A stretch of DNA of 64,000 nucleotides from Acidobacteriaceae bacterium. GTDB taxonomy: Bacteria > Acidobacteriota > Terriglobia > Terriglobales > Acidobacteriaceae. The position numbers were made by a program, and so were the translations under genes. Shown in pieces: positions 1-64,000 of the stretch (positions are counted from its first letter, which is position 1; each line of letters opens with the position of its first letter). Under the pieces are notes generated by a model, which saw only the letters and a list, made by a program, of their open reading frames with translations, searched no databases and was not told where the DNA came from. The DNA lies in NCBI GenBank assembly GCA_025462885.1, contig JAOAPN010000014.1, positions 744,001 through 808,000 of the forward strand. Reading direction: 5' to 3'.

Positions 1-1677
1 GTCGGCCATCCGCATCATCATAGTTCCTGCAGTCTGCGCCAGCGCGCGTCCATAGGCGAAGTCCGTGTCCATGAAGTGCGTGTACCAATAGAAGTCGTCG
101 TAGATCGAGTGATACTGTCCTCCGCCCTGATCCTCTCCTCCATACCCGAGATTCACGCTCGCAATTCCGAGGTGGTGAATAAACGCCGTATAGTCGGAGC
201 CCGATCCAAGCGCCTCCATCCTCAGGTCGGCGCGGCTCCGCAGTTCGCTGCGAGTATCCGCGGAAGCCTTCGAAATTGCCACCAGCCGCTCTCGCTTCCA
301 CACCGTCATCTTGGTCTCGGGATCTTCGATGTCCTTCACCACGCTATCGACGAAGTTCTCCAGCGAGCTCGATCCCTCGGCCCGGAAATATCCCCGGCTG
401 TTGCCGTCCGAGTTGAAGTAAGCCACCGCATGCTCGCTCAGTTCGGCAGCATGCGATTCCACCCACTCCGTAGAGCCCAGCAGCGCCGGCTCCTCGCCAT
501 CCCAGAAGCAGTACAGAATTGTCCGTTGCGGACGCCAGCCCTGCTTCAGCAGCTCGCCCAGCCCACGTGCCTCTTCCAACTCAGCGCTCGCGCCCGACAC
601 AGGATCGCCCGCCCCATTCACCCAGCCGTCGTGATGGTTTCCACGGATCACCCACTGATCGGCCAGCGTTGTTCCAGGAATTTTCGCAATGACGTTGTAG
701 AGCGGCTTGCGGTCCCAGTTGAAGGCCAGGGCAAGATGCGCCTTCGCCACGCTCGGCCCGACCTTGTAAGCAAACGGAAGCCCACCGCGCCAGCTCTCCG
801 GCACCAACTCGCCCTTCAGAGACTTCAGGAACGGAGTAGCATCCGCATACGAGATCGGCAGCACAGGAATCTTCGTGATCGTCTGAACCTGGTCCAGCGG
901 GATCAGCTTCGTCCCCGCGACTGCTCCGATGCCCGGAGTCTGCGGATCGCCCGGATAGACAGGCATATCCATCACACTGCCGCGCTGCGCGCCCTCGGAC
1001 GGACGCATCGGCCCATCCGGATAGCTGTCGCCACGAAAGTATCCATCGTCCCGTGGATCGGAATAAATAAGGCATCCCACCGCGCCGTGCTCGGCTGCAA
1101 CCTTGGGCTTGATACCGCGCCAGGTCTGTCCATAGCGCGCAATAACGATGGCCCCCTTCACCGAGATACCCATCTTTTCCAGCTCTTCGTAGTCAGCCGG
1201 AGCCCCATAGTTCACGTACACCAGCGGAGCCGTCACGTCGCCATCGCGCGAGTAGGCGTTGTAAGTCGGGAGCTGTTCCTTCTTTTGATCGGAGGTGGGA
1301 TCTATCTTAAGCGTTGGCTCCTCGAGCTTCGCCTCGAACTTATCCACCCCCAGCAACTCCAGCTTGCGCAGCTTCGGGGTAGGGAACAGCGCCTCCTGCA
1401 GCTCGATCTTCGCGTCCAGTCCATAGGATTTCAACTGTGCAACCAGCCACTCAGCGTTGTCTTTGTCGTACGGGGAGCCTACATGGTGGGGACGAGCTGA
1501 AAGCCGCCGCATCGTCTCGCGCAGGCGCTCCGGCTCAGGCAGTGCACGAAACTTCTGCTCCCACTGTACTTCTGTTGCCGAATGCTCTGCGCTGTATCCG
1601 CGGAGAGGAACATCGCTCGGGTTGACCGCATAGGCAGTGCTGGCAAGCAGGGTGAGACCGGCGACGAAACTCCGCAT
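1..1677 (-). CDS. Exported M28B zinc peptidase (glutamate carboxypeptidase II-like), 3' end outside window
   Basis: The reverse frame is open from an ATG at 1677 to the window edge (559 codons), so the C-terminal dimerisation domain is cut off. A signal peptide (MRSFVAGLTLLASTAYA) is followed by a PA-like insert and the M28 catalytic core. Co-catalytic zinc ligands are visible in family order: GNHHDGW near residue 343, GDPVSG about ten residues later, FWDGEEP near 390 (the glutamate pair of the GCPII motif), GSGSDY, and YHSIYDD near 522. The family cleaves C-terminal acidic or other residues from peptides outside the cytoplasm. It lies 160 bp downstream of the sugar-isomerase gene on the same strand. 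The exact substrate cannot be read from the sequence. Confidence 0.93.
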   Translation of the reverse strand, partial: MRSFVAGLTLLASTAYAVNPSDVPLRGYSAEHSATEVQWEQKFRALPEPERLRETMRRLSARPHHVGSPYDKDNAEWLVAQLKSYGLDAKIELQEALFPTPKLRKLELLGVDKFEAKLEEPTLKIDPTSDQKKEQLPTYNAYSRDGDVTAPLVYVNYGAPADYEELEKMGISVKGAIVIARYGQTWRGIKPKVAAEHGAVGCLIYSDPRDDGYFRGDSYPDGPMRPSEGAQRGSVMDMPVYPGDPQTPGIGAVAGTKLIPLDQVQTITKIPVLPISYADATPFLKSLKGELVPESWRGGLPFAYKVGPSVAKAHLALAFNWDRKPLYNVIAKIPGTTLADQWVIRGNHHDGWVNGAGDPVSGASAELEEARGLGELLKQGWRPQRTILYCFWDGEEPALLGSTEWVESHAAELSEHAVAYFNSDGNSRGYFRAEGSSSLENFVDSVVKDIEDPETKMTVWKRERLVAISKASADTRSELRSRADLRMEALGSGSDYTAFIHHLGIASVNLGYGGEDQGGGQYHSIYDDFYWYTHFMDTDFAYGRALAQTAGTMMMRMAD

Positions 1678-1837
1678 GGCGATAGTTCTCCCAAAGAAAT
1701 TCAGATGAGATCTTTGGAAAATCCTATCACCACGCCTGAAAGCCTCATGGAATTGCCAAACGCGAAGCGTCCAATACCCTACGAAGTAGCGCCCGCCCGG
1801 CGTCAGGGCGCACTTGTTCATTAGCCTCTAAAGAATC

Positions 1838-3250
1838 CTACCGATGCCAGTGCATCTGCCAGCCCAAATACTTGCTCGTCGCCTCGTACACCGGCGCAGC
1901 CGTATTGGAGAAGTTCGCGGCAACGTGATGCTCAAAGCCGTTCTCGCAGATATACCGCAGCAGCTCCTGCATCTTCGGAATCTCGACCACGCCTGCTCCG
2001 CCAAAGGTCGTCAGAGGGTCGTTGGTGAATGCTCCCTCGCCGACATAGCCGGTAATCTTTCCGGTGAAGTCGTCCGTGGAGAAGCGCGCGAAGCTCATCG
2101 CCCCGGCCTTTACTTTGCCTTCCAGCGTCCCATGCGTATTCTCCTTGCCCACCGTGCCGGCGATGATGAGCTGATAGTCCATCTTCACGCCTTCATTGAA
2201 GAAGTGCTTCGGCAAATTGGAGCAGTGGAAGCACACAGCCTTGTCCGGGTTATCCCCGTAGTTGTTGTTCCAGTCGAGCAGTGCGGACGGCGACTCGCTG
2301 GCCAGCGTCAGGGCGTACATGCTGAGAGTTCCAAGCACGTCGACCTCGCAGGCTGAAGGAATCAGATTCTCGCTCATCATGCTCATCACCGTGCAGGGAA
2401 CGATGCCCAGGAACTCTTCAATCGAGGTCCAGCACTGTACCGCGCTGACGGTCAATTCGCTGGCCTTCATCCAGTGGTCGATCACTGCGCCCAGCTTCGC
2501 CATCTTCATCAGCGCCGGCTCCGGCGTATCGCCGACCGGGATGTACTTCTTGATCGCCGCCAGCTTCTCCTGCGCCGCGTCATCCGAGTCCTTCATCCGG
2601 CTGATGCGACCCATCACCTCGCTCAGGTCGAGCGTCTCGACCGTGATGCCGTTCTTCTCCAGCAGCTTCTCCGAGTAGCGCACCGTATTGAAAGCCGTAG
2701 GCCGCGCCCCAATCGCACCGATGCGAAGATTCTTCAGCCCCTTCACGACGCGACAGACGCCGGTGAACCACGTCAGGTCCGCCTTGAACTCGGGCGAGTC
2801 CGGAGCTTCCGTATGAAGCTGCGTCAGCGAGTAGGGAATCCCATACTGCTTCAGGTTGTTGCAGATCGACATCTTGCCGCAGAAGCTGTCGCGCCGGAAC
2901 GCAATGCCCATCTTGCCCGCATGGTCCGGCGTAGCCTGGATCAGCACCGGCACTTGCAGGTTCGAGAGACGCAGGGCATCAGCGAGGCCGCGCTCTTCGC
3001 CGAAGTTCGGCAGCGTAATGATGATGCCGTCGATCTCCGCCGCATGGGCCTTGAACAGCGCCGCGCACTTCTTGGCGTCCTCGTACGTCTCGACCGCCCC
3101 GTGCGCTGTGTCCTCCGGGGTCAGTACGATCGGCTTGATCCCAACGGCTTCGAGAGCGGCAATCATCTCCAGCCGTCCACTCGTAGCCAGGTGGCTCGGA
3201 AAGAAACCACGGTTGCCGACAATCACGCCCAACGTCATTTGCTTAGCCAT
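1838..3250 (-). CDS. L-fucose/L-arabinose isomerase-family protein (COG2407-like)
   Basis: A 470-residue cytoplasmic protein of the fucose/arabinose isomerase fold, shorter than classical FucI (about 590) or AraA (about 500). The N-terminal half is Rossmann-like (GVIVGNRGFFP, IIITLPNFGEE). The C-terminal half carries the conserved acidic and histidine residues expected for the metal site (SACEVDVLG; ENGFEHHVAANFS). A GGAGCG ribosome site precedes the ATG. It is the third gene of a reverse-strand group after a sodium/sugar symporter and a small membrane protein, which supports a role isomerising an imported sugar. The substrate is unknown: family membership alone does not separate fucose, arabinose or another aldose. 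Confidence 0.85.
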   Translation of the reverse strand: MAKQMTLGVIVGNRGFFPSHLATSGRLEMIAALEAVGIKPIVLTPEDTAHGAVETYEDAKKCAALFKAHAAEIDGIIITLPNFGEERGLADALRLSNLQVPVLIQATPDHAGKMGIAFRRDSFCGKMSICNNLKQYGIPYSLTQLHTEAPDSPEFKADLTWFTGVCRVVKGLKNLRIGAIGARPTAFNTVRYSEKLLEKNGITVETLDLSEVMGRISRMKDSDDAAQEKLAAIKKYIPVGDTPEPALMKMAKLGAVIDHWMKASELTVSAVQCWTSIEEFLGIVPCTVMSMMSENLIPSACEVDVLGTLSMYALTLASESPSALLDWNNNYGDNPDKAVCFHCSNLPKHFFNEGVKMDYQLIIAGTVGKENTHGTLEGKVKAGAMSFARFSTDDFTGKITGYVGEGAFTNDPLTTFGGAGVVEIPKMQELLRYICENGFEHHVAANFSNTAAPVYEATSKYLGWQMHWHR

Positions 3251-3345
3251 CTCGCTCCATTGCCCCTGCCGGGGTCTTGTGTAGTTTTAGTGAGGAGATC
3301 TTCATCTCTCAAGATTAGTTCGATACCCAAAGTATAGTATGCAGT

Positions 3346-3555
3346 CTAACTCTTGCCGGGTCGGAAGCGAACCGTATAAAAACCGCCAAAAATTGCCAGC
3401 ACAACGCCCCACCATAGCGTAGGCTGCAGTTCAGCCAGCACCGTAGGCGGCGGATGGTGGATCTCCGTCAGACCGGTGGCGATCAACACGATGCCATATC
3501 CCAGCATCAGAATCCCGCAGAAAAACCAGATCGATATCTCAGCTCGTTCACTCAT
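3346..3555 (-). CDS. Small two-helix membrane protein, hypothetical
   Basis: A 69-residue protein with two hydrophobic segments (about residues 8-28 and 46-62) and a basic tail (RFRPGKS), so probably a hairpin in the inner membrane. A strong ribosome site (GGAGGG, 7 bases before the ATG) supports that it is real. It sits 27 bp after the symporter gene and 95 bp before the isomerase gene, suggesting co-transcription. I do not recognise the family. It could be a small accessory subunit of the symporter, but nothing in the sequence proves this. Confidence 0.7.
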   Translation of the reverse strand: MSERAEISIWFFCGILMLGYGIVLIATGLTEIHHPPPTVLAELQPTLWWGVVLAIFGGFYTVRFRPGKS

Positions 3556-3582
3556 GACAATCCCTCCAGGCTCCCGCCCGTT

Positions 3583-5340
3583 CTACCAGAAGATCAAATT
3601 CACAATGAAAAACACCGTGATGACAACGCAGGCCCAGAAGATCGGCTTCTGGAACAATCCCTTCGATCCATCGTCTGGAATCGGTGTAGCGCCGTAGACC
3701 AGCCCTGAAAGCTCCGAGATCGGCGTAGCGTTCGTAAAGAGGCTGACCACCACCGTCACCAGCACGCAGACGACCCAACTCCAGAGCGCGCGGTACAGGT
3801 TTGCCGCCATCGCCTGCACCCGCATGATCGTGTCCGGATCGGCATGGAGCTGGAGGATCATGAAGCGGATATTCGCCGGATTGTGGCTCACCATCAACCA
3901 CATGCCAACCGACGATGCAGTTCCAGCCAGCAAGCCCCAGAATCCGCCCTTCTTCGTCGCCCGCTTCCAAAGCATGCCCAGGATCACCGTACCAAACAGG
4001 GGTGCGATAAAGAAGCTGAACAGCTCCTGTACGTAGTCCATGATGCTGGCCGCGCCCATCACCAGGTAGGCTGTCGCAATTGACACCAGCATCCCGATCA
4101 CCGTCGACCACCGGCCCATCGCGACGTAGTGCTTGTCGCTCGCCTTCTTGTTGATGAATGCGCCGTAGAGGTCGTAGGTCCAAACCGTTGAAAATGCGCT
4201 GACGTTGCCTGCCATACCGCTCATGAATCCGGCGATGAGTGCCGTGATCCCGAGCCCCAGTAGTCCCGGACCGCAGTACCGAATCAGCATCAGCGGAAGC
4301 ACTTCGTTGTAACTATGCTGTCCGGTGGACGCAGCCATGCTCTCCGGTACCAGGTGCATGATGCTGCCATCCGCATTCTTCAGCACGGAAAGCGCCAGCA
4401 AACCCGGCACAATCACGATCAGCGGCACAGCCATCTTGAAGGCCGCGCCGATCACCGGAGCGAGTTTCGCAGCGCGCAGATTGTTCGCGCTTAAAACCCG
4501 CTGAACCACTAGGAAGTCTGTCGTCCAGTACCCGAAGCTGATAACGAACCCGAGCCCGAAGACAATCCCGGTCCAATGGACGCCCATCGGATTGTCCTTG
4601 AAGCTTCCCAGCGTGCTCCACATATGCGTGTAGTCGGTCGAACCCAGATTGACCGCCATCTGCGCCTTCAACTTCGTCCAGCCGCCCGCTTCGATCAATC
4701 CCAGGATCGGGATCATCGCTGCTCCCGCCCAGATCAGTACAAACTGCAGCACTTCATTGATGATCGCGGAGCGCAATCCCCCCAGCATGACGTACAGCGC
4801 CACCGTTCCCGCACCCACCCAGATGCTGAAGGTAATGTTCCATCCCAGCACCGTCTTCATCACCAGCGCCATCGCGTACATGTTGACGCCGCTCATCAGG
4901 ATGGTCATCAGGGCGAACGACACAGCGCTCAGTGCCCGCGCACCCTCTCCAAACCGCAGTTGCAGATAGCCCGGTACAGAGTGCGTCTTCGAGATGTAGT
5001 AGAAGGGCATCATTACAATGCCCAGGAACAGCATCGCCGGAATCGCGCCGATCCAATACCAGTGGGCTGCGAGGATACCGTACTGGTACGCCGCGCCTGC
5101 CCAGCCCATCAATTCGAGCGAGCCCAGGTTCGCCGAGACGAAACTCAACCCCGCGATCCACGCCGTCATCTCGCGCCCGGCCAGGAAGAAGTCCTCGCTG
5201 GTGTTCGACTTACCCTTGGCGTAGAAACCGATGAACACCACCAGGGCAAAGTACAGCACCAGGATCAGCACATCCACCGGGGCAAGCTTCGTAAGCTGCC
5301 GCCCCTCCATCATCACAGCCAGAGACGCCAGAAGATGCAT
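3583..5340 (-). CDS. Sodium:solute symporter (SSS family, SGLT-like sugar transporter)
   Basis: A 585-residue integral membrane protein with about 14 hydrophobic segments. It has the SSS features: an N-terminal helix followed by YAKGKSNTSEDFFLAGR, and the GGLRSAIINEVLQFVLIWAG segment. The subfamily resembles SGLT sugar:Na+ symporters. It is the first gene of the operon with the small membrane protein and the isomerase-like enzyme, so the likely role is import of the sugar that enzyme handles. A LacI-type palindrome lies 34-45 bp upstream. No clear ribosome site precedes the ATG at 5340; the internal MM pair (codons 10-11) is an alternative start. Confidence 0.9.
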   Translation of the reverse strand: MHLLASLAVMMEGRQLTKLAPVDVLILVLYFALVVFIGFYAKGKSNTSEDFFLAGREMTAWIAGLSFVSANLGSLELMGWAGAAYQYGILAAHWYWIGAIPAMLFLGIVMMPFYYISKTHSVPGYLQLRFGEGARALSAVSFALMTILMSGVNMYAMALVMKTVLGWNITFSIWVGAGTVALYVMLGGLRSAIINEVLQFVLIWAGAAMIPILGLIEAGGWTKLKAQMAVNLGSTDYTHMWSTLGSFKDNPMGVHWTGIVFGLGFVISFGYWTTDFLVVQRVLSANNLRAAKLAPVIGAAFKMAVPLIVIVPGLLALSVLKNADGSIMHLVPESMAASTGQHSYNEVLPLMLIRYCGPGLLGLGITALIAGFMSGMAGNVSAFSTVWTYDLYGAFINKKASDKHYVAMGRWSTVIGMLVSIATAYLVMGAASIMDYVQELFSFFIAPLFGTVILGMLWKRATKKGGFWGLLAGTASSVGMWLMVSHNPANIRFMILQLHADPDTIMRVQAMAANLYRALWSWVVCVLVTVVVSLFTNATPISELSGLVYGATPIPDDGSKGLFQKPIFWACVVITVFFIVNLIFW

Positions 5341-5373
5341 CGTTCGAAGTACCAGTAGAGCTTACCGTTTCGA

Positions 5374-5385
5374 GTAAGCGTTTAC
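5374..5385. promoter_or_regulatory. LacI-family-type operator palindrome
   Basis: GTAAGCGTTTAC is a near-perfect 12-bp palindrome centred on CG (one mismatched pair), the usual architecture of LacI/GalR-family operators. It lies 34-45 bp upstream of the symporter start, where a repressor would block the promoter. No LacI-family gene is in the window. The assignment rests on motif shape and position only. Confidence 0.45.
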
Positions 5386-5447
5386 CCTCTCAAAGATTTT
5401 TACGGCGGCAAAGCGCCTTGTATCGCACGTACGCAGCAAGCATTCGA

Positions 5448-5475
5448 TTGACACGACTCCAGCAGCGAATAAAAT
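5448..5475 (+). promoter_or_regulatory. Sigma70-type promoter facing right
   Basis: A consensus -35 TTGACA (5448-5453), a 16-bp spacer and a -10 TAAAAT (5470-5475). The predicted start is near 5481-5483, at the left edge of the structured region 5480-5579 and 275 bp before the small exported-protein gene. It is one of the best promoter matches seen in the window. Confidence 0.5.
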
Positions 5476-5479
5476 TAGT

Positions 5480-5579
5480 GCCCGGGACGATAACATGACC
5501 CTTGGCGTATGTTGGCAATCGCTGCAACTATACAGGAAACCAAGTGCTTCTCGCACGGCACGTTGCAGCTAGCCCGGGC
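5480..5579 (+). ncRNA. Candidate structured RNA (leader or small RNA)
   Basis: Three nested helices fit a multi-branch fold: an outer GCCCGGG (5480-5486) with CCCGGGC (5573-5579), a left hairpin of AACAT with ATGTT, and a right arm of GCTGCAAC (5521-5528) with GTTGCAGC (5562-5569) enclosing a smaller GTGC/GCAC hairpin. The outer helix starts almost exactly at the transcription start predicted from the promoter at 5448-5475. I do not match it to a known riboswitch consensus. It may be the 5' leader of the gene at 5757 or a separate RNA. Confidence 0.35.
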
Positions 5580-5756
5580 GACCGAGAACGACGGCAACCT
5601 TCAGCGCAAATGCTGCGCCGACCGCAAGACCAGCCAGCCACGCCGACGCATTCACTTTAATCGAGTGTCAGAGCGACGATCTTACAACGCACCCATCTGA
5701 TTCGGAATCTATCTCAGTGAATCCCGAAACACCGTTGGTAAAAATTGGAGAGAACG

Positions 5757-6020
5757 ATGAAGATTCGCCGTCTACAAACCCTTACCCTGGTCGTCGCAAT
5801 CGTCGCCAGCCTTCCCGTCACCTACGCCCTCGCCCAGAACGACTCGGGGGCCAAGCAGAGCATAAAGAACGCAGGCACCGAGACCAAAAACGCCGCGAAG
5901 GACACAGGCCACGGGATCAAGCAGGGAACCAAGAAGGCCTATCACAAGACCAAGAATGGAACGAAGAAGGCAGCCCGGAAGGTCGAGGGCAAGCCCACCC
6001 AGACCACGTCGCCGCAGTAG
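5757..6020 (+). CDS. Small exported lysine-rich repeat protein
   Basis: An 87-residue protein with a clear signal peptide (MKIRRLQTLTLVVAIVASLPVTYALA). The mature part is nearly all K, T, A, G and N in irregular repeats (TKNAAKDTG, GIKQGTKKAY, NGTKKAARK), predicted hydrophilic and helical like LEA-type 11-residue repeats. The ATG at 5757 has GGAG 7 bases upstream, so it is preferred over the in-frame TTG at 5745, which overlaps that site. Similar short basic exported proteins are common in Acidobacteria, but I know of no assigned function. A nucleic-acid or envelope-binding role would be a guess from charge. Confidence 0.75.
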   Translation: MKIRRLQTLTLVVAIVASLPVTYALAQNDSGAKQSIKNAGTETKNAAKDTGHGIKQGTKKAYHKTKNGTKKAARKVEGKPTQTTSPQ

Positions 6021-6053
6021 ATCAGCGAGCGTCTGCATTCAGAACGGCCCGGC

Positions 6054-7046
6054 TTATTCGATCGCTTCTATCAGCCCAACTTGGCTCTGGCCAGCCGGCC
6101 ACAATACCTCTGCCGCCAGAGCTACCAGTGCGATCCAAAACAGGTCCGCTCCCAGCAGATGTACCACCTGCATCCAGGTCGGCGCTAATAGCAACACGTC
6201 TCCTATGCCGAGCACGATCTGTGCGAGAAAGAGCCCAACGACAGTTCGGCTCAAGCTACTCGGTACGCCCCGGACCAGCAGCAGTACACATACAAACGCT
6301 ACAAGCGATGCAGCCGGATGCATCCAGCGCATCCGTATCAGCAGCGGGGAGGAGGCTGCAAAATCCGCCCCAAGGGCAGCACTGAGACTCGCTGCAGGGA
6401 AGAGCGTATCCGCAAGAGCCGCCAGCGATCCCGTCGCCCCCACTACGATCGTCGCGACCACTGCCAGCAGGGCAGCTGGTCTCAATTTCGGCAGATTGAC
6501 GCTCGGCGCACTCCACCGTGATCGCCCCAGAAACCACGCCGTCAAAGCCAGTGCCGCCAACAACAGCATCGTGTTGGTGAAATGAATCGACTGCATTACT
6601 GTCCGCTCCGCAGAGATGTTCTTGTCGACATCACCCCGAAGCACCAGCGCTGCCCCGAGCAACGCCTCTGTCACCAGCAGCCCCGCCGAATAGATAGCGG
6701 CCTTTCGAGCCAGGTGTCTCTTCTCCGTCCCTACGAACGTCCAGGCCAGCAATGCCACCACCAGAAAAGTGCAGAGCCCGCTCATAGACCGGTGCGTAAA
6801 CTCGATCACCGTAGCGATCCGCGGATGATGCGGAAAGAAGTCGCCATTACACAGCGGCCAGTTCGCTCCACACCCCGCACCCGAACTCGTCGCCCGAACC
6901 ACCGCACCCCACAGCACCACCAGCACCATGAATGCTAGGGTGAGCCACGCGAACGCAATCAGCGCGCGCGTCGGAGACTTCTGCCGCTGGGGAGTTTCAA
7001 CCTGCGCCGATAGATTCTGCTGCGCTGTGACGTTCACAGTAGCCAT
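6054..7046 (-). CDS. ctaA: Haem A synthase (COX15/CtaA)
   Basis: A 330-residue protein with about eight transmembrane helices that oxidises haem O to haem A for aa3-type cytochrome oxidase in the inner membrane. Family marks are ATSSGAGCGANWPLCNG in the first loop (the cysteine-containing segment), EFTHR after helix 2, and further haem-ligand histidines at QSIHFTN and RWMHP. It is the last gene of a reverse-strand run after proC (81-bp gap). It ends convergently 33 bp from the small lysine-rich protein gene. Confidence 0.93.
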   Translation of the reverse strand: MATVNVTAQQNLSAQVETPQRQKSPTRALIAFAWLTLAFMVLVVLWGAVVRATSSGAGCGANWPLCNGDFFPHHPRIATVIEFTHRSMSGLCTFLVVALLAWTFVGTEKRHLARKAAIYSAGLLVTEALLGAALVLRGDVDKNISAERTVMQSIHFTNTMLLLAALALTAWFLGRSRWSAPSVNLPKLRPAALLAVVATIVVGATGSLAALADTLFPAASLSAALGADFAASSPLLIRMRWMHPAASLVAFVCVLLLVRGVPSSLSRTVVGLFLAQIVLGIGDVLLLAPTWMQVVHLLGADLFWIALVALAAEVLWPAGQSQVGLIEAIE

Positions 7047-7127
7047 GCCTTATTCTATCGGCTTCAACCGTCGCTGCGGTGTGACGGGCGACACATCGCA
7101 GCGACAGGATCAACTGGCCAGGATCAA

Positions 7128-7982
7128 TTAGCCTGCAGCCAGTTCTTTAGCCCGCTGTGTCGCCCGCTTCACCGCTTTGATCAGCGTCACGCGCAACCCG
7201 CCCTCTTCCAACTCCAGAATCCCATCGACCGTACAGCCGGCCGGAGTCGTCACCTGGTCCTTCAAAAGTGCCGGGTGGTACCCCGTCTCGAGCACCATCC
7301 GTGCGGAGCCGTAGGTCGTTTGCGCCGCCAGCAGCGTAGCCACATCGCGCGGCAATCCAACATTGACCCCCGCCTCGGCAAGTGCCTCGATGATGATATA
7401 CAGATACGCCGGTCCCGAGCCTGAAAGGCCCGTCACCGCGTCCATATGTTTCTCGTCGACGACCACCGTGCGGCCCACAGTGTTGAAGATGCGCTGGGCG
7501 ACCGCCATCTGCTCAGCAGTCACAAATCTTCCGCCGCAGAGCGCTGTAACGCCTGCGCCGATCATCGCCGGAGTGTTTGGCATCGCGCGTATTGCAGCCA
7601 GTTCGCAGCCCGCACCATCCTCGATGCTGCGCGTCTTTACCGACGCCGCAAACGATAGCAGTACCTTGCCAGGGCTCAGCGCCGGTTTGATCTGTTCGAT
7701 CAACGCCGGTACCTGGATCGGCTTGACGCCCAGCAAAATCACATCCGCCTGTTGCGCTGCCGCCAAGTTGTCCGTCGTCACCTCGATGCCAAACTGCGCC
7801 GACAACGCCTGGGCGCGGTCCGGGTGCTGCACGGTAGCGAAGATATTGTCCGGGGATACCAGGTTGTTCTTTAGAAAGGCCTGCAACAGGATGCCGCCCA
7901 TCTTACCTGCGCCCAGAATTGCCACCTTCAACCCCGGCATCGCCGGGGCAGGCACCACTACCTCAATCACTGCGTCGCTCAT
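7128..7982 (-). CDS. proC: Pyrroline-5-carboxylate reductase
   Basis: A 284-residue cytoplasmic enzyme catalysing the last step of proline synthesis (P5C to proline with NAD(P)H). The N-terminal Rossmann motif GAGKMGG is at about residues 24-30. The C-terminal P5CR signature region is clear (DAVTGLSGSGPAYLYI, followed by the TTPAGCTVDGI segment). The ATG at 7982 is preferred to an in-frame TTG two codons upstream. The DUF885 gene ends 18 bp upstream, so the two are probably co-transcribed. Confidence 0.95.
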   Translation of the reverse strand: MSDAVIEVVVPAPAMPGLKVAILGAGKMGGILLQAFLKNNLVSPDNIFATVQHPDRAQALSAQFGIEVTTDNLAAAQQADVILLGVKPIQVPALIEQIKPALSPGKVLLSFAASVKTRSIEDGAGCELAAIRAMPNTPAMIGAGVTALCGGRFVTAEQMAVAQRIFNTVGRTVVVDEKHMDAVTGLSGSGPAYLYIIIEALAEAGVNVGLPRDVATLLAAQTTYGSARMVLETGYHPALLKDQVTTPAGCTVDGILELEEGGLRVTLIKAVKRATQRAKELAAG

Positions 7983-8000
7983 TCTCAAAGGCTACCAGAC

Positions 8001-9833
8001 CTACTTGGTCGCCGTCCCGGAGGCAGCAGCACCACTCTTCTGCGCTGCGATCCAGGCATCGATCTGTTGATCCAGCACATCCATCGGCAGTGCACCCGAA
8101 TCCAGCACCTCGTCATGAAAGGCCTTGAGGCTAAACTTCGGCCCCAGTGCAGTCTGGGCCCGCTGCCGCAGCTCTAGTAATTTCAGTTGCCCCATCTTGT
8201 AGCCCAGCGCCTGTCCCGGCCACGCGATATACCGGTCCACCTCCGCCTGGATGTTCGTCTCATCGATCGCCGAGTGCTCCCGGAAGAAGTCCACCATCTG
8301 CTGACGCGTCCAGTGCTTCGAGTGAACGCCGGTATCCACCACCAGCCGGATCGCCCGCCAGATGTCAGCCTCCAGCCGCCCATAGTCGCTGTAGGGATCC
8401 TGGTAGAAGCCGATCTCCTTGCCGAGTCGCTCGCTGTAAAGCCCCCAGCCCTCGACATACGCCGTATAGTACGACTGCTTCCGAAACTCCGGCAGCCCGG
8501 TCAACTCCTGGGCAATCGAAATCTGCAAATGGTGTCCCGGAACCCCCTCGTGGTACGCCACAGCCTCCGCAGGAGCAAGCGACCGCTCCGCAAAGTTGTA
8601 CGTATTGATATTCACCCGCCCCGGGCGGCTGCCGTCGGGAGTTCCTTGCTCGTAGTAAGCCGCTGCCTGGTCCTTCTCGGTGTACGCCGGCACCGGGACC
8701 ACCTCCAGCGGAGCCTTCGGCAGCCGTCCGAACAACTCCGGCAGCTTGGGCTTCATCCCGTCGATATAGCCGCGATAGGCGTCCAACAGGGCCTCCTTCG
8801 ACACCGGATGCTCCTTCGGGTTCGCCTTCAACGCCGCGCTGAAGCTCTTCATATCCGCGAAGCCAAGCTTCTTCACGATGCTCAGCATCTCGGCCTCGTC
8901 GCGCTTTACCTCATCCAGCCCGATCTGGTGAATCTCATCGGCCGTCTTGGTCAGCGTCGTGCTCTGACGGACCCGAAAGGCATAGTAAGCATCGCCATCC
9001 GGTATCGACCAGATGCCAGGTTCCTTGCGTCCCGCCGGGACGTACTGCGCCTTCATAAATTTGGCGAAACGCAGATACGATGGCAGTACATCGGTCGTAA
9101 TCTCCGCCAGCACCTCGTCCGAAATACGCTTCTGCTCCGCCGCACCCACCGTCTTGGGAAATTTCTTGAGCGGCAACGCAAACGGGCTGTCCGCCGCCTT
9201 CTGGTCTGCCAGCGTCTGCGCCTGGACCTGCACTTTCTCCAGCAGGAGCGCGGGAGGCATCCGCTTCGCCTCCATCCCCAATTCCATGTTCGTCCGCACC
9301 TGCGAGAACGCCTTGGGAATCTTCTTCAATCGCGCGATGTAATTGTCATAGTCCTTCACTTCGGTAAAGCTCAGTTGATTCACCAGCATCGGCAGGCTTG
9401 TGTGCAGACCGTTGAACTGGTTCACCGGCATCTGCCACTCCTTGAAGCGCGACGCCTCCTGGTCCTCGATCAGCGAGCGCAGCATCAACTCTGCGGAAAG
9501 CTTCTCCTGCTCCGGCAGTCCGGTCGTATCGATCACGCTCAACCGCTGCAGGAAAGCCGATCCCCGCGACAGCGAAGCGTTCACCGCCTCCACCGAGTAG
9601 TCCGTCAACTGATCGTCGTACCGCTTGTCCCCCAGCGAAGAGGCAAACTCAGGATTGTGCTTGAGAGAGTCCTCCCAGATCTCCGCCAGCAGGGCCGAAA
9701 GCGCCTTGCTCCGCGCCGCAACCGACGTGGCCGGTGCTACCGCGCTCGTCTGGACGGCAGCTCCAGCCGGTCGTATCGTGCAGAAATTCGTAAGCGTCAA
9801 ACCAGCCGTCAGCGCAAGTAAAACTCGTCTCAT
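8001..9833 (-). CDS. Exported DUF885 family protein, probable metallopeptidase
   Basis: A 610-residue protein. The start is set at the ATG at 9833, because MRRVLLALTAGLTLTNF begins a signal peptide; the open frame extends upstream to 10031 but that extension would overlap the regulator gene. The DUF885 hallmark HEGVPGHH lies at about residue 426 and resembles a zinc-peptidase HExxH helix. The C-terminal AWPGQALGYKMGQLKLLELR is also typical. The family is generally assumed to hydrolyse peptides or related bonds outside the cytoplasm, but few members are characterised. It lies between an AAA+ regulator (66 bp upstream) and proC. Confidence 0.85.
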   Translation of the reverse strand: MRRVLLALTAGLTLTNFCTIRPAGAAVQTSAVAPATSVAARSKALSALLAEIWEDSLKHNPEFASSLGDKRYDDQLTDYSVEAVNASLSRGSAFLQRLSVIDTTGLPEQEKLSAELMLRSLIEDQEASRFKEWQMPVNQFNGLHTSLPMLVNQLSFTEVKDYDNYIARLKKIPKAFSQVRTNMELGMEAKRMPPALLLEKVQVQAQTLADQKAADSPFALPLKKFPKTVGAAEQKRISDEVLAEITTDVLPSYLRFAKFMKAQYVPAGRKEPGIWSIPDGDAYYAFRVRQSTTLTKTADEIHQIGLDEVKRDEAEMLSIVKKLGFADMKSFSAALKANPKEHPVSKEALLDAYRGYIDGMKPKLPELFGRLPKAPLEVVPVPAYTEKDQAAAYYEQGTPDGSRPGRVNINTYNFAERSLAPAEAVAYHEGVPGHHLQISIAQELTGLPEFRKQSYYTAYVEGWGLYSERLGKEIGFYQDPYSDYGRLEADIWRAIRLVVDTGVHSKHWTRQQMVDFFREHSAIDETNIQAEVDRYIAWPGQALGYKMGQLKLLELRQRAQTALGPKFSLKAFHDEVLDSGALPMDVLDQQIDAWIAAQKSGAAASGTATK

Positions 9834-9898
9834 GGAAGCCCTCAATCCTGCCTCCAGTGTATCGTGCGATGCCTCGTAACCACTCACGAGTGGGCACA

Positions 9899-10864
9899 TC
9901 AAGCCCCGTGAGGAAGCTCCTCCCGCAAGCCGGGCAGCTTGTCCACCGACAGCCCAGCCTCCAGCATCCGATACAGCGTAGACCGGCTGATTCCAAGCAC
10001 CTCCGCCGCCCGAACCTTGTTGCCTCCGCACTCCTTCAGGACTTGCAGCACATGCTGCTCCACGACCTCCTGCAGTCGTGCAGGAGCGGCCTGCACCGTG
10101 GTCACATCCGTATCGGGCTCCTCTGTCGGCTGCTCTCCAAAACCATCACCAGTCCCTCGTCGCACCATGTTCTCCAGTTCTTCAACGTTCCCAGGCCATC
10201 GGTACGCCGCTTTGTAAACACTGGATGGCACCGAAGGTTTCAACGCAGAATCCGCGCTGTGCCGCTCGATGAAATACCGAACCAACCCAGGGATATCCTC
10301 CACCCGCTCCCGCAGCGGGGGCAGCGGAATCTCCACCGCTGCAATTCTCCGGTGAAGCTCCTGCAGAAACCCACCCGTGGCAACCGCGATCCGCAGATCC
10401 TCTGCTGTCGAAGCGATAATCCGAGCCTCCAACCCCCGTACCAGGATCGGACCGTCCTGCCCCCGCTCTCGCCCCCGCAGCACCGACAGCAGCTCGGCCT
10501 GATGCCCTACGCCCAGCCGACCGACCTGGTCAAAATAAAGCGTGCCCCGGTGAGCCGCTCTTAAATAGCTGCGAAGGTCCTTCTCTCGCCACCACCCGTT
10601 ATGGCCGCATCGAAGCTGCACAAACGGACCGCTAGCATGAGAACTCAAGTCATGCAGCGTCCGCGCCACCAGTTCCTTGCCGGTACCAGCCTCTCCGTGC
10701 AGCAGCAAAATCCGGAAGTGAGGCCCAAGCCTCCGCACCTGTAGCCGAAGCCGCTGCATCGCGGCGCTCTCCCCGACGATCGCCTCCTGGCCTCGCGACG
10801 TCCGAGCCATTTCACCACCAGGCAAGGGAAGAGCGATCGGGCTGGGTTCAATGGAAGGATGCAT
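9899..10864 (-). CDS. Degenerate sigma54-activator-like AAA+ protein with Fis-type HTH
   Basis: A 321-residue protein built like a bacterial enhancer-binding protein: no receiver domain, AAA+ core at about residues 28-235, Fis-type helix-turn-helix at the C-terminus (NKVRAAEVLGISRSTLYRML). Walker A is intact (GEAGTGKE, about 57-64). Two key elements are lost: the GAFTGA loop that contacts sigma54 is deleted (the segment between VQLRCG and GTLYFD is about 20 residues short), and Walker B reads GTLYFDQV instead of the usual DE. The arginine-finger region (HRRIAAVEIPLPPLRER) remains. It is therefore unlikely to remodel sigma54 holoenzyme and may act as a DNA-binding repressor or antagonist (inference). 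The start at 10864 is the first ATG. Confidence 0.8.
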   Translation of the reverse strand: MHPSIEPSPIALPLPGGEMARTSRGQEAIVGESAAMQRLRLQVRRLGPHFRILLLHGEAGTGKELVARTLHDLSSHASGPFVQLRCGHNGWWREKDLRSYLRAAHRGTLYFDQVGRLGVGHQAELLSVLRGRERGQDGPILVRGLEARIIASTAEDLRIAVATGGFLQELHRRIAAVEIPLPPLRERVEDIPGLVRYFIERHSADSALKPSVPSSVYKAAYRWPGNVEELENMVRRGTGDGFGEQPTEEPDTDVTTVQAAPARLQEVVEQHVLQVLKECGGNKVRAAEVLGISRSTLYRMLEAGLSVDKLPGLREELPHGA

Positions 10865-10923
10865 GACTACTCCCTACATCGGCGCAGAGTCGCCTTCAGG
10901 TGAGTCCCAATGTCACAGAACAA

Positions 10924-10966
10924 AAGCCGGACATATCGCAGGGAAATCCCACAATACATCCGGCTT
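10924..10966 (-). terminator. Hairpin terminator of the bacilliredoxin gene
   Basis: Read on the reverse strand, AAGCCGGA pairs with TCCGGCTT around an inner GGGA/TCCC hairpin, followed by TTGTT. It starts about 20 bp after the stop codon at 10988 and precedes the regulator gene. Confidence 0.55.
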
Positions 10967-10987
10967 AGACTTCGTGATTGAAAATTC

Positions 10988-11413
10988 TTATGCGGTGGTA
11001 GGAGCGCAGTACGTATCGAATGCCCGCGCCAGCTCCTGCGCAATCGCCGGTGCCGTCGAGGTCTCGATCGCCGAGCGCTGCATCAGGTACACCAACTGGC
11101 CATCACGCAGAATCGCAATCGCGGGAGAGGTCGGAGGATGGCCGCCAAAGTAGCTGCGTGCCCGATCCGTCGCTTCGCGGTCCTGGCCGGCGAATACCGT
11201 AACAGCATGGTCAGGCTTGGCAGCATGCTGCATCGCCAGGCGAACGCCCGGACGCATCTTGCCAGCCGCGCAACCGCAGATCGAGTTCACGACTACCATC
11301 GTTGTTCCCGGTTCAGCTACAGCCGCATCCACATCGGCTGCGCTGCGGGCTTCCTTCAGGCCAGCGCGCGTCAACTCTTCGCGCATCGGAATCACCATAA
11401 TCTCTGGGTACAT
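10988..11413 (-). CDS. BrxA/BrxB (YphP/YqiW) family bacilliredoxin
   Basis: A 141-residue thioredoxin-fold protein carrying the family's CxC-type centre, SICGCAAGKMRPG, at about residues 44-56. In Bacillus these proteins remove bacillithiol from mixed disulfides; in Acidobacteria the matching thiol is inference. The ATG at 11413 (MYPEIMVIP) is chosen because GAGGAGA lies just upstream. The frame continues to 11539, but that extension has no family similarity. It is divergent from murB (129-bp gap) and followed by a hairpin terminator. Confidence 0.9.
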   Translation of the reverse strand: MYPEIMVIPMREELTRAGLKEARSAADVDAAVAEPGTTMVVVNSICGCAAGKMRPGVRLAMQHAAKPDHAVTVFAGQDREATDRARSYFGGHPPTSPAIAILRDGQLVYLMQRSAIETSTAPAIAQELARAFDTYCAPTTA

Positions 11414-11542
11414 AGTCTTTTCTCCTCGGGTCGCGGGTGAAAGCCGCACCTGTACGAATTGTACGGACTCCTCCGCAACTCCGCTACCTGTTCCGCTTAA
11501 GCTGTAGTTCCCCCCACCACCCGGGTGTTGTAGCATCAACCC

Positions 11543-12616
11543 GTGCCGACTTCGTCCAGCCCATCCCTAACCATCGAAGAACACGTCCCGCTGGCCCCGT
11601 ACACCACCCTGCGGATCGGCGGTCCGGCCCGCTTCTTCTGCGACATCTCCTCCGAAGCCGCTCTCCGCGAAGCCGTCCAATTCGCCCGCGAACGCAGTCT
11701 GCGAGTCTTCGTCCTCGGCGGCGGCAGCAACCTCCTCGTAGGAGACAAAGGCTTCGACGGACTCGTTCTCCATCTCACCCTCAACGCCCCCGTCCAGACA
11801 ACCTCCACCGCACAGGATGTCGACTGCATCGCCCTCGCCGGTCTCGACTGGGACGCCTTCGTCCTCCAGATCTGCCAGCAGGGAATCAGCGGAATCGAGT
11901 GCCTCGCCGGAATCCCCGGCCTTGTCGGAGGCACCCCCGTCCAGAACGTAGGAGCCTACGGCCAGGAGGTCGCCGACACCATCCACTCCGTCCGCGCCCT
12001 CGATCTCGAAACCCTCGACTTCGTGGATCTCCCCCGCAGGGCCTGTGCCTTCGGCTACCGTCGCAGCATCTTCAACACCACCAACCCCAATCGCTACATC
12101 GTCGCCGCTGTCCAGTTCCGCTTCAACCCCGCCGCCAGCCCCAACATCACCTACGCCGATCTCAAGTCCCACTTCGCAAATATTCCAAGTCCGTCCACCC
12201 CGCTGGACGTCTACCACGCAGTCCGCGAGATTCGGAACCGCAAGGGCATGCTTCTCGTCGAAGGCGAACCCGACTGCCGCAGCGCCGGTTCCTTCTTCAA
12301 GAACCCCATCGTCCCCGCCACCATCCTCAACTACATCGCCGACTCTCTGAACCTGGATCCCGCAGCCGTCCCCAACTGGCCCACCCCGGACGGAAAGCTC
12401 AAACTCCCCGCCGCATGGCTTCTCGAACGAGCTGGATTCCACCGCGGCTTCGCCCTGGGTGAGGCAGGAATCTCCTCCCGCCACACCCTGGCTCTCATCA
12501 ACCGTGGCCACGCCAGGGCCACCGACATCACCGCACTCCGCGACCGCATCCAGCAGGAGATCAAGGCAAAGTTCGGCATCCAGTTAGAGCAGGAGCCCGT
12601 AGAGCTAAACTTCTGA
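11543..12616 (+). CDS. murB: UDP-N-acetylenolpyruvoylglucosamine reductase
   Basis: A 357-residue flavoenzyme that reduces UDP-GlcNAc-enolpyruvate to UDP-MurNAc in cytoplasmic peptidoglycan precursor synthesis. The FAD-binding domain shows YTTLRIGGPARFF and VLGGGSNLLV. The E. coli-type (long) arrangement is seen at GIECLAGIPGLVGGTPVQNVGAYGQE and FGYRRSIF. The catalytic serine segment is SAGSFFKNP. The start is a GTG with no strong ribosome site, so a slightly different start is possible. It is convergent with modC (30-bp gap). Confidence 0.95.
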   Translation: MPTSSSPSLTIEEHVPLAPYTTLRIGGPARFFCDISSEAALREAVQFARERSLRVFVLGGGSNLLVGDKGFDGLVLHLTLNAPVQTTSTAQDVDCIALAGLDWDAFVLQICQQGISGIECLAGIPGLVGGTPVQNVGAYGQEVADTIHSVRALDLETLDFVDLPRRACAFGYRRSIFNTTNPNRYIVAAVQFRFNPAASPNITYADLKSHFANIPSPSTPLDVYHAVREIRNRKGMLLVEGEPDCRSAGSFFKNPIVPATILNYIADSLNLDPAAVPNWPTPDGKLKLPAAWLLERAGFHRGFALGEAGISSRHTLALINRGHARATDITALRDRIQQEIKAKFGIQLEQEPVELNF

Positions 12617-12646
12617 GAGCCAAACTAACGACAGAGCGTAAACACT

Positions 12647-13393
12647 TCAGCTCTGCAACTGCCCTAAAAGCCGCATCCGCTCCTCTGCCAGAACCTCTCC
12701 CACCGGCCCCTGCGCGACCACCCGCCCATCCGCAATCCGAATCACCTCAGCCCCCAGTTGAAACGCCTCCCCCACATCATGTGTCACCGACAACACCGGG
12801 ATGCCATGTCCCGCGAGCCAATTCCGTAACGCAACCAGCAATTCATCCCGCAACGCTGTATCCAGCCCGGCAAAAGGCTCGTCCAGCAACAACAGTGCTT
12901 TTCCCGGTCCTCCAAAAGAAGCTGCCGCAACCACCGCCCGCGCCGCCGAAACTCGCTCCCGCTCCCCGCCGCTCAACTCCCGGGGCATCCGCTCCCCCAG
13001 CCCTGCGACTCGAAACAAAGCCATCACCTCTGCCGCCAGATCCCCCGCACCGCCGTCCGCACCGTACAAGACATTCCCCCGCACCGAGATATGCGGAAAC
13101 AGACGAGCGCTCTGCCCCGCACTCCGCACCGGCCTCGCATGCGCTGGAACGAAAGTCCCCACCGCGCCATCCACCAGCACCGAATCCCCCCGCGAGATTC
13201 TCCCGGCGTCCGGCTTCACAAATCCAGCAATCGCCCGCAAAACGGTGGTTTTTCCACTCCCCGAAGGCCCGAACAGCACCGTCCACGGCTGCGTCAGCGA
13301 GAACGCCACGTTGAGCGTAAGAACACCGACCCGGTGTTGAATCTTTACCTCGAGCAAAGGCTCCGCGTTATCGAACGACATCGGCGCTCCCAT
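12647..13393 (-). CDS. modC: Molybdate ABC transporter ATPase, short form
   Basis: A 248-residue ABC ATPase with Walker A GPSGSGKTT (about 42-50), Q-loop region SARLFPHISV, signature LSGGERERV, Walker B LLLLDEP and a switch histidine in SVTHD. Its place directly after modB (26-bp overlap at the first ATG) and modA assigns it to molybdate import. It lacks the C-terminal Mop/TOBE domain of E. coli ModC (about 350 residues). A second ATG (13381, MSFDNAEP) would reduce the overlap to 14 bp. Confidence 0.88.
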   Translation of the reverse strand: MGAPMSFDNAEPLLEVKIQHRVGVLTLNVAFSLTQPWTVLFGPSGSGKTTVLRAIAGFVKPDAGRISRGDSVLVDGAVGTFVPAHARPVRSAGQSARLFPHISVRGNVLYGADGGAGDLAAEVMALFRVAGLGERMPRELSGGERERVSAARAVVAAASFGGPGKALLLLDEPFAGLDTALRDELLVALRNWLAGHGIPVLSVTHDVGEAFQLGAEVIRIADGRVVAQGPVGEVLAEERMRLLGQLQS

Positions 13394-14051
13394 CCTGCCG
13401 TCGCAACCCAGGCAGCAGATAGATCGCCATCAACGCCACCAGCGAAAATCCGATCAGCACCAGCGCCGTCTTGTTCGCCGCCGCATAGTTTCCATCCTGC
13501 ACCAGGTCGTAGAGCGAGATCGAAAGCGTCCGCGTCGCGCCGGGAATATTGCCCCCCAGCATCAGCACCACTCCAAACTCACCGACCGTATGGGTAAACG
13601 CCAGCACCGCACCCGTCAGCAAAGAAGCCCGCGCCATCGGAAGCACCACCGTCCAGAAGACTCTGCCGGGAGCCGCTCCTAGCCCGGCCGCCGCCTCGAC
13701 ATACTCCCGGTCGACCGCGCCAAATCCAGCCACCAAAGGCTGCACCGCAAACGGCAGACTGTAGATCACCGAACCCACCAACAACCCCGTAAAGCTGAAA
13801 GCCAGTGGATGCCCCATCACCTGAATCAGCGCTCGTCCCGGTGCCGTCAACGGCCCCATCGCCACCAGCAGATAGAAGCCGATCACCGTAGGCGGCAGAA
13901 CCAGCGGAAGAGCCACCGCCGCCTGCACCAAAGCCCGCACCCACCCATTCCCTGAAGCGATCCACCACGCCAGCGGCACCGCGACCAGCAACAGGATCGC
14001 CGTCGTGCTCAAAGCCAGCCGCAATGTCAGGATCAGTGCTTCAGCGTCCAT
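13368..14051 (-). CDS. modB: Molybdate ABC transporter permease
   Basis: A 227-residue inner-membrane permease with five or six helices. The ABC coupling loop EYVEAAAGLGAAPGRVFWTVVLP matches the EAA motif. The segments LPLVLPPTVIGFYLL and AFTHTVGEFGVVLMLGGNIPG are typical of ModB. Gene order modA-modB-modC on the reverse strand, with a 41-bp gap and then a 26-bp overlap, indicates one transcript. Confidence 0.93.
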   Translation of the reverse strand: MDAEALILTLRLALSTTAILLLVAVPLAWWIASGNGWVRALVQAAVALPLVLPPTVIGFYLLVAMGPLTAPGRALIQVMGHPLAFSFTGLLVGSVIYSLPFAVQPLVAGFGAVDREYVEAAAGLGAAPGRVFWTVVLPMARASLLTGAVLAFTHTVGEFGVVLMLGGNIPGATRTLSISLYDLVQDGNYAAANKTALVLIGFSLVALMAIYLLPGLRRQDGSADVVR

Positions 14052-14092
14052 GCAAACGTAAGTCTATACACCCGCTGGACGAAGCATCGAAG

Positions 14093-14926
14093 CTACCGTA
14101 CCGGAGCCAGCCCGAAATCCTTCAAATGCCCCTGAACCTCGGCGCTCAGCATCCAGTCCAGAAACTTCTGGCCCTCCACCTTGCGGTCTGTCTTCAGCAC
14201 CACTGCGCACTGCCGTATCTCCGGATACGTCACTGTCGGTACCAGCACATACGTCCCCACCTCTTTGAAGTGCGCCGAACTCGCCAGCGTCAGAGAAATC
14301 AATCCTGCCTGTGCGTTCCCCGACTCCGCAAACTGCCCCGCCTGCCCCACATTCTCCGCCGTAACCAGCCTTGCCTTCACCTTCTCGTAGACCTTCAACT
14401 TCTGTAATGCGGCAATCGCTGCCCGACCATACGGCGCATGCAACTCATCCGCAATCGCCAGAGACTGCATCTCCGACCCTTCAATCTTCTCCAGGCTGAT
14501 CGGCTGCAGCGGCGAATCTTTCCGTGCCCACAGCACCAAAGCTCCCTTCGCATAAGGCGTCGGAGCCTTCATGTCCGTCAGGCCAGCCGCTACGATCTTC
14601 TCCGGAAACGTGAAATCCGCGCCGAGAAACACATCGACAGGCGCACCATTCAGAATCTGCGTGGCCAACGTTCCGGAAGAACCGAAGCTCACCACCAGCT
14701 TCACGCCCGTCTTCTTCTCATACGCCGCTGCAAACGCAGGCATCACCGGCTGCAGATCGGTCGCTGCCGCCACCCGCAACTCCTTCGCTACCTGGGCGAA
14801 AAGCGGGACGGACCGCACCGCTCCAAACACGGTCAGCAAGGCCATCCAACACAAAAACACGGGCTGAAGCTTTGGTCTGCTCCGACCTTTACGGTAGGCT
14901 AGTAGAGAAAATGAGCGAATCGGCAC
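14093..14926 (-). CDS. modA: Molybdate-binding periplasmic protein
   Basis: A 277-residue solute-binding protein that delivers molybdate or tungstate to ModBC. The mature part begins near ELRVAAATDLQPVMPAF. Ligand-site segments include FGSSGTLATQI and GAPVDVFLGADF. The start is uncertain: a GTG at 14926 with AAGG just upstream gives a signal peptide with a long basic n-region, but overlaps the divergent thrC start by 16 bp. The ATG at 14845 gives a shorter signal without basic residues. Confidence 0.9.
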   Translation of the reverse strand: MPIRSFSLLAYRKGRSRPKLQPVFLCWMALLTVFGAVRSVPLFAQVAKELRVAAATDLQPVMPAFAAAYEKKTGVKLVVSFGSSGTLATQILNGAPVDVFLGADFTFPEKIVAAGLTDMKAPTPYAKGALVLWARKDSPLQPISLEKIEGSEMQSLAIADELHAPYGRAAIAALQKLKVYEKVKARLVTAENVGQAGQFAESGNAQAGLISLTLASSAHFKEVGTYVLVPTVTYPEIRQCAVVLKTDRKVEGQKFLDWMLSAEVQGHLKDFGLAPVR

Positions 14927-16311
14927 ACAACCTTAGATGCACAGAATGCGGTTCGAGCATCGCTCCCGAAACCGTCAGCAGCAACTTTCGTTGCCCCCTC
15001 TGCAACGGCCTGTACGAGGTCGTATACGCCTGGTCTGAATCCTCGACCCCTGGCACTCCCGTCGGCAATCTCCCCAATGCCAGCGCCCTCCGTTGGCTCT
15101 GGCAGGAGCGTCGCACCTCCACCATGCCCATCGACCAGTCCGGCGTATGGCGCTTCCGCGACCTCTTTCCGATCCTGAAGAACGCCGAAAACGCTGTCAC
15201 CTTGCGCGAGGGCAACACTCCCCTTTACGAACTGCCGCGCTGCGCCAAGGTCGCCGGGATCGACTGGCTGCTCGCCAAGCACCAGGGCATGAACCCCACC
15301 GGCTCCTTCAAGGACACCGGCATGACCGCCGCCCTCTCCGTGGCCGCCGAGCGCGGCTTTGAGTGGGTCGCCTGCGCCTCTACCGGCAACACCTCCGCTG
15401 CCATGGCTGCCTATGCTGCCCGTGCCGGCCTCCGCTCCATCGTCTTCATCCCCGAAGGCAAGATCGCCTGGGGCAAGCTCTCCCAGTCCATGGACTACGG
15501 GGCCCTCACCATCCAGCTCAAGACCGACTTCGACGGCTGCGTCGATATCCTCGGCGAGCTCGTCAAGCGTTTCCCCATCTATCTGCTCAACTCCGTCAAC
15601 CCCTACCGCCTCGAAGGCCAGAAGACCCCCGCCTTCGAGATCGTCGAGCAGCTCGACTGGCAGGTACCCGAGCACATCATCGTTCCCGGCGGCAACCTCG
15701 CCAACTCCGCTGCCCTCGGCAAGGGCTTCATGGAGATGCATCAGCTCGGCCTCATCCCCCACCGCCCCAAGATCAGCGTGATCCAGGCCGAAGGAGCGAA
15801 CCCTCTTTACCGCTGGTTCATTGACTCCAACCGCATCATGCGGCCTGTCACCGCTGATACCCGCGCCACGGCAATTCGTATCGGAAACCCCGCCTCCTGG
15901 CGCAAGGCCGCCACCATCATCGACACTCTTGGCGGCTGGTGTGAGCAGGTCTCCGAGCAGGAGATCGCTCTCGCCAAGGCCCAGATCGGTGCGGAAGGCG
16001 TCGGCTGCGAGCCAGCCTCCGCCGTCACCCTCGCCGGCCTCAAGAAGCTCGTAGCCCTCGGCAAGGTCACGCGCGAAGAGCGCGCCGTCCTCATCCTCAC
16101 CGGCCACACCCTCAAGGACTCGCAGTACACCATCGACTACCACCGCAACGAGCTGCTGAATCCGTCGGAAGTAGCCGAAGAGACCCCGCTCCAGCAGACC
16201 CAGCACGCCGCACTGCGCAAACCCCCGGTCGTCCTCGAAGCCAACCCCGACGTGGTCCTGCGCGCCCTCGAAGCTCACATGAAGCTCAGCCACTCCGTCC
16301 AGCCCGCATGA
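14911..16311 (+). CDS. thrC: Threonine synthase
   Basis: A 466-residue PLP enzyme converting O-phosphohomoserine to threonine. An N-terminal zinc ribbon is visible (cysteines at about 10, 13, 28 and 31). The PLP lysine is K134 in NPTGSFKDTG, and the phosphate loop is CASTGNTSAAMAAYAARAG. The ATG at 14911 is chosen over an upstream in-frame ATG because the ribbon begins just after it. The stop overlaps the thrB start (ATGA), implying translational coupling. Confidence 0.95.
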   Translation: MSESAHNLRCTECGSSIAPETVSSNFRCPLCNGLYEVVYAWSESSTPGTPVGNLPNASALRWLWQERRTSTMPIDQSGVWRFRDLFPILKNAENAVTLREGNTPLYELPRCAKVAGIDWLLAKHQGMNPTGSFKDTGMTAALSVAAERGFEWVACASTGNTSAAMAAYAARAGLRSIVFIPEGKIAWGKLSQSMDYGALTIQLKTDFDGCVDILGELVKRFPIYLLNSVNPYRLEGQKTPAFEIVEQLDWQVPEHIIVPGGNLANSAALGKGFMEMHQLGLIPHRPKISVIQAEGANPLYRWFIDSNRIMRPVTADTRATAIRIGNPASWRKAATIIDTLGGWCEQVSEQEIALAKAQIGAEGVGCEPASAVTLAGLKKLVALGKVTREERAVLILTGHTLKDSQYTIDYHRNELLNPSEVAEETPLQQTQHAALRKPPVVLEANPDVVLRALEAHMKLSHSVQPA

Positions 16312-17225
16312 CATCGCCGAAGGGTATGCAGACCCAACCACTGCACCTGAGACTTCCCGCCACCTCCGCCAACCTGGGCCCGGGCTTCGACGCCCTGGGC
16401 CTGGCGATGGCTCTCTACCTCACCGTAGACGCCACAGCCTCAACCAAATTCTCCATCGACACTACCGGCCGCAACGCCGATCTCTGCGGCCAGCTCAAAG
16501 ACAACCTGATCCTCGGAACCTACACCGAGGTCCTCGCCGCCGAGGGCAGGGAATCCACCCCGCTCCACCTCTTCCTTCAGAATGAAATACCCCTCGGCAT
16601 GGGCATGGGCTCCAGCGCCGCCGCGCTGCTCGCCGGAGTCCTTCTCGCCAATCACTTCGGCGGACTCGGCTGGACTAGCCAGCAGATTCTCGAAGAGGCC
16701 TGCCGCCGCGAAGGCCATCCAGATAATGTCGCTGCCTGCTGGCTCGGTGGAATGACCGCCTCGGCGATGAACGGATCGACGGTCATTACTGCGACCTGCG
16801 GACAGCATCTGGACTGGCGGCTCCTGATCGCCCTGCCCCCGGCCAGCCTCTCCACCTCGAAGGCCCGCGCCCTCCTGCCCCCGACCTACTCTCGCGCCGA
16901 CGCCGTGACCAACGTCCAAAACACCGCACTTCTGGTCTCCGCATTCGCCCTCGGACGCCCCGAACTGCTCCGAACCGCCATGGGCGACCGGATCCACCAG
17001 CCCTACCGCCAGGAAGTGTGCGCCCTGCTCCCACTCCTGCTGCCGCTAGCCGGCCATCCGGGTATCTACGGCGTTGCATTGAGCGGGGCAGGCCCGTCCG
17101 TCTTGCTAATCGTGGATAGGACTGCGGTTCAAGTCGAGATTCTTGCTGCAATCCGCAAAGCAACGGTCAATCCCGACTTGGAGATTCTCGAAACCAGCAT
17201 TGCCGGGGCGACCGAAAGCAGGTAA
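16308..17225 (+). CDS. thrB: Homoserine kinase (GHMP family)
   Basis: A 305-residue cytoplasmic kinase making O-phosphohomoserine, the substrate of the adjacent ThrC. GHMP motifs appear in order: PATSANLGPGFDALGLA at the N-terminus, the ATP loop IPLGMGMGSSAAALLAG at about residues 93-109, and GVALSGAGPSVLLI near the C-terminus. It overlaps thrC by 4 bp, so product and substrate enzymes are coupled. Confidence 0.95.
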   Translation: MTSPKGMQTQPLHLRLPATSANLGPGFDALGLAMALYLTVDATASTKFSIDTTGRNADLCGQLKDNLILGTYTEVLAAEGRESTPLHLFLQNEIPLGMGMGSSAAALLAGVLLANHFGGLGWTSQQILEEACRREGHPDNVAACWLGGMTASAMNGSTVITATCGQHLDWRLLIALPPASLSTSKARALLPPTYSRADAVTNVQNTALLVSAFALGRPELLRTAMGDRIHQPYRQEVCALLPLLLPLAGHPGIYGVALSGAGPSVLLIVDRTAVQVEILAAIRKATVNPDLEILETSIAGATESR

Positions 17226-17519
17226 CAAATCAACAAGTTACTTAAGATTTCTTTACCAAATCCTTGTGGATAAGTATTTTAGCGATGTGGGCAGTTCTGG
17301 GGAGGGCTGCTACGCCGCCCGTTGACCCCTTTACAGGGGTCCGGGCGTTTGCTTTTGGCGTCTAAGCCGGTTGTCGTCAATCGGGTCATCGACCGGAAAG
17401 TTGGCGTCGAAGACACTCCTGAAACTACTGCCACGATTCAGCATCTATTATGAAAGCAGTCTGCACTGCACCCTAAAGATGGGCAAATCCCAGGGACAGC
17501 GCGGCAGGAGGAAGTAGAA
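17226..17519. other. Intergenic region thrB-trxA with hairpin
   Basis: A 294-bp region without a gene. It contains a 7-bp hairpin, GACCCCT with AGGGGTC around TTAC (17324-17341), which could end the thr transcript although no T-run follows. The trxA ribosome site AGGAGG is at 17506-17511. No further feature is recognised. Confidence 0.4.
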
Positions 17520-17852
17520 ATGGCAGGACAATTTGTCACAGAAGTGAACGATGCATCCTTTGAAGCAGAGGTTCTGCAGTCGGATCAACCTGTTCTCGTA
17601 GATTTTTGGGCCGCATGGTGCGGTCCGTGTCGCGCGCTCGCTCCGGTAGTCGATGAGGTCGCAACCTCCTATCAGGGCAAGCTCAAGGTCATGAAGATGG
17701 ATGTTGACTCCAACACCGCAACCCCCATGCGTTACGGCATCCGCGGAATCCCCGCGTTGCTGATCTTCAAGGGCGGTAAGGTAGCGGATCAGATCGTCGG
17801 CTTCGTCCCCAAAGACACCATCGACAAGTCGATCCTGAAGGTTTTGGCCTAA
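17520..17852 (+). CDS. trxA: Thioredoxin
   Basis: A 110-residue cytoplasmic disulfide reductase with the WCGPC active site at residues 33-37 and the cis-proline in GIRGIPALL (about residue 78). Length and sequence are typical of TrxA. A strong AGGAGG ribosome site lies 8 bases upstream of the ATG. It is transcribed alone, since a strong terminator follows. Confidence 0.97.
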   Translation: MAGQFVTEVNDASFEAEVLQSDQPVLVDFWAAWCGPCRALAPVVDEVATSYQGKLKVMKMDVDSNTATPMRYGIRGIPALLIFKGGKVADQIVGFVPKDTIDKSILKVLA

Positions 17853-17913
17853 AGGCCCAGGCGTCTCTGACTCGGCGCCTTGCAAGCTGCATCATTTTGA
17901 AATTCGGTCTCAC

Positions 17914-17953
17914 AAAAACGGTTCGACTCTGAAAACGGAGTCGAACCGTTTTT
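17914..17953 (+). terminator. Strong intrinsic terminator after trxA
   Basis: A perfect 16-bp stem (AAAAACGGTTCGACTC and its complement) with an 8-base loop, ending in TTTTT. The flanking A and T runs make it effective on both strands. Confidence 0.9.
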
Positions 17954-18032
17954 GTTGCTTGCCACGTTTGTTGATTGCGATAGCGGCACACGCCATAGCC
18001 TCCACCCCGCGCTCCCGTTACACTTGGTTGAA

Positions 18033-19442
18033 ATGCTTGAGTGGATGCTCTTCCGTGCAATCATGGTGGCCTTCTTCATCCTGGCCACCAGCTTCTTCGT
18101 CGCCGCCGAGTTCGCCCTCGTCAGCGTCCGCGAGACTCGCATCGAGCAGCTCATCGCCCTCGGCCGCCCCGGCGCCCGCACCGTCCTCAAGCTCAAGCAC
18201 TCCATCGACGAGTTCCTTCCCGCCGTCCAGTTCGGCGTCACCCTCGCCAGCCTCTGCCTCGGCGGCATCGGCGAACCCGCCATCGCCGAAATCATCCTCC
18301 GCCTGATCGAATCCTGGTTCACCGCGCTCCCGGCCCACGCCGCCCTCTACGCCCACACCGTCGCCATCATTCTTTCCTTCTCGCTCATTACCTACCTCGA
18401 AGTCCTGCTCGGCGAGCTGGTCCCTAAATCCCTCGCCCTCCAGCGCGCGGAGCGCATCGCCCTGGCCGTTGCGGGGCCCATGGACGTCTTCATCCGCATG
18501 ACCCGCCCGGCAGTTCGCTTGATGAATCACTCTGCCACCCTGGTCCTCCAGCTCTTCCGCGCACCGCTCAGCGGAGAAGGCGCCGTCCACTCCCCGGAAG
18601 AGCTGAAGCTCATCGCTACCGCCACGCGTCGCATGGGCCTCCTCCCCGCCTTCCAGGAGCAGATCATCCACCGCGCCATCGAACTCAACCACGTCACCGT
18701 GCGCGAGATCATGACCCCCCGCGGCAAGATCTTCTCCCTCCCCGCCGACCTCGCCATCGAGCAGGCCAGCGCCCGCATCGTCGAAGAGCAGCACTCCCGC
18801 ATTCCCGTCTACGACCCAGCCGGAGGCCCCGAGCAGATCATCGGGGTCGTCTACTCCAAAGACATCTCCCGTCTCATGCACTTTCGCGCCGTAGCCCTCG
18901 GTCTCGGCGGCAGGCGCGACTCCGGACTCACCCTCCGCCAGGTCATGCGCGAGGTCGCCGTAGTCCCCGAGACCAAGCTTGCAGTCGAGTTGTTGCAGGA
19001 GTTCCAGGAACGCCGCCGCCAGATCGCCGTGGTCGTCGATGAGTTCGGCTCCACCATCGGCATCGTCACCGCCGAAGACGCCCTCGAACAGATCGTCGGC
19101 GAGCTCGAAGACGAGTTCGACATCGCGGGCCGCAGTTCCAACCTTTCAGCCGCAGGCGTCCTCTCCGGCAGCTTCTCCCTCGATGGCAGCACCACCCTGC
19201 GCGACCTCAGCACTCAACTTCGCTGGACGTTTCCGCGCGAGGCCGGCGTCGAAACCCTCGCCGGCTTCCTCCTCCTCCACTTCGGCCATATCCCGCAGGT
19301 CGGCGAGACGCTCGACCACGAAGGCCGCCGCTACACCATCGCCGAGATGGCCGGCCGCCGCATCGCCCGCGTCAACGTCGAAGCCCTGACTCCCACGCCC
19401 GAGCAGACAGCCGACGAGCAAAGCAGGGAAGCCACCGCATGA
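18033..19442 (+). CDS. CNNM/CorC-HlyC family membrane protein with CBS pair
   Basis: A 469-residue protein: N-terminal DUF21/CNNM membrane domain (about residues 8-180), two CBS domains (about 200-350, starting near VREIMTPRGKIFSL and VVVDEFGSTIGIVTAED), then a CorC_HlyC C-terminal domain. Members are linked to Mg2+/Co2+ or Na+ transport, and the old name hemolysin is misleading. The ATG at 18033 (MLEWMLFRA) starts the first helix; the frame upstream runs through the trxA terminator and is not used. The stop overlaps the dppB start (ATGA). Confidence 0.9.
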   Translation: MLEWMLFRAIMVAFFILATSFFVAAEFALVSVRETRIEQLIALGRPGARTVLKLKHSIDEFLPAVQFGVTLASLCLGGIGEPAIAEIILRLIESWFTALPAHAALYAHTVAIILSFSLITYLEVLLGELVPKSLALQRAERIALAVAGPMDVFIRMTRPAVRLMNHSATLVLQLFRAPLSGEGAVHSPEELKLIATATRRMGLLPAFQEQIIHRAIELNHVTVREIMTPRGKIFSLPADLAIEQASARIVEEQHSRIPVYDPAGGPEQIIGVVYSKDISRLMHFRAVALGLGGRRDSGLTLRQVMREVAVVPETKLAVELLQEFQERRRQIAVVVDEFGSTIGIVTAEDALEQIVGELEDEFDIAGRSSNLSAAGVLSGSFSLDGSTTLRDLSTQLRWTFPREAGVETLAGFLLLHFGHIPQVGETLDHEGRRYTIAEMAGRRIARVNVEALTPTPEQTADEQSREATA

Positions 19443-20392
19443 CCCGGCGTTCGCTCTGGAACCCTGTTCGCCGCATCCTCCTCATCCTGCCCGTCCTGTG
19501 GGTGGTCGTCTCCGTCGTCTTCCTTCTAATCCACCTCGTCCCCGGAGACCCCATCGTCCAGATGCTCGGCGAAGGCGCGACAGCCTCCGATATCGACGCC
19601 CTCCGCCACGCCTACGGGCTGGACGCTCCGTTAGGCCAGCAATACCTCCACTACTGGCACGGAATCGTTCGCGGAGACCTCGGCCAATCCCTGCGCCTCC
19701 ACGACTCCGTCACCCACCTCGTAGCGCAACGCTACCCCTACACCCTGGCCCTCACCCTGGCCGCGCTGCTCATCGGAATCGTCACTGCAGTCCCCGCCGG
19801 AGTCCTCTCCGCCCTCCACCGCTCCCGCTGGCAGGACCGTACCCTCGGAGTCGTCTCGCTCGTCGGTCTCTCCTTCCCCAACTTCGCCCTCGGCCCGATC
19901 CTCATCCTCGTCTTCTCGATCCGCCTGGGCTGGCTTCCCGTCTCCACTGCCGGCACCGGCCCCATCTTTGGTACTGACTTCCTCCTGCACCTCATTCTTC
20001 CCGCCGCGACGCTGGGCCTCTCGCTGGCCGCCATCCTCACCCGCATGGTCCGCACCGCCATGCTCGAAGAACTCGGCCAGGACTACATCCGCACCGCCCG
20101 CGCCAAAGGCCTCACCGAGAACCAGGTCGTCTACCGCCACGCCTTACGCAACGCCCTCATTCCCGTCCTCACCGTAGTCGGCCTCCAGTTCGGCTCGCTC
20201 CTCGCCGGAGCCATCGTCACCGAGACCATCTTCAGTTGGCCCGGCATCGGCCGCCTGACCCTCTCCGCAATCTCCAACCGCGACTACGCCCTGGTACAAG
20301 GCTGTATCCTCACCGTCGGCCTTACCTACGTGCTGGTCAACCTCCTCACCGACGTCGCCTACACCCTGGCAAATCCCCGCATCCGCACCTAG
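19439..20392 (+). CDS. Peptide/nickel-type ABC transporter permease (DppB/OppB-like)
   Basis: A 317-residue inner-membrane permease with six helices. Family marks are HLVPGDPIVQMLG near the N-terminus, the coupling loop DYIRTARAKGLTENQVVYRHALRNALIPV, and TETIFSWPGIGRL. It is translationally coupled to the CNNM gene. Its partner permease (22563-23436) and a binding lipoprotein (44614-46143) are elsewhere on the other strand. No ATPase subunit is in the window. Confidence 0.9.
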   Translation: MTRRSLWNPVRRILLILPVLWVVVSVVFLLIHLVPGDPIVQMLGEGATASDIDALRHAYGLDAPLGQQYLHYWHGIVRGDLGQSLRLHDSVTHLVAQRYPYTLALTLAALLIGIVTAVPAGVLSALHRSRWQDRTLGVVSLVGLSFPNFALGPILILVFSIRLGWLPVSTAGTGPIFGTDFLLHLILPAATLGLSLAAILTRMVRTAMLEELGQDYIRTARAKGLTENQVVYRHALRNALIPVLTVVGLQFGSLLAGAIVTETIFSWPGIGRLTLSAISNRDYALVQGCILTVGLTYVLVNLLTDVAYTLANPRIRT

Positions 20393-20438
20393 TCAGTAGC
20401 AGTTGGAAGGGCATACCTTCAGGTGTGCCAAAAAAACT

Positions 20439-20600
20439 ACGTATTTTGATTTGTTTCTTTTGTCGATTTGCCATGCGATGAGGTAAAAACGGCTAAGTAT
20501 TAAAGCTTTGCGGGCTGAAGGCTCGCGATTCCATAGCCCAGGGCAAAGCCCTGGGTCAGGAACAGAGAAGCAATTGCGGGCTGAAGGCCCGCGCTAACAG
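20439..20600. repeat. Dispersed palindromic repeat, copy A
   Basis: The 91-bp core (20510-20600) holds three hairpins: a GCGGGC-type stem, a perfect CCCAGGGC-AAA-GCCCTGGG stem, and a perfect GCGGGC-TGAAG-GCCCGC stem, ending in GCTAACAG. The same 91-bp core occurs at 21952 and 27667. The left part of this copy is only weakly like the other two. It lies between dppB and a hypothetical gene. Confidence 0.85.
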
Positions 20601-20688
20601 GTATCCCAATGCCTCAGCCTTAAACTTCAGCAAAGCATCTCCCGTCTAACCGATGCCGCTCAAACCGCGTCATAGAGACTAAACCAAC

Positions 20689-21300
20689 ATGAGATCCACA
20701 AACCTCTTCACCATCGCCTTGGCCGTTCTCACCGCACCGCTCCACGCCCAGACGAAGCCCGTCCCCGAACCCATCACTCCACCCGCCCGCACCTTCCACG
20801 ACCCGCGCTCCGGCATCAACTTCCAGGTTCCCGCTGGCTGGGACCTCAGCCGCAAGGATCACGAGGTCAGCAGCTTCAGCCAGGATGCCCGCTCCACCAC
20901 CCGTACCACCCAACTCCGCGCCGTAGCCAACATCACCTTCAATCCGTTCCCCCAGACCACCTTCAGCGGGGCCCTCTTCTACGTCAGCCTCACTCCCCGC
21001 CTCTCTGACGCAGACTGCGCCCGCCAGGTCTCCGCAAAGAATCCTCGTCCTGTCGCCACGACCCAGGTCTCTGGCATCCCGTTTACCCACGGCTACGACG
21101 AGCACGGAGGCGTCTGCGTCGAATCACGCGACGAGATCTATACCGCTCTCCACAACGGCTCCTGTTATCGCTTCGACCTGGTCGTCAACACTTTCTGCGG
21201 AGGCGACGTCAGTGGCGTCCGCGACATGAACGAGCGCCAGTTCGAAGCCATCCGCAAGCGACTCGAAGCCATCCTCGCGACCGTCCAGTTCGACAAGTAG
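20689..21300 (+). CDS. Exported hypothetical protein
   Basis: A 203-residue protein with a signal peptide (MRSTNLFTIALAVLTAPLHAQ). The mature domain starts with a segment like those of uncharacterised exported proteins (FHDPRSGINFQVPAGWDLS) and has four cysteines that could form disulfides. No enzyme motif is seen. It stands alone between two repeat copies, followed 60 bp later by the carbohydrate-binding-like gene. Function unknown. Confidence 0.75.
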   Translation: MRSTNLFTIALAVLTAPLHAQTKPVPEPITPPARTFHDPRSGINFQVPAGWDLSRKDHEVSSFSQDARSTTRTTQLRAVANITFNPFPQTTFSGALFYVSLTPRLSDADCARQVSAKNPRPVATTQVSGIPFTHGYDEHGGVCVESRDEIYTALHNGSCYRFDLVVNTFCGGDVSGVRDMNERQFEAIRKRLEAILATVQFDK

Positions 21301-21360
21301 CCGCTCTCCGCAGCTTGCGCCGATATCAGCTATGCTTGCGAGAGACCGTGAGGCAACACA

Positions 21361-21837
21361 ATGCGTAAGAGTATCGTTTCACCCAATGCCACCACCAACA
21401 CCCCCATCGCCGACAACTGGCGCGACCTGGAGCGTATCGCCCGCGTCGAGATCACCTCCGAAGACCCAGCCTTCCCCATCGAAAACGCCTTCGGTAAAGC
21501 CGCCACCCCCGGTTGGCGCGCCGCAGGAACCGGCCCCCAGGTCATCAAGCTCTTCTTCGACGAACCCCAGGCCATCCGTCGCATCCAGCTCCACTTCGTC
21601 GACAGCGCCGAGCGCTCCCAGGAGATCGCCGTATACGCCGGCACCGGTGCCGAACTCCGCGAAATCGTCCGACAGCAGTGGAACTTCAGCCCCAACGGCA
21701 CCACCGAAGAGCTTGAAGACTACGCCGTCGACCTCCACAACATAACCGCCCTCGAGCTCCGCATCGACCCCGACCGCAGCCACAACCCCGCCGAAAGCAA
21801 GCACTACGCCAACCTCCAAACCTTGAAGCTGGCTTAA
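21361..21837 (+). CDS. Discoidin-like (F5/8 type C) single-domain protein
   Basis: A 158-residue protein without a signal peptide. Order and residues resemble an F5/8-type galactose-binding-like fold: GWRAAGTGPQVIKLFFDEP, then RRIQLHFVD, then EELEDYAVDLHNITALELRI. Such folds bind carbohydrates or act as protein-interaction modules. As a stand-alone cytoplasmic domain its ligand cannot be predicted. Confidence that it is a gene is good; confidence in the fold is moderate. Confidence 0.7.
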   Translation: MRKSIVSPNATTNTPIADNWRDLERIARVEITSEDPAFPIENAFGKAATPGWRAAGTGPQVIKLFFDEPQAIRRIQLHFVDSAERSQEIAVYAGTGAELREIVRQQWNFSPNGTTEELEDYAVDLHNITALELRIDPDRSHNPAESKHYANLQTLKLA

Positions 21838-21882
21838 GCGGCAGGCTCACCTGATGCTTTCGTGAAACAGCGGTCCTCTAGT

Positions 21883-22071
21883 GCGTATCGACCTATTCGC
21901 CTGACTTGGAATGGATGCGGTGAAGTAAAGCTGGACGACTACCACAGTTTTGCAGGCTGAAGGCCTGCGATTCCCTAACCCAGGGCAAAGCCCTGGGTTA
22001 GCAGCAGTCAAGCCATTGCGGGCTGAAGGCCCGCGCTAACAGATCCTCAACAGCAGAATATCTCGATACGC
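21883..22071. repeat. Dispersed palindromic repeat, copy B (full length)
   Basis: A 189-bp element bounded by 9-bp inverted ends, GCGTATCGA (21883) and TCGATACGC (22063-22071). The first 26 bp match copy C exactly and the distance to the 91-bp hairpin core (21952-22042) is 69 bp in both. No coding capacity, so it resembles a MITE or long REP-type element. Confidence 0.85.
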
Positions 22072-22103
22072 CCTACCAAAGTTTTGGAAGAGGGCCATCC
22101 AGT

Positions 22104-22556
22104 ATGAAGATCGGCGTCCTCTCCGACACCCACGGCCTCCTCCGCCCCGAAGCCCTTATCGCGCTGGCTGGTTCCGATCACATCCTCCACGCGGGTGATG
22201 TAGGCAACATCACAATCCTTGAAGCCCTCCGCCAGATCGCCCCGGTCACCGCCATCCGCGGCAACATCGATACCCAGGGCCCCTGTGCCGAGCTTCCCGC
22301 GACTGACGTAGTCGAGCTGGCAGGCAAACTCTTCTACCTCGTCCACTCCGAGCACTGGCTCGACCTCCTGCCCCATGCCGCCGGAATCGCTGCCGTCATC
22401 AGCGGCCACTCCCACCAGTCCTCCATTGCAACCCGCGAAGGCGTTCTCTACCTCAACCCCGGAAGCGCCGGACCCCGCCGCTTTAAACTGCCCGTCACCG
22501 TCGCCACCATCGAAGTAGCAGGGAACCAGTTCACACCCGAAATCATCGAGATTTGA
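22104..22556 (+). CDS. YfcE/MJ0936-type metallophosphoesterase
   Basis: A 150-residue single-domain calcineurin-like phosphoesterase. The five metal motifs are present: SDTHG at residues 7-11, HAGDVGN, RGNID, VHSEHW in place of the usual GH motif, and SGHSHQS with LNPGSAGPRR at the end. The family hydrolyses phosphodiesters in the cytoplasm and the substrate is not predictable. It ends 6 bp from the convergent dppC stop. Confidence 0.9.
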   Translation: MKIGVLSDTHGLLRPEALIALAGSDHILHAGDVGNITILEALRQIAPVTAIRGNIDTQGPCAELPATDVVELAGKLFYLVHSEHWLDLLPHAAGIAAVISGHSHQSSIATREGVLYLNPGSAGPRRFKLPVTVATIEVAGNQFTPEIIEI

Positions 22557-22562
22557 TCCGGT

Positions 22563-23436
22563 CTACAAACCAGCCGACAACCTCGTACGCGGATCAAGAT
22601 AGTCCCGCAACGCATCCCCAATAAAATTAAACGAGAGCACACACAGCATCACCGCCATCGCTGGAAAGAACACCAGGTGCGGAGAGTCGAACAGGTGCGA
22701 CCGCGCATCATTCAACATCGATCCCCAACTCGCCGCCGGTGCCGGAATCCCCAGCCCCAGAAAGCTCAGCGTAGCCTCCGCCAACACCGCTCCCGCCATC
22801 CCGATCGCCGCCTGAACAATCAGCGGCTGCAGAATATTCGGCAGCACATGCCTGCAGATCACTCGCAAGTCGGAGGCTCCCAGCGCACGAGCAGCCTCAA
22901 CAAACTCCCGTTCCTTCACCGCCAGCACCTGCGCCCGCACCAGCCGCGCATAGCCCACCCAGCCCGAGATAGCCAGCGCCAGGATCACATTCAGCAGCCC
23001 CGGACCCATGAACGCTACGAACGCAATCGCCAGCAGAATCCCCGGTAACGCCAGGAACGCGTTCGAGACATAAACATTCAGGACCGTATCCGTCCAGCCC
23101 CCATAAAACCCGGCGAGCATTCCCGCCCCCAGCCCTAACGCTCCGGATAAGCCCACGACGCTCACCGCCACCACCAGCGAGATCCGTGCTCCATACAACG
23201 TGCGCGAAAGAATATCCCGCCCCAGCTCGTCCGTTCCAAACCAGTGCGACGCACTCGGACTCGCCAGTCGTCCCACCAGGTCAAGCTGTGCCGGATCCTG
23301 GGGAGCCAGCCACGGAGCAAACACCGCGCACAGCAAAAACACACCCAGCAGCAACACTCCTACTGCGGCCAGCGGCTGCTGCCTCAACTTCCCCACGAGT
23401 TCGTTCGTCCCGTCCACACTCATCCGTCTCAGCATG
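22563..23436 (-). CDS. Peptide/nickel-type ABC transporter permease (DppC/OppC-like)
   Basis: About 290 residues with an N-terminal helix and five further helices. Family marks are the HWFGTDELGRDILSRTLYGAR segment, the coupling loop REFVEAARALGASDLRVICRHVLPN, and the C-terminal FNFIGDALRDYLDPR. The ATG at 23436 (MLRRMSVDG) or 23424 is preferred over the far upstream frame start at 23519. It stands alone, away from dppB, and is divergent from the glycosyltransferase gene. Confidence 0.9.
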
Positions 23437-23541
23437 ACGCGAGACAGGCATCCGTGCAAGTCATACAGCGTTCGAGACGAGGCAGGCGTCAGATGAGAAA
23501 GAATGCAGGTCGCTCCCATTGGAATTTTAGGGGTAGCACAA

Positions 23542-24834
23542 ATGAAGATTCTGATCTACGGGCTGAACTACGCTCCAGAATTGACCGGAATCGGAAAATA
23601 CACCGGTGAGATGGCCTCCTGGCTCGCCGAGCGAGGTCACGAAGTCCGCGTCGTCACCGCTCCGCCCTACTATCCGGCGTGGAGCATCCGGGAAGATTAC
23701 CGCGGCAAGCTCTACCGCATCGAGAACGCGGACAGACACAATCCCTCCGAGCCCGTCGTCTTCCGCACCCCGCTCTATGTCCCTGCCGTCCCCTCAGGGC
23801 TCAAGCGTATGATCCACCTCTTCTCATTCATGCTGGGAAGCCTACCCGTCCTCTTCGGTCAGGCGGAGTGGGAACCGGACATCGTCTTTACCGTTGAGCC
23901 CACCTTCTTTTGCGTGCCCCTGGCCCTCCTCGTCGCCGAATCCTGTGGCGCTGCCTCCTGGCTCCATGTGCAGGATTTTGAGGTGGACGCTGCCTTTGAT
24001 CTCGGCCTGCTTCCGGCAAAAGGTCCCATCCACGCACTTGCTTTGGGGTTGGAGTTATTTTTCACCTGTCTCTTTACCCGGGTCTCCAGCATCTCCACCA
24101 ACATGCTGGAACGTGCGCTCACCAAGGGCATTCCATCCCAACAGACCATCTTCTTTCCCAACTGGGTCGACATCGACGCTGTCCATCCCCAGCCTCGCAC
24201 TGAACCCAACTCGTTCCGGGAAGAACTGCAATTGCAGGCAAAGATCATCCTGCTTTACTCCGGAAACCTCGGCGCAAAACAGGGTCTGGAACTCCTCGCC
24301 CCCCTGGCAGCCGCTTTTGGAAAAGACGGCTCCCATGCCGATCCGCGCGTCCATTTTCTCTTCTGTGGCGATGGTGCCTTCCGCCCGCGGCTGGAAGCGC
24401 TTGTAGGCCACCTCCCGAATGTCACGTTGCTCCCGCTTCAGCCCTTCAATCGCCTCAACGATCTGCTCAACGCAGCCGACATCCATCTTCTTCCCCAGCG
24501 CGCCGGAGCAGCCGATCTGGTGATGCCCTCGAAACTCACAGGGATGCTCTCCAGCGGCCGTCCCGTCATTGCCACCGCCGATCCCGGAACCCAGGTCGCA
24601 CAGGTCGTCTCCGGAGCAGGACTCGTCCCCCACGATCCCTGCGGGCTTGTCCTTCCCGCGGAGAATGAAGCCGCTCTCCACGACGCTGCCGCGCACCTCA
24701 TCGCGGACGGCGTCCTTCGCGCGACGCTCGGTGCCGCCGCGCGCGATTACGCGGTGCGCCACCTCGGCAAACAGCAGGTTCTGCTGCAATTCGAGAGCGA
24801 TCTCCGCGCTGCCACCGCGTCATCCTTCACTTAA
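23542..24834 (+). CDS. WcaI-like GT4 glycosyltransferase
   Basis: A 430-residue GT-B glycosyltransferase resembling WcaI of colanic acid synthesis. The N-terminal domain starts MKILIYGLNYAPELTGIGKYT and contains the HEVRVVTAPPYYPAW segment. The C-terminal nucleotide-sugar domain has LYSGNLGAKQGLELL and AADLVMPSKLTGMLSSGRPV. The ATG at 23542 is used because family similarity begins exactly there. With gmd and fcl 0.5 kb downstream it probably builds a fucose-containing exopolysaccharide (inference). Confidence 0.9.
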   Translation: MKILIYGLNYAPELTGIGKYTGEMASWLAERGHEVRVVTAPPYYPAWSIREDYRGKLYRIENADRHNPSEPVVFRTPLYVPAVPSGLKRMIHLFSFMLGSLPVLFGQAEWEPDIVFTVEPTFFCVPLALLVAESCGAASWLHVQDFEVDAAFDLGLLPAKGPIHALALGLELFFTCLFTRVSSISTNMLERALTKGIPSQQTIFFPNWVDIDAVHPQPRTEPNSFREELQLQAKIILLYSGNLGAKQGLELLAPLAAAFGKDGSHADPRVHFLFCGDGAFRPRLEALVGHLPNVTLLPLQPFNRLNDLLNAADIHLLPQRAGAADLVMPSKLTGMLSSGRPVIATADPGTQVAQVVSGAGLVPHDPCGLVLPAENEAALHDAAAHLIADGVLRATLGAAARDYAVRHLGKQQVLLQFESDLRAATASSFT

Positions 24835-25307
24835 CGAAGAGGTTTCCCGGAAATTCGAGATCAGGTAGCCCAGGTTTCCGCACGTCCTAACCCCCGGAAA
24901 TCGGCTCACGCCGATCCTGCCCGCTAAAAATCTTGTCAAGCCCCTCCCAACGGCTAAATTCACGTAACTCCAGCCCCTTCAAGGAATAAGAAAATATAAA
25001 AAGTGGCATTTTAGTTATCGCTGAATTCGTACAATTGAAATAGCAGCTCAAACAGAGAAAAATAGCGCAAGCCAGCTAACTCCTTCTGGAAGAGGACTTT
25101 ACCGGTAACACTTTTGTTTCGAAGACTTTGCGAGAGTGCGGCATGGCCATGTCATTGAAAAAAGAGACTTTAGCTAAATAAACCCCAGGGGTGGGGGCGC
25201 TTGGAATACACGGAAACAATGCCTCTCATCCATTTCGACGAAGGTAACATCAACCTCAATTAGAATCACCAAAGTCCGCGCCCCATGATTAAAGGAGAAT
25301 TTACGTT
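24835..25307. other. Intergenic region before gmd
   Basis: A 473-bp region with no gene. A small hairpin, ATCGGC with GCCGAT (24900-24915), follows the glycosyltransferase and may be its terminator. The middle (about 24960-25060) is clearly more AT-rich than its neighbours and probably holds the gmd promoter, but I cannot fix boxes. A ribosome site, AAGGAG, lies at 25292-25297. Confidence 0.4.
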
Positions 25308-26393
25308 TTGAAGAAAGCCCTTATCACCGGAATCACCGGGCAGGACGGTGCCTACCTCGCCGAACTCCTCCTCTCCAAAGGCTACGAGGTCCACGGCATC
25401 AAGCGCCGTTCCTCCCTCTTCAACACCGCCCGCATCGATCATCTTTACGAAGATCCACACAATCCCCATCCGCGGCTTGTCCTGCACTACGGCGACTTGA
25501 CGGACTCTTCGTCTCTCATTCACATCGTCCAGAAGGTCCAGCCCGACGAGATCTACAACCTGGGTGCCCAGTCCCACGTTCAGGTCTCCTTCGAGCAGCC
25601 CGAGTACACCGCCGACGCCGACGCGCTCGGTCCACTGCGCCTCCTCGAAGCCATCCGCATCCTCGGGCTTGAGAAGAAGACGAAGTTCTACCAGGCCTCC
25701 ACCAGTGAGCTCTACGGCCTCGTCCAGGAGATCCCACAGAAGGAGACCACCCCTTTCTATCCGCGCAGCCCCTACGCAGTAGCAAAGATGTACGCGTACT
25801 GGATCGTGGTGAACTATCGCGAGGCCTACGGAATCTATGCCTGCAACGGGATCCTCTTCAACCACGAGTCGCCCCTCCGCGGCGAGACCTTCGTCACCCG
25901 CAAGATTACCCGCGGACTCGCCCGCATCAAGGTCGGCCTGCAGAAGCAGCTCTTTTTGGGCAATCTCGACGCCAAGCGCGACTGGGGCCACGCCCGCGAC
26001 TACGTCGAAATGCAGTGGCTCATGCTCCAGCAGGAGAAGCCTCAGGACTTCGTCATCGCGACCGGCGAACAGTACACCGTCCGCGAGTTCGTGCAGCGTT
26101 GTGCGAAGCTCCTCGAACTCGACCTTACCTGGCAGGGAAGCGGAATCGATGAGAAGGCCCTTGACGCTGAAGGAAACATCGTCGTAGCTGTGGATCCCCG
26201 TTACTTCCGGCCTACCGAGGTCGAGACGCTCCTCGGAGACCCCGGCAAAGCCAAACGCGAACTCGGCTGGACTCCTCGTACTCCCTTTAGTGAACTCGTC
26301 CGCGAAATGGTCGAGGCCGACCTCAAGACCGCAAAACGGGATGCCCTCGCCGTAGCCCATGGCTTCGATGCCTTCACCGTCCGCGAAACCTAG
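25308..26393 (+). CDS. gmd: GDP-mannose 4,6-dehydratase
   Basis: A 361-residue extended SDR making GDP-4-keto-6-deoxymannose, the first step to GDP-L-fucose. The NADP loop GITGQDG is at residues 8-14 and GIKRRSS follows. The catalytic region is [10 protein letters not shown] with PYAVAK (Tyr-Lys pair). The start is a TTG, supported by AAGGAG 10 bases upstream and by family similarity starting at that codon. It is followed 228 bp later by fcl, which uses its product. Confidence 0.96.
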
Positions 26394-26536
26394 CCCCATC
26401 CTGCGTGCATGGGGCAGCATAGAGATCATTCGAAGCTGCCCCATCGAGCAACGCAGAAATTAGAAATGCAAAGCAGGAAATGTAATAGAGAAAGTAACAA
26501 TTTACGAACTTGTAATCTCCGAGGTGATAATCCATT

Positions 26537-26561
26537 GTCATCCTGAGCAAAACGAAGGACC
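26537..26561. repeat. Short dispersed repeat (GTCATCCTGAGC type)
   Basis: GTCATCCTGAGC, then a spacer and CGAAGGACC, in the gmd-fcl gap. A close copy lies inside mutS at 49680, with partly matching DNA continuing to its right. Such elements are widespread between genes in this phylum. Confidence 0.6.
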
Positions 26562-26621
26562 TGCTTCTGTTCTTCTTGTCCTCGACACGATCTATTTCAA
26601 CTAAAAGGAGTAAAGCGCACG

Positions 26622-27596
26622 ATGGAGCCTCACATGAAATCCGACGCCCGTATTTATGTCGCAGGCCACCGCGGCCTGGTAGGCTCGGCCATCGTCCGCT
26701 CGCTTCAGCAGCAGGGCTATACCAACATCATCACGCGCAGCCGCGCCGAACTCGACCTGCTCCACGCCGACGCTGTCTCTGGTTTCTTCGCCGAGACCAA
26801 ACCGGAACACGTCGTCCTCGCCGCAGCCAAGGTCGGCGGAATCCTCGCCAACAATACCTATCCGGCCGACTTCATTCGCGACAATCTCAGCATCCAGAAC
26901 AACATCATCGAGTCCGCCTACCAGAACAAGGTCAATCGCCTTCTGTTCCTCGGCTCCTCCTGCATCTATCCCAAGCTTGCACCCCAGCCTATGCCGGAGT
27001 CGTGCCTGCTCACCGGTCCGCTCGAGCCTACCAATCGCCCCTACGCCCTCGCCAAGATTGCCGGGATCGAGATGTGCTGGAGCTACAACCGCCAGTACGG
27101 CACGAAGTACCTCGCAGCGATGCCTACCAATCTCTATGGTCCGGGCGACAACTTCGATCTCAACACCTCCCACGTTTTGCCGGCCCTCATCCGCAAGACT
27201 GCGGAAGCCATCCGTTCCGGCGGAACCGAACTCACCGTCTGGGGCACAGGCACGCCGCGCCGCGAGCTCCTCTACTCCGACGATCTCGCCCAGGCCTGCA
27301 CCTTCCTCCTCAACCTCGATGAGGCGAGCTACAACACCCTGCTCGTAGAAGACGCACCTCCCCTGATCAACATCGGCACGGGAGAAGATGTCACCATCCG
27401 CGAGCTGGCCGAGACCGTAGCCCGCGTCCTCGGATTTACCGGCTCCCTCGTCTTTGACACCACCAAACCCGACGGAACCCCGCGTAAGCTCATGGATGTC
27501 ACACGACTCCATACGCTCGGCTGGCACCACACCACCGGTCTCGAGCAGGGAATTCGCCGTACCTGGGACGCAGTCAAAGACACCCTCAAGTCCTAA
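26622..27596 (+). CDS. fcl: GDP-L-fucose synthase
   Basis: A 324-residue SDR epimerase/reductase converting the Gmd product to GDP-L-fucose with NADPH. The NADP loop GHRGLVGSA is at about residues 15-23. The catalytic triad is seen as LGSSCIYP (Ser) and RPYALAKIAG (Tyr, Lys). An AAAAGGAG ribosome site precedes the ATG, and an ATG four codons later is an alternative. Repeat copy C begins 1 bp after the stop codon. Confidence 0.96.
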   Translation: MEPHMKSDARIYVAGHRGLVGSAIVRSLQQQGYTNIITRSRAELDLLHADAVSGFFAETKPEHVVLAAAKVGGILANNTYPADFIRDNLSIQNNIIESAYQNKVNRLLFLGSSCIYPKLAPQPMPESCLLTGPLEPTNRPYALAKIAGIEMCWSYNRQYGTKYLAAMPTNLYGPGDNFDLNTSHVLPALIRKTAEAIRSGGTELTVWGTGTPRRELLYSDDLAQACTFLLNLDEASYNTLLVEDAPPLINIGTGEDVTIRELAETVARVLGFTGSLVFDTTKPDGTPRKLMDVTRLHTLGWHHTTGLEQGIRRTWDAVKDTLKS

Positions 27597-27597
27597 T

Positions 27598-27775
27598 GCG
27601 TATCGACCTATTCGCCTGACTTGTATTTGGAGCGCTGAGGTAAGGACACCTGAGTCCTGCAGTTTTGCGGGCTGAAAGCTCGCGATTCACTAGCCCAGAG
27701 CAAAGCCCTGGGTTAGGAACAGTGAATCAATTGCGGGCTAAAGGCCCACGCTAACAGATTGTCCAATACGTCATA
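27598..27775. repeat. Dispersed palindromic repeat, copy C
   Basis: It begins with the same 26 bp as copy B, immediately after the fcl stop codon, and has the same 69-bp distance to the 91-bp hairpin core (27667-27757). The right inverted end is degenerate (AATACGTC). Confidence 0.85.
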
Positions 27776-27931
27776 CCTCCACGCCCAACCAAATCAACCG
27801 AATCGCCAGGGCGGAATCCCTCGAAGCACCCCAAAAGTGGTATTCCTCTCCCGTCCCCCCCTTTCCTAGAATCGCTCCATAGAACGCAGCGACAAGTCCG
27901 TCGCGCGAGAGATAGTTCAGGGGCGAATTCC

Positions 27932-28759
27932 ATGCGACAGATGAACGGCTTCCGTCGCATCCTGATTCGGTCGACGCTGCTTCTTGCACTTCTCCCCACC
28001 ATCACACGCAGCAAGATTCAGGCCGAGGCCGCCGACGGAAACACGCCGACGTCGATTGCAGAACAATACCTCTTCGCCGCCGCGAACCAGGAGCGTCTCG
28101 CTCGTGGCCTGCGCCCCCTGCTGCGCGATCCGGTTCTTTCCCGCGCTGCTGCCTTCCATGCGCTGCAGATGGCTGAACGAGGCGATATCTCGCACGGCTT
28201 CCCAGGAGAGCCTGAACTCGCTGCTCGCGCTGCCACCGCCGGCGTTCACTTTTCTCTCATCACCGAGAATGTCGCACAAGCGCCAGATTCCGAACTGATC
28301 CACCACATGTGGATGGAGTCCGAAGGCCACCGCGAGAACCTTCTCGATACAAACGTCAACGTAGCTGGCATTGCAGTAGTCGAGCGCGGAGATCAACTCT
28401 ACGCAGTAGAAGATTTTGCCTCCACCGTCGAGACGCTGACGATCGACCAGCAGGAGTCCAGCGTCGCAACGCTGATTGCCACCTCCGGCATTCCAGTCGC
28501 GAATCAGCTTGCGACCGATGCAGCAGTCGAAGCAACCCGCGCCGCGCGTCAAAGCTGCGCCAGCTCCACGAGCTACGCCAGTGCACGCCACCCCTGGTTC
28601 GTGATGCGCTACACCTCTTCAACCCTGAACAAGCTACCGATACCTCTCCAGACTCACATCGGCTCCGGCAAGTATCACCAGGCAGCAGTCGGGGCCTGCT
28701 CGGCCTCGGAAGCAAGTCCCTTCACCTCATACAACATCGCGGTCCTGCTCTATCCATAG
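27932..28759 (+). CDS. Exported CAP-domain (SCP/PR-1-like) protein
   Basis: A 275-residue protein with an N-terminal signal region (GFRRILIRSTLLLALLPTI). A CAP domain follows at about residues 40-150: NQERLARGLRPLLRDPVLSRAA, the metal-type histidine in ERGDISHGF, and HMWMESEGHRENLLD. Bacterial CAP proteins are extracellular with unsettled function. The C-terminal 100 residues, with two cysteines, are unrecognised. The ATG at 27941 is an alternative start. Confidence 0.85.
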   Translation: MRQMNGFRRILIRSTLLLALLPTITRSKIQAEAADGNTPTSIAEQYLFAAANQERLARGLRPLLRDPVLSRAAAFHALQMAERGDISHGFPGEPELAARAATAGVHFSLITENVAQAPDSELIHHMWMESEGHRENLLDTNVNVAGIAVVERGDQLYAVEDFASTVETLTIDQQESSVATLIATSGIPVANQLATDAAVEATRAARQSCASSTSYASARHPWFVMRYTSSTLNKLPIPLQTHIGSGKYHQAAVGACSASEASPFTSYNIAVLLYP

Positions 28760-28959
28760 TCAGAGAGGGCATTCTCGGACTCGCATCAAAGGTTCGATCT
28801 GCGGCGCTCCTTTCGTAGGGCGTTTGCGCTAATTGCTGCCCCTGAATGAATCTGATCTACCCGTTCCCTCAATCCACTTTTTTTGTTATAACTAATACAG
28901 CGCAGCGGTGAGTCAAACTTCCCAGCGCGACACGATTCCCAATCGCGTCTGATTCAAAT

Positions 28960-29034
<75 letters not shown>

Positions 29035-29065
29035 TATACACCATAAGAATTAGCAACTTGCAGAG

Positions 29066-29088
29066 GCCACCCGAGAGGTGGCTTTCTT
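29066..29088 (+). terminator. Terminator after tRNA-Asn
   Basis: GCCACC-CGAGA-GGTGGC stem-loop followed by TTTCTT, 31 bp after the tRNA. Confidence 0.75.
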
Positions 29089-29429
29089 CGTTTTGGTCAA
29101 GTGGCTGTTTTGGTGGCTGTCGGGTTCTATGGTGGCAAAAAAAATCCTGAGGTGTTCAGAACTGCCAGTTCTCTATCTGGCTCAGGAGAAACACCGGCCT
29201 CGGGATCGAGCTTCGCTTCCCTTTAAGCGGACGTACAAGTGCTGACCTGTCGAGTGCCAATGCGAAGCAGCACGACGGCAATCAGTGTAGGCACTCGACT
29301 GCCGATGAAGGCATCCACAGAGTCGGAGGCAGTCGCATGCCCTCATGAATAGGGGGAGCCTTTAGGATTCGGAATGGCGGGATCGCGCGGGTTTCAGCGG
29401 TCACCCTGATTTGATTGCCGCCTGTGAAC
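29089..29429. other. Gene-free stretch with long-range inverted repeat
   Basis: A 341-bp region between the tRNA terminator and the RluA-like gene. It contains a perfect 10-bp inverted repeat, GTCGAGTGCC (29249-29258) with GGCACTCGAC (29290-29299), and a small palindrome AGAACTG-C-CAGTTCT. No convincing coding frame. It may be a remnant of an integrated element, but no integrase is recognisable. Confidence 0.4.
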
Positions 29430-30326
29430 CTACTGATGCAATAAGAATCCAGACGGCAAAGCTGCCTCAAGATTGATCTGCTCTCCGGTGATGGGGTGGT
29501 GGAATTTCAGAAATTGGGCGTGCAGGAGATATCCTCCATCGCCCGGGAGGCCGGGGAGATTTTCGAGAGGCTGGCCGGTGAAGCCGTACAGAGGATCGCC
29601 TATTAGGGGATGGCCGATGGATGCCAGATGGATTCTGATCTGATGAGGGCGGCCCGAATGTAGGCTTACCTCAAATGTTGTGGTGCTGGTTGTGCGTGAG
29701 ATGACCTTGGCCAATGACTTTGACGGTTTGCCACCTGAGCTGGCGGCCCACACCGAACCGATGAGCGGGTGCGGTACGAGGCCGATGGGTGTGAGAATTT
29801 CGTAGGCGTCGTGCTGTGCAATGCCTTGAGCCAGCGCCCGGTAGATCTTTTGAATTCGGGGGGTGTTCCAGTGCGCGGATAGTTGAGAGGCCGCCTGTGG
29901 TGTTTTGGCGAAGAGGACGATGCCGGAAGTGGCTCGGCCCAACCGGTGGAGAGGGTTGGCGTTGGGGGTTTGCTTTTGCACCAAGCGCAGGAGGGTGTTT
30001 TCCATGAAGCCGCCGCCGGGGAGGGTGGGCAGCCCGCCAGGTTTGTTGACGGCCAACAGATGGGGGTCATCAAACAGAACTTCGAAGTGCTGAGGAGCGT
30101 CTGGTTCGATCCAGGGGGGACGGTTCCAGACAAGGGTTTGGCCTGAAGTAAGCGATTCGCTTCCGGTGGCGGTGACTCCGTTGACGGTGACTTCGCGGTT
30201 GTTCAGTTTTTGTTGCCAGGCTTGTGGGGTTGAGTGTGGGTAAAGGCTTGCCAAGTGCGAGAGCAGGGTTTGTCCATGGTGTTTGCTGCTGATGATTGTC
30301 GTGTAGGCATAGCCCCGGTTGAGCAT
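29430..30326 (-). CDS. RluA-family pseudouridine synthase-like protein with Asp-to-Gly change
   Basis: A 298-residue protein with an N-terminal S4-like RNA-binding segment (LLSHLASLYPHSTPQAWQQK) and an RluA catalytic domain. RluA motif I normally reads HRLDRxTSG, and the aspartate is the catalytic nucleophile. Here it reads HRLGRATSGIVLFAKT, from a GGC codon. Motif GRPHQIRIHLASIGHPLIGDPLYG is intact. The protein is thus full length but may be inactive or belong to a subgroup with another nucleophile. The ATG at 30326 is preferred to the frame start at 30416, because S4 similarity follows soon after. Confidence 0.85.
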   Translation of the reverse strand: MLNRGYAYTTIISSKHHGQTLLSHLASLYPHSTPQAWQQKLNNREVTVNGVTATGSESLTSGQTLVWNRPPWIEPDAPQHFEVLFDDPHLLAVNKPGGLPTLPGGGFMENTLLRLVQKQTPNANPLHRLGRATSGIVLFAKTPQAASQLSAHWNTPRIQKIYRALAQGIAQHDAYEILTPIGLVPHPLIGSVWAASSGGKPSKSLAKVISRTTSTTTFEVSLHSGRPHQIRIHLASIGHPLIGDPLYGFTGQPLENLPGLPGDGGYLLHAQFLKFHHPITGEQINLEAALPSGFLLHQ

Positions 30327-30395
30327 GTGGTTTGAGTCTAAGCTATGGCATCTGCGGCAGGAGTTGCTGGGGTTCGAGCGACACTGGCGATTTAG

Positions 30396-30653
30396 TTTTT
30401 CGCCGGTGGCGTTCATGGCTTCGACAGCTACTTCCCCAAAGACGATATACGGTCTGGCGGCGCTGCCAACTCGCTTGCCTTCGCGCCTGGCGGCAGGCTT
30501 GAGATCGGTGTCAGGAACTGGCTATCCGTCAGAGCCCTCGAAGCGGAATTCCTCGTCACCCGCCTGCCCAACAACGTCAACCAGCAACAGCACGATATGC
30601 GCATCAGTTCCGGCGTCGTCTTTCGCTTTTCTTCCGTACGACTGAGTCGCTAG
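30396..30653 (+). pseudogene. C-terminal fragment of an acidobacterial outer-membrane beta-barrel protein
   Basis: This frame has no start codon (a stop is at 30393) yet encodes 85 residues ending at a TAG. The segment from FAPGGRLEIGVRNWLS through VRALEAEFLVTRLPN to ISSGVVFRF has alternating polar/apolar strands and ends in the form typical of outer-membrane barrels of this phylum. The terminal VRLSR extends beyond the usual final phenylalanine. The rest of the gene is missing, so it is a remnant left by rearrangement. Confidence 0.7.
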
Positions 30654-30690
30654 GTCTGAAATCCACGTATGAGGCACATGTAAAACTGTG

Positions 30691-31371
30691 TTAGTGCTTT
30701 GGAGCAATGGACCGGCTGGATCGCTTAGAGACTGCGCTCTTCGGCAATCGCGGAACAACCTGAACGCCCGCCCAAAGCGTTGCGATCGTTTGCTCGACCA
30801 CGAGAGTCTGGTCAGTCAAGCCAGGCACAACCCCTTGGATGACCATGAGTGTGGCGAGGCCAAAGATCGTGAACCACCAGGTGTGGGCTACCACTATGTC
30901 ATCCCTACTGGGCAATCTTTCCTCCTTGGCAACCTCGAAAAAGAGTTGCACGAAACGTCCGAACAACGGCGAACCAATGTCGTTGATGTATTCTCCAGCG
31001 CGGACGCCGTTGCGGTTCTCCGGCCCGAAGAAGACGTTACGGAACTGCTGTGGATGGGCAGTGCAGAACTGAATCAAGCCGCGTGAAGTCGCGAAAAGAC
31101 GCTCTTTCGGGGCGGGATGTTTAGCGGCAATCGCGTCGAAGTTCTGAATCAGCAGCTCGATCGTCTCGCTGCTCAACTCGGCAAGAATGTGCCATTTGTC
31201 TGGAAAATGCTGGTAGATCACGGCGTGCGTATAGCCGATCTCTTTAGCGATCGCGCGAAGCGTCACGGCTTCGTAGCCGCGATCGGCGAACATTTGGCTG
31301 GCAGCCGCAAGGATTTCGCCCCGCAACCTCTCCTTGCGCTCTACCCGTCGACTTGGTGATCTGGATGTCAC
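30691..31371 (-). CDS. TetR-family regulator
   Basis: A 226-residue protein with an N-terminal TetR helix-turn-helix (ILAAASQMFADRGYEAVTLRAIAKEIGYTHAVIYQHFPDK, about residues 19-58) and a C-terminal ligand domain of the TetR_C_33 kind by appearance. It is divergent from the NAD(P)-binding gene at 31534. The 162-bp gap holds an imperfect palindrome at 31422-31466 that is the likely operator for both genes. The ligand is unknown. Confidence 0.9.
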   Translation of the reverse strand: MTSRSPSRRVERKERLRGEILAAASQMFADRGYEAVTLRAIAKEIGYTHAVIYQHFPDKWHILAELSSETIELLIQNFDAIAAKHPAPKERLFATSRGLIQFCTAHPQQFRNVFFGPENRNGVRAGEYINDIGSPLFGRFVQLFFEVAKEERLPSRDDIVVAHTWWFTIFGLATLMVIQGVVPGLTDQTLVVEQTIATLWAGVQVVPRLPKSAVSKRSSRSIAPKH

Positions 31372-31421
31372 TTCAATAGCTTAGTCCGCTTTGACACTTT
31401 TTGCGACCGAATGTTGATTAA

Positions 31422-31466
31422 TAACCATTGGTAAAAAACCAGTGACTATTTTGCAACCAGTGGTTA
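31422..31466. promoter_or_regulatory. Putative TetR operator
   Basis: TAACCATTGGT (31422-31432) and ACCAGTGGTTA (31456-31466) form an inverted repeat with one mismatch, and ACCAGTGAC at 31438 adds a third half-site. The site lies between the divergent TetR and dehydrogenase genes. Confidence 0.5.
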
Positions 31467-31533
31467 GTATGTGGCTCTAATTGTCAGGTCGCGTATTTAG
31501 ATGGCGGCCAAATACGAGGCAAAAGGGGATGCG

Positions 31534-32160
31534 ATGAAAGTTCTAGTGATTGGAGCAGCGGGCAGGAGCGGAGAGGCACTGGTAAATGAGGCGTTGGCGG
31601 CCGGGCATAAGGTGACGGCTTTCGTGCGCGGCGCCGCGCAGTACAAGAAGACGAACGTCAGAGTTGTTGCAGGCAACGTGCTGGATGCGGCTGCTGTCGA
31701 CGGTGCGGTAGCCGGGCAGGATGCAGTGATTGACGCGCTGGGCGGCAAGACGCCGTGGAAAGTGACGACGATGGAAACGAGCGCGGCACACAATATCGTG
31801 GACGCGATGCGGCGCAATGGCGTGCGGCGGTTGCTGAAGATTTCGGTGGTTGGTGCGGGCGAGAGCGTCAAGAACGCCGGCTTCTTCAACGAGCACCTGC
31901 TCATGCGGACGTTTCTGCGGGGTCTGCTGGTAGACAAGGCGGGCATGGAGGCCGAGATCGAAGGCAGCAACTTGGACTGGACGCTTGTGCGGCCGCCGAT
32001 GTTGACCGGCGTCAAGAAGACCGGCATTGCCAGGGTGCTGAGCACGGAGGGCGGCGAGAAGGCACACAAGATCGGGCGGGCCGATCTGGCAGCCTTCATG
32101 GTTCAGCAACTGGAAAGCAGCCGGTACGTGCGTCAGGCAGTGACGGTCACGACCACGTAG
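31534..32160 (+). CDS. NAD(P)-binding SDR-like protein (NmrA/BLVRB-like)
   Basis: A 208-residue atypical SDR starting MKVLVIGAAGRSGEALVNEALA, with the GxxGxxG-type nucleotide loop at residues 7-13. It continues through VTAFVRG and KISVVGAG to LDWTLVRPPMLTG, as in NAD(P)H-flavin or biliverdin reductase-like proteins. The ATG at 31534 is chosen because the fold starts there; the open frame begins at 31501. Being divergent from a TetR gene, it is probably its main target. Confidence 0.85.
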   Translation: MKVLVIGAAGRSGEALVNEALAAGHKVTAFVRGAAQYKKTNVRVVAGNVLDAAAVDGAVAGQDAVIDALGGKTPWKVTTMETSAAHNIVDAMRRNGVRRLLKISVVGAGESVKNAGFFNEHLLMRTFLRGLLVDKAGMEAEIEGSNLDWTLVRPPMLTGVKKTGIARVLSTEGGEKAHKIGRADLAAFMVQQLESSRYVRQAVTVTTT

Positions 32161-32242
32161 CAAGGTTTCCGCGAGGGATCAAGCAACCGAGGCAACAGTG
32201 TGGACGGACGGCTTTGCGAAAAAAGCAGCGTCCTTGATTTTT

Positions 32243-32282
32243 ATGCAAAACACAAACTAGGACTTTCATGCAAAACACAAAC
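32243..32282. repeat. Tandem direct repeat upstream of broken qorB-like gene
   Basis: ATGCAAAACACAAAC occurs at 32243-32257 and again at 32268-32282 (period 25 bp), directly before the AAGGAG ribosome site of the next gene. It may be a duplicated regulator half-site. Confidence 0.6.
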
Positions 32283-32295
32283 AAGGAGAAGACCA

Positions 32296-33155
32296 ATGAT
32301 CGTTGTAACAGGAGCAAGTGGAAAGCTTGGTGGACATGCCATCAAGAGTCTTTTGGAAAAGGTGCCGGCAGGGCAGATCATTGCAGCCGTTCGTAATACC
32401 GACAAGGCTTCGAGCCGACAAACTTGGGTGTGCAGCTTCGCGAAGCGGACTACACGAAGCCCGAAACCCTCGCCAGGGCTTTCGCAGGCGCAGAGAAGGT
32501 CTTGCTGATCTCGTCCAGCGAAATTGGCCAGCGGTTCGCACAACACCAGCATGTGATTGACGCTGCTGTTGGCGCCAACGTCAAACTGCTCGTCTATACG
32601 AGCATCTTGCGTGCGGATACATCCACTCTTTCTCTTGCGACGGAGCATCTGGCCACGGAGAAGGCGATCCAAGCTTCAGGCTTGCCGTTTGTCATCCTAC
32701 GCAATGGCTGGTACTTGGAGAATCACACGGAATCGTTGGCCCCTGCGCTACAGTATGGGGCGATCCTGGGCGCAGCGAAAGAAGGAAAGTTCGCTTCCGC
32801 TGCGCGGGCAGACTATGCAGCCGCAGTTGTCCTCACCAGCCAGGGACACAAAAACAAAGTCTACGAGCTTGCAGGGGATAAATCCTTCACCCTTTCAGAA
32901 CTCGCGGCCGAGGTTGCAAAGATCACGGTGGTCTATCAAGACTTGCCACAGGAAGAGTACGAGAAGGCACTTCTGAAGTTTGGCTTGCCGATGCCCATTG
33001 CAGCGATGCTTGCCGACTCTGATGTCGGCGCTGCGAAAGGCGCCTTGGATAGTCAGTCGGGAGACCTTCGTTCCCTCATCGGTCGGCCGACCACCGCTTT
33101 AATCGAGGCGACCGATCGGCTGTGTAAGGCCTGTAACGATTCATGCGACAGATGA
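32296..33155 (+). pseudogene. QorB-like NAD(P)H:quinone oxidoreductase gene with frameshift
   Basis: The start (MIVVTGASGKLGGHAIKSLL, ribosome site AAGGAG at 32283) reads correctly to about position 32413 (AAVRNTDKA). Homology then continues in another frame from about 32421 (LGVQLREADYTKPETL) to the stop at 33155. The joined protein would be about 286 residues, normal for NmrA-like QorB enzymes. One single-base change near 32412-32425 breaks the gene, unless the base call is wrong. The downstream part is otherwise well conserved, including TSILRAD and FVILRNGWYLEN, so the break is recent or a sequencing error. Confidence 0.8.
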
Positions 33156-33254
33156 CTGTGGAGACCCACGGGACTAGCGAAGTGCTAGCTGCGCAATCAC
33201 AAGCTCTGGCGTTCGCATCAGAGCATCATCTTCGGTCTAAGAAAGGATCGTTTT

Positions 33255-33776
33255 ATGTCAAACCTCCCCACGCCGCTTGAAGAAGTCATTCATCACAACG
33301 TTATTAAGAACAACAAAACAGGCGGCCCGGCGCTTGATGTCGGGCAAATGAAGTTACTCTGGAGGGCCTTGGGAGAAAACACGGGCTACACGTTCTCTAT
33401 CTTCGAGAGCACGCTCGCGCCGGGCATGGGTATTCCACTTCATAGACACCCATTTGCGGAGTTTTTCTATGTACTGGAAGGCACTCTGGCTATCGGGTAT
33501 TGGAACAACCAGGGTGTCACTGAGTGGGACGCGTGTGAAGCCGGGGAGAGTCTGATGGTGCAGCCCAATGCGCCTCATACGTTCTTCAACAAGAGTGAAC
33601 ATCCGTGCCGCATGCTGAGTGTGTCAACGTATCACCACGAGCGGATGATGAAGGATGCCGTGCATCCGGAGGGCAGGACAGATTTTCTGCCTGCTCAACT
33701 CACTCAGGCCGATTTTCAGAAATTGACGAAGTCGATGGAGAAGAATCAGACATTCCTTGTAGCAGACCATGCTTAA
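33255..33776 (+). CDS. Cupin-domain protein
   Basis: A 173-residue single cupin. Motif 1 is seen as PLHRHPFAEFFYVLEGTLAIG and motif 2 as VQPNAPHTFFNKSEHP, with the His/His/Glu/His metal set mostly kept. Small cupins of this kind may be isomerases, dioxygenases or sugar-binding proteins; the function is not determined. Its place after oxidoreductase genes and before an AraC regulator suggests a shared detoxification or catabolic role. Confidence 0.85.
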   Translation: MSNLPTPLEEVIHHNVIKNNKTGGPALDVGQMKLLWRALGENTGYTFSIFESTLAPGMGIPLHRHPFAEFFYVLEGTLAIGYWNNQGVTEWDACEAGESLMVQPNAPHTFFNKSEHPCRMLSVSTYHHERMMKDAVHPEGRTDFLPAQLTQADFQKLTKSMEKNQTFLVADHA

Positions 33777-33894
33777 AGCATTTCTCCTGTTACTGTGCAC
33801 TGGACAAGCTTTGCGAGTGCCGTTTTTTTTGGAAAAAAAGGTGTTCAGATCTGCGGTTCGGTTTACACACACAGGATAAATGCTTAGTATCGGC

Positions 33895-33928
33895 CATCTC
33901 TTGAGTTCACCTTCGAACTCAAGAGATG
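33895..33928. terminator. Perfect 14-bp hairpin between convergent genes
   Basis: CATCTCTTGAGTTC (33895-33908) and its exact complement (33915-33928) around a 6-base loop, between the cupin gene and the convergent AraC gene. No T-run follows, so termination may be weak. Confidence 0.5.
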
Positions 33929-34004
33929 CACCGCGCGCTGTGGGGGCGACATATGTGGAGAACCGGGCAATGCACTCATTGACCCGAGAAGTGCGTTACA
34001 GCGT

Positions 34005-34976
34005 TTACCCAGCGACAACCAGCTCTCGCTCGTGATCTTCAGCGGCGTGCGTTATTGGCATGGCGCACGGCACGGTAGACCGGATGTACTGCCTTGGAGA
34101 GTAGCCCATCACGCGACGGAAGGCCTTACCGAAGGCACTCTCGGACTCGTAACCCAGGGACTGCGCGATGACGGAGAGGCCATCACTGGAGTTCTTCAGG
34201 CGGTCTGCAGCCAGAAGCATGCGCCAGCGGGTAAGGTACTCCATAGGCGTGGTGCCAACGATTTCGCGGAAGCGCAGGGCGAAGACTGAGCGCGACATGC
34301 CGACACGTTCGGCTAGCGATTGCAGCGTCCAGGGATATCCTGGGTCGTTGTGCATGCCGGTAATGGCTGTACTCATTTGTTTGTCAGACAGCGCGGAGAG
34401 CCAACCGCGACTAGCGGTGGTGGTGTCAGCTAAGTGCAGGCGCAGCGCCTGGATGAGCATCATGTAGGCGAGTTGCTGGGCAATCAGCGAACCGCCCGGT
34501 TGGGGGTCGCGGAGTTCCTCCCGCAAGCGCTCGAGCGACCAGCGCATGGCGGCTTTGTCCGACTCGCGTCGGATGTGAACGATCGGCGGCAGCGACTGAA
34601 GGAGCATTTCGGCATGGCCGCCCGTGAACCCGAAGAAGCCGCCGGCGATGTATCGCGCACCTTCGGGGATCGCCAGGACGTCATTGGTTTTGCTGAGCCG
34701 ACTCCACGCGAGTGTGTAGTGGACCGGTTCGAGCGAAAGCTTCGTAGTGAGGCGGAACGGCAGCCCACGCGGCAAAAGAAAACAGTCCCCGGCCTCCAGC
34801 AGGACGGGCTCTGGGGCGCCCTCGACTACCAGCCAGCACTGTCCGGCGAGCATGGCGTAGCACTTGATGCCTTGGTGTTTCGGGAAGTAAATGGCTATAT
34901 CGCCAGGCATCATGAAGCCGCCGGAGGACAAGCTCTGCGGCTTCAGCAGGGCAAGGACCTCGGAGAGCGGATCCAT
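34005..34976 (-). CDS. AraC-family regulator with N-terminal cupin
   Basis: A 323-residue regulator: an N-terminal cupin-like sensing domain (about 10-190, LLEAGDCFLLPRGLPFRL) and a C-terminal double helix-turn-helix (about 205-305: LAERVGMSRSVFALRFREIVGTTPMEYLTRWRM and IAQSLGYESESAFGKAFRRVMGYSPRQYIR). The ATG at 34976 (MDPLSEVLALL) is preferred over the frame start at 35120. It is divergent from the epimerase gene at 35166 and probably controls it. Confidence 0.92.
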   Translation of the reverse strand: MDPLSEVLALLKPQSLSSGGFMMPGDIAIYFPKHQGIKCYAMLAGQCWLVVEGAPEPVLLEAGDCFLLPRGLPFRLTTKLSLEPVHYTLAWSRLSKTNDVLAIPEGARYIAGGFFGFTGGHAEMLLQSLPPIVHIRRESDKAAMRWSLERLREELRDPQPGGSLIAQQLAYMMLIQALRLHLADTTTASRGWLSALSDKQMSTAITGMHNDPGYPWTLQSLAERVGMSRSVFALRFREIVGTTPMEYLTRWRMLLAADRLKNSSDGLSVIAQSLGYESESAFGKAFRRVMGYSPRQYIRSTVPCAMPITHAAEDHERELVVAG

Positions 34977-35165
34977 ACGCTGATTCGATCCGACACCTGG
35001 TTGCAAGAACGGCGTCCCGGATCTTTGGGTTTCGGGCTTCTGATGGGGCAGGACGATTGAGCCGATCATACGGACTCTTAGTATAGATCGTCCGCAGGGT
35101 GAGACCCATCTAGTAATCAACGGCGCAGATTGGCCGCATCATTCGTAGGACGAGGAGACATCATC

Positions 35166-36056
35166 ATGCGTATCTTTGTGACTGGAGCACCGGGATTCAT
35201 CGGTTCGGCGCTTGTTCCGGAACTCATTCAGGCAGGACATCAGGTGTTGGGGTTGACACGATCAGAGGCCGGCGCCCAGAAGCTGCGAACGGCTGGGGCC
35301 GAAGTCCTTCACGGCAACATTGAAGACCTCGACAGCCTGCGCAAGGGAGCAGCCGATTCAGATGGCGTGATCCACCTGGCCTTCAACCATGACTTCTCGC
35401 AGTTTGAGAAGAACGCCGCAGATGAACGCAAGGCAATCGTCGCACTGGGAGAGGTGCTGCTGGGTTCGGACCGGCCGTTCACTGTGACCTCGGGCACGGC
35501 GATGGCAGCCAATGTTGACGGCAAGCCATCGACGGAGGACGGCCCGACCGCTTCGTGGAACCCTCGTGCAGGATTGGAAACGGCGGTGAAGGAGTTCACT
35601 GAGCGCGGCGTGAAAACCTCTATCGTCCGCCTGCCGCAGGTTCACGACACTCACAAGCAGGGCCTGGTGCCATACATCACTGCAGTGGCGCGCGAAAAGC
35701 GTGTGTCGGCCTACATCGGCGACGGTGGCAATCGCTGGCCGGCGGCACACATCTCCGACGTGGCGCGGCTGTACCGCCTGGCGTTTGAGAAGGCTGAGCC
35801 CGGCGCGATCTACCACGCGGTCGACGAAGAGGGCGTGTCGATGAAGGCCATCGCCGAGGCGCTCGGTCGCGGATTGAAGGTGCCGGTGGTCAGCATCAAG
35901 CCCGAGGAGACTGAGGCACACTTCGGCTGGCTCGCCCGCTTCGCCGGGCATGATATGCCGGCCTCGAGCGCTCTCACACATCAGAAGCTGAACTGGAAGC
36001 CAACCGGGCCGGCCCTGATCGCCGACCTGGACGGCATGGACTACACGCAAGCCTGA
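35166..36056 (+). CDS. NAD-dependent epimerase/dehydratase-like SDR
   Basis: A 296-residue extended SDR (MRIFVTGAPGFIGSALVPELIQ, nucleotide loop at residues 7-13). The substrate region lacks a clear YxxxK: the expected segment reads SWNPRAGLETAVKEF, which makes it an atypical member. The ATG at 35166 has AGGAG upstream. It is divergent from the AraC-type gene. Related proteins are annotated as NAD(P)-dependent oxidoreductases of unknown substrate. Confidence 0.85.
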   Translation: MRIFVTGAPGFIGSALVPELIQAGHQVLGLTRSEAGAQKLRTAGAEVLHGNIEDLDSLRKGAADSDGVIHLAFNHDFSQFEKNAADERKAIVALGEVLLGSDRPFTVTSGTAMAANVDGKPSTEDGPTASWNPRAGLETAVKEFTERGVKTSIVRLPQVHDTHKQGLVPYITAVAREKRVSAYIGDGGNRWPAAHISDVARLYRLAFEKAEPGAIYHAVDEEGVSMKAIAEALGRGLKVPVVSIKPEETEAHFGWLARFAGHDMPASSALTHQKLNWKPTGPALIADLDGMDYTQA

Positions 36057-36066
36057 ATCGGCCGAC

Positions 36067-36092
36067 GGCGCACCGGTGGGTACAGGTGCGCC
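36067..36092 (+). terminator. GC-rich hairpin after SDR gene
   Basis: GGCGCACC (36067-36074) pairs with GGTGCGCC (36085-36092) 10 bp after the SDR stop. No T-run. It sits exactly at the breakpoint where the truncated saccharopine-dehydrogenase-like gene begins. Confidence 0.4.
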
Positions 36093-36845
36093 TGACGCTG
36101 GTAGGGCTCGATTCGGAAGCCAAGGCAGCCGGTGTGATGCTTCTACCGGGCAGCGGCGGTAGCGTTGCGATGCTGGGAAGCCTCGCCATCCATGCTGCAG
36201 ACCTGGTCTCGCATCCGCAGAAGATCAGCATCGCGCTTCGTGTCTCCGGTTCCATGTCACGCGGTTCTGCCATCAGCGCCGGAAGCATGAGTGCGGGGAC
36301 TTTTACCCGGATTGACGGATTGTTGAGTGAGCGAAATCCTGCTGACTTACGAGACTTCGACTTTGGCGCCGGGCCAGTCTCGTGCTTTCCGGTCACACTT
36401 CCCGATCTGGTGACCATCTGGCACACCACGAAGGTTCCGAACATTGAAACTTTCGTACATGTGTCGAGTAATTCCTTTCCCACAGGCGATCTCGCCAATC
36501 TGCCGGACGGCCCAGACGCACAAGAGCGGGAGGCCAATCGCTATCAGGCAGTGGTCGAAGTGAAGAGTGAGGACGGAACCATCGCTCGCGCGATTCTGGA
36601 TACGGTGAACGGTTACACGTTCACCGTATCCAGAATCGGTCGAAGCTGCGCGGCGTGTGCTCGGCGGCGAGGTCGCCGCAGGCTTTCAGACTCCAGTAGA
36701 AGTCTTTGGGCCTCACTTTGCCGAGACCGTCGCTGATACCCGAATCGCCAGAGTGACGCGCAAGTTTCGGGGAGCTCGGACCCGCGCTCCTACGGAATCA
36801 ATGCTTTGCAACATCAACGTATTCATAAATTCGGAAACCCCATGA
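36086..36845 (+). pseudogene. Saccharopine-dehydrogenase-like (trans-acting enoyl reductase-like) gene, 5'-truncated and frameshifted
   Basis: The reading begins inside the family: DSEAKAAGVMLLPG matches a central motif, then RGSAISAGSM, DFDFGAGPVSCFPVTLPD and PNIETFVHVSS follow in family order. The N-terminal Rossmann domain is absent. Near 36615-36640 the frame shifts: the expected C-terminus (VLGGEVAAGFQTPVEVFGPHFAETV) is in another frame, ending at a TGA at 36843-36845. The shift lies within a perfect 21-bp inverted repeat. The final TGA overlaps the ATG of the next (also broken) gene, so the two were once coupled. Confidence 0.75.
36591..36638. repeat. Perfect 21-bp inverted repeat at a frameshift
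   Basis: The arm 36591-36611 is exactly complementary to 36618-36638, with a 6-base loop (GTTACA). The right arm is where the reading frame of the host gene is lost, while the left arm still encodes the expected residues (ILDTVNG). Confidence 0.9.
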
Positions 36846-37497
36846 AACTTCAAGGAAAAATTGCTGTCGTCACTGGTGCATCAAATAGGAATTGGTGCTG
36901 GCATCGCAAAAGCATTCGGTGCGGCCGGCGCAACGGTCGTCGTGAACTATGTGTCGAACAAGAGCGACGCTGAGACTGTTGTTGCACAGATTGAGGCGCA
37001 AGGCGGCAAGGCCATCAGCGTTCAAGCGGACATGAGTAAGGCAGTCGATGTTATCCGGTTGTTCGACAAGGTTAAAGCTGACTACGGCACGCTGGACATA
37101 CTTGTTAATAATGCAGGCTTCGCGATATTTCAGATGATTGAAGACCTGACCGAGGAAGCATTTCATCAGCAATTCAACGTCAACGTATTGCGTTATCAAC
37201 ATCAGCTCTATCCTAAGCACCGACCCCTATCTGGCATCCAGTGTTTACTCCGCAACCAAGGGCGCGGTCGATACACTGACGTTTGCCTTGGCGAGAGAGC
37301 TTGGTCCGCGTGGGATCAGGGTCAACTCCATCCTAGTTCGCCAGGCTGGTACAGGTCTCGAACGTACTACCAAGACGAACTCAAATGGTTTTTATTCTCT
37401 GCCTGCACCTCGTGCTGGAGAGTATATTTGTCCGCGCACAAGCGTCGGGCTTTGGCGCGTAGAGCAACTGGGCGTTCCTGAGCGAAAGGAAGCTTAG
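36842..37497 (+). pseudogene. Broken SDR dehydrogenase fused to a TonB-receptor N-domain fragment
   Basis: Three frames carry one SDR. MKLQGKIAVVTGAS reads from the ATG at 36842. A shift near 36880-36890 moves the rest of the glycine motif and body (GIGAGIAKAFGAAGATVVVNYV to LVNNAGFAIFQMI) to another frame. At about 37190 an internal deletion removes the segment before VINISSIL and shifts again to SSVYSATKGAVDTLTF (active-site Tyr/Lys) and ARELGPRGIRVNSIL. Directly after, in the same frame, the protein turns into GTGLERTTKTNSNGFYSLPA, which is a carboxypeptidase-regulatory-type segment of an Oar-like receptor, ending at a TAG at 37495-37497. Confidence 0.75.
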
Positions 37498-37764
37498 AGA
37501 TAGCCAGTTTAATTTCCTGCAGCCGACCCGCATCGCTGCCTTCAAGGTTGATCAACGTTCCGCTCAGGAAGTTCGGCATCGTCAACCACCGTTCACCGGT
37601 AGCAACTTTATCCGCACTCTACGGCTGTCCCCGAGGTGGCCTTAGAAATACATCCGACGCCACTCAATACCTGGTTCACGTTGATCCGCCGGACTAGGTA
37701 TTGAGTGGCCTCGGCTGAAAAGTTTCAGAGATAGGACGAAGGATCGTCTTGATCGACAATGTGA
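37498..37764. other. Gene-free stretch with 14-bp inverted repeat
   Basis: A perfect 14-bp inverted repeat (GCCACTCAATACCT at 37659-37672, complement at 37696-37709) with a 23-base loop lies downstream of the GH99-like gene and could end its transcript. No T-run. The rest shows no recognisable gene. Confidence 0.45.
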
Positions 37765-38982
37765 TCAAGATCGAAATACCTTGCGGACGGCTTCGAGATA
37801 CGCAGCGCCGTGTTCGGCGTCAGGCTCGAGATAACTGCCCTCAGTCCACTCGTTCCACGAGTTGAGGGTGACCAGGCGCTTGCCTATAGGTAGATGGCTG
37901 AGCGCAAAATTCTTTGCTGAGCGAAGAGCTTCTTCGAATGCCTGCGGCGAGTTGTTGACGACCACGGATGTGAACGGATAGCCGCCCACGCGGAAGTTGT
38001 CCGTTTGACAGGTACGAGGGGTGGCGTCCCATCCGACAGTTACATTGGGGAAGTACATGCAACCCAGTTTTGCCGAAGCCTGACTGCGGTACGTCTCATA
38101 CTGACGGCGGACACTTTCGTATTCTGTAGTGAGCGCGTTTGCAAGCTGCGCGTGGTGAATCCACACGTAGGAGGTCGTGCTATCGATGTGTAGTTGCCGT
38201 AGCAAGTCGGGCAAGTTCGTGACCTCCGCCTCACCGGGCAAGAGCTTCACACCCCAAGTGACCGCATTGATGTGGACACCAGGAAAGCCAGCGGCACGCG
38301 CCTTCTCGCGGATTGCATCGAGTGCCAGCGCAGCCTGCGAGACTCCCCCCATCCCCTGGACGAAGCGAAAAAGTTCGTATATGGAAAAGTAAGGTTCTCC
38401 ATCGAGTTTGAGATACGAGGGGTGCTGGAAGAGTTCGACAGCGCGTTCACACATCGCATCGAAGGCGGTGCGTGAAATGCCACCGTGGAACTGAACCTTC
38501 CCGGGGCTATCAAGCTTGGCAGGGTGCAGGTCGATCCAGTCATGATTTGCCCACATCAGACCAAAGCGGACATCTTTGTTGTTCGAAGCCTTGAGGTAAC
38601 CGTTGTCGAGGGCACGGTTCAGAAATGGTCCATCCTCATACCAATACCAATCAAACAAGAGTGCGTCGACGCCGTGCTGTCGAGCGGCGAAGATCTTCTG
38701 ACTGAAAACTTCAGGCGTGGACTCGTCGGTGTAACCCCACCGCGGTACCTTGGGTTGGTGGTGGCCCGAAAAGCGTGGCGTTGCGGCCTTGACCAGATTC
38801 CATTCGGTCCAACCGCTGCCGTGGGCCTTCTCGTTTCGTGGGTCCACGTGGAAGTTGCCGAAGTAATAGGCTGCGGTGATCAGAGCTTCTGACGGCGTCG
38901 ATTCGGCTGGGGCACTTCCTGAACTGATCCCACCATTTAGCAGCACAGCTCCGGCTCCGGCGACAAATTCGCGGCGATCCAT
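37765..38982 (-). CDS. Exported GH99-like (WbsX-type) glycoside-hydrolase-fold protein
   Basis: A 405-residue protein with a Tat/Sec-like leader (MDRREFVAGAGAVLLNGG; no strict twin-arginine motif). The domain is that of GH99-like WbsX proteins: AAYYFGNFHVDPRNEKAHGSGWTEW at the start, VDALLFDWYWYEDGPFLNRALD, and the hallmark SWNEWTEGSYLEPD near residue 375-388. Related domains act on or help assemble surface polysaccharides. It is divergent from the membrane regulator at 39231 (248-bp gap) and near the Oar-like receptor, consistent with glycan use. Confidence 0.88.
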   Translation of the reverse strand: MDRREFVAGAGAVLLNGGISSGSAPAESTPSEALITAAYYFGNFHVDPRNEKAHGSGWTEWNLVKAATPRFSGHHQPKVPRWGYTDESTPEVFSQKIFAARQHGVDALLFDWYWYEDGPFLNRALDNGYLKASNNKDVRFGLMWANHDWIDLHPAKLDSPGKVQFHGGISRTAFDAMCERAVELFQHPSYLKLDGEPYFSIYELFRFVQGMGGVSQAALALDAIREKARAAGFPGVHINAVTWGVKLLPGEAEVTNLPDLLRQLHIDSTTSYVWIHHAQLANALTTEYESVRRQYETYRSQASAKLGCMYFPNVTVGWDATPRTCQTDNFRVGGYPFTSVVVNNSPQAFEEALRSAKNFALSHLPIGKRLVTLNSWNEWTEGSYLEPDAEHGAAYLEAVRKVFRS

Positions 38983-39230
38983 ACGTCTCCTATTTCGTTA
39001 AGCGCTGCCAATTCAGCCTCTCGTTGCGTCCTACTAAGTTCCGCTCAGGGCGGGGTTCCGTTCTGTCACGATTTGGTACTACTCCATCTCTAGACGGCGG
39101 CCCTTGTAGTGTCAACCTTCTGCGGGAACAGTGCAGGTGCAGTGCTGTATGATTGCTCCACTAGAAAGGCTCTAACGTCTCTTTCCCCCGACAAGCCTGG
39201 TGATAGGGAGACGAGATTCGAGGTGTTGCG

Positions 39231-40598
39231 ATGCTTGCCTTTAACGAAGCCGAAACCACTGGCAAGCAGTCGCTGAGAGAAGGATCTGAGTCCTCAGAAC
39301 GCGTCGCAGAAGCGTTAGCCGACATCCTGCGCAGCCCCCGCTTCAAAGACAGTCAGCAGCTGCAGAGTTTGCTGCGATATGTCGTCGACGAGGTCTTAAA
39401 GGGAAATGAAGATGCTCTCAAGGAGCGGTTGATCGGCGTCTACGTCTTTGGTCGGCGACCCGACTACGACACGGCCGATGATCCGATTGTTCGTTCCCGG
39501 ATGGGTTTGCTCCGTAAACGGCTCGCGCAGTATTACGAAGGTGAGGATGGGGGGCACGCTGCAGTCCAGATCGTGATTCCAAACGGAACCTATCGTCCTA
39601 CTTTCGTGTTTCAGCAGGTCACCAAGGCTCCGCGCACGAAAGCTCTTCTTGCTGAGGCAGAGACGCCATCACTTCCCAGCGTAGATCCTGAGGACACAAT
39701 CATTAAGCCCATTGCGCTGCCGACCATGGTTCGGCGCATCGGCCTGACGACCGTTATCCCTTGGACGTTCCTGAGGAAGCGGAGTTTCAGAATCGGAGCC
39801 GTCGCAGCGGCTGGAGCCCTTATTCTCCTCGGATCGTGGTGGTTCTACTTCCGAACCTCGCAAAGAGAACTCGATTCGCTATGGGCGCCCATCGTAAAAG
39901 GCAAGCAGCCGATCTATGTCTATACCGGGACTATGCCGGTTTTTGAACCGGAATCGCCGGCTGACGAAGCGACGTCTCCAGCAGATCTGTCCTTGCCTAT
40001 ACATTTGCCTGAACCACCACCTGCGGATGCACCGCAGATAGGCCCAGATCGTGTCTTTTCCTATGGGGAAGGAATGCTTACGGGCTCCGTCTATGCCGAT
40101 ATACGAGTGGCCGGGCTTCTAACGAAATACAGTCGAACTCCAGTTTTGCGCTCCGGTGCGAACTTGCCCTTCATGGATCTGAAGGGGTCCCCTCTCATCC
40201 TCATTGGCTCCTTTGACAACTATTGGACACGAGTAATGAACGAAAATCTTCCATTCTATTTCGATCGCGGGTTCGGTATTCTCGAACGCGAGGGGACGCA
40301 CAGACGGTGGCACAACCCTTTGAAAGCGGAGATGACGCCCAGGATGATGGAGGATTACGCTCTCGTCTTTCGAGTTATGAACTCTAAAGCCGGGGCGCCG
40401 GTGCTGGGAATCGCCGGCCTCTCTACCTGCGGGACGCACGCGGCAGCAGATTTCGTCACCGACCCGGCACAAATGCGAGCACTGTCAGGCATTTCGCGTG
40501 CGTCTCTCAGGAACAGCAATATCGAACTGGTTCTCCACACATCCCTGGTGAACTGCTTGCCCACCTCAGTCGAAGTGATCGCCACCAAAGTTTGGTAG
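39231..40598 (+). CDS. Transmembrane regulator-like protein (acidobacterial N-domain, one TM helix, periplasmic domain)
   Basis: 455 residues. Residues about 24-125 form a domain widespread in Acidobacteria at the front of regulators: SPRFKDSQQLQSLLRYVVDE, LIGVYVFGRRPDYDTADDPIVRSRMGLLRKRLAQYY and IPNGTYRP; the form suggests DNA binding. A basic patch (LRKRSFR) then a helix at about 188-207 places the N-domain in the cytoplasm and residues 210-455 in the periplasm. The outer domain (PLILIGSFDNYWTRVMNENL, VLGIAGLSTCGTHAAADFV) is not assigned. It lies upstream of the Oar-like receptor and opposite the GH99-like gene, so it probably senses a periplasmic signal for them (inference). Confidence 0.75.
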   Translation: MLAFNEAETTGKQSLREGSESSERVAEALADILRSPRFKDSQQLQSLLRYVVDEVLKGNEDALKERLIGVYVFGRRPDYDTADDPIVRSRMGLLRKRLAQYYEGEDGGHAAVQIVIPNGTYRPTFVFQQVTKAPRTKALLAEAETPSLPSVDPEDTIIKPIALPTMVRRIGLTTVIPWTFLRKRSFRIGAVAAAGALILLGSWWFYFRTSQRELDSLWAPIVKGKQPIYVYTGTMPVFEPESPADEATSPADLSLPIHLPEPPPADAPQIGPDRVFSYGEGMLTGSVYADIRVAGLLTKYSRTPVLRSGANLPFMDLKGSPLILIGSFDNYWTRVMNENLPFYFDRGFGILEREGTHRRWHNPLKAEMTPRMMEDYALVFRVMNSKAGAPVLGIAGLSTCGTHAAADFVTDPAQMRALSGISRASLRNSNIELVLHTSLVNCLPTSVEVIATKVW

Positions 40599-41035
40599 CG
40601 AAGATCCGAAACTTCCCTTCGAGGTAACAGCGCAATCTCCGCCGCGCGGTTCTTCCAGGACCGAGGGAGATTCGTCAGCTGCAACACAGCGAACGTCTGG
40701 CAACAACAGAAGCCGGATGCGGCTATCGTTCAAGTCGGCTTTCAACTGCAACGAAGGTTGGCGCTCGGCAAGATCGCGAGTGCGTCACCTCGGCAACTTG
40801 CGCCACTTGATCGATGACGCTGCACGCCTTCGATAGAGCGCCGAACTTCCCACGACACGTGACCGCTGCACTTTCTTAACTGGTGTTGCAGCACTTGAGG
40901 TTATGCGGATGAGCCTACCGCACCATACCTATACCGTACCTGCGGACCATTGACAGTTGGTCGGGCTAAACCATAGGTCTTATGAGGCTTGTAACCCCGC
41001 AAGTTTCACAATTGATCTTTTTCCAGGAGGCAACC
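40599..41035. other. Intergenic leader before the Oar-like receptor
   Basis: 437 bp without a convincing gene. A -35-like TTGACA (40950-40955) is followed after 17 bp by ATAGGT, a poor -10, so the promoter call is weak. The ribosome site AGGAGG is at 41025-41030. Confidence 0.4.
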
Positions 41036-44000
41036 ATGAGCTTTAAACTGCTCGATCCAATTCTCCGACCCTTGGTCGCAGAGAAAAACAGAAAGATACA
41101 GACACGCGGTCAGATACAAAGGAAGGGGGCCCTTGCCGGCTTCGTTCTGCACGCTCTGTTTTTAGTTGCTTTTGTATCGGTCCCACAGCGGCAGGCAGTC
41201 GGTCAAACAAACCTTGCCAGTATCACAGGAACGGTCACCGACAGCAACGGAGCCGCGGTTCCGAACGTCAGTGTCAGCATCCTGAATACAGAAACCACAG
41301 CAGTGCGCGTGGTTACGACGGATGCAAATGGATTTTATACGGCCCCCTCCTTGACTGTCGGTTCGTACCGCATCACGACGACGGCCAACGGCTTTGCTAA
41401 GACGGCGGTCTCGGCCTCGCTGACTTTGGGCGGTCTCAACCTTGACGTTCACATGAAGGTGGGAAGCGTCTCTGACGAGATTACGGTGATTGGATCATCA
41501 GCATCGATGGCTCTCCAGACAGACAGCCATGAGTTGTCCACTTCCGTGGACAGCGTGCAACTGACAACAATTCCAAACGGTGGCCGCAGTATCCTCAGCA
41601 TCGCCACCCTTGGCCCGGCTTCACAGGCCGGCACGGACGCTTCCACCTCGGCTGGCGACCAAAGCTTTTATGGCCAGACCGCCAACGCAGTCATCCTTGC
41701 GGGCCTGGGACCAAATCAGACACAGTTCCTGCAAGACGGCATCGACAACACAAATCTCCTGACGCAGACCGCAAACATCCTTGCCTCCGTCGAGGCGGCC
41801 AAAGAGGTCTCGACTCTCTACAGCAACGCGCCCGCCATCTTCAGGCAGCCTGCGATCGTCAACGTCATCACCAAGAGTGGCTCCAACCAGTTCCATGGGA
41901 CGGTCTACGACTTCCTCCAGAACGACGCTGCAAACGCCAAGAACTGGTTTGCGACGTCGAAAGCGCCACTGCGCTACAACCTCTTCGGCGGCAACCTGGG
42001 TGGGCCGATCTTCCGCGACAAGCTCTTCGGCTTCTTTGATTACTCCGGTCTTCGAAGCCACTCGTCCGGCCTCTCTCAGAATCGTGTTCCTACAGCCGCA
42101 GAGCGTGCGGGAGATTTTTCTGCCGATCCCGTTATCTACAATCCCGCGACCTATAACGCCGCAACCGGCACTTCCGCCCCCTTTCCGTCGAACAAGTTAC
42201 CCGCTATCAGCCCGTTTGCCCAGCTTTGGCTGCAGAACTATCCTCTGCCGAACATGGCGCTCAACGCGAACAATGTGAACTACCAGGTTAATATTCCCTC
42301 GATCAGTAACTATGACGAGTATCTGGGCCGCATCGATTGGAACATCTCCGCGAAGAACCAGCTTTTCGGAACGGTAGCTCGCTACAGCAGCTCCGGTGGT
42401 GGGAATAGTATTGTTCCAGGGCTCTTCGGTATCAGCATTCCACTCAAGGGCACCAACGCTTCCATCACGGACACTTATATCCTGAGCAGTCGCGTCGTAA
42501 ACGCCTTGAAGATTGGCTACAACCGCAGCAATCTGTTCCGAACACAGCAGGGAACCGGCGCGAAAAACTACGCAAATTTTTATGGATTGAAGAATCTCAA
42601 CCCGCTGCTTGAGCAGTCGACGCCGCCCGCGATCTCCGTCTCTAACTACACGTCGCTGGGCGATCCATACTCCCCGCAGGGAGCGATCCAGAACCGTTAC
42701 CAATTTGCGGATCAGATCACCTGGACGCTGGGCAACCACACGCTAACTGTTGGTGGCGAATTCATCCGTGTTCAATTCAACGGAGGCTGGGTCGTTACAA
42801 ACAACGGCAACTATGGCTTCGATGGATCCGCGACATCGCAGTACATCGGAGGAAAGCGCAGCACGGCCAATCAGGGCAATGCGCTAGCCGACCTGGAACT
42901 CGGATTTCCCGTCAGCGGAAGCGGCCTTACAGGTACCTCCGCAGGAGCGTTCCGAGAGTTCGATGTATCCGGGTTCATTCAGGATGATTGGAGGGCAACC
43001 CCCCGTCTGACTTTCAACGTAGGGTTGCGGTACGACTACATCAATCCTCCCACCGATAAGAACGGACGCGGTGCGCTTTACTCGCTCGCAGCAAATGCGA
43101 ACAGGCCTGGCAGTTGGAACGCGAACTATGGTGACTGGGGCCCGCGAGTCGGTTTCTCCTACAAGGCGGCAAACAACACTGCTATTCGTGGCGGTTATGG
43201 TATTTACTACGCGCCGATTCTCTACAACAATCTTCAGTTCATGCTGCTGTACTCCCCGAACGTGGTGTCTCAGAGCTATAACCTCAACATCCAGTCGCTG
43301 CAGAATATACAGAATCTTTTCTCGGCCAATCCACCATCCGTCCCGGGCCAGGGTGGTTACTCCATCAACCCAACGCTCAAGGACACTTCGACGCAGGAAT
43401 GGAATCTGAACGTCGAGCAAAAGCTCGGAATCAGCACGATGCTGACGGTGGAGTATCTCGGCAATGTCACGCGGCACCAGTCTTCTCGTGCGGATCTCAA
43501 CCAGCCGATCGCTCTTTCTGCCGGCAATACTTCCGGCAAGCTGGACGTCCGCCCTTTTCCGAGCGCAGGTCCCATTAACGGTCAGCTCAACGCACTGAGC
43601 GCGAACTATAACGCGCTTGGCGTCAAGCTGGACCGGAGACTTTCTAAGGACCTTCAATTTCTGATCAGTTACACCTGGCAGAAAGCACTGAATAGTGTGG
43701 ACGGTGACAACAACAACATCCAGTCGATCTACAAGCCTCAGTTGACGTACGGTCCAGCGAGCTTCAATCGCGGACAGAGCCTTAACATCAGCCCGATCTA
43801 CTTCCTTCCCTTCGGGCCCGGCAAACGATTCCTGAACTCGAAAAACATCTTCAACCGCGAGATCGTTGGAGGTTGGGAGCTTGCGGGCCTGCAGTACTTT
43901 GCGTCTGGCCAGCCTATCTCGGTCACCGCCAATAATAACGCGGACACGAGCCCGAGCCACCCTACCTATGCGAATCTCACCTGCAATCCTATGCAGGGAT

Positions 44001-44305
44001 TCCAGCGTACGCGATTCAAGATCTTCAATCCTGCGTGCTTTGCACAGCCTGCAGCGGGTCAATACGGCACCACCCGTTCGGTGGGGGTGCAACCCAAAGT
44101 TTTCTCAACGAACCTGTCTGTGTTGAAAAATTTTTCTATCACCGAGCATCAGCAGCTTCAGTTCCGGGCGGAGGCGTTTAACCTCTTCAACCATCCACTC
44201 TTCAGCACCGGCGGCGGTGGCGTCACCTCTCCGACGCTTGGTGTGGCAACTTCGCAGTCAAACACTCCACGGTCGATGCAGTTCGCCCTCAGATACTCGT
44301 TCTGA
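41036..44305 (+). CDS. Oar-like TonB-dependent receptor with carboxypeptidase-regulatory domain
   Basis: A 1089-residue outer-membrane protein. A basic N-terminus is followed by a signal segment (about 32-58, GALAGFVLHALFLVAFVSVPQ), a CarboxypepD_reg/Cna-B-like domain (about 60-140, TGTVTDSNGAAVPNVSVSIL and TTDANGFYTAPSLTVGSY), a plug-type segment (VQLTTIPNGGRSILSI, QDGIDNTNLL) and a long beta-barrel ending FALRYSF. No classical TonB box is evident. The ATG at 41036 has AGGAGG upstream. Such proteins import oligosaccharides or other large ligands. The adjacent GH99-like protein and sensor suggest a glycan. Confidence 0.92.
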   Translation: MSFKLLDPILRPLVAEKNRKIQTRGQIQRKGALAGFVLHALFLVAFVSVPQRQAVGQTNLASITGTVTDSNGAAVPNVSVSILNTETTAVRVVTTDANGFYTAPSLTVGSYRITTTANGFAKTAVSASLTLGGLNLDVHMKVGSVSDEITVIGSSASMALQTDSHELSTSVDSVQLTTIPNGGRSILSIATLGPASQAGTDASTSAGDQSFYGQTANAVILAGLGPNQTQFLQDGIDNTNLLTQTANILASVEAAKEVSTLYSNAPAIFRQPAIVNVITKSGSNQFHGTVYDFLQNDAANAKNWFATSKAPLRYNLFGGNLGGPIFRDKLFGFFDYSGLRSHSSGLSQNRVPTAAERAGDFSADPVIYNPATYNAATGTSAPFPSNKLPAISPFAQLWLQNYPLPNMALNANNVNYQVNIPSISNYDEYLGRIDWNISAKNQLFGTVARYSSSGGGNSIVPGLFGISIPLKGTNASITDTYILSSRVVNALKIGYNRSNLFRTQQGTGAKNYANFYGLKNLNPLLEQSTPPAISVSNYTSLGDPYSPQGAIQNRYQFADQITWTLGNHTLTVGGEFIRVQFNGGWVVTNNGNYGFDGSATSQYIGGKRSTANQGNALADLELGFPVSGSGLTGTSAGAFREFDVSGFIQDDWRATPRLTFNVGLRYDYINPPTDKNGRGALYSLAANANRPGSWNANYGDWGPRVGFSYKAANNTAIRGGYGIYYAPILYNNLQFMLLYSPNVVSQSYNLNIQSLQNIQNLFSANPPSVPGQGGYSINPTLKDTSTQEWNLNVEQKLGISTMLTVEYLGNVTRHQSSRADLNQPIALSAGNTSGKLDVRPFPSAGPINGQLNALSANYNALGVKLDRRLSKDLQFLISYTWQKALNSVDGDNNNIQSIYKPQLTYGPASFNRGQSLNISPIYFLPFGPGKRFLNSKNIFNREIVGGWELAGLQYFASGQPISVTANNNADTSPSHPTYANLTCNPMQGFQRTRFKIFNPACFAQPAAGQYGTTRSVGVQPKVFSTNLSVLKNFSITEHQQLQFRAEAFNLFNHPLFSTGGGGVTSPTLGVATSQSNTPRSMQFALRYSF

Positions 44306-44423
44306 TATTGACAGTATGACTGGCAACACTGATTCGTTGTTATCTGACGCGCCGTCATAATCTGTAGTGTCCTGGTGACGTCCAGAAGACGGATCGAAGA
44401 TATCCAACGCTCTCATCAATCGT

Positions 44424-44467
44424 GCATAAAGGGCAGCGTCTCCTGCTGGAGGTGCTGCCCTTTATGC
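44424..44467 (+). terminator. Long hairpin after the receptor gene
   Basis: GCATAAAGGGCAGC (44424-44437) pairs perfectly with GCTGCCCTTTATGC (44454-44467), with an inner CTCC/GGAG helix. It is 118 bp after the receptor stop. The CCCTTTATGC tail is T-poor, so termination may be factor-assisted. Confidence 0.6.
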
Positions 44468-44613
44468 AATGTCAGACGCGACTCCTGCTCCAATCGACTG
44501 ATGCACGTGATTCTAACGCTTCCCACCCACGGAGCGGAGGCAGGGAAGCGTGATTGCTCAACGACTACCCAGGTCCTGGCTTCGTTCATCGTAGAGATCT
44601 GACCTGCGTTTCA

Positions 44614-46143
44614 TCAGCGAACCTCCGCCTCGCGCAGAAAATCGAAGTTTCCACTCACCCGTGGTCTTACTCCTGCCAGCCGCGTCGAATACACCACATC
44701 ATTGTTCGGATACCACAGCGGGATTCCCGGCAACTCATCCGCCAGAATTCTCTGGACCTCGACATATTCCCGCCGCTGCTCTTCACGATCCGAAGCATCT
44801 CCCGCCGCCTTCATCAACTGATCCACCCGGGCATTGACGTAGCGCCCACGATTCCCACCCTTCGGAGGGAATCGATCCGAACCGAACACGTACCGGAAGA
44901 TATCCGGATCCTCATTGCTTCCAATCCAACGCAGCGCATACATCTGAAACGCGCCCTTCGTTACATCCGAATAGAACGTCCCAAACTCTGCCGACCGTAT
45001 CTGCAGATCGATGCCCGCTGAACGCAACTGCTGCTGTAACACCGCCGCCATCAGCCGAGTCGTCTCATCCGTGCTCGTCTTCAGCGTGATCCGCACCCTC
45101 ATCCCATCCTTATCCGCGTGAAGCCCTGCTTCTTCCAAGAGCCGTTTTGCCCGCTCGACATCATGCGGATAGGCGGCCATCTCCCCCGGTCCCGCTGCTG
45201 CCCAATGCGCCGGTGGCAACAGCGTATCCGCCAACTGCGCCTCACCCCGCCAGATCGCATTCACGATCGCCTGGCGATCCATCGCGCACGCCACAGCCTG
45301 CCGCACCCGTTTATCCTTTAGCACCGGATCGGTGACATTGAAGTTCGTATAAATCACCCGCGAACTCGGCCCCGATTCCACCTTCAGACCCGGTTCCTTC
45401 GCCAGCTCATGCACCATGTCCAGCGTCACGGCGTTGCTTGCCAGATCTGCTGAACCCTTCTTCAACTCCAGAGCTGCCGTAATCGCATCCGGAACCACCG
45501 AGAACCGTACCCGCTCAATCTTCGCCGGTCCCGCCCAGTACCCGGCATTGCGCTCGACGATCACCTCTTTATCCTGTACCGCACTCACGAACCGGAACGC
45601 CCCGGAACCCATCGGATGCAAGCCAAAGTCCTTACCCGCTCCCACCGGCACCACTCCAAAAAGTCCATCGCTCATGTTGAACAGCAGCGCAGCGTCGGGT
45701 CGCTTCAAGCGAACTCGCAGCGTTAGCGGATCCACTACCTCGACCTTCTCCACCGAAGAAAAAGCTCCACTCTTAGCCGTCACCAGGGATCCATCGATCA
45801 TGCTCCGGATCGTATAAGCGACATCCTTCGCGCCCAACGGCTGCCCATCCTGAAATCGAACCCCATCGCGCAGATGAAACACCCAGGTCAAACGGTCCGG
45901 CTGTTCCCAGTTCGTAGCCAGCCACGGCTGCAGGTTGAAGTGCTCATCCTTCTTAACCAGCGCATCAAAGATCAGTCCGCCAACAAACTCACTCTGCGCA
46001 TCTGTCCCCTGCCGCACGTCGAGATTGGTGGGGCTACTCTCCAGGATCATCACCACTGTGCGCGGATCCTCCATCCGCCGACGACAGCCTGTAAATAAGA
46101 GCAACATCACCAGGACACAAATCCGGGTGCCCCATTCATGCAT
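44614..46143 (-). CDS. Peptide/nickel ABC transporter substrate-binding lipoprotein (SBP family 5)
   Basis: A 509-residue lipoprotein: MHEWGTRICVLVMLLLFTGC is a type II signal ending in the lipobox cysteine, which supports the ATG at 46143 over the frame start at 46284 (an overlap with anmK). SBP_bac_5 features follow: WEQPDRLTWVFHLRDGVRFQDGQPLGAKDVAYTI, YAL-type middle domain and GIPLWYPNNDVVYS near the end. It would feed DppBC-like permeases, which here are 20-25 kb away. It follows mutS and anmK on the same strand, 59 bp after anmK, whose product handles muropeptide sugars, so cell-wall peptide recycling is possible. Confidence 0.9.
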   Translation of the reverse strand: MHEWGTRICVLVMLLLFTGCRRRMEDPRTVVMILESSPTNLDVRQGTDAQSEFVGGLIFDALVKKDEHFNLQPWLATNWEQPDRLTWVFHLRDGVRFQDGQPLGAKDVAYTIRSMIDGSLVTAKSGAFSSVEKVEVVDPLTLRVRLKRPDAALLFNMSDGLFGVVPVGAGKDFGLHPMGSGAFRFVSAVQDKEVIVERNAGYWAGPAKIERVRFSVVPDAITAALELKKGSADLASNAVTLDMVHELAKEPGLKVESGPSSRVIYTNFNVTDPVLKDKRVRQAVACAMDRQAIVNAIWRGEAQLADTLLPPAHWAAAGPGEMAAYPHDVERAKRLLEEAGLHADKDGMRVRITLKTSTDETTRLMAAVLQQQLRSAGIDLQIRSAEFGTFYSDVTKGAFQMYALRWIGSNEDPDIFRYVFGSDRFPPKGGNRGRYVNARVDQLMKAAGDASDREEQRREYVEVQRILADELPGIPLWYPNNDVVYSTRLAGVRPRVSGNFDFLREAEVR

Positions 46144-46202
46144 CTTTATCGCATGGGCTGGGATTCGCGAAGCGAGCCGCATTCCTGTCCCTCCGCAACC
46201 AC

Positions 46203-47390
46203 TCATCCGAACGTCACCTTCCCCAACACCACAGGCCGTGCAGCCCCAGTAGCACTTACTACATTTCCCGGAACCCGGTTCCACGTCATCCAGGCCAGCA
46301 AGGCGAATGCCACCGCCTCTTTTGCCTGCGCCTCGATTCCGAGCTCGTCCATTCCGCGAACCGTCACCCCGAGCGGCTCAAGCCCTTCGCGCAACATTCC
46401 CATCAGAGTTACATTCTTCACCCCACCCCCAGCCGCAATAAACTCCGTCTTAGCCAGCGGAGCCCGTGCTCCAAGATGCGCCCAAACAAACTTCCGGTAG
46501 GCATCTACCACCGAAGCCGCCGTCAATCCAGTAGCCGTCGCGATGACGTCTGCATCCGCGCCACCCGTCTTCCGGCAAGCTGCTATAAACCGCGACACAA
46601 ACGCCTCTCCAAACTCTTCGCGTCCACAACTCTTCGGCGGCAGGGCAGAGAAGTATCCCTCCCGCAAGACTCCCTCGATTACGGGCTGAAGAACCCGTCC
46701 GCGCCGCGCCACAGCACCGCCCCGGTCAAAACCTTTGTCGAAGAGTCGCTCCATGCAGGCATCGATCACCATATTCGCTGGCCCAGTATCGAACGCCATA
46801 ACCCCATCTACCGCAGCACCCGCTGGAATCGCAGTCAGATTCCCAATGCCGCCAAGATTCTGCAGTACCCGGTTTACCTTCGCCGAACGGAACATGACGT
46901 AATCCAGCATCGGCACCAGCGGAGCACCCTGTCCACCTGCCGCCAGATCCGCCGGCCGAAAGTCACTCACCACCGGAACCCGCAGCCGCTCGGCAATCAC
47001 GCTCGGCTCACCCATCTGCCACGTAGCCCGAATCGGAGCTCCCAGGTACTTCGCCGCGACTCCCTGATGATAGATCGTCTGCCCATGACACCCCACCAAC
47101 GCCGCCTTCACCCGAAACTGTTGCTCAGCCTTCGCCACACACTCCGCATAGATCCCACCCAGCCGCCAATGCAACCGGCTCAAATCCGCTACCGAAGCCG
47201 CCTTCGCATCCATCGCGCCAAGCACCGCCGCTCGCGTCGCCTTCGAGTACGCAAACCCCACATGCCCCAACACCTTCGCGCGCGGAACGCCACCCTCAAC
47301 CGCAGGAGCAGAGATCTGGCACAACGCAACATCCACCCCATCCGCGGACGTCCCGCTCATCACCCCTGCCACTACCATTGCCTTAGCCAA
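46203..47390 (-). CDS. anmK: Anhydro-N-acetylmuramic acid kinase
   Basis: A 395-residue ASKHA-fold kinase that opens and phosphorylates 1,6-anhydroMurNAc in cytoplasmic peptidoglycan recycling. Motifs are VMSGTSADGVDVALC at the N-terminus, VGCHGQTIYHQ, NLGGIGNLT, MAFDTGPANMVIDA and AAGGGVKNVTLM. The start is either a TTG at 47390, only 3 bases after GGAGGG, or the ATG four codons later. It is 36 bp after mutS on the same strand. Confidence 0.95.
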   Translation of the reverse strand: MAKAMVVAGVMSGTSADGVDVALCQISAPAVEGGVPRAKVLGHVGFAYSKATRAAVLGAMDAKAASVADLSRLHWRLGGIYAECVAKAEQQFRVKAALVGCHGQTIYHQGVAAKYLGAPIRATWQMGEPSVIAERLRVPVVSDFRPADLAAGGQGAPLVPMLDYVMFRSAKVNRVLQNLGGIGNLTAIPAGAAVDGVMAFDTGPANMVIDACMERLFDKGFDRGGAVARRGRVLQPVIEGVLREGYFSALPPKSCGREEFGEAFVSRFIAACRKTGGADADVIATATGLTAASVVDAYRKFVWAHLGARAPLAKTEFIAAGGGVKNVTLMGMLREGLEPLGVTVRGMDELGIEAQAKEAVAFALLAWMTWNRVPGNVVSATGAARPVVLGKVTFG

Positions 47391-47426
47391 AGTCCCTCCA
47401 CGCTCACAACTACTAATTCACAACCC

Positions 47427-50345
47427 TCAACTGTTTTTTAGTTCCTTCTGCAACTCAGCCAACAAATTCAAAGCTTCGCGCGGAGTCATCTCATCCACGT
47501 CGACCTCGCCGATCCGGTCCACGATCCGCTGCGAGAGCGGAGTAAACATCGTCATCTGCAACTGCGGAGCCGCCACCGAAGCCGCCTCTCGCACCTGCTG
47601 TGACTCGGCTTTTTCATGCAGCTTCAGCACCTCGCGCGCTCGCCCGATGACTCCCGCCGGCAGCCCGGCCAGCCGCGCTACCTCGATTCCATAGCTTTTG
47701 CTCGCCGGTCCCGACTCGACCGTGTGGAGGAAGACGATCCCGGTCGAAGTCTCCTTCACCGTTACCCGCAGATTTTTGAGCCGCGCCAACCTGTCTGCCA
47801 ACAGGGTGAGCTCGTGATAGTGCGTCGCAAAGAGCGTCCGGGCGCCGATCCGGTCATGCAGATGTTCAACCGTCGCCCACGCCAGGCTCAAGCCGTCGTA
47901 GGTGGCGGTTCCGCGTCCCATCTCATCCAGCAGCACTAAAGACCGGGCCGTCGCAGTATTCAGAATCGCCGCTGTCTCCGTCATCTCCACCATGAAGGTC
48001 GAGCGTCCGCGCGCGACATTATCACTGGCCCCGATACGCGTATAAATTCGATCCACCAACCCCAGTCGCATTCTCTCCGCCGGCACAAAGCACCCGCACT
48101 GTGCCATCACCACCAGCAACGCCGCTTGCCGGAGGTAGGTACTCTTACCGCCCATATTCGGCCCAGTAATCAACATCAAGGCCGGCCCGCCACCCGTCTT
48201 GATGTCGTCATCCAGACTAGAGCCGGGTGCCCCAGGTCCGGACTCTCGGACCTGGGCTTCAGCTCCACCAACACCGCCCGCATCCAGAAACAAGGAATTA
48301 GGTACAAACCGCCCAGCGCCCGACTCCTCCATCCGCCGCTCCACCACCGGATGCCGAGCCTGCAGAAACTCCAGTACGCCGGACACCTCGACCTCCGGCT
48401 TCACCCACCCGCGCAGAGCAGCCAGATGCGCAAAGCAGGTCAGCATATCGATCTCCGCGACCCGCCGCGCCGTCTCTCGCATCCGCTGGGCCGCTGCTAG
48501 CAACTCGTGCCGCAACTCTCCAAAGATGCGTCGCTCGATCTCGCCCGAACGTTCCTGCGCTGTCAGAATCTTGGCCTCGTACTCCTTCAGCTCCGGAGTG
48601 GTAAATCGCTCCGCGTTGACCAGCGTCTGCTTCCGCTCATAGTCCGCCGGAACTGACTTCGCGTTTGCCTTCGTCACTTCAAGGTAGTACCCGAATACCG
48701 AGTTAAATCGCACCTTCAGCGATCCGATCCCTGTTCTGGCTCGCTCTCGTTCTTCGATCGCCACCAGGGCCTGCCGCCCGCTCCGACTCAACTCACGAAG
48801 TTCATCCAACTCCGCATTCACGCCTGCCCGGATCACGCCACCATCCGAGAAGTTGACCGGCGGCTCCTCCGCGATGGTCCGCATCACCCTCTCGTGTAGA
48901 TCTGCGAGCGGGTCGAAGACCGCGATCAACTCCCGCCACCGCGCCGCTCCAAACACCCCCACCGCCGCAACCAATCCCGGCAGACACCCCAGCGTCCCCG
49001 CCAGGGCCATCACCTCCCGTGGTCCCGCCGAATCCAGAGCCACACGGGCCAGCAATCGCTCCAGGTCGAGTACCCCGTCCATCGACCGCCGTACTCCTTC
49101 ACGCCCCCGTAGATCGGCGACTGCCTCTCCGACCGCCTCCAGTCGGGCCTGAATCGCCAGCAGATCGTTCGAAGGCCGCAACAGCGTAGCCCGCAACAGC
49201 CTCTTACCCATCGGAGTGCAACAGGCGTCCAGCGTGTAGAAGAGCGTAGTTTGGGCCGACTCGCCCGAAAACAGCGGCTCCACCAGTTCCAGATTCCGGA
49301 CGCTCACCGCATCCAGTTCAAGACAGGTCGACCGCTCGTAGTACCGCACCCCATCCACGTGCTCGACCGCACCCTGCTTGGTCTTCTGGATATAGTGCAG
49401 CAAAGCTCCAGCAGCGACCGCCGCTGCCTCATGCCCGGCCAGTCCCATTCCATCGAGCGAGTGCACCTTGAAGTGGTTCCGCAGCAACGGCAGCGCATAC
49501 TCCGCCGAAAATACCCACTCATCGACCGCCGTCTTGGTCCGAATCGCATCCAGGCCACTGCCCAGATCCTCAACTATTTTCTCGTCAAGCTGCTTAGATT
49601 GATCACGACTAGCCGGATCGGAACGATCTCCATGAGTACGGTCGCCGTTCTTAGAACGATCGTCACCCTTAGAACGGTCGTCATCCTGAGCGGAGCGAAG
49701 GACCCCTGTATTCCGTTCTTGCTGTTTGCTCTTCGCACTCAGCCCCAATTGTCCTGATTGCCCCACCCCGCCCAACAATCCCGCCCCGTACAACAACTCC
49801 ACAGGACGGACCCGGCCCATCTCGTCCACCACACTCGCCCAGGCTCCAACGCCAGAAAACTCCGTTGCCCGAAACTCGCCCGTTGATAAATCCAGAAGCG
49901 CCAACGCACACACCTGCGCCGGTCCCAAACCGTTCACATACACGCTGGCCAGATAATTACTTTGCTCCGCTCCCAGCGTCGGGTCCATCGCGGTCCCCGG
50001 CGTCAGAATCCGCGTCACCTCGCGCTTTACGATCCCTTTGACGGTCTTCGGGTCTTCCATCTGCTCGCACATCGCGATCCGATAGCCCTTACGCAGCAAT
50101 CGCTGGAGGTAGACCTCCGCCGCATGGTAGGGAACACCACACATCGGCTGCTTTTTTTCCCGGTCCCGGGCGGTCAGGGTCAGTTGCAGCTCCCGCGCCA
50201 CCAGGATCGCGTCGTCGTAGAACAGCTCGTAGAAGTCCCCGATCCGGCAGAACATCAGGCAGTCCGGATACTGCTCTTTCGCAGCAAAATACTGCCGCAT
50301 CACAGGGGTCAGGGCATTCGCATCGCTTGTAAGTTCTTTCGTCAC
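47427..50345 (-). CDS. mutS: DNA mismatch repair protein MutS with two repeat-derived insertions
   Basis: About 972 residues, against 850-880 in most relatives. Domain I holds the mismatch-binding CRIGDFYELFYDDA; the ATPase has Walker A ITGPNMGGKSTYL (near residue 728), SLVLLDEMGRGTATYDG and FATHYHEL. Two insertions explain the length. In the connector domain, about 50 residues of RSAQDDDRSKGDD-type low complexity come from a dispersed DNA repeat plus 18-bp tandem repeats. Before Walker A there is a short segment from a 9-bp palindrome. The GTG at 50345 is taken as start, since the longer frame to 50444 lacks homology; no strong ribosome site is seen. Confidence 0.93.
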   Translation of the reverse strand: MTKELTSDANALTPVMRQYFAAKEQYPDCLMFCRIGDFYELFYDDAILVARELQLTLTARDREKKQPMCGVPYHAAEVYLQRLLRKGYRIAMCEQMEDPKTVKGIVKREVTRILTPGTAMDPTLGAEQSNYLASVYVNGLGPAQVCALALLDLSTGEFRATEFSGVGAWASVVDEMGRVRPVELLYGAGLLGGVGQSGQLGLSAKSKQQERNTGVLRSAQDDDRSKGDDRSKNGDRTHGDRSDPASRDQSKQLDEKIVEDLGSGLDAIRTKTAVDEWVFSAEYALPLLRNHFKVHSLDGMGLAGHEAAAVAAGALLHYIQKTKQGAVEHVDGVRYYERSTCLELDAVSVRNLELVEPLFSGESAQTTLFYTLDACCTPMGKRLLRATLLRPSNDLLAIQARLEAVGEAVADLRGREGVRRSMDGVLDLERLLARVALDSAGPREVMALAGTLGCLPGLVAAVGVFGAARWRELIAVFDPLADLHERVMRTIAEEPPVNFSDGGVIRAGVNAELDELRELSRSGRQALVAIEERERARTGIGSLKVRFNSVFGYYLEVTKANAKSVPADYERKQTLVNAERFTTPELKEYEAKILTAQERSGEIERRIFGELRHELLAAAQRMRETARRVAEIDMLTCFAHLAALRGWVKPEVEVSGVLEFLQARHPVVERRMEESGAGRFVPNSLFLDAGGVGGAEAQVRESGPGAPGSSLDDDIKTGGGPALMLITGPNMGGKSTYLRQAALLVVMAQCGCFVPAERMRLGLVDRIYTRIGASDNVARGRSTFMVEMTETAAILNTATARSLVLLDEMGRGTATYDGLSLAWATVEHLHDRIGARTLFATHYHELTLLADRLARLKNLRVTVKETSTGIVFLHTVESGPASKSYGIEVARLAGLPAGVIGRAREVLKLHEKAESQQVREAASVAAPQLQMTMFTPLSQRIVDRIGEVDVDEMTPREALNLLAELQKELKNS
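48231..48256. repeat. Palindrome inserted in mutS before the ATPase domain
   Basis: CCCAGGTCC (48231-48239) and GGACCTGGG (48248-48256) form a perfect 9-bp hairpin, translated in frame as part of QVRESGPGAPG, a segment that other MutS proteins lack. Confidence 0.6.
49639..49704. repeat. 18-bp tandem repeat plus dispersed repeat inside mutS
   Basis: Units at 49639-49656, 49657-49674 and 49675-49692 share CGRTCGYCRYYCTTAGAA-like sequence (18 bp, so six codons). The third merges into a GTCATCCTGAGC element (49680-49704) that also occurs between gmd and fcl at 26537. Confidence 0.75.
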
Positions 50346-50563
50346 AGGAAAGCCCAGAATACCCCATCGACCCCTGTCTCTGCCGTGGCAATGCTTCGCT
50401 GCGACAGCTCTCCTGGGACAAAACACGGGAGCTGTCGCCAGCAATCGGAACTTAGCAGGATAAAGATCAGCATCCCCGCCACCGACGGCTTCGATCCCGT
50501 CGAACGCAACCTCACGATATACTTAGGGTTTGGGACCAATCGTTACTGTTCCCACAACAAGTT

Positions 50564-51367
50564 ATGACCCTCCTCTGGCTCAGAGTCGCTGTCCTCCTCT
50601 ATGGCATTGCCGCCCTCGCGGTTCTGCCAGCGGCCCTGTACGACCGACCCAACTGGAGCCGCGTCGCCATCCCGGTCACCATTGCAGCGCTCCTTTTCCA
50701 CTTCGTCTCCCTCGCCGAGATGCTGAATGCCGCGCACCGCACGCTCCCCGTTGAAGCCCACGAGACCCAGTCGCTCCTCGCGATTCTTCTCGTCGCCGCC
50801 TTTCTGGCAGTTTTTGCCCGCTACAAGACGGTCGCGCTCGGCATCTTCGTCCTCCCGGTAGCCTTCCTGCTGACGCTGGTTCCGGCCTTCCGGCGCGGGC
50901 AGGAGACCATCGTTCCCGCCAACTCCGGCTGGATCTTCCTGCACATCGCGCTGTTGCTGGCCGCCTACGTGGCGCTCTTTCTGTCTCTCCTCGCCTCCGT
51001 CCTCTACCTGATTCAAGAGCGCCGCCTCAAAACCAAGCAGCCCGCCCTTCGCGGACTGCCGCCGCTCGAAACCACGGACCAGATCGCCCTCAAGACCCTG
51101 CTCTTCGGCCTCCCCTGCATGACTGCCGGCCTCCTCATCGGATCCGTTCTCGCCGAACAACTCTACGGCCCCGCCTTCTTCTCCGATCCCAAGATCCTCC
51201 TGGCCTTCGCCATGTGGTTCGCCTACTGCACCATGATCTTCATCCGCCGCCACTCCGGCCTGCGCGGACGCCGTGCCGTCTATCTGTCCAGCTTCGTCTT
51301 TCTGGTGATCGTCGCCGTCTGGGCTGCTAACCAGTTCTCCTCCGTCCACAGGTTCACGACACCATGA
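50564..51367 (+). CDS. CcsA/HemX-type cytochrome c assembly membrane protein
   Basis: A 267-residue protein with eight predicted helices, like HemX or the CcsA haem-handling family. The region PANSGWIFLHIALLLAAYVALFLSLLASVLYLIQERRLK matches the conserved tryptophan/histidine segment, and histidines near helices (FHFVSLAEML) could ligand haem. Its stop overlaps the hemA start (ATGA), a common hemX-hemA arrangement. It is divergent from mutS. Whether it exports haem or regulates HemA levels is not shown by the sequence. Confidence 0.85.
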   Translation: MTLLWLRVAVLLYGIAALAVLPAALYDRPNWSRVAIPVTIAALLFHFVSLAEMLNAAHRTLPVEAHETQSLLAILLVAAFLAVFARYKTVALGIFVLPVAFLLTLVPAFRRGQETIVPANSGWIFLHIALLLAAYVALFLSLLASVLYLIQERRLKTKQPALRGLPPLETTDQIALKTLLFGLPCMTAGLLIGSVLAEQLYGPAFFSDPKILLAFAMWFAYCTMIFIRRHSGLRGRRAVYLSSFVFLVIVAVWAANQFSSVHRFTTP

Positions 51368-52632
51368 GCCTGACCGGAAGCCCCAACCAGAAGCTGGTGC
51401 TGCTCGGCATCAACCACAACACCGCGCCGGTTGACGTGCGCGAGCGCCTCGCCATCCCGCCGGAGCGCCTTGCCGACGCCACTCGCACCCTGCTCCACCA
51501 GCCCGGCATTCGCGAGGGCCTGATTCTCTCGACCTGTAACCGGGTCGAGCTCATCACTCTTCAAGAGTCCGACGCGGACGGTGGCTTCTCTCCCGACCTT
51601 CCCCGCTTCCTGCATGAGTATTTCTCCGTCACCCAGGCGACCCTGCAGCCCCATCTTTATGAGTTCCGAGAGCGGGAAGCAGTACGCCATCTCTTCCGAG
51701 TAGCCTCCTCCCTTGACTCCATGGTCGTCGGCGAGCCGCAAATCCTTGGCCAGGTTAAGGAGTCCTACACCATTGCCCGCGAGGTTGGAGCCGTCTCTAC
51801 GAACCTCGAAGCCCTCCTCCAGCGCACCTTCACGGTCGCCAAGAAGGTCCGTAGCGAGACTCAGATCGGATCCAGCTCCGTCTCGATCGCGTCCGTGGCA
51901 GTCGATCTCGCCCGCAAGATCTTCGGAAGTCTGCAGGGAAAGACGGTTCTGCTGGTCGGAGCCGGCAAGATGTCCGAGCTGGCAGCACGGCACCTCATCC
52001 AGCACGGAGCCTCCTCCATCCTCGTCTCCAACCGGACCGAGGCCCGGGCCGAGCATCTCGCCGCCGAGTTCCTTCACTCCAAGGTAACGGCAGGCGTCAT
52101 CCCCTTCGACAAGATCTACGAGCAGGCCGACCGCGCCGACATCGTCATCACCAGCACCGGCGCTCCAGAGAAGATTTTCGGCCGCTCCCATGGGGAGCAC
52201 TTCCTCCAGCGCCGCCGCAATCGCCCTATGTTCTTCATCGACATCGCTGTTCCACGCGACGTTGACCCCAAAATGAACGAGGTCGAAGGCTGCTTCGTCT
52301 ACGACATCGACGATCTCCAGCAAGTCGCCTCCGCCAACCTGGCCGATCGCAGCCGCGAGGCCGAGGCCGCCGAGTCCATCGTCAGTAGAGAAGTCGAAAA
52401 ATACCAGCAGCGGCTCCAGGTCCGCGACAACGTTCCCGCGATTCTTGCCCTGCAGCAAAGTGCCGAAGCCATCCGCGAAGCCGAACTGGTTCGCGCGTCC
52501 AAGCGCCTCTCCGACCTGACCCCGGCGCAGCGGGAGGCCGTAGAAGCGCTCACCCGCAGCCTCACCGCAAAACTGCTTCATCCACAGCTCACAGCACTGC
52601 GTCGAGGCCCGGAGAGTACGCCGGAAGACTAA
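51364..52632 (+). CDS. hemA: Glutamyl-tRNA reductase
   Basis: A 422-residue enzyme reducing Glu-tRNA to glutamate-1-semialdehyde, the first committed step of C5 haem synthesis. The catalytic cysteine is C58 in LSTCNRVEL. Other marks are GINHNTAPVDVRERL, VGEPQILGQVKESY and the NADPH loop VLLVGAGKMSELAARHL. It is translationally coupled to the ccsA/hemX-like gene, and hemC is 3.4 kb downstream on the same strand. Confidence 0.96.
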   Translation: MSLTGSPNQKLVLLGINHNTAPVDVRERLAIPPERLADATRTLLHQPGIREGLILSTCNRVELITLQESDADGGFSPDLPRFLHEYFSVTQATLQPHLYEFREREAVRHLFRVASSLDSMVVGEPQILGQVKESYTIAREVGAVSTNLEALLQRTFTVAKKVRSETQIGSSSVSIASVAVDLARKIFGSLQGKTVLLVGAGKMSELAARHLIQHGASSILVSNRTEARAEHLAAEFLHSKVTAGVIPFDKIYEQADRADIVITSTGAPEKIFGRSHGEHFLQRRRNRPMFFIDIAVPRDVDPKMNEVEGCFVYDIDDLQQVASANLADRSREAEAAESIVSREVEKYQQRLQVRDNVPAILALQQSAEAIREAELVRASKRLSDLTPAQREAVEALTRSLTAKLLHPQLTALRRGPESTPED

Positions 52633-52641
52633 AATATCTGG

Positions 52642-54705
52642 ATGAGCACTTCGACTCTCCCGACTGCCGTTGCCTCCACCGCAAGCCTGCCAGCGTCCAA
52701 CCCCTTCGCATCGCCCAGCACCCTCCCGTACCAAGCTCCGCATTTCGACAAGATCGAAGATAGGGATTACATGCCCGCGATCGAAGCCGGAATGGCCGAG
52801 CAGCGCGCCGAGATCGATGCCATTGCTAACAGCTCCGAGCCGGCAACCTTCGAGAACACTCTCGTCGCCATGGAGCAGTCGGGCCGTCTACTCAGCCGCG
52901 TCCTCTCCGTCTTCGGTGCCGTGACGGGTGCCAACACCAACCCAACCCTCCAGGACATCAAGACCCAGATCGCTCCTCGCCTCGCAGCCCACAGCGACGC
53001 GATCAACCTGAACCAGGCCCTCTTCGAGCGGGTCTCGGCGATCTACAACCAGCGCGCCTCAATCGGCCTCGATCCCGAGTCCCTTCGCCTTGTCGAGACG
53101 TACTATGACGGGTTCATCCATGCAGGCTCCAACCTTGGAGAGACCGAGAAGACGCGGCTTAAGGAACTCAACGAAGAAGCTTCCACCCTCTCCACGGCCT
53201 TTCTGACCAAAGTCCTCGCCGCCGCGAAGGAGTCGCTCTTCACGACCATCGACCCCGCAGCACTGGCGGGCCTCAGCGAAGCGCAGTTAGCTGCTGCTGC
53301 CGAGCTCGCGAAATCGCGCGACCTCGAAGGCTGGGCGCTTCCCATCCAGAACACTACGCAGCAGGACTTTTTCGACGCTCTCAGCAACCGCGATACCCGC
53401 AAGGCGCTCTTTGACCTCGCGTGGTCCCGCACCCAGTCCGGCAATGCGAACGACACCACGGAGATCATCGCGCGTCTCGCCCAGCTTCGTGCCGAACGGG
53501 CCACGCTGCTGGGATTCCCGACCTACGCAGCTTGGAAGCTATACGACCAGATGGCCAAAACGCAGGATACGGCGCTCAAGTTTCTGAGCGGCCTCGTCGC
53601 CAAAGCCACAACGCTGGTCGCGACCGAGGCTGCCGACCTGCAGGCCCTGATCGACTCCCAGAATCCGAGCAGGTCCTTCCAACTGCAGCCCTGGGACTGG
53701 AGCTTCTATGCCGAGCAACTCCGCAAGGCACGCTACGATCTCGACGAAGAGGCCATCAAGCCTTACTTCGAACTCAACACCGTCCTCGAGCAGGGCGTCT
53801 TCTACGCCGCCGAGCAACTCTTCGGCATCGCCTTCACCGAACGCCACGACGTTCCCGTCTACCATCCCACGGTTCGCGTCTTCGAGCTGACCGATACGGA
53901 CGGCTCACCCCTGTCGCTCTTCTACTTCGATCCCTTCAAGCGCGACAACAAGAACGGCGGTGCGTGGATGTCCTCGCTCGTCGGCCAGTCCCGCCTGCTC
54001 GGAACGCTGCCTGTTATCTATAACGTCTCCAACGTCCCGCAACCGGCGGAAGGGCAGCCCGTGCTCCTCACGCTGGACCATGTCATCACCCTCTTCCACG
54101 AGTTCGGCCACGCGCTGCATGGCCTCTTCTCGACCGCGCAATATCCGTCGCTGGCCGGAACTGCTGTTGCCCGCGACTTCGTAGAGTTCCCCTCGCAGTT
54201 CAACGAGTACTGGGCCACGTATCCAGCCGTCTTCTCGAACTACGCCAAGCACCACGCCACCGGCGAACCTATGCCAGCCGAACTCGCCGAGAAGATCCGC
54301 AAGGCGAAGGACTTCAACAAGGGCTATCACCTTGCCGAAGTGCTCGCTTCGTCCCTGATCGACATGGAATGGCACACCCTTGCTCCCGATGCTCCGCTCC
54401 AGGATCCCGACGCGCTGGAGACCGCAGCGCTCTCCAAGGCGGGCCTCAAGCTTGTGTACGCGCGTCCCCGCTATCGCTCCAGCTACTTCGCCCACATCTG
54501 GGGAGGTGGATACGCTGCCGGCTACTATGCCTACCAGTGGGCCGAGACTCTGGAGAACGAGGCGATCGAGTGGTTCGAGTCGCACGGCGGCCTCACTCGC
54601 GCCAACGGAGACCGCTTGCGCTCGATGATTCTCTCCCGCGGCAACACCGAGGATCTGGCGCAGATGTATGCCAATTGGATCGGCTCCGAAGCTCAACCCG
54701 CCTAG
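52642..54705 (+). CDS. dcp: M3-family peptidyl-dipeptidase (Dcp-like)
   Basis: A 687-residue zinc peptidase. The catalytic motif HEFGHALHGLF lies near residue 486, followed by DFVEFPSQFNEYW with the third zinc ligand region, as in Dcp. Length and the C-terminal Tyr/His region (YRSSYFAHIWGGGYAAGYYAYQW) fit peptidyl-dipeptidase Dcp better than oligopeptidase A. No signal peptide is seen, so it is probably cytoplasmic. It is 9 bp after hemA and may be co-transcribed. Confidence 0.93.
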   Translation: MSTSTLPTAVASTASLPASNPFASPSTLPYQAPHFDKIEDRDYMPAIEAGMAEQRAEIDAIANSSEPATFENTLVAMEQSGRLLSRVLSVFGAVTGANTNPTLQDIKTQIAPRLAAHSDAINLNQALFERVSAIYNQRASIGLDPESLRLVETYYDGFIHAGSNLGETEKTRLKELNEEASTLSTAFLTKVLAAAKESLFTTIDPAALAGLSEAQLAAAAELAKSRDLEGWALPIQNTTQQDFFDALSNRDTRKALFDLAWSRTQSGNANDTTEIIARLAQLRAERATLLGFPTYAAWKLYDQMAKTQDTALKFLSGLVAKATTLVATEAADLQALIDSQNPSRSFQLQPWDWSFYAEQLRKARYDLDEEAIKPYFELNTVLEQGVFYAAEQLFGIAFTERHDVPVYHPTVRVFELTDTDGSPLSLFYFDPFKRDNKNGGAWMSSLVGQSRLLGTLPVIYNVSNVPQPAEGQPVLLTLDHVITLFHEFGHALHGLFSTAQYPSLAGTAVARDFVEFPSQFNEYWATYPAVFSNYAKHHATGEPMPAELAEKIRKAKDFNKGYHLAEVLASSLIDMEWHTLAPDAPLQDPDALETAALSKAGLKLVYARPRYRSSYFAHIWGGGYAAGYYAYQWAETLENEAIEWFESHGGLTRANGDRLRSMILSRGNTEDLAQMYANWIGSEAQPA

Positions 54706-54767
54706 CGCGAAAACTTTCGTCCTTGCTGGGCGTGAGCCAACCCGAAGCGAACGCGAAAGTTGCTCCG

Positions 54768-54797
54768 TGCTGACCCGCAAGCCCAAGCGGGTCAGCA
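54768..54797 (+). terminator. Hairpin terminator after dcp
   Basis: TGCTGACCCGC (54768-54778) with GCGGGTCAGCA (54787-54797), an 11-bp perfect stem and 8-base loop, followed by a T-rich tail. Confidence 0.75.
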
Positions 54798-54856
54798 TTT
54801 GGTTCTTGTGACCTTTCGCGGTTGAAAGCATCTAATCCACTAGAGGTTCTGAAGAA

Positions 54857-55912
54857 ATGAAGATGATGAAGCCAAGGTCGAAAGCGATTCTCTTGCTCTC
54901 CCTGGCGACTCTGTCTGCGTCCGCCTTCGCGCAAAACGCAAACCCAGCCAGTCCAGGCACTATCAACTATGTGGAAGGCTTCGCCTCCATCGAAGGCCGT
55001 CAACTGACGAGCACTTCCGTGGGCCAGACCACGCTGCAGCCCGGCCAGTATCTCGCTACGGCGGACGGGCGCGTTGAAGTTCTGCTGACCCCCGGAATCT
55101 TTGTTCGTCTCGGCAAAGACACGACCATCCAGATGGTCTCTCCCGACCTGACCCATACCGAGATCAAGCTGGAGCGCGGGCGCGCCGACGTCGAGGTCGA
55201 CCAGATCTACAAGCAGAACGTCATCCTCGTCGATCAGCAACGCGGGCAGACGCAACTGATCAAGCAAGGGCTCTACTCGTTCGACGCGGACGCAGGCACC
55301 GTGCGGGTCTTCGACGGCGAAGCTTCGGTCTTTCCCGGCAGCAACTACGGGACCAACGTCAAGCCGATCAAGGTGAAGGGAGATCGCGAGTTCGCTCTGA
55401 ACAACGACGAGGCCAAGCCGCAGAAGTTCAACAAGGATCAGGCTCAGGACCCCCTCTACAAGTGGAGCAGCCTCCGCTCGCAATACCTCGGGCAGGCAAA
55501 CGCAACCCTTGCATCGAACTATGCCGGAGATGAAGGCTTCAACTCCGGCTGGTACTGGGCTGGCGGCCCCTACGGCTACACCTGGCTGCCCGGTAACGGT
55601 CTCTTCTGGAACCCTTTCGGCTACGGCTTCTACTCGCCCAACTATCTCTATGGCGGCGGGCTGATGTACGGCCGTTACGGATACGGCGGCGGCTATGGGT
55701 ATGGTGGTGGATACTACGGTGGGCGTGGATACTACGCCAACTCCGGTCGTATCAACTCCCCCGGTCGCCCCGGTTTCAATAGCGGTGGCAATGCGGGGGG
55801 CTTCCACGGTGGCGGACCAGGTAGTCTCGGTGGCTCCAGAGGCGGCGGTGGTGGCGTTTCGCGTGGTGGTGGCGGTGCCTCGCGTGGCGGCGGGGGTGGT
55901 GGCCACCGCTAA
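54857..55912 (+). CDS. Exported FecR-domain protein with glycine-rich C-terminus
   Basis: A 351-residue protein: signal peptide (about 1-25, AILLLSLATLSASAFAQ), a FecR-like domain (about 30-165: VEGFASIEGRQLTSTSVGQTTL, LLTPGIFVRLGKDT, VRVFDGEASVF), a linker, a Trp/Tyr/Gly-rich middle (about 230-280) and a tail of GGGG/SRGG repeats to the end. Unlike FecR anti-sigma regulators it has no transmembrane helix and no sigma gene beside it, so the FecR fold is probably structural or ligand-binding at the cell surface. It stands alone between two terminators. Confidence 0.85.
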   Translation: MKMMKPRSKAILLLSLATLSASAFAQNANPASPGTINYVEGFASIEGRQLTSTSVGQTTLQPGQYLATADGRVEVLLTPGIFVRLGKDTTIQMVSPDLTHTEIKLERGRADVEVDQIYKQNVILVDQQRGQTQLIKQGLYSFDADAGTVRVFDGEASVFPGSNYGTNVKPIKVKGDREFALNNDEAKPQKFNKDQAQDPLYKWSSLRSQYLGQANATLASNYAGDEGFNSGWYWAGGPYGYTWLPGNGLFWNPFGYGFYSPNYLYGGGLMYGRYGYGGGYGYGGGYYGGRGYYANSGRINSPGRPGFNSGGNAGGFHGGGPGSLGGSRGGGGGVSRGGGGASRGGGGGGHR

Positions 55913-55935
55913 TCAGCAGGTCAATCACAATTCAC

Positions 55936-55968
55936 ATGCCCGTCTTTCCAAACTCGAAAGACGGGCAT
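55936..55968 (+). terminator. Intrinsic terminator after the FecR-domain gene
   Basis: ATGCCCGTCTTTC (55936-55948) pairs perfectly with GAAAGACGGGCAT (55956-55968), then TTTCTC. It isolates the gene from hemC. Confidence 0.85.
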
Positions 55969-56063
55969 TTCTCTGCTTCGAACAGCGCTTCGAGCGATAA
56001 GCCTATCGGCTGGGAAGATTGGTTCGCGTGGCCGGATGTTCTATCGCTTATCCTAGTGAGGAC

Positions 56064-57041
56064 ATGAGCAGCGAACATAACAATCCCCGCAATCCTATCC
56101 GTATCGGTTCCCGTGGTTCGCAGCTTGCTCTCTGGCAGGCGAACCATATCCTGTATGCACTCCGCGATGCCGGTTACCACGTCGAGCTCGAAGTGATTCG
56201 AACGACCGGAGACCGCATGCAGCAACCCGGCTTCATTCTGCCTCCAAACGTCGATGGCAAAGGAATCTTCATCAAGGAGATCGAGGAGGCATTGGAAGAA
56301 GGCCGCATCGACCTCGCGATCCATTCGCTGAAAGACCTGCCCACCACGATCGCTCCGCAATTTATCCTCGCCGCGATTCCGAAGCGTGCCGATGCCCGCG
56401 ACGTCTGGGTCTGCGAGCCCTACTGGGCCCTTCACACCTTGCCTGCGGGTGGACGTATCGGAACCACCAGCCCGCGCCGTCGCGCTCAAATCCTGGCCTT
56501 GCGTCCGGATGTGACCTTCGTCGAGATTCGCGGCAACATCGACACGCGCCTGAAGAAGCTCGCGGATGGAAAGTGCGATGCGCTGGTCCTTGCGGCGGCC
56601 GGCCTCGATCGCCTGAAACGCGCCGAGTGGGTGCATCAGCGCTTCACCCCGGAGGAGATGTGTCCCGCCCCCGGCCAGGGCGCGCTGGCGATCGAGATGC
56701 GGCATCCCGACTATCCGGTGGATGAAGATCGTGACGCTTACATCCGCAATGCTGTGGCTTTCCTCGAGCATCCGCACACGCGCTTCTGTGTGGAAGCTGA
56801 GCGGACGACGCTGCACGCCCTGGGGGGCGGTTGCCAGCTTCCGATCGGAGCGTATTGCATGCCGGTGGACAACAAATGGCGCATGTTCGCCCAGGTCGTC
56901 TCACCTGACGGCGAGACCATGGTCCAGATCGAGACCGAAGCGACGCTCGATACCACGTCCACTGCACTGGGGGAATGGGTTGCAAAGGACCTGATCTCGA
57001 AGGGCGCTCTCGATCTGCTTGCGGAGCCTTCCACCCTCTAA
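56064..57041 (+). CDS. hemC: Porphobilinogen deaminase (hydroxymethylbilane synthase)
   Basis: A 325-residue enzyme joining four porphobilinogens. The dipyrromethane cofactor cysteine is at about residue 256 in LGGGCQLPIG. Substrate-site motifs are IGSRGSQLALWQA, HSLKDLPTT, TTSPRRRAQ and RGNIDTRLKKL. The ATG at 56064 (MSSEHNN) has GTGAGG upstream and the family start follows soon after; the longer frame from 56019 is not used. It belongs to the same pathway as hemA at 51364, but dcp, the FecR-domain gene and terminators lie between them. Confidence 0.96.
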   Translation: MSSEHNNPRNPIRIGSRGSQLALWQANHILYALRDAGYHVELEVIRTTGDRMQQPGFILPPNVDGKGIFIKEIEEALEEGRIDLAIHSLKDLPTTIAPQFILAAIPKRADARDVWVCEPYWALHTLPAGGRIGTTSPRRRAQILALRPDVTFVEIRGNIDTRLKKLADGKCDALVLAAAGLDRLKRAEWVHQRFTPEEMCPAPGQGALAIEMRHPDYPVDEDRDAYIRNAVAFLEHPHTRFCVEAERTTLHALGGGCQLPIGAYCMPVDNKWRMFAQVVSPDGETMVQIETEATLDTTSTALGEWVAKDLISKGALDLLAEPSTL

Positions 57042-57112
57042 AACGCAGCGACATACCGAATCGCCGAGGGTGCACAGCCTGAAGCGTAAGGGAACGATCC
57101 AGACAGTCCACT

Positions 57113-57739
57113 ATGAAACCAGTCTCCGCCACGCTGCTCCTTGTCCTCGATCTTCTCGGAACCTTCGTTTTTGCAATGGAGGGGGCTTCGACCGGGGTCC
57201 AGCATGAACTCGATTTGCTCGGCATCATGGCGCTCGCCTTCGTTACGGCGCTGGGCGGCGGAATCGTTCGTGACCTGCTGATCGGTTCCGTTCCTCCGAA
57301 CTCCATCAATGACTGGCGGTACGCTGCGACCGCCCTGTTCGCCGCAGCCGTGGTCTTCGCGGGGCATAACGCTGTAGGGCATATTCCATACTGGCTCCTG
57401 ATCACCCTGGACGCGGCGGGCCTTGGTTTCTTCGCCATAGCGGGCGCCGGGAAAGCTCTGGACTTCGGGATTCACCCGCTGCTTGCGATCCTGCTCGGAG
57501 GCGTTACCGGGGTGGGCGGAGGCACGATTCGGGATATCTTGCTGGCCCAGATTCCCGGCGTGCTGCGCACGGACATCTATGCTGCCGCCGCACTTCTGGG
57601 TGCTGCGGTGCTGGTGCTTGGCCTCAGGATAAAGCTTCGGCCGGCCTTCGCATCCACGCTTGGCATCGTTGCCTGCTTCACACTTCGCATGGTCGCGGTC
57701 CATGAGCACTGGAACCTCCCCCGGGTGCTTGGCCATTAG
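57113..57739 (+). CDS. YicG/UPF0126 (TRIC-type) membrane protein
   Basis: A 208-residue protein with seven hydrophobic segments made of two similar halves, each with a glycine-rich GGGxxRD motif (ALGGGIVRDLLIG at about 46-58 and GVGGGTIRDILLA at about 133-145). The family is related to trimeric intracellular cation channels, and bacterial members are K+-type channels or transporters of uncertain role. It is 71 bp after hemC. Confidence 0.88.
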   Translation: MKPVSATLLLVLDLLGTFVFAMEGASTGVQHELDLLGIMALAFVTALGGGIVRDLLIGSVPPNSINDWRYAATALFAAAVVFAGHNAVGHIPYWLLITLDAAGLGFFAIAGAGKALDFGIHPLLAILLGGVTGVGGGTIRDILLAQIPGVLRTDIYAAAALLGAAVLVLGLRIKLRPAFASTLGIVACFTLRMVAVHEHWNLPRVLGH

Positions 57740-57960
57740 GTAATTGCACGTATCGGGATGAGTCGTGTCCAAGCGTTTAGCAAGTGGACGAGGTTGTGTT
57801 GCATAGTGTGCAACCTTATGCACGCGTCCGCAGTCAATTTCGCTTTGCTAAGTGATTGATTCGCATGGCTCTGTGGGATCGATGCTTGGGAAACAATTTG
57901 GATTGAAACGTGCTCTTCTTCAGGCCTACCCCTGGACAGCCACTAAAGGAGTTGGAACTC
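57740..57960. other. Intergenic region with inverted repeats
   Basis: 221 bp without a gene. A hairpin GTTGCA-TAGTG-TGCAAC and the distant pair TTAGCAA/TTGCTAA are present. The ribosome site AAAGGAG lies just before the ATG at 57961. Confidence 0.35.
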
Positions 57961-58518
57961 ATGTCAATCTACCTCTCGTCTTGTTCAGCGCGTTCTGCAC
58001 ACACATCAAGTTTTTACGGATCACTCTTTTTTGTTTTGCTATTGGCGGCATTGCTTGCGTCGCCAGCGTCGGCCCAGCAGACGGAATGGCCGAAGGATGG
58101 GAGTGCGGACTTAGTTGCATTGCGCGGTTCGACCAGCCCAGCGGAGCGCAAGCTCTCCTTCAATTTGCTCCTGATCTCACGTGCCGCACGTCATGCTCGC
58201 GTCGGGTCGTTCACCCCGTCACTGGACCCGAACTCCATGAATCCCGACGGAACGGTGAACGTTGAGGTTATCGCCTACCTTTCGCCATCCCTTGTGGCGA
58301 GCCCCGTCATGGCAGAAGTTCTGCGTGTCAACGGAGCGATTCCTTTGTCGGCGTATATCTCGGATCATCTGCAGGTGCGTCTTTCTAAGGCACAGTTGCT
58401 GGATCTCGCGGCAAACCCGAACGTCCTGACCATTCGCGAGGTTCCGCGAACAACTGTTGCTACGAGCCTGGCGGCGGTGAACCATCTATCTGCTCCGGCC
58501 AGGGCGACGCCTCGCTGA
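57961..58518 (+). CDS. Exported protein with I9-inhibitor-like C-terminal segment
   Basis: A 185-residue protein. The ATG at 57961 (MSIYLSSCS) has AAAGGAG upstream and starts a signal peptide that ends near LLASPASAQQ. The C-terminal half (HLQVRLSKAQLLDLAANPNVLTIREVPR) resembles the end of propeptide/inhibitor I9-type domains, which usually precede subtilisin-like proteases; here no protease follows. It may be a stand-alone protease inhibitor, or what is left of a longer secreted protein. Function unproven. Confidence 0.65.
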   Translation: MSIYLSSCSARSAHTSSFYGSLFFVLLLAALLASPASAQQTEWPKDGSADLVALRGSTSPAERKLSFNLLLISRAARHARVGSFTPSLDPNSMNPDGTVNVEVIAYLSPSLVASPVMAEVLRVNGAIPLSAYISDHLQVRLSKAQLLDLAANPNVLTIREVPRTTVATSLAAVNHLSAPARATPR

Positions 58519-58865
58519 TCAAACGAGAGCATTGCTCCGAGTCAGCCTGCCTGATAGGCCGTTTGCCGATCTGTCCATTGGATGACTCTTTTGTTGTATT
58601 TTCGTGCTCAGCGGAAGTTCACCACTATGGAAATATTGGATAAAAATATATTTATCCTATTTGTTTTATTACGCTTAGGTGAAATTAACGGCAATACCGC
58701 CTTTGGCTTGTGTGGAATCGAATTCAAGCAAGAAACGCCTTGCTGAACCACATCAAAGTATTGAATTGGTTAGAATGAGGACTGGTTCCGGGGGGTGTTA
58801 CCTGAACCGAAACGAATTGCGTCTCTTGCTACGAGACGGTCTATCCAAACCTAAGGAGTTTTGCT
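58519..58865. promoter_or_regulatory. AT-rich region upstream of rfbC
   Basis: 347 bp without a gene. The part at about 58600-58680 is sharply AT-rich and holds a 7-bp hairpin, GGATAAA (58638-58644) with TTTATCC (58651-58657) around AATATA. It is the likely promoter/regulatory region of the rfb genes, although exact boxes are not fixed. The ribosome site AAGGAG lies at 58853-58858. Confidence 0.45.
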
Positions 58866-59468
58866 TTGAAGATTGTAGAAACTCCTCTGCAGGACGTTTT
58901 CGTTGTTGAACCGACTGTGTTCGGAGACGACCGCGGTTTCTTTCTGGAGAGCTATAACGAGGAGCGGTTCGCGGAACTGGGGCTTCCCACACGATTCGCG
59001 CAGGACAATCATTCGGGCTCCCGAAAAGGTGTTCTACGAGGCATCCACTATCAGATTCAAAATCCGCAGGGAAAACTGGTGCGTGCCTTGGTGGGCGAAG
59101 TGTTCGATGTCGCGGTGGATCTCCGGAAAGACTCGTCTTCCTTCGGTCAGTCGTTCGGGATTCTGCTGAGTGCGCAGAACCGTAAAATGCTATGGATTCC
59201 GCCCGGATTTGGACACGGATTTCTCGTAGTCAGCGAGTTTGCGGAGTTTGCCTACAAGGCCACCGATCTTTACGCACCGCAATATGACCGTACCATTCTG
59301 TGGAACGATCCTGCGCTGAAGATTGCATGGCCGACGGAAGCGATCGACGGCGAACCTGTGCTCTCAGCTAAAGATAAAGTCGGAAGACTGCTGGCGGACG
59401 CTGAGGTCTTCGTAGTATCGCCTGCGGGTTCGAAGTTGAATCTGAAGCCGGTCGCAGCCCTCTCGTAA
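58866..59468 (+). CDS. rfbC: dTDP-4-dehydrorhamnose 3,5-epimerase
   Basis: A 200-residue cupin-fold enzyme epimerising dTDP-4-keto-6-deoxyglucose at C3 and C5. Motifs include [17 protein letters not shown], the catalytic histidine in [17 protein letters not shown], and [12 protein letters not shown]. The start is a TTG, supported by AAGGAG 7 bases upstream. It is the first gene of rfbC-rfbB-rfbA; the rfbB frame follows with a 70-bp gap. Confidence 0.95.
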
Positions 59469-59538
59469 GATGGGTAGTCGGCTTGTCATGCACGGTTTTA
59501 AAAAGAAGCACGAAGAGAAGAATGAGGGACTGAAGTCC

Positions 59539-60612
59539 ATGAATGGAAAGACTCTGCTGGTAACCGGCGGCGCCGGGTTTATCGGATCGAACTTCGTACT
59601 GCAATCGCTGGCGCTGGACTATACGGTCGTCAATCTGGACCTGCTGACCTACGCGGGAAACCTTGAGAACCTCGCCTCAGCGGAAGGAAATCCGAAGCAC
59701 ATCTTCGTAGAGGGCAGCATCGCCGATGGAGACTTGCTGCAACGGTTGCTCGCGGAGCATAAGCCGGCCGCAATCGTCCATTTCGCGGCCGAGAGCCATG
59801 TGGATCGGTCTATCACTGGGCCCGAAGCCTTCGTCGAGACCAACGTCGTCGGCACGTTCCATCTGCTTCAGGCAGGGCTTGCTTATTGGCAGGCACTCTC
59901 GAAGGACGACGCAACGAACTTTCGCTTCCTGCATGTCTCAACGGACGAGGTCTACGGATCACTGGGGCCGAATGATCCTGCCTTCCACGAGGAGACGCCC
60001 TACCAGCCAAACAGCCCCTACTCGGCTTCGAAGGCTGGATCGGACCACCTCGTACGGGCTTACTTTCATACCTACGGACTGCCGGTTCTGACGACGAACT
60101 GCTCGAACAACTACGGGCCGTTCCAGTTTCCGGAGAAGCTGATTCCGCTGATGATCCACAATGCATTGAACGGCAAGGCGCTGCCGGTGTACGGCGACGG
60201 GCAGAACGTCCGGGACTGGCTGTACGTAGGAGACCACTGCCGGGCGATCCACGAAGTACTACTGCGCGGACGCGTTGGCGAGACGTACAACGTTGGCGGC
60301 CTGAGCGAGAAGAAGAACCTAGATGTGATCCACATTCTATGCGGGATTCTGGATGAATTGCATCCCGAAGGAAAGCCGCACGACCAGTTGATCACCTACG
60401 TGAAGGACCGCCCAGGCCATGACCGACGCTACGCGATCGATTGCAGAAAACTGCAGGGAGAGTTGGGCTGGGCTCCGCAGCAGTCGTTTGAATCCGGGAT
60501 TCGCAAGACGGTGGAGTGGTATCTGGACAACGCCGAATGGGTCCAACATGTGACCAGCGGCGACTATCGCAAGTGGGTGAAGGCGAACTACGCAGAACGG
60601 AGCAACGCGTGA
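59539..60612 (+). CDS. rfbB: dTDP-glucose 4,6-dehydratase
   Basis: A 357-residue extended SDR. The nucleotide loop [12 protein letters not shown] is at about residues 7-18. The catalytic residues are in [12 protein letters not shown] and the [14 protein letters not shown] segment (Tyr-Lys). The ATG at 59539 is chosen because family similarity begins there; the upstream frame from 59470 adds an unlikely basic extension. The stop overlaps the rfbA GTG start by 4 bp, so translation is coupled. Confidence 0.95.
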
Positions 60613-61484
60613 AGGGAATCATTCTTGCAGGAGGCTCCGGAACACGACTCTATCCGTCGACCCTGGCAGTCAGTAAACAGCTTATCCCGGTGTACGACAA
60701 GCCGATGATCTACTATCCGCTCAGCACGCTGATGCTGGCGGGAATCCGCGAAATCCTGGTGATCTCGACGCCGCATGATGTGCCGCGGTTTGAGCATCTG
60801 CTCGGAGATGGCAAGCAGTGGGGGCTTTCCATCTCCTATGTGGTTCAGCCGAGCCCGGATGGGCTGGCGCAGGCTTTTCTGCTGGGTGAAGAGTTTATCG
60901 ACGGAGAGCCTTGTGCGCTGGTGCTGGGCGACAACATCTACCATGGACATGACTTTTCGCTGCTGGTTCGACGGGCAGCGCAGGTGAAGGATGGCGCAGT
61001 GATCTTTGCCTACCAGGTAGAAGACGCGCGATCCTACGGTGTCGTGGAGTTCAACGAGACGGGCCGCGTGCTTTCGATCGAAGAAAAGCCCGAGAAGCCG
61101 AAGTCGAACTACGCCGTAACCGGACTCTACTTCTACGACAACAAGGTGGTGGAGTACGCGAAGACCATCAAGCCTTCGCCGCGAGGAGAGCTTGAGATTA
61201 CCGATCTAAACCGTCTCTATCTCGAGAAGGGCAATCTGCAGGTCGAGACGCTGGGCCGTGGATTCGCGTGGCTGGATACGGGAACGCACGATTCGATGCT
61301 CGAAGCCGGTCAGTTCATCGCGACCATCGAGCGCCGCCAGGGGCTGAAGGTAGCCTGCCCGGAGGAGATCGCCTATCGCATGGGGTATATAGATAAGGAT
61401 CAGTTGGCGGCGCTGGCGAAAACCCTGGCGAAGAGCAGCTATGGCGCTTATCTTCAGCGGGTTTTATTAGAGGATTTGCGATAG
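60609..61484 (+). CDS. rfbA: Glucose-1-phosphate thymidylyltransferase
   Basis: A 291-residue nucleotidyltransferase making dTDP-glucose, the substrate of RfbB. Motifs are [18 protein letters not shown] at the N-terminus, [12 protein letters not shown] and [21 protein letters not shown]. The start is a GTG inside the end of rfbB (GTGA overlap), which restores the conserved first residues; the longer open frame from 60516 overlaps rfbB and is rejected. The fourth rhamnose gene, rfbD, is not in the window, so the end product may be rhamnose or another deoxysugar. Confidence 0.95.
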
Positions 61485-61566
61485 AAGCAAATGCGCCCTA
61501 ACGCCGGGCGGGCGCCACTCCGTGGGGCATTAAACGCTTCGCGTGAGGGGACGCGACTCTACAACT

Positions 61567-62193
61567 CTAGAAGATCGGTACGCCGGTTTTGGACTGGACC
61601 TCTGAGCGGGTGACGTCAGGGGCCAGTTCGACCAGCCTCAGACCCTCGGGCGCAACATCGAGGACACAGAGGTCGGTGATAATCCGATCCACGACGCCCA
61701 GGCCGGTGAGCGGCAGGGTGCACTCGGGCAGGATCTTCGGCGTTCCGTCCTTGGCCGCATGCTCCATAACCACCAGGACACGACGCACGCCGGCGACCAG
61801 ATCCATGGCGCCTCCCATCCCTTTAACCATCTTGCCGGGAACCATCCAGTTGGCCAGATCGCCGCGGTGGGAGACCTGCATCGCCCCCAGGATGGCCAGA
61901 TCAATGTGCCCGCCGCGGATCATTCCGAAGGAATCGGCACTCGAGAAGAAACTTGCTCCGGGCAGGGACGTGACCGTCTCTTTGCCGGCGTTGATCAGGT
62001 CTGGATCGATCTCCTCTTCTGTGGGGTAAGGGCCAATGCCGAGCAATCCGTTCTCCGACTGGAGCGTCACGGTGATGCTGTCGGGAATGTAGTTGGCGAC
62101 AAGGGTCGGGATGCCGATGCCGAGGTTCACATACGAGCCGTCTTCGAGCTCCTTTGCGGCACGTTGGGCCATCTGTTCGCGGGTCCATGCCAT
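61567..62193 (-). CDS. scoB: 3-oxoacid CoA-transferase, subunit B
   Basis: A 208-residue beta subunit of a succinyl-CoA:3-oxoacid-type CoA transferase. The catalytic glutamate is in [10 protein letters not shown] near residue 47. Other marks are [14 protein letters not shown] and [11 protein letters not shown]. It acts in the cytoplasm with the subunit A encoded 3 bp upstream. Family members use acetoacetate, but other 3-oxoacids are possible. Confidence 0.93.
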
Positions 62194-62196
62194 GGC

Positions 62197-62907
62197 TCAG
62201 GCCTCCTTCACGGGACGTCGCGTGGACTTCCGCTCGACGCGTTTCTCAGGGTTCGCGTTGAGGACGAGTCGCTGGACGAAGATTCCCGGGGTGTGGATCT
62301 GGTCGGGGTCGAGCTCTCCGGGTTCCACAATCTCTTCTACCTCTGCCACGGTGATCTTCCCGCAGGTGGCGGCGAGCGGGTTGAAGTTGCGCGCGGTCTT
62401 GCGATAGATAAGGTTGCCGAGCGTATCGGCCTTCCAGGCTTTGACGAGCGAGACGTCAGAGGTGATACCGCGTTCGAGGATGTACGTGATCCCGTCGAAC
62501 TCCTTGTGCTCTTTGCCGAGGGCGATCTGGGTTCCGACTCCGGTGCGGGTGTAGAAGCCGGGAATGCCAGCCCCGCCGGCGCGCATCCGCTCTGCGAGAG
62601 TTCCTTGCGGGCAGAACTCGACCTCAAGCTCGCCCGAGAGAAACTGGCGCTCGAACTCAGCGTTCTCGCCGATGTAGCTGGCGAGCATCTTTCGGATCTG
62701 GCGCGTTTCGAGCAGCAGCCCGAGGCCGAAATTATCGATCCCTGCATTATTGCTGGCGATTATGAGGTCTTTGACGCCGCTGTCGCGAAGTGCCGCGATG
62801 AGAGCCTCCGGGATTCCGCAGAGCCCGAATCCACCGATGGCCAGCGTCATTCCATCGTGGAGCAGGCCGTCAAGAGCAGCTTTGGCATCGGGATACAGTT
62901 TGTTCAT
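62197..62907 (-). CDS. scoA: 3-oxoacid CoA-transferase, subunit A
   Basis: A 236-residue alpha subunit starting MNKLYPDAKAALDGLLHDGMTLAIGGFGLCGIPE, with the GGFGLCGIP motif typical of the family and IIASNNAGIDNFGLGLLL after it. The ATG at 62907 is preferred, because the frame to 62970 lacks similarity. It is followed by subunit B with a 3-bp gap, so the two are one transcript. Confidence 0.93.
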   Translation of the reverse strand: MNKLYPDAKAALDGLLHDGMTLAIGGFGLCGIPEALIAALRDSGVKDLIIASNNAGIDNFGLGLLLETRQIRKMLASYIGENAEFERQFLSGELEVEFCPQGTLAERMRAGGAGIPGFYTRTGVGTQIALGKEHKEFDGITYILERGITSDVSLVKAWKADTLGNLIYRKTARNFNPLAATCGKITVAEVEEIVEPGELDPDQIHTPGIFVQRLVLNANPEKRVERKSTRRPVKEA

Positions 62908-63072
62908 AAGACTCACGAAGGTGCAGAGCGGCTCGCGCAAACGGGATAAGAATACATGCCTGGAGCACATGAGATCTTGGAGAGGTTTTTGAGTCAGAGC
63001 GAGCGGAGGGGTATTGAGAGCAGGGAGCCGGTGCAGTCTCGAACCTGGATCAGGCGATCCAGATTCAGCGGT

Positions 63073-63309
63073 TTATTTTGCGGCGGTGCATTTTGCCATA
63101 ATGGCGAGGTGAAGCCGGTCGCGGAACTCAGGCGAGACCTCGTAGATCTCGTTGTCGCGATAGACCGAGATGGTCTTGCTGGTGGTGTCGAGAACGACCT
63201 CGCAGTGATGGCAGGAGGAAGTGTGCTCGCGCACCTCTTCGAGAAGCTCTGGGCTGATCTGCCCATCGAAGTAGTCGGTTAGCTGGGCGAGAAAGTCGGT
63301 GCAGGTCAT
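63073..63309 (-). CDS. Zinc-finger anti-sigma factor, short soluble form
   Basis: A 78-residue protein with a ZAS-type zinc motif HxxxCxxC (HTSSCHHC, about residues 29-36) and a C-terminal half without any transmembrane helix. Its start overlaps the stop of the sigma factor by 4 bp, the usual sigma/anti-sigma arrangement. Most ECF anti-sigma factors are membrane-bound; this soluble short form suggests the signal is cytoplasmic, for example redox acting on the zinc cysteines (inference). Confidence 0.85.
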   Translation of the reverse strand: MTCTDFLAQLTDYFDGQISPELLEEVREHTSSCHHCEVVLDTTSKTISVYRDNEIYEVSPEFRDRLHLAIMAKCTAAK

Positions 63310-63965
63310 GCTGGAAGACCCTCCTTCTTTTTACCGAAGTATCGGCTGAGTCGTTCGCGCAACTGAAGTCGCGCGCGCAATAGTCTCGATTTGACTGCAG
63401 GGACGCTCAAGCCGAGTGCCTCAGCAGTCTCTTCCGTAGAGAGATTTTCAATGTCCCGTAAGGTGAAGACGGTACGGAAACCCGGAGGCAAGCCCTGGAT
63501 GGTCTTGCGCAGAATCTCTGCGAGTTCGGCCTGATTGAAGTTCTGCTCAGGGTTTGGCCGCCATTCGGCAAAGTCACGAGGGATAGAGCCTTCTTCGGTC
63601 TGGACGTCTTCGTCCATAGAGACAGTTTTGCTGGTCTTGCGCTTACGGAGCCGCATGAGGCTCTCGTTGACGGCGATACGGACGAGCCAGGTCGAGAACT
63701 TCGAGTTGCCCTGGAACTGCTCCAGCTTCTCGTAAGCCTTGAGAAAGGCGTCCTGCGTGATGTCTTCAGCGTCTTCACGGTTTTGTGTAATGTGCTGCGC
63801 GACACGAAAGATTTGACGCTCATACTGGCGAACAAGCTGCTCGAATGCTGCAGTATCCCCATCTTTGGCGCGCGCTACAAGCGCAACGTCGGGATGGATC
63901 TCTTCCGTACCTGGAGATTGGATGGCGGGCATAGGCAAAGGGCGCAACAATCTGCGTAGCTCCAT
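63306..63965 (-). CDS. ECF RNA polymerase sigma factor
   Basis: About 219 residues. Sigma2 region: AAFEQLVRQYERQIFRVAQHI with EDAEDITQDAFLKAYEKLEQF, then STWLVRIAVNESLMRLRKRK. Sigma4 region: ILRKTIQGLPPGFRTVFTLRDIENLSTEETAEALGLSVPAVKSRLLRARLQLRERL. The ATG at 63965 (MELRRLLRP) is preferred over a TTG at 63986; a third start at 63932 is possible. Translationally coupled to the zinc-finger partner. Targets and signal are unknown. Confidence 0.93.
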   Translation of the reverse strand: MELRRLLRPLPMPAIQSPGTEEIHPDVALVARAKDGDTAAFEQLVRQYERQIFRVAQHITQNREDAEDITQDAFLKAYEKLEQFQGNSKFSTWLVRIAVNESLMRLRKRKTSKTVSMDEDVQTEEGSIPRDFAEWRPNPEQNFNQAELAEILRKTIQGLPPGFRTVFTLRDIENLSTEETAEALGLSVPAVKSRLLRARLQLRERLSRYFGKKKEGLPA

Positions 63966-64000
63966 AAGAGGCTTTGCGGGATGCAAAGCATTGGAAACGC

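Follow-up and report, generated by a model that had tools for sequence, protein, structure and literature searches.

A three-gene module in a soil bacterium of the Acidobacteriaceae appears to be governed by one protein that spans the inner membrane, senses on one side, and binds DNA on the other. The module, read from the list of open reading frames (ORFs) of a 64-kb stretch of DNA (hereafter, the window), consists of an enzyme gene on the minus strand, a divergent regulator gene on the plus strand, and a gene for an Oar-like TonB receptor on the plus strand. In the reading favored here, to which a probability of roughly 0.7 is given, a membrane-anchored, CadC/ToxR-like one-component regulator activates both the enzyme and the receptor genes through two operators.

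The enzyme gene (37765–38982, minus strand), identified from the ORF list and a Pfam scan, encodes a 405-aa protein that matches PF14307 (WbsX) over residues 37–399 (5e-55, 187.8 bits), above the curated cut-off of 25.1 bits. Going by its name, PF14307 is presumably a GH99-like family, and a glycosidase role is no more than predicted from sequence; no relative of solved structure was found among PDB sequences at E up to 0.1, and no literature linking WbsX with GH99 was found. An RR (Tat-like) motif noticed by eye near the N-terminus suggests that the enzyme is exported, and its substrate in this locus is likely a glycan. The first-pass annotation had described a divergent pair of a GH99-like gene and a gene for a single-helix protein, followed by an Oar-like receptor, and all three genes are confirmed by the ORFs and the Pfam scan. 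It had also stated that neither SusD nor a two-component or ECF/anti-sigma pair is present, which agrees with the seven ORFs scanned (the three locus proteins and four neighbors), in which no SusD, sensor kinase, ECF sigma factor, or anti-sigma factor was found; one of the scanned neighbors, outside the module, encodes an AraC-type regulator. On the far side of the enzyme gene, a short-chain dehydrogenase frame (36861–37481) matches adh_short over its first half only and appears truncated or frameshifted. Between this remnant and the end of the enzyme gene lies an inverted repeat with perfect 14-bp arms, GCCACTCAATACCT, enclosing a 23-base loop (37659–37709); in its exact form it occurs once in the genome.

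The regulator gene (39231–40598, plus strand) encodes a 455-aa protein that was delineated from the ORF list, a Pfam/NCBIfam scan, and hydropathy, and that matches nothing in Pfam or NCBIfam at E up to 1. A single transmembrane helix is predicted from hydropathy at residues 188–206 (39792–39848, plus strand), where the best 19-residue stretch after the N-domain has a mean hydropathy of 1.65, the corresponding values in three named orthologues being 1.87 to 2.7. Alignment and the Pfam scan place a putative outer, periplasmic sensor domain of 248 aa without a Pfam family behind the helix (39852–40595, plus strand). The single-helix membrane protein and the periplasmic domain of 245 residues that had been proposed earlier are thus recovered, the former by one hydrophobic stretch in the hydropathy profile and the latter by the 248 residues that follow it.

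The N-domain, of about 110 residues (39297–39626, plus strand), is probably a divergent OmpR/CadC-type winged helix; this assignment rests on remote homology, in which several moderate lines agree and none is decisive. The window protein has no match to PF00486 (Trans_reg_C, cut-off 26.2 bits) at E up to 1, and it is not among the 8 of 20 family N-domains that match PF00486 weakly; a paralogue reaches 23.4 bits, below the cut-off. When compared with eight Trans_reg_C domains of the same genome by hhalign, the N-domain is aligned to OmpR-type domains with a probability of 88.7 and E of 2.6e-6 over 48 columns. An AlphaFold model of the N-domain built from four sequences has a mean pLDDT of 68.8 and a pTM of 0.66, and VIA-align of 102 Foldseek chains against it gives the six highest rows to DNA-binding domains of the OmpR type (Z 5.1–5.9), led by E. 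coli CadC at a middling Z of 5.9, with PhoB on pho box DNA (1gxp) at 5.7; DNA-binding domains of other types fill ranks 7–10, and chains that are clearly unrelated appear from Z 3.2 downward. Foldseek alone returned nothing at E ≤ 0.001 for the model, the best row, at E 0.78, being the DNA-binding domain of ArlR. The sole match among PDB sequences, a TetR-family chain at E 0.24, was rejected, and a model of the full-length regulator from four orthologues was discarded at a mean pLDDT of 34.4. The likely DNA-binding N-domain of the first-pass annotation is upheld in that the predicted fold is one able to bind DNA, as judged by the hhalign probability and the six top VIA-align rows. At least 17 genes of the genome carry this N-domain, the window's included.

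The outer domain belongs to one diverged family, of which 45 sequences were aligned, and comparison with PDB and Pfam gave nothing firm. PF05124 (S_layer_C) matched weakly in 6 of the 45 members (best E 0.001) and is kept as a lead only, and one S-layer chain in PDB, at E 0.21, was likewise set aside. Two members of the regulator family carry two malectin (sugar-binding) domains in place of this outer domain (L152:6976-8550 and L115:5823-7406), and the receptor gene is adjacent in one of them and two genes away in the other. Such an exchange of the outer domain while the receptor stays near fits the sensing of a ligand.

The receptor (41036–44305, plus strand) matches PF13620 (CarboxypepD_reg) with 60.7 bits and PF25183 (the OMP_b-brl_4 barrel) with 698 bits, both above cut-off. 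Its longest frame opens at 40982; however, the ATG at 41036, with AGGAGG just upstream, is the more likely start from sequence, and the alignments of orthologues from five genomes, which open at residues 1, 7, 16, 16, and 22 as numbered in the long form, do not settle the choice. No match to an STN signaling domain was found in the receptor, and PF13620 is the sole domain at its N-terminus. At least 65 PF25183 receptors are encoded in the 5.26-Mb genome (65 of 114 candidates scored).

When the two intergenic gaps of four species were aligned, one conserved block emerged in each gap, and both blocks, read outward, have the form RYACYRYACCT RYACYRYWCCY, followed by 8 bases and TTGACA, that is, two 11-bp direct repeats and a -35 hexamer. 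In the window, the receptor-side block (40920–40955, plus strand) is composed of a predicted operator, GCACCATACCT ATACCGTACCT (40920–40941), and the predicted -35 hexamer of the receptor promoter, TTGACA (40950–40955). Similarly, the enzyme-side block (39110–39145, minus strand) is composed of a predicted operator, GCACTGCACCT GCACTGTTCCC (39124–39145), placed 8 bp before the TTGACA that is the predicted -35 hexamer of the enzyme promoter (39110–39115). The same predicted operator therefore stands in both of the gaps that had been singled out earlier for binding (39.0–39.2 and 40.6–41.0 kb), facing the enzyme in one and the receptor in the other. The enzyme-side operator also sits where the -35 of the regulator's own promoter would be, a TATGAT at 39148–39153 (plus strand) being a possible -10 of that promoter. 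Neither target promoter was listed by a sigma-70 scan, which demands a good -10; their absence from the scan fits dependence on an activator.

With up to 3 mismatches, the pattern finds two sites in the window and none in 100 shuffles of it, and exactly two sites in the whole 5.26-Mb genome, where the reversed control finds none. Because the pattern itself had been drawn partly from the window's sites, an independent matrix was made from the receptor-side sites of three other species alone; it scores the window's receptor site at 41.3 and its enzyme site at 32.4, and the next-best site at 14.9. Across seven species and 28 half-sites, A3, C4, and C9 are invariant.

The repeats and the regulator also travel together across genomes of the family. 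In separate draws of 300 genomes each, made with the same settings, the operator (up to 2 mismatches) was found in 5 genomes and an orthologue of the regulator (E ≤ 1e-100) in 5, the orthologue counts being lower bounds with up to 5 candidates scored per genome; these are the same 5 genomes and no other, and in each the regulator is flanked by operator sites, exactly one on either strand. The pattern had been derived without G333, G413, and G460, three of the five. The first of these, G333, came up through the DNA pattern alone, in an initial set of 100 genomes, when nothing was yet known of its genes, and its module is complete, with identities of 81% for the enzyme, 67% for the regulator, and 81% for the receptor; G413 and G460 also hold all three genes. 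Since the sites adjoin the regulator gene, inheritance of the locus explains this perfect co-occurrence in part, and its weight lies in the fact that the repeats are kept in gaps that have otherwise diverged, match between the two gaps, and are absent elsewhere, both in the rest of the genome and in the searched genomes that lack the regulator.

Enzyme, regulator, and receptor occur together in six of the seven species that could be examined, namely the window's, KBS 146, an Edaphobacter MAG, G333, G413, and G460, and this recurrence argues that the arrangement is not due to chance. L030 and G023 (L047), whose regulators are identical, were taken as one species, and G432, whose operator sites are identical to those of L028, was taken as the species of L028. 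The seventh, Granulicella S156, has the regulator and the receptor, and the glycoside hydrolase gene was not found within the 8 kb fetched; a GH127 gene follows its receptor. The enzyme-side operator is retained in S156 (L028:7881-7916) although the fetched stretch holds no GH99-like gene, which suggests that the site also serves the regulator's own promoter.

Beyond this module, the N-domain is found at E ≤ 1e-8 in at least 27 of 197 genomes of the phylum, with up to 24 candidates scored per genome. The association of the regulator family with receptors was surveyed in 60 regions, hand-picked with better scores favored from 119 matches outside the window's genome, together with all 16 paralogues of that genome. 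Among the 64 members shorter than 580 aa that have a stretch of mean hydropathy of at least 1.6, a receptor is directly adjacent to 46 and within two genes of 55, as compared with a receptor next to 7 of 202 genes in 20 random control regions, all taken from genomes other than the window's own. Counted among the 64 are the window's regulator, a TPR protein (L094), both malectin members, and four members of 317–339 aa, one of which is cut at its region's end, whereas the orthologues L028–L030 are excluded; if the regulators of L098 and L145, which are hidden by overlapping ORFs, are added by hand, the count becomes 47 of 66. In the window's own genome, 10 of 13 members have a receptor next to them. 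The 46 adjacent pairs comprise 32 divergent pairs, 11 with the receptor downstream, and 3 convergent pairs. Another 14 members, which are long or without a clear helix and include several TPR proteins, have 3 adjacent receptors, all next to proteins of 737–754 aa; four members reach this length, and the two of them that were scanned each carry PD40 propellers. The survey of such proteins beside Oar-like receptors, for which the first-pass annotation had called, thus supports a recurrent association, at 46 of 64 against 7 of 202.

The other neighbors are far less uniform. Next to the own-genome paralogues, 2 of 16 scanned neighbors are glycoside hydrolases (a GH27-type alpha-galactosidase and a GH106 rhamnosidase) and 4 of 16 have no Pfam match, and the remainder include sugar-nucleotide enzymes, a phosphoesterase, a PI-PLC, an FAD oxidoreductase, and a metallo-beta-lactamase-like gene. 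With glycoside hydrolases at 2 of 16, a glycan was not taken to be what the family at large senses. In the same genome, two PF00486-PD40 regulators (L162:1536-3821 and L197:1268-3454) also adjoin PF25183 receptors, which implies that the N-domains of regulators linked to receptors are of two kinds or more. Further receptors of this genome (L158–L197) adjoin genes that, by eye, resemble LacI, IclR, and ROK regulators.

Whether the 11-bp repeat extends to the whole family was approached through 41 other regulator–receptor gaps, in which, at width 14, a lag of 11 ranks first of 36 lags, with a value of 8.63 as compared with 7.99 in shuffles (sd 0.13, with 8.42 the highest of 200). A first control, made of the upstream regions of 11 other receptors, placed lag 11 at ranks 23, 28, and 34 of 36; because this control was too small, 40 more receptor upstreams without such a regulator were taken, in which it ranks 6, 10, and 7 of 36. 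The regulator-linked gaps differ from these 40 upstreams by a marginal amount, with p of 0.17, 0.045, and 0.22 at three widths, and footprints in two close paralogue pairs gave no clear operator. A repeat common to the whole family is therefore suggestive only. In other Acidobacteriota, regulators of this kind, which in some cases bear a different outer domain, occur paired with Oar-like receptors and presumably have operators of their own.

Taken together, the proposed mechanism would begin with the outer domain, which would perceive a periplasmic signal, probably a breakdown product or a bound form of the locus's glycan. The inner winged-helix domain would then bind the 22-bp operator, with its two 11-bp direct repeats, as a head-to-tail pair, and with operators just upstream of both -35 boxes, one protein could activate the enzyme and the receptor alike. 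The first, enzyme-side operator would at the same time cover the regulator's own promoter, so that the regulator may adjust its own level; it is the overlap with this presumed promoter that suggests self-control. The earlier idea of a one-protein path from periplasmic sensing to the control of receptor and enzyme has held up in the two respects in which it could have failed, the recurrence beside receptors and the fold of the N-domain, with the control itself predicted; its glycan element is likely for this locus and no more than conjectural for the family.

The sign of the control is the point on which a repressor, released by the signal, would differ. The placement of the enzyme-side operator over the -35 region of the regulator's presumed promoter, a usual place for repression, and the perfect TTGACA of both -35 boxes speak for repression of the enzyme and receptor genes. 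In both target promoters, however, 8 bp separate the end of the operator from the downstream -35 box, which is left free, the -10 regions are weak, and the related fold family, that of PhoB and CadC, consists mostly of activators. An operator upstream of a free -35 box, combined with weak -10 regions, favors activation, and repression is judged improbable, the less probable of the two functional alternatives considered here.

The main rival concerns what is sensed rather than what is controlled: the regulator may read the receptor itself, its outer domain touching the receptor's periplasmic N-terminal domain, and still bind DNA directly. FecA–FecR signaling is a precedent for a regulator that contacts the periplasmic N-terminal domain of a receptor. 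No partner is as constant as the receptor, which stays in S156 without the glycoside hydrolase and lies adjacent in 46 of 64 members, whereas the neighboring enzymes vary widely. Moreover, the distances of regulators and receptors correlate over 44 pairs (L028–L030 and L155 having been dropped), with r of 0.32 for the outer domain and 0.28 for the N-domain, neither of which is reached in any of 5000 shuffles. Yet the two domains co-vary with the receptor about equally, the receptor offers PF13620 and no STN domain at its N-terminus, and the malectin-type outer domains of two members point to the binding of a ligand; receptor sensing is thus considered unlikely, although it deserves somewhat more credence than repression. 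That the neighborhood is merely incidental, any regulator often adjoining one of so many receptors and the repeats being unrelated promoter features, might be argued from the number of PF25183 receptors, at least 65 in this genome, many of which stand, by eye, beside genes resembling other regulators. This explanation is strongly disfavored and has hardly any probability left, given the adjacency of 46 of 64 as compared with 7 of 202 control genes and the repeats that are common to both gaps, conserved, and absent elsewhere.

The analysis yields a candidate sensor family and a precise predicted operator that points to target genes, and it provides a route to substrate assignment, in that one ligand would be expected to be common to outer domain, receptor, and enzyme. 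How receptors are regulated in Acidobacteriota, one genome of which encodes at least 65 of the Oar-like type, and which substrates they serve thereby become directly testable. A broader proposition, which may be given even odds, is that the phylum possesses an alternative to SusD/HTCS/ECF control, in which each member of a large unnamed family of membrane one-component regulators would act through a private 11-bp-repeat operator on one Oar-like receptor and an enzyme, with interchangeable outer domains (the unnamed domain, malectin pairs, and PD40 propellers) setting the nutrient.

Among known systems, the polysaccharide utilization loci (PULs) of Bacteroidota combine SusC/SusD with HTCS or ECF/anti-sigma regulation. 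The module shares with them an outer-membrane TonB receptor, a putatively exported enzyme, and a local regulator, but in the seven ORFs scanned it has no SusD, HTCS, ECF, or anti-sigma factor, and its predicted control is by one protein; the distinction from Bacteroidetes PULs drawn in the first-pass annotation accordingly stands by the SusC/SusD definition over those ORFs. The FecA/FecR/FecI arrangement differs as well, since the receptor has no STN domain and no sigma or anti-sigma gene lies among the seven ORFs. The pho box of PhoB/OmpR-type regulators consists of two 11-bp direct repeats, and the predicted operators resemble it in their tandem 11-bp direct repeats near a -35 box; unlike the pho box, their repeat sequence is different and found only with orthologues of the regulator, and unlike PhoB, the regulator has no receiver domain. 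The PF00486-PD40 regulators of L162 and L197 likewise stand next to a receptor, but they consist of a Trans_reg_C domain that matches PF00486 above cut-off and a PD40 propeller, whereas the regulator of the window shows no PF00486 match in its N-domain and none to any propeller family in its outer domain.

In the literature searched, no description of such a regulator–receptor pair was found in titles and the beginnings of abstracts among the matches listed, subscription papers and preprints falling mostly outside, and nothing on the control of Oar-like receptors in Acidobacteriota was found among the matches listed; the literature compared includes parts of papers on Solibacter (PMC3174227) and Granulicella WH15 (PMC7074687). 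The closest relatives are the transmembrane transcription regulators (TTRs), such as ToxR, TcpP, and CadC, which, according to a survey (PMC10269533), are a known and widespread kind and are more numerous per genome in Acidobacteriae than on average. With a DNA-binding domain, by remote homology, and at least one transmembrane helix, by hydropathy, on the same polypeptide, the regulator probably falls within the TTRs, and it shares with them the inner DNA-binding domain, the membrane helix, and the outer sensor, with no kinase or sigma factor. The survey identified DNA-binding domains by Pfam models, none of which the window's N-domain matches, and neither this outer domain nor a frequent pairing with Oar-like receptors is described in the sections of it that were compared; "TonB" does not occur in its main text (PMC10269533). 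Of the earlier suggestion of an undescribed system, the particular combination therefore persists, as no description of it surfaced in the literature searched, and the novelty of the path does not: because a membrane-bound, one-protein path is already known from ToxR and CadC (PMC10269533), the module is better regarded as a variant than as a wholly new system.
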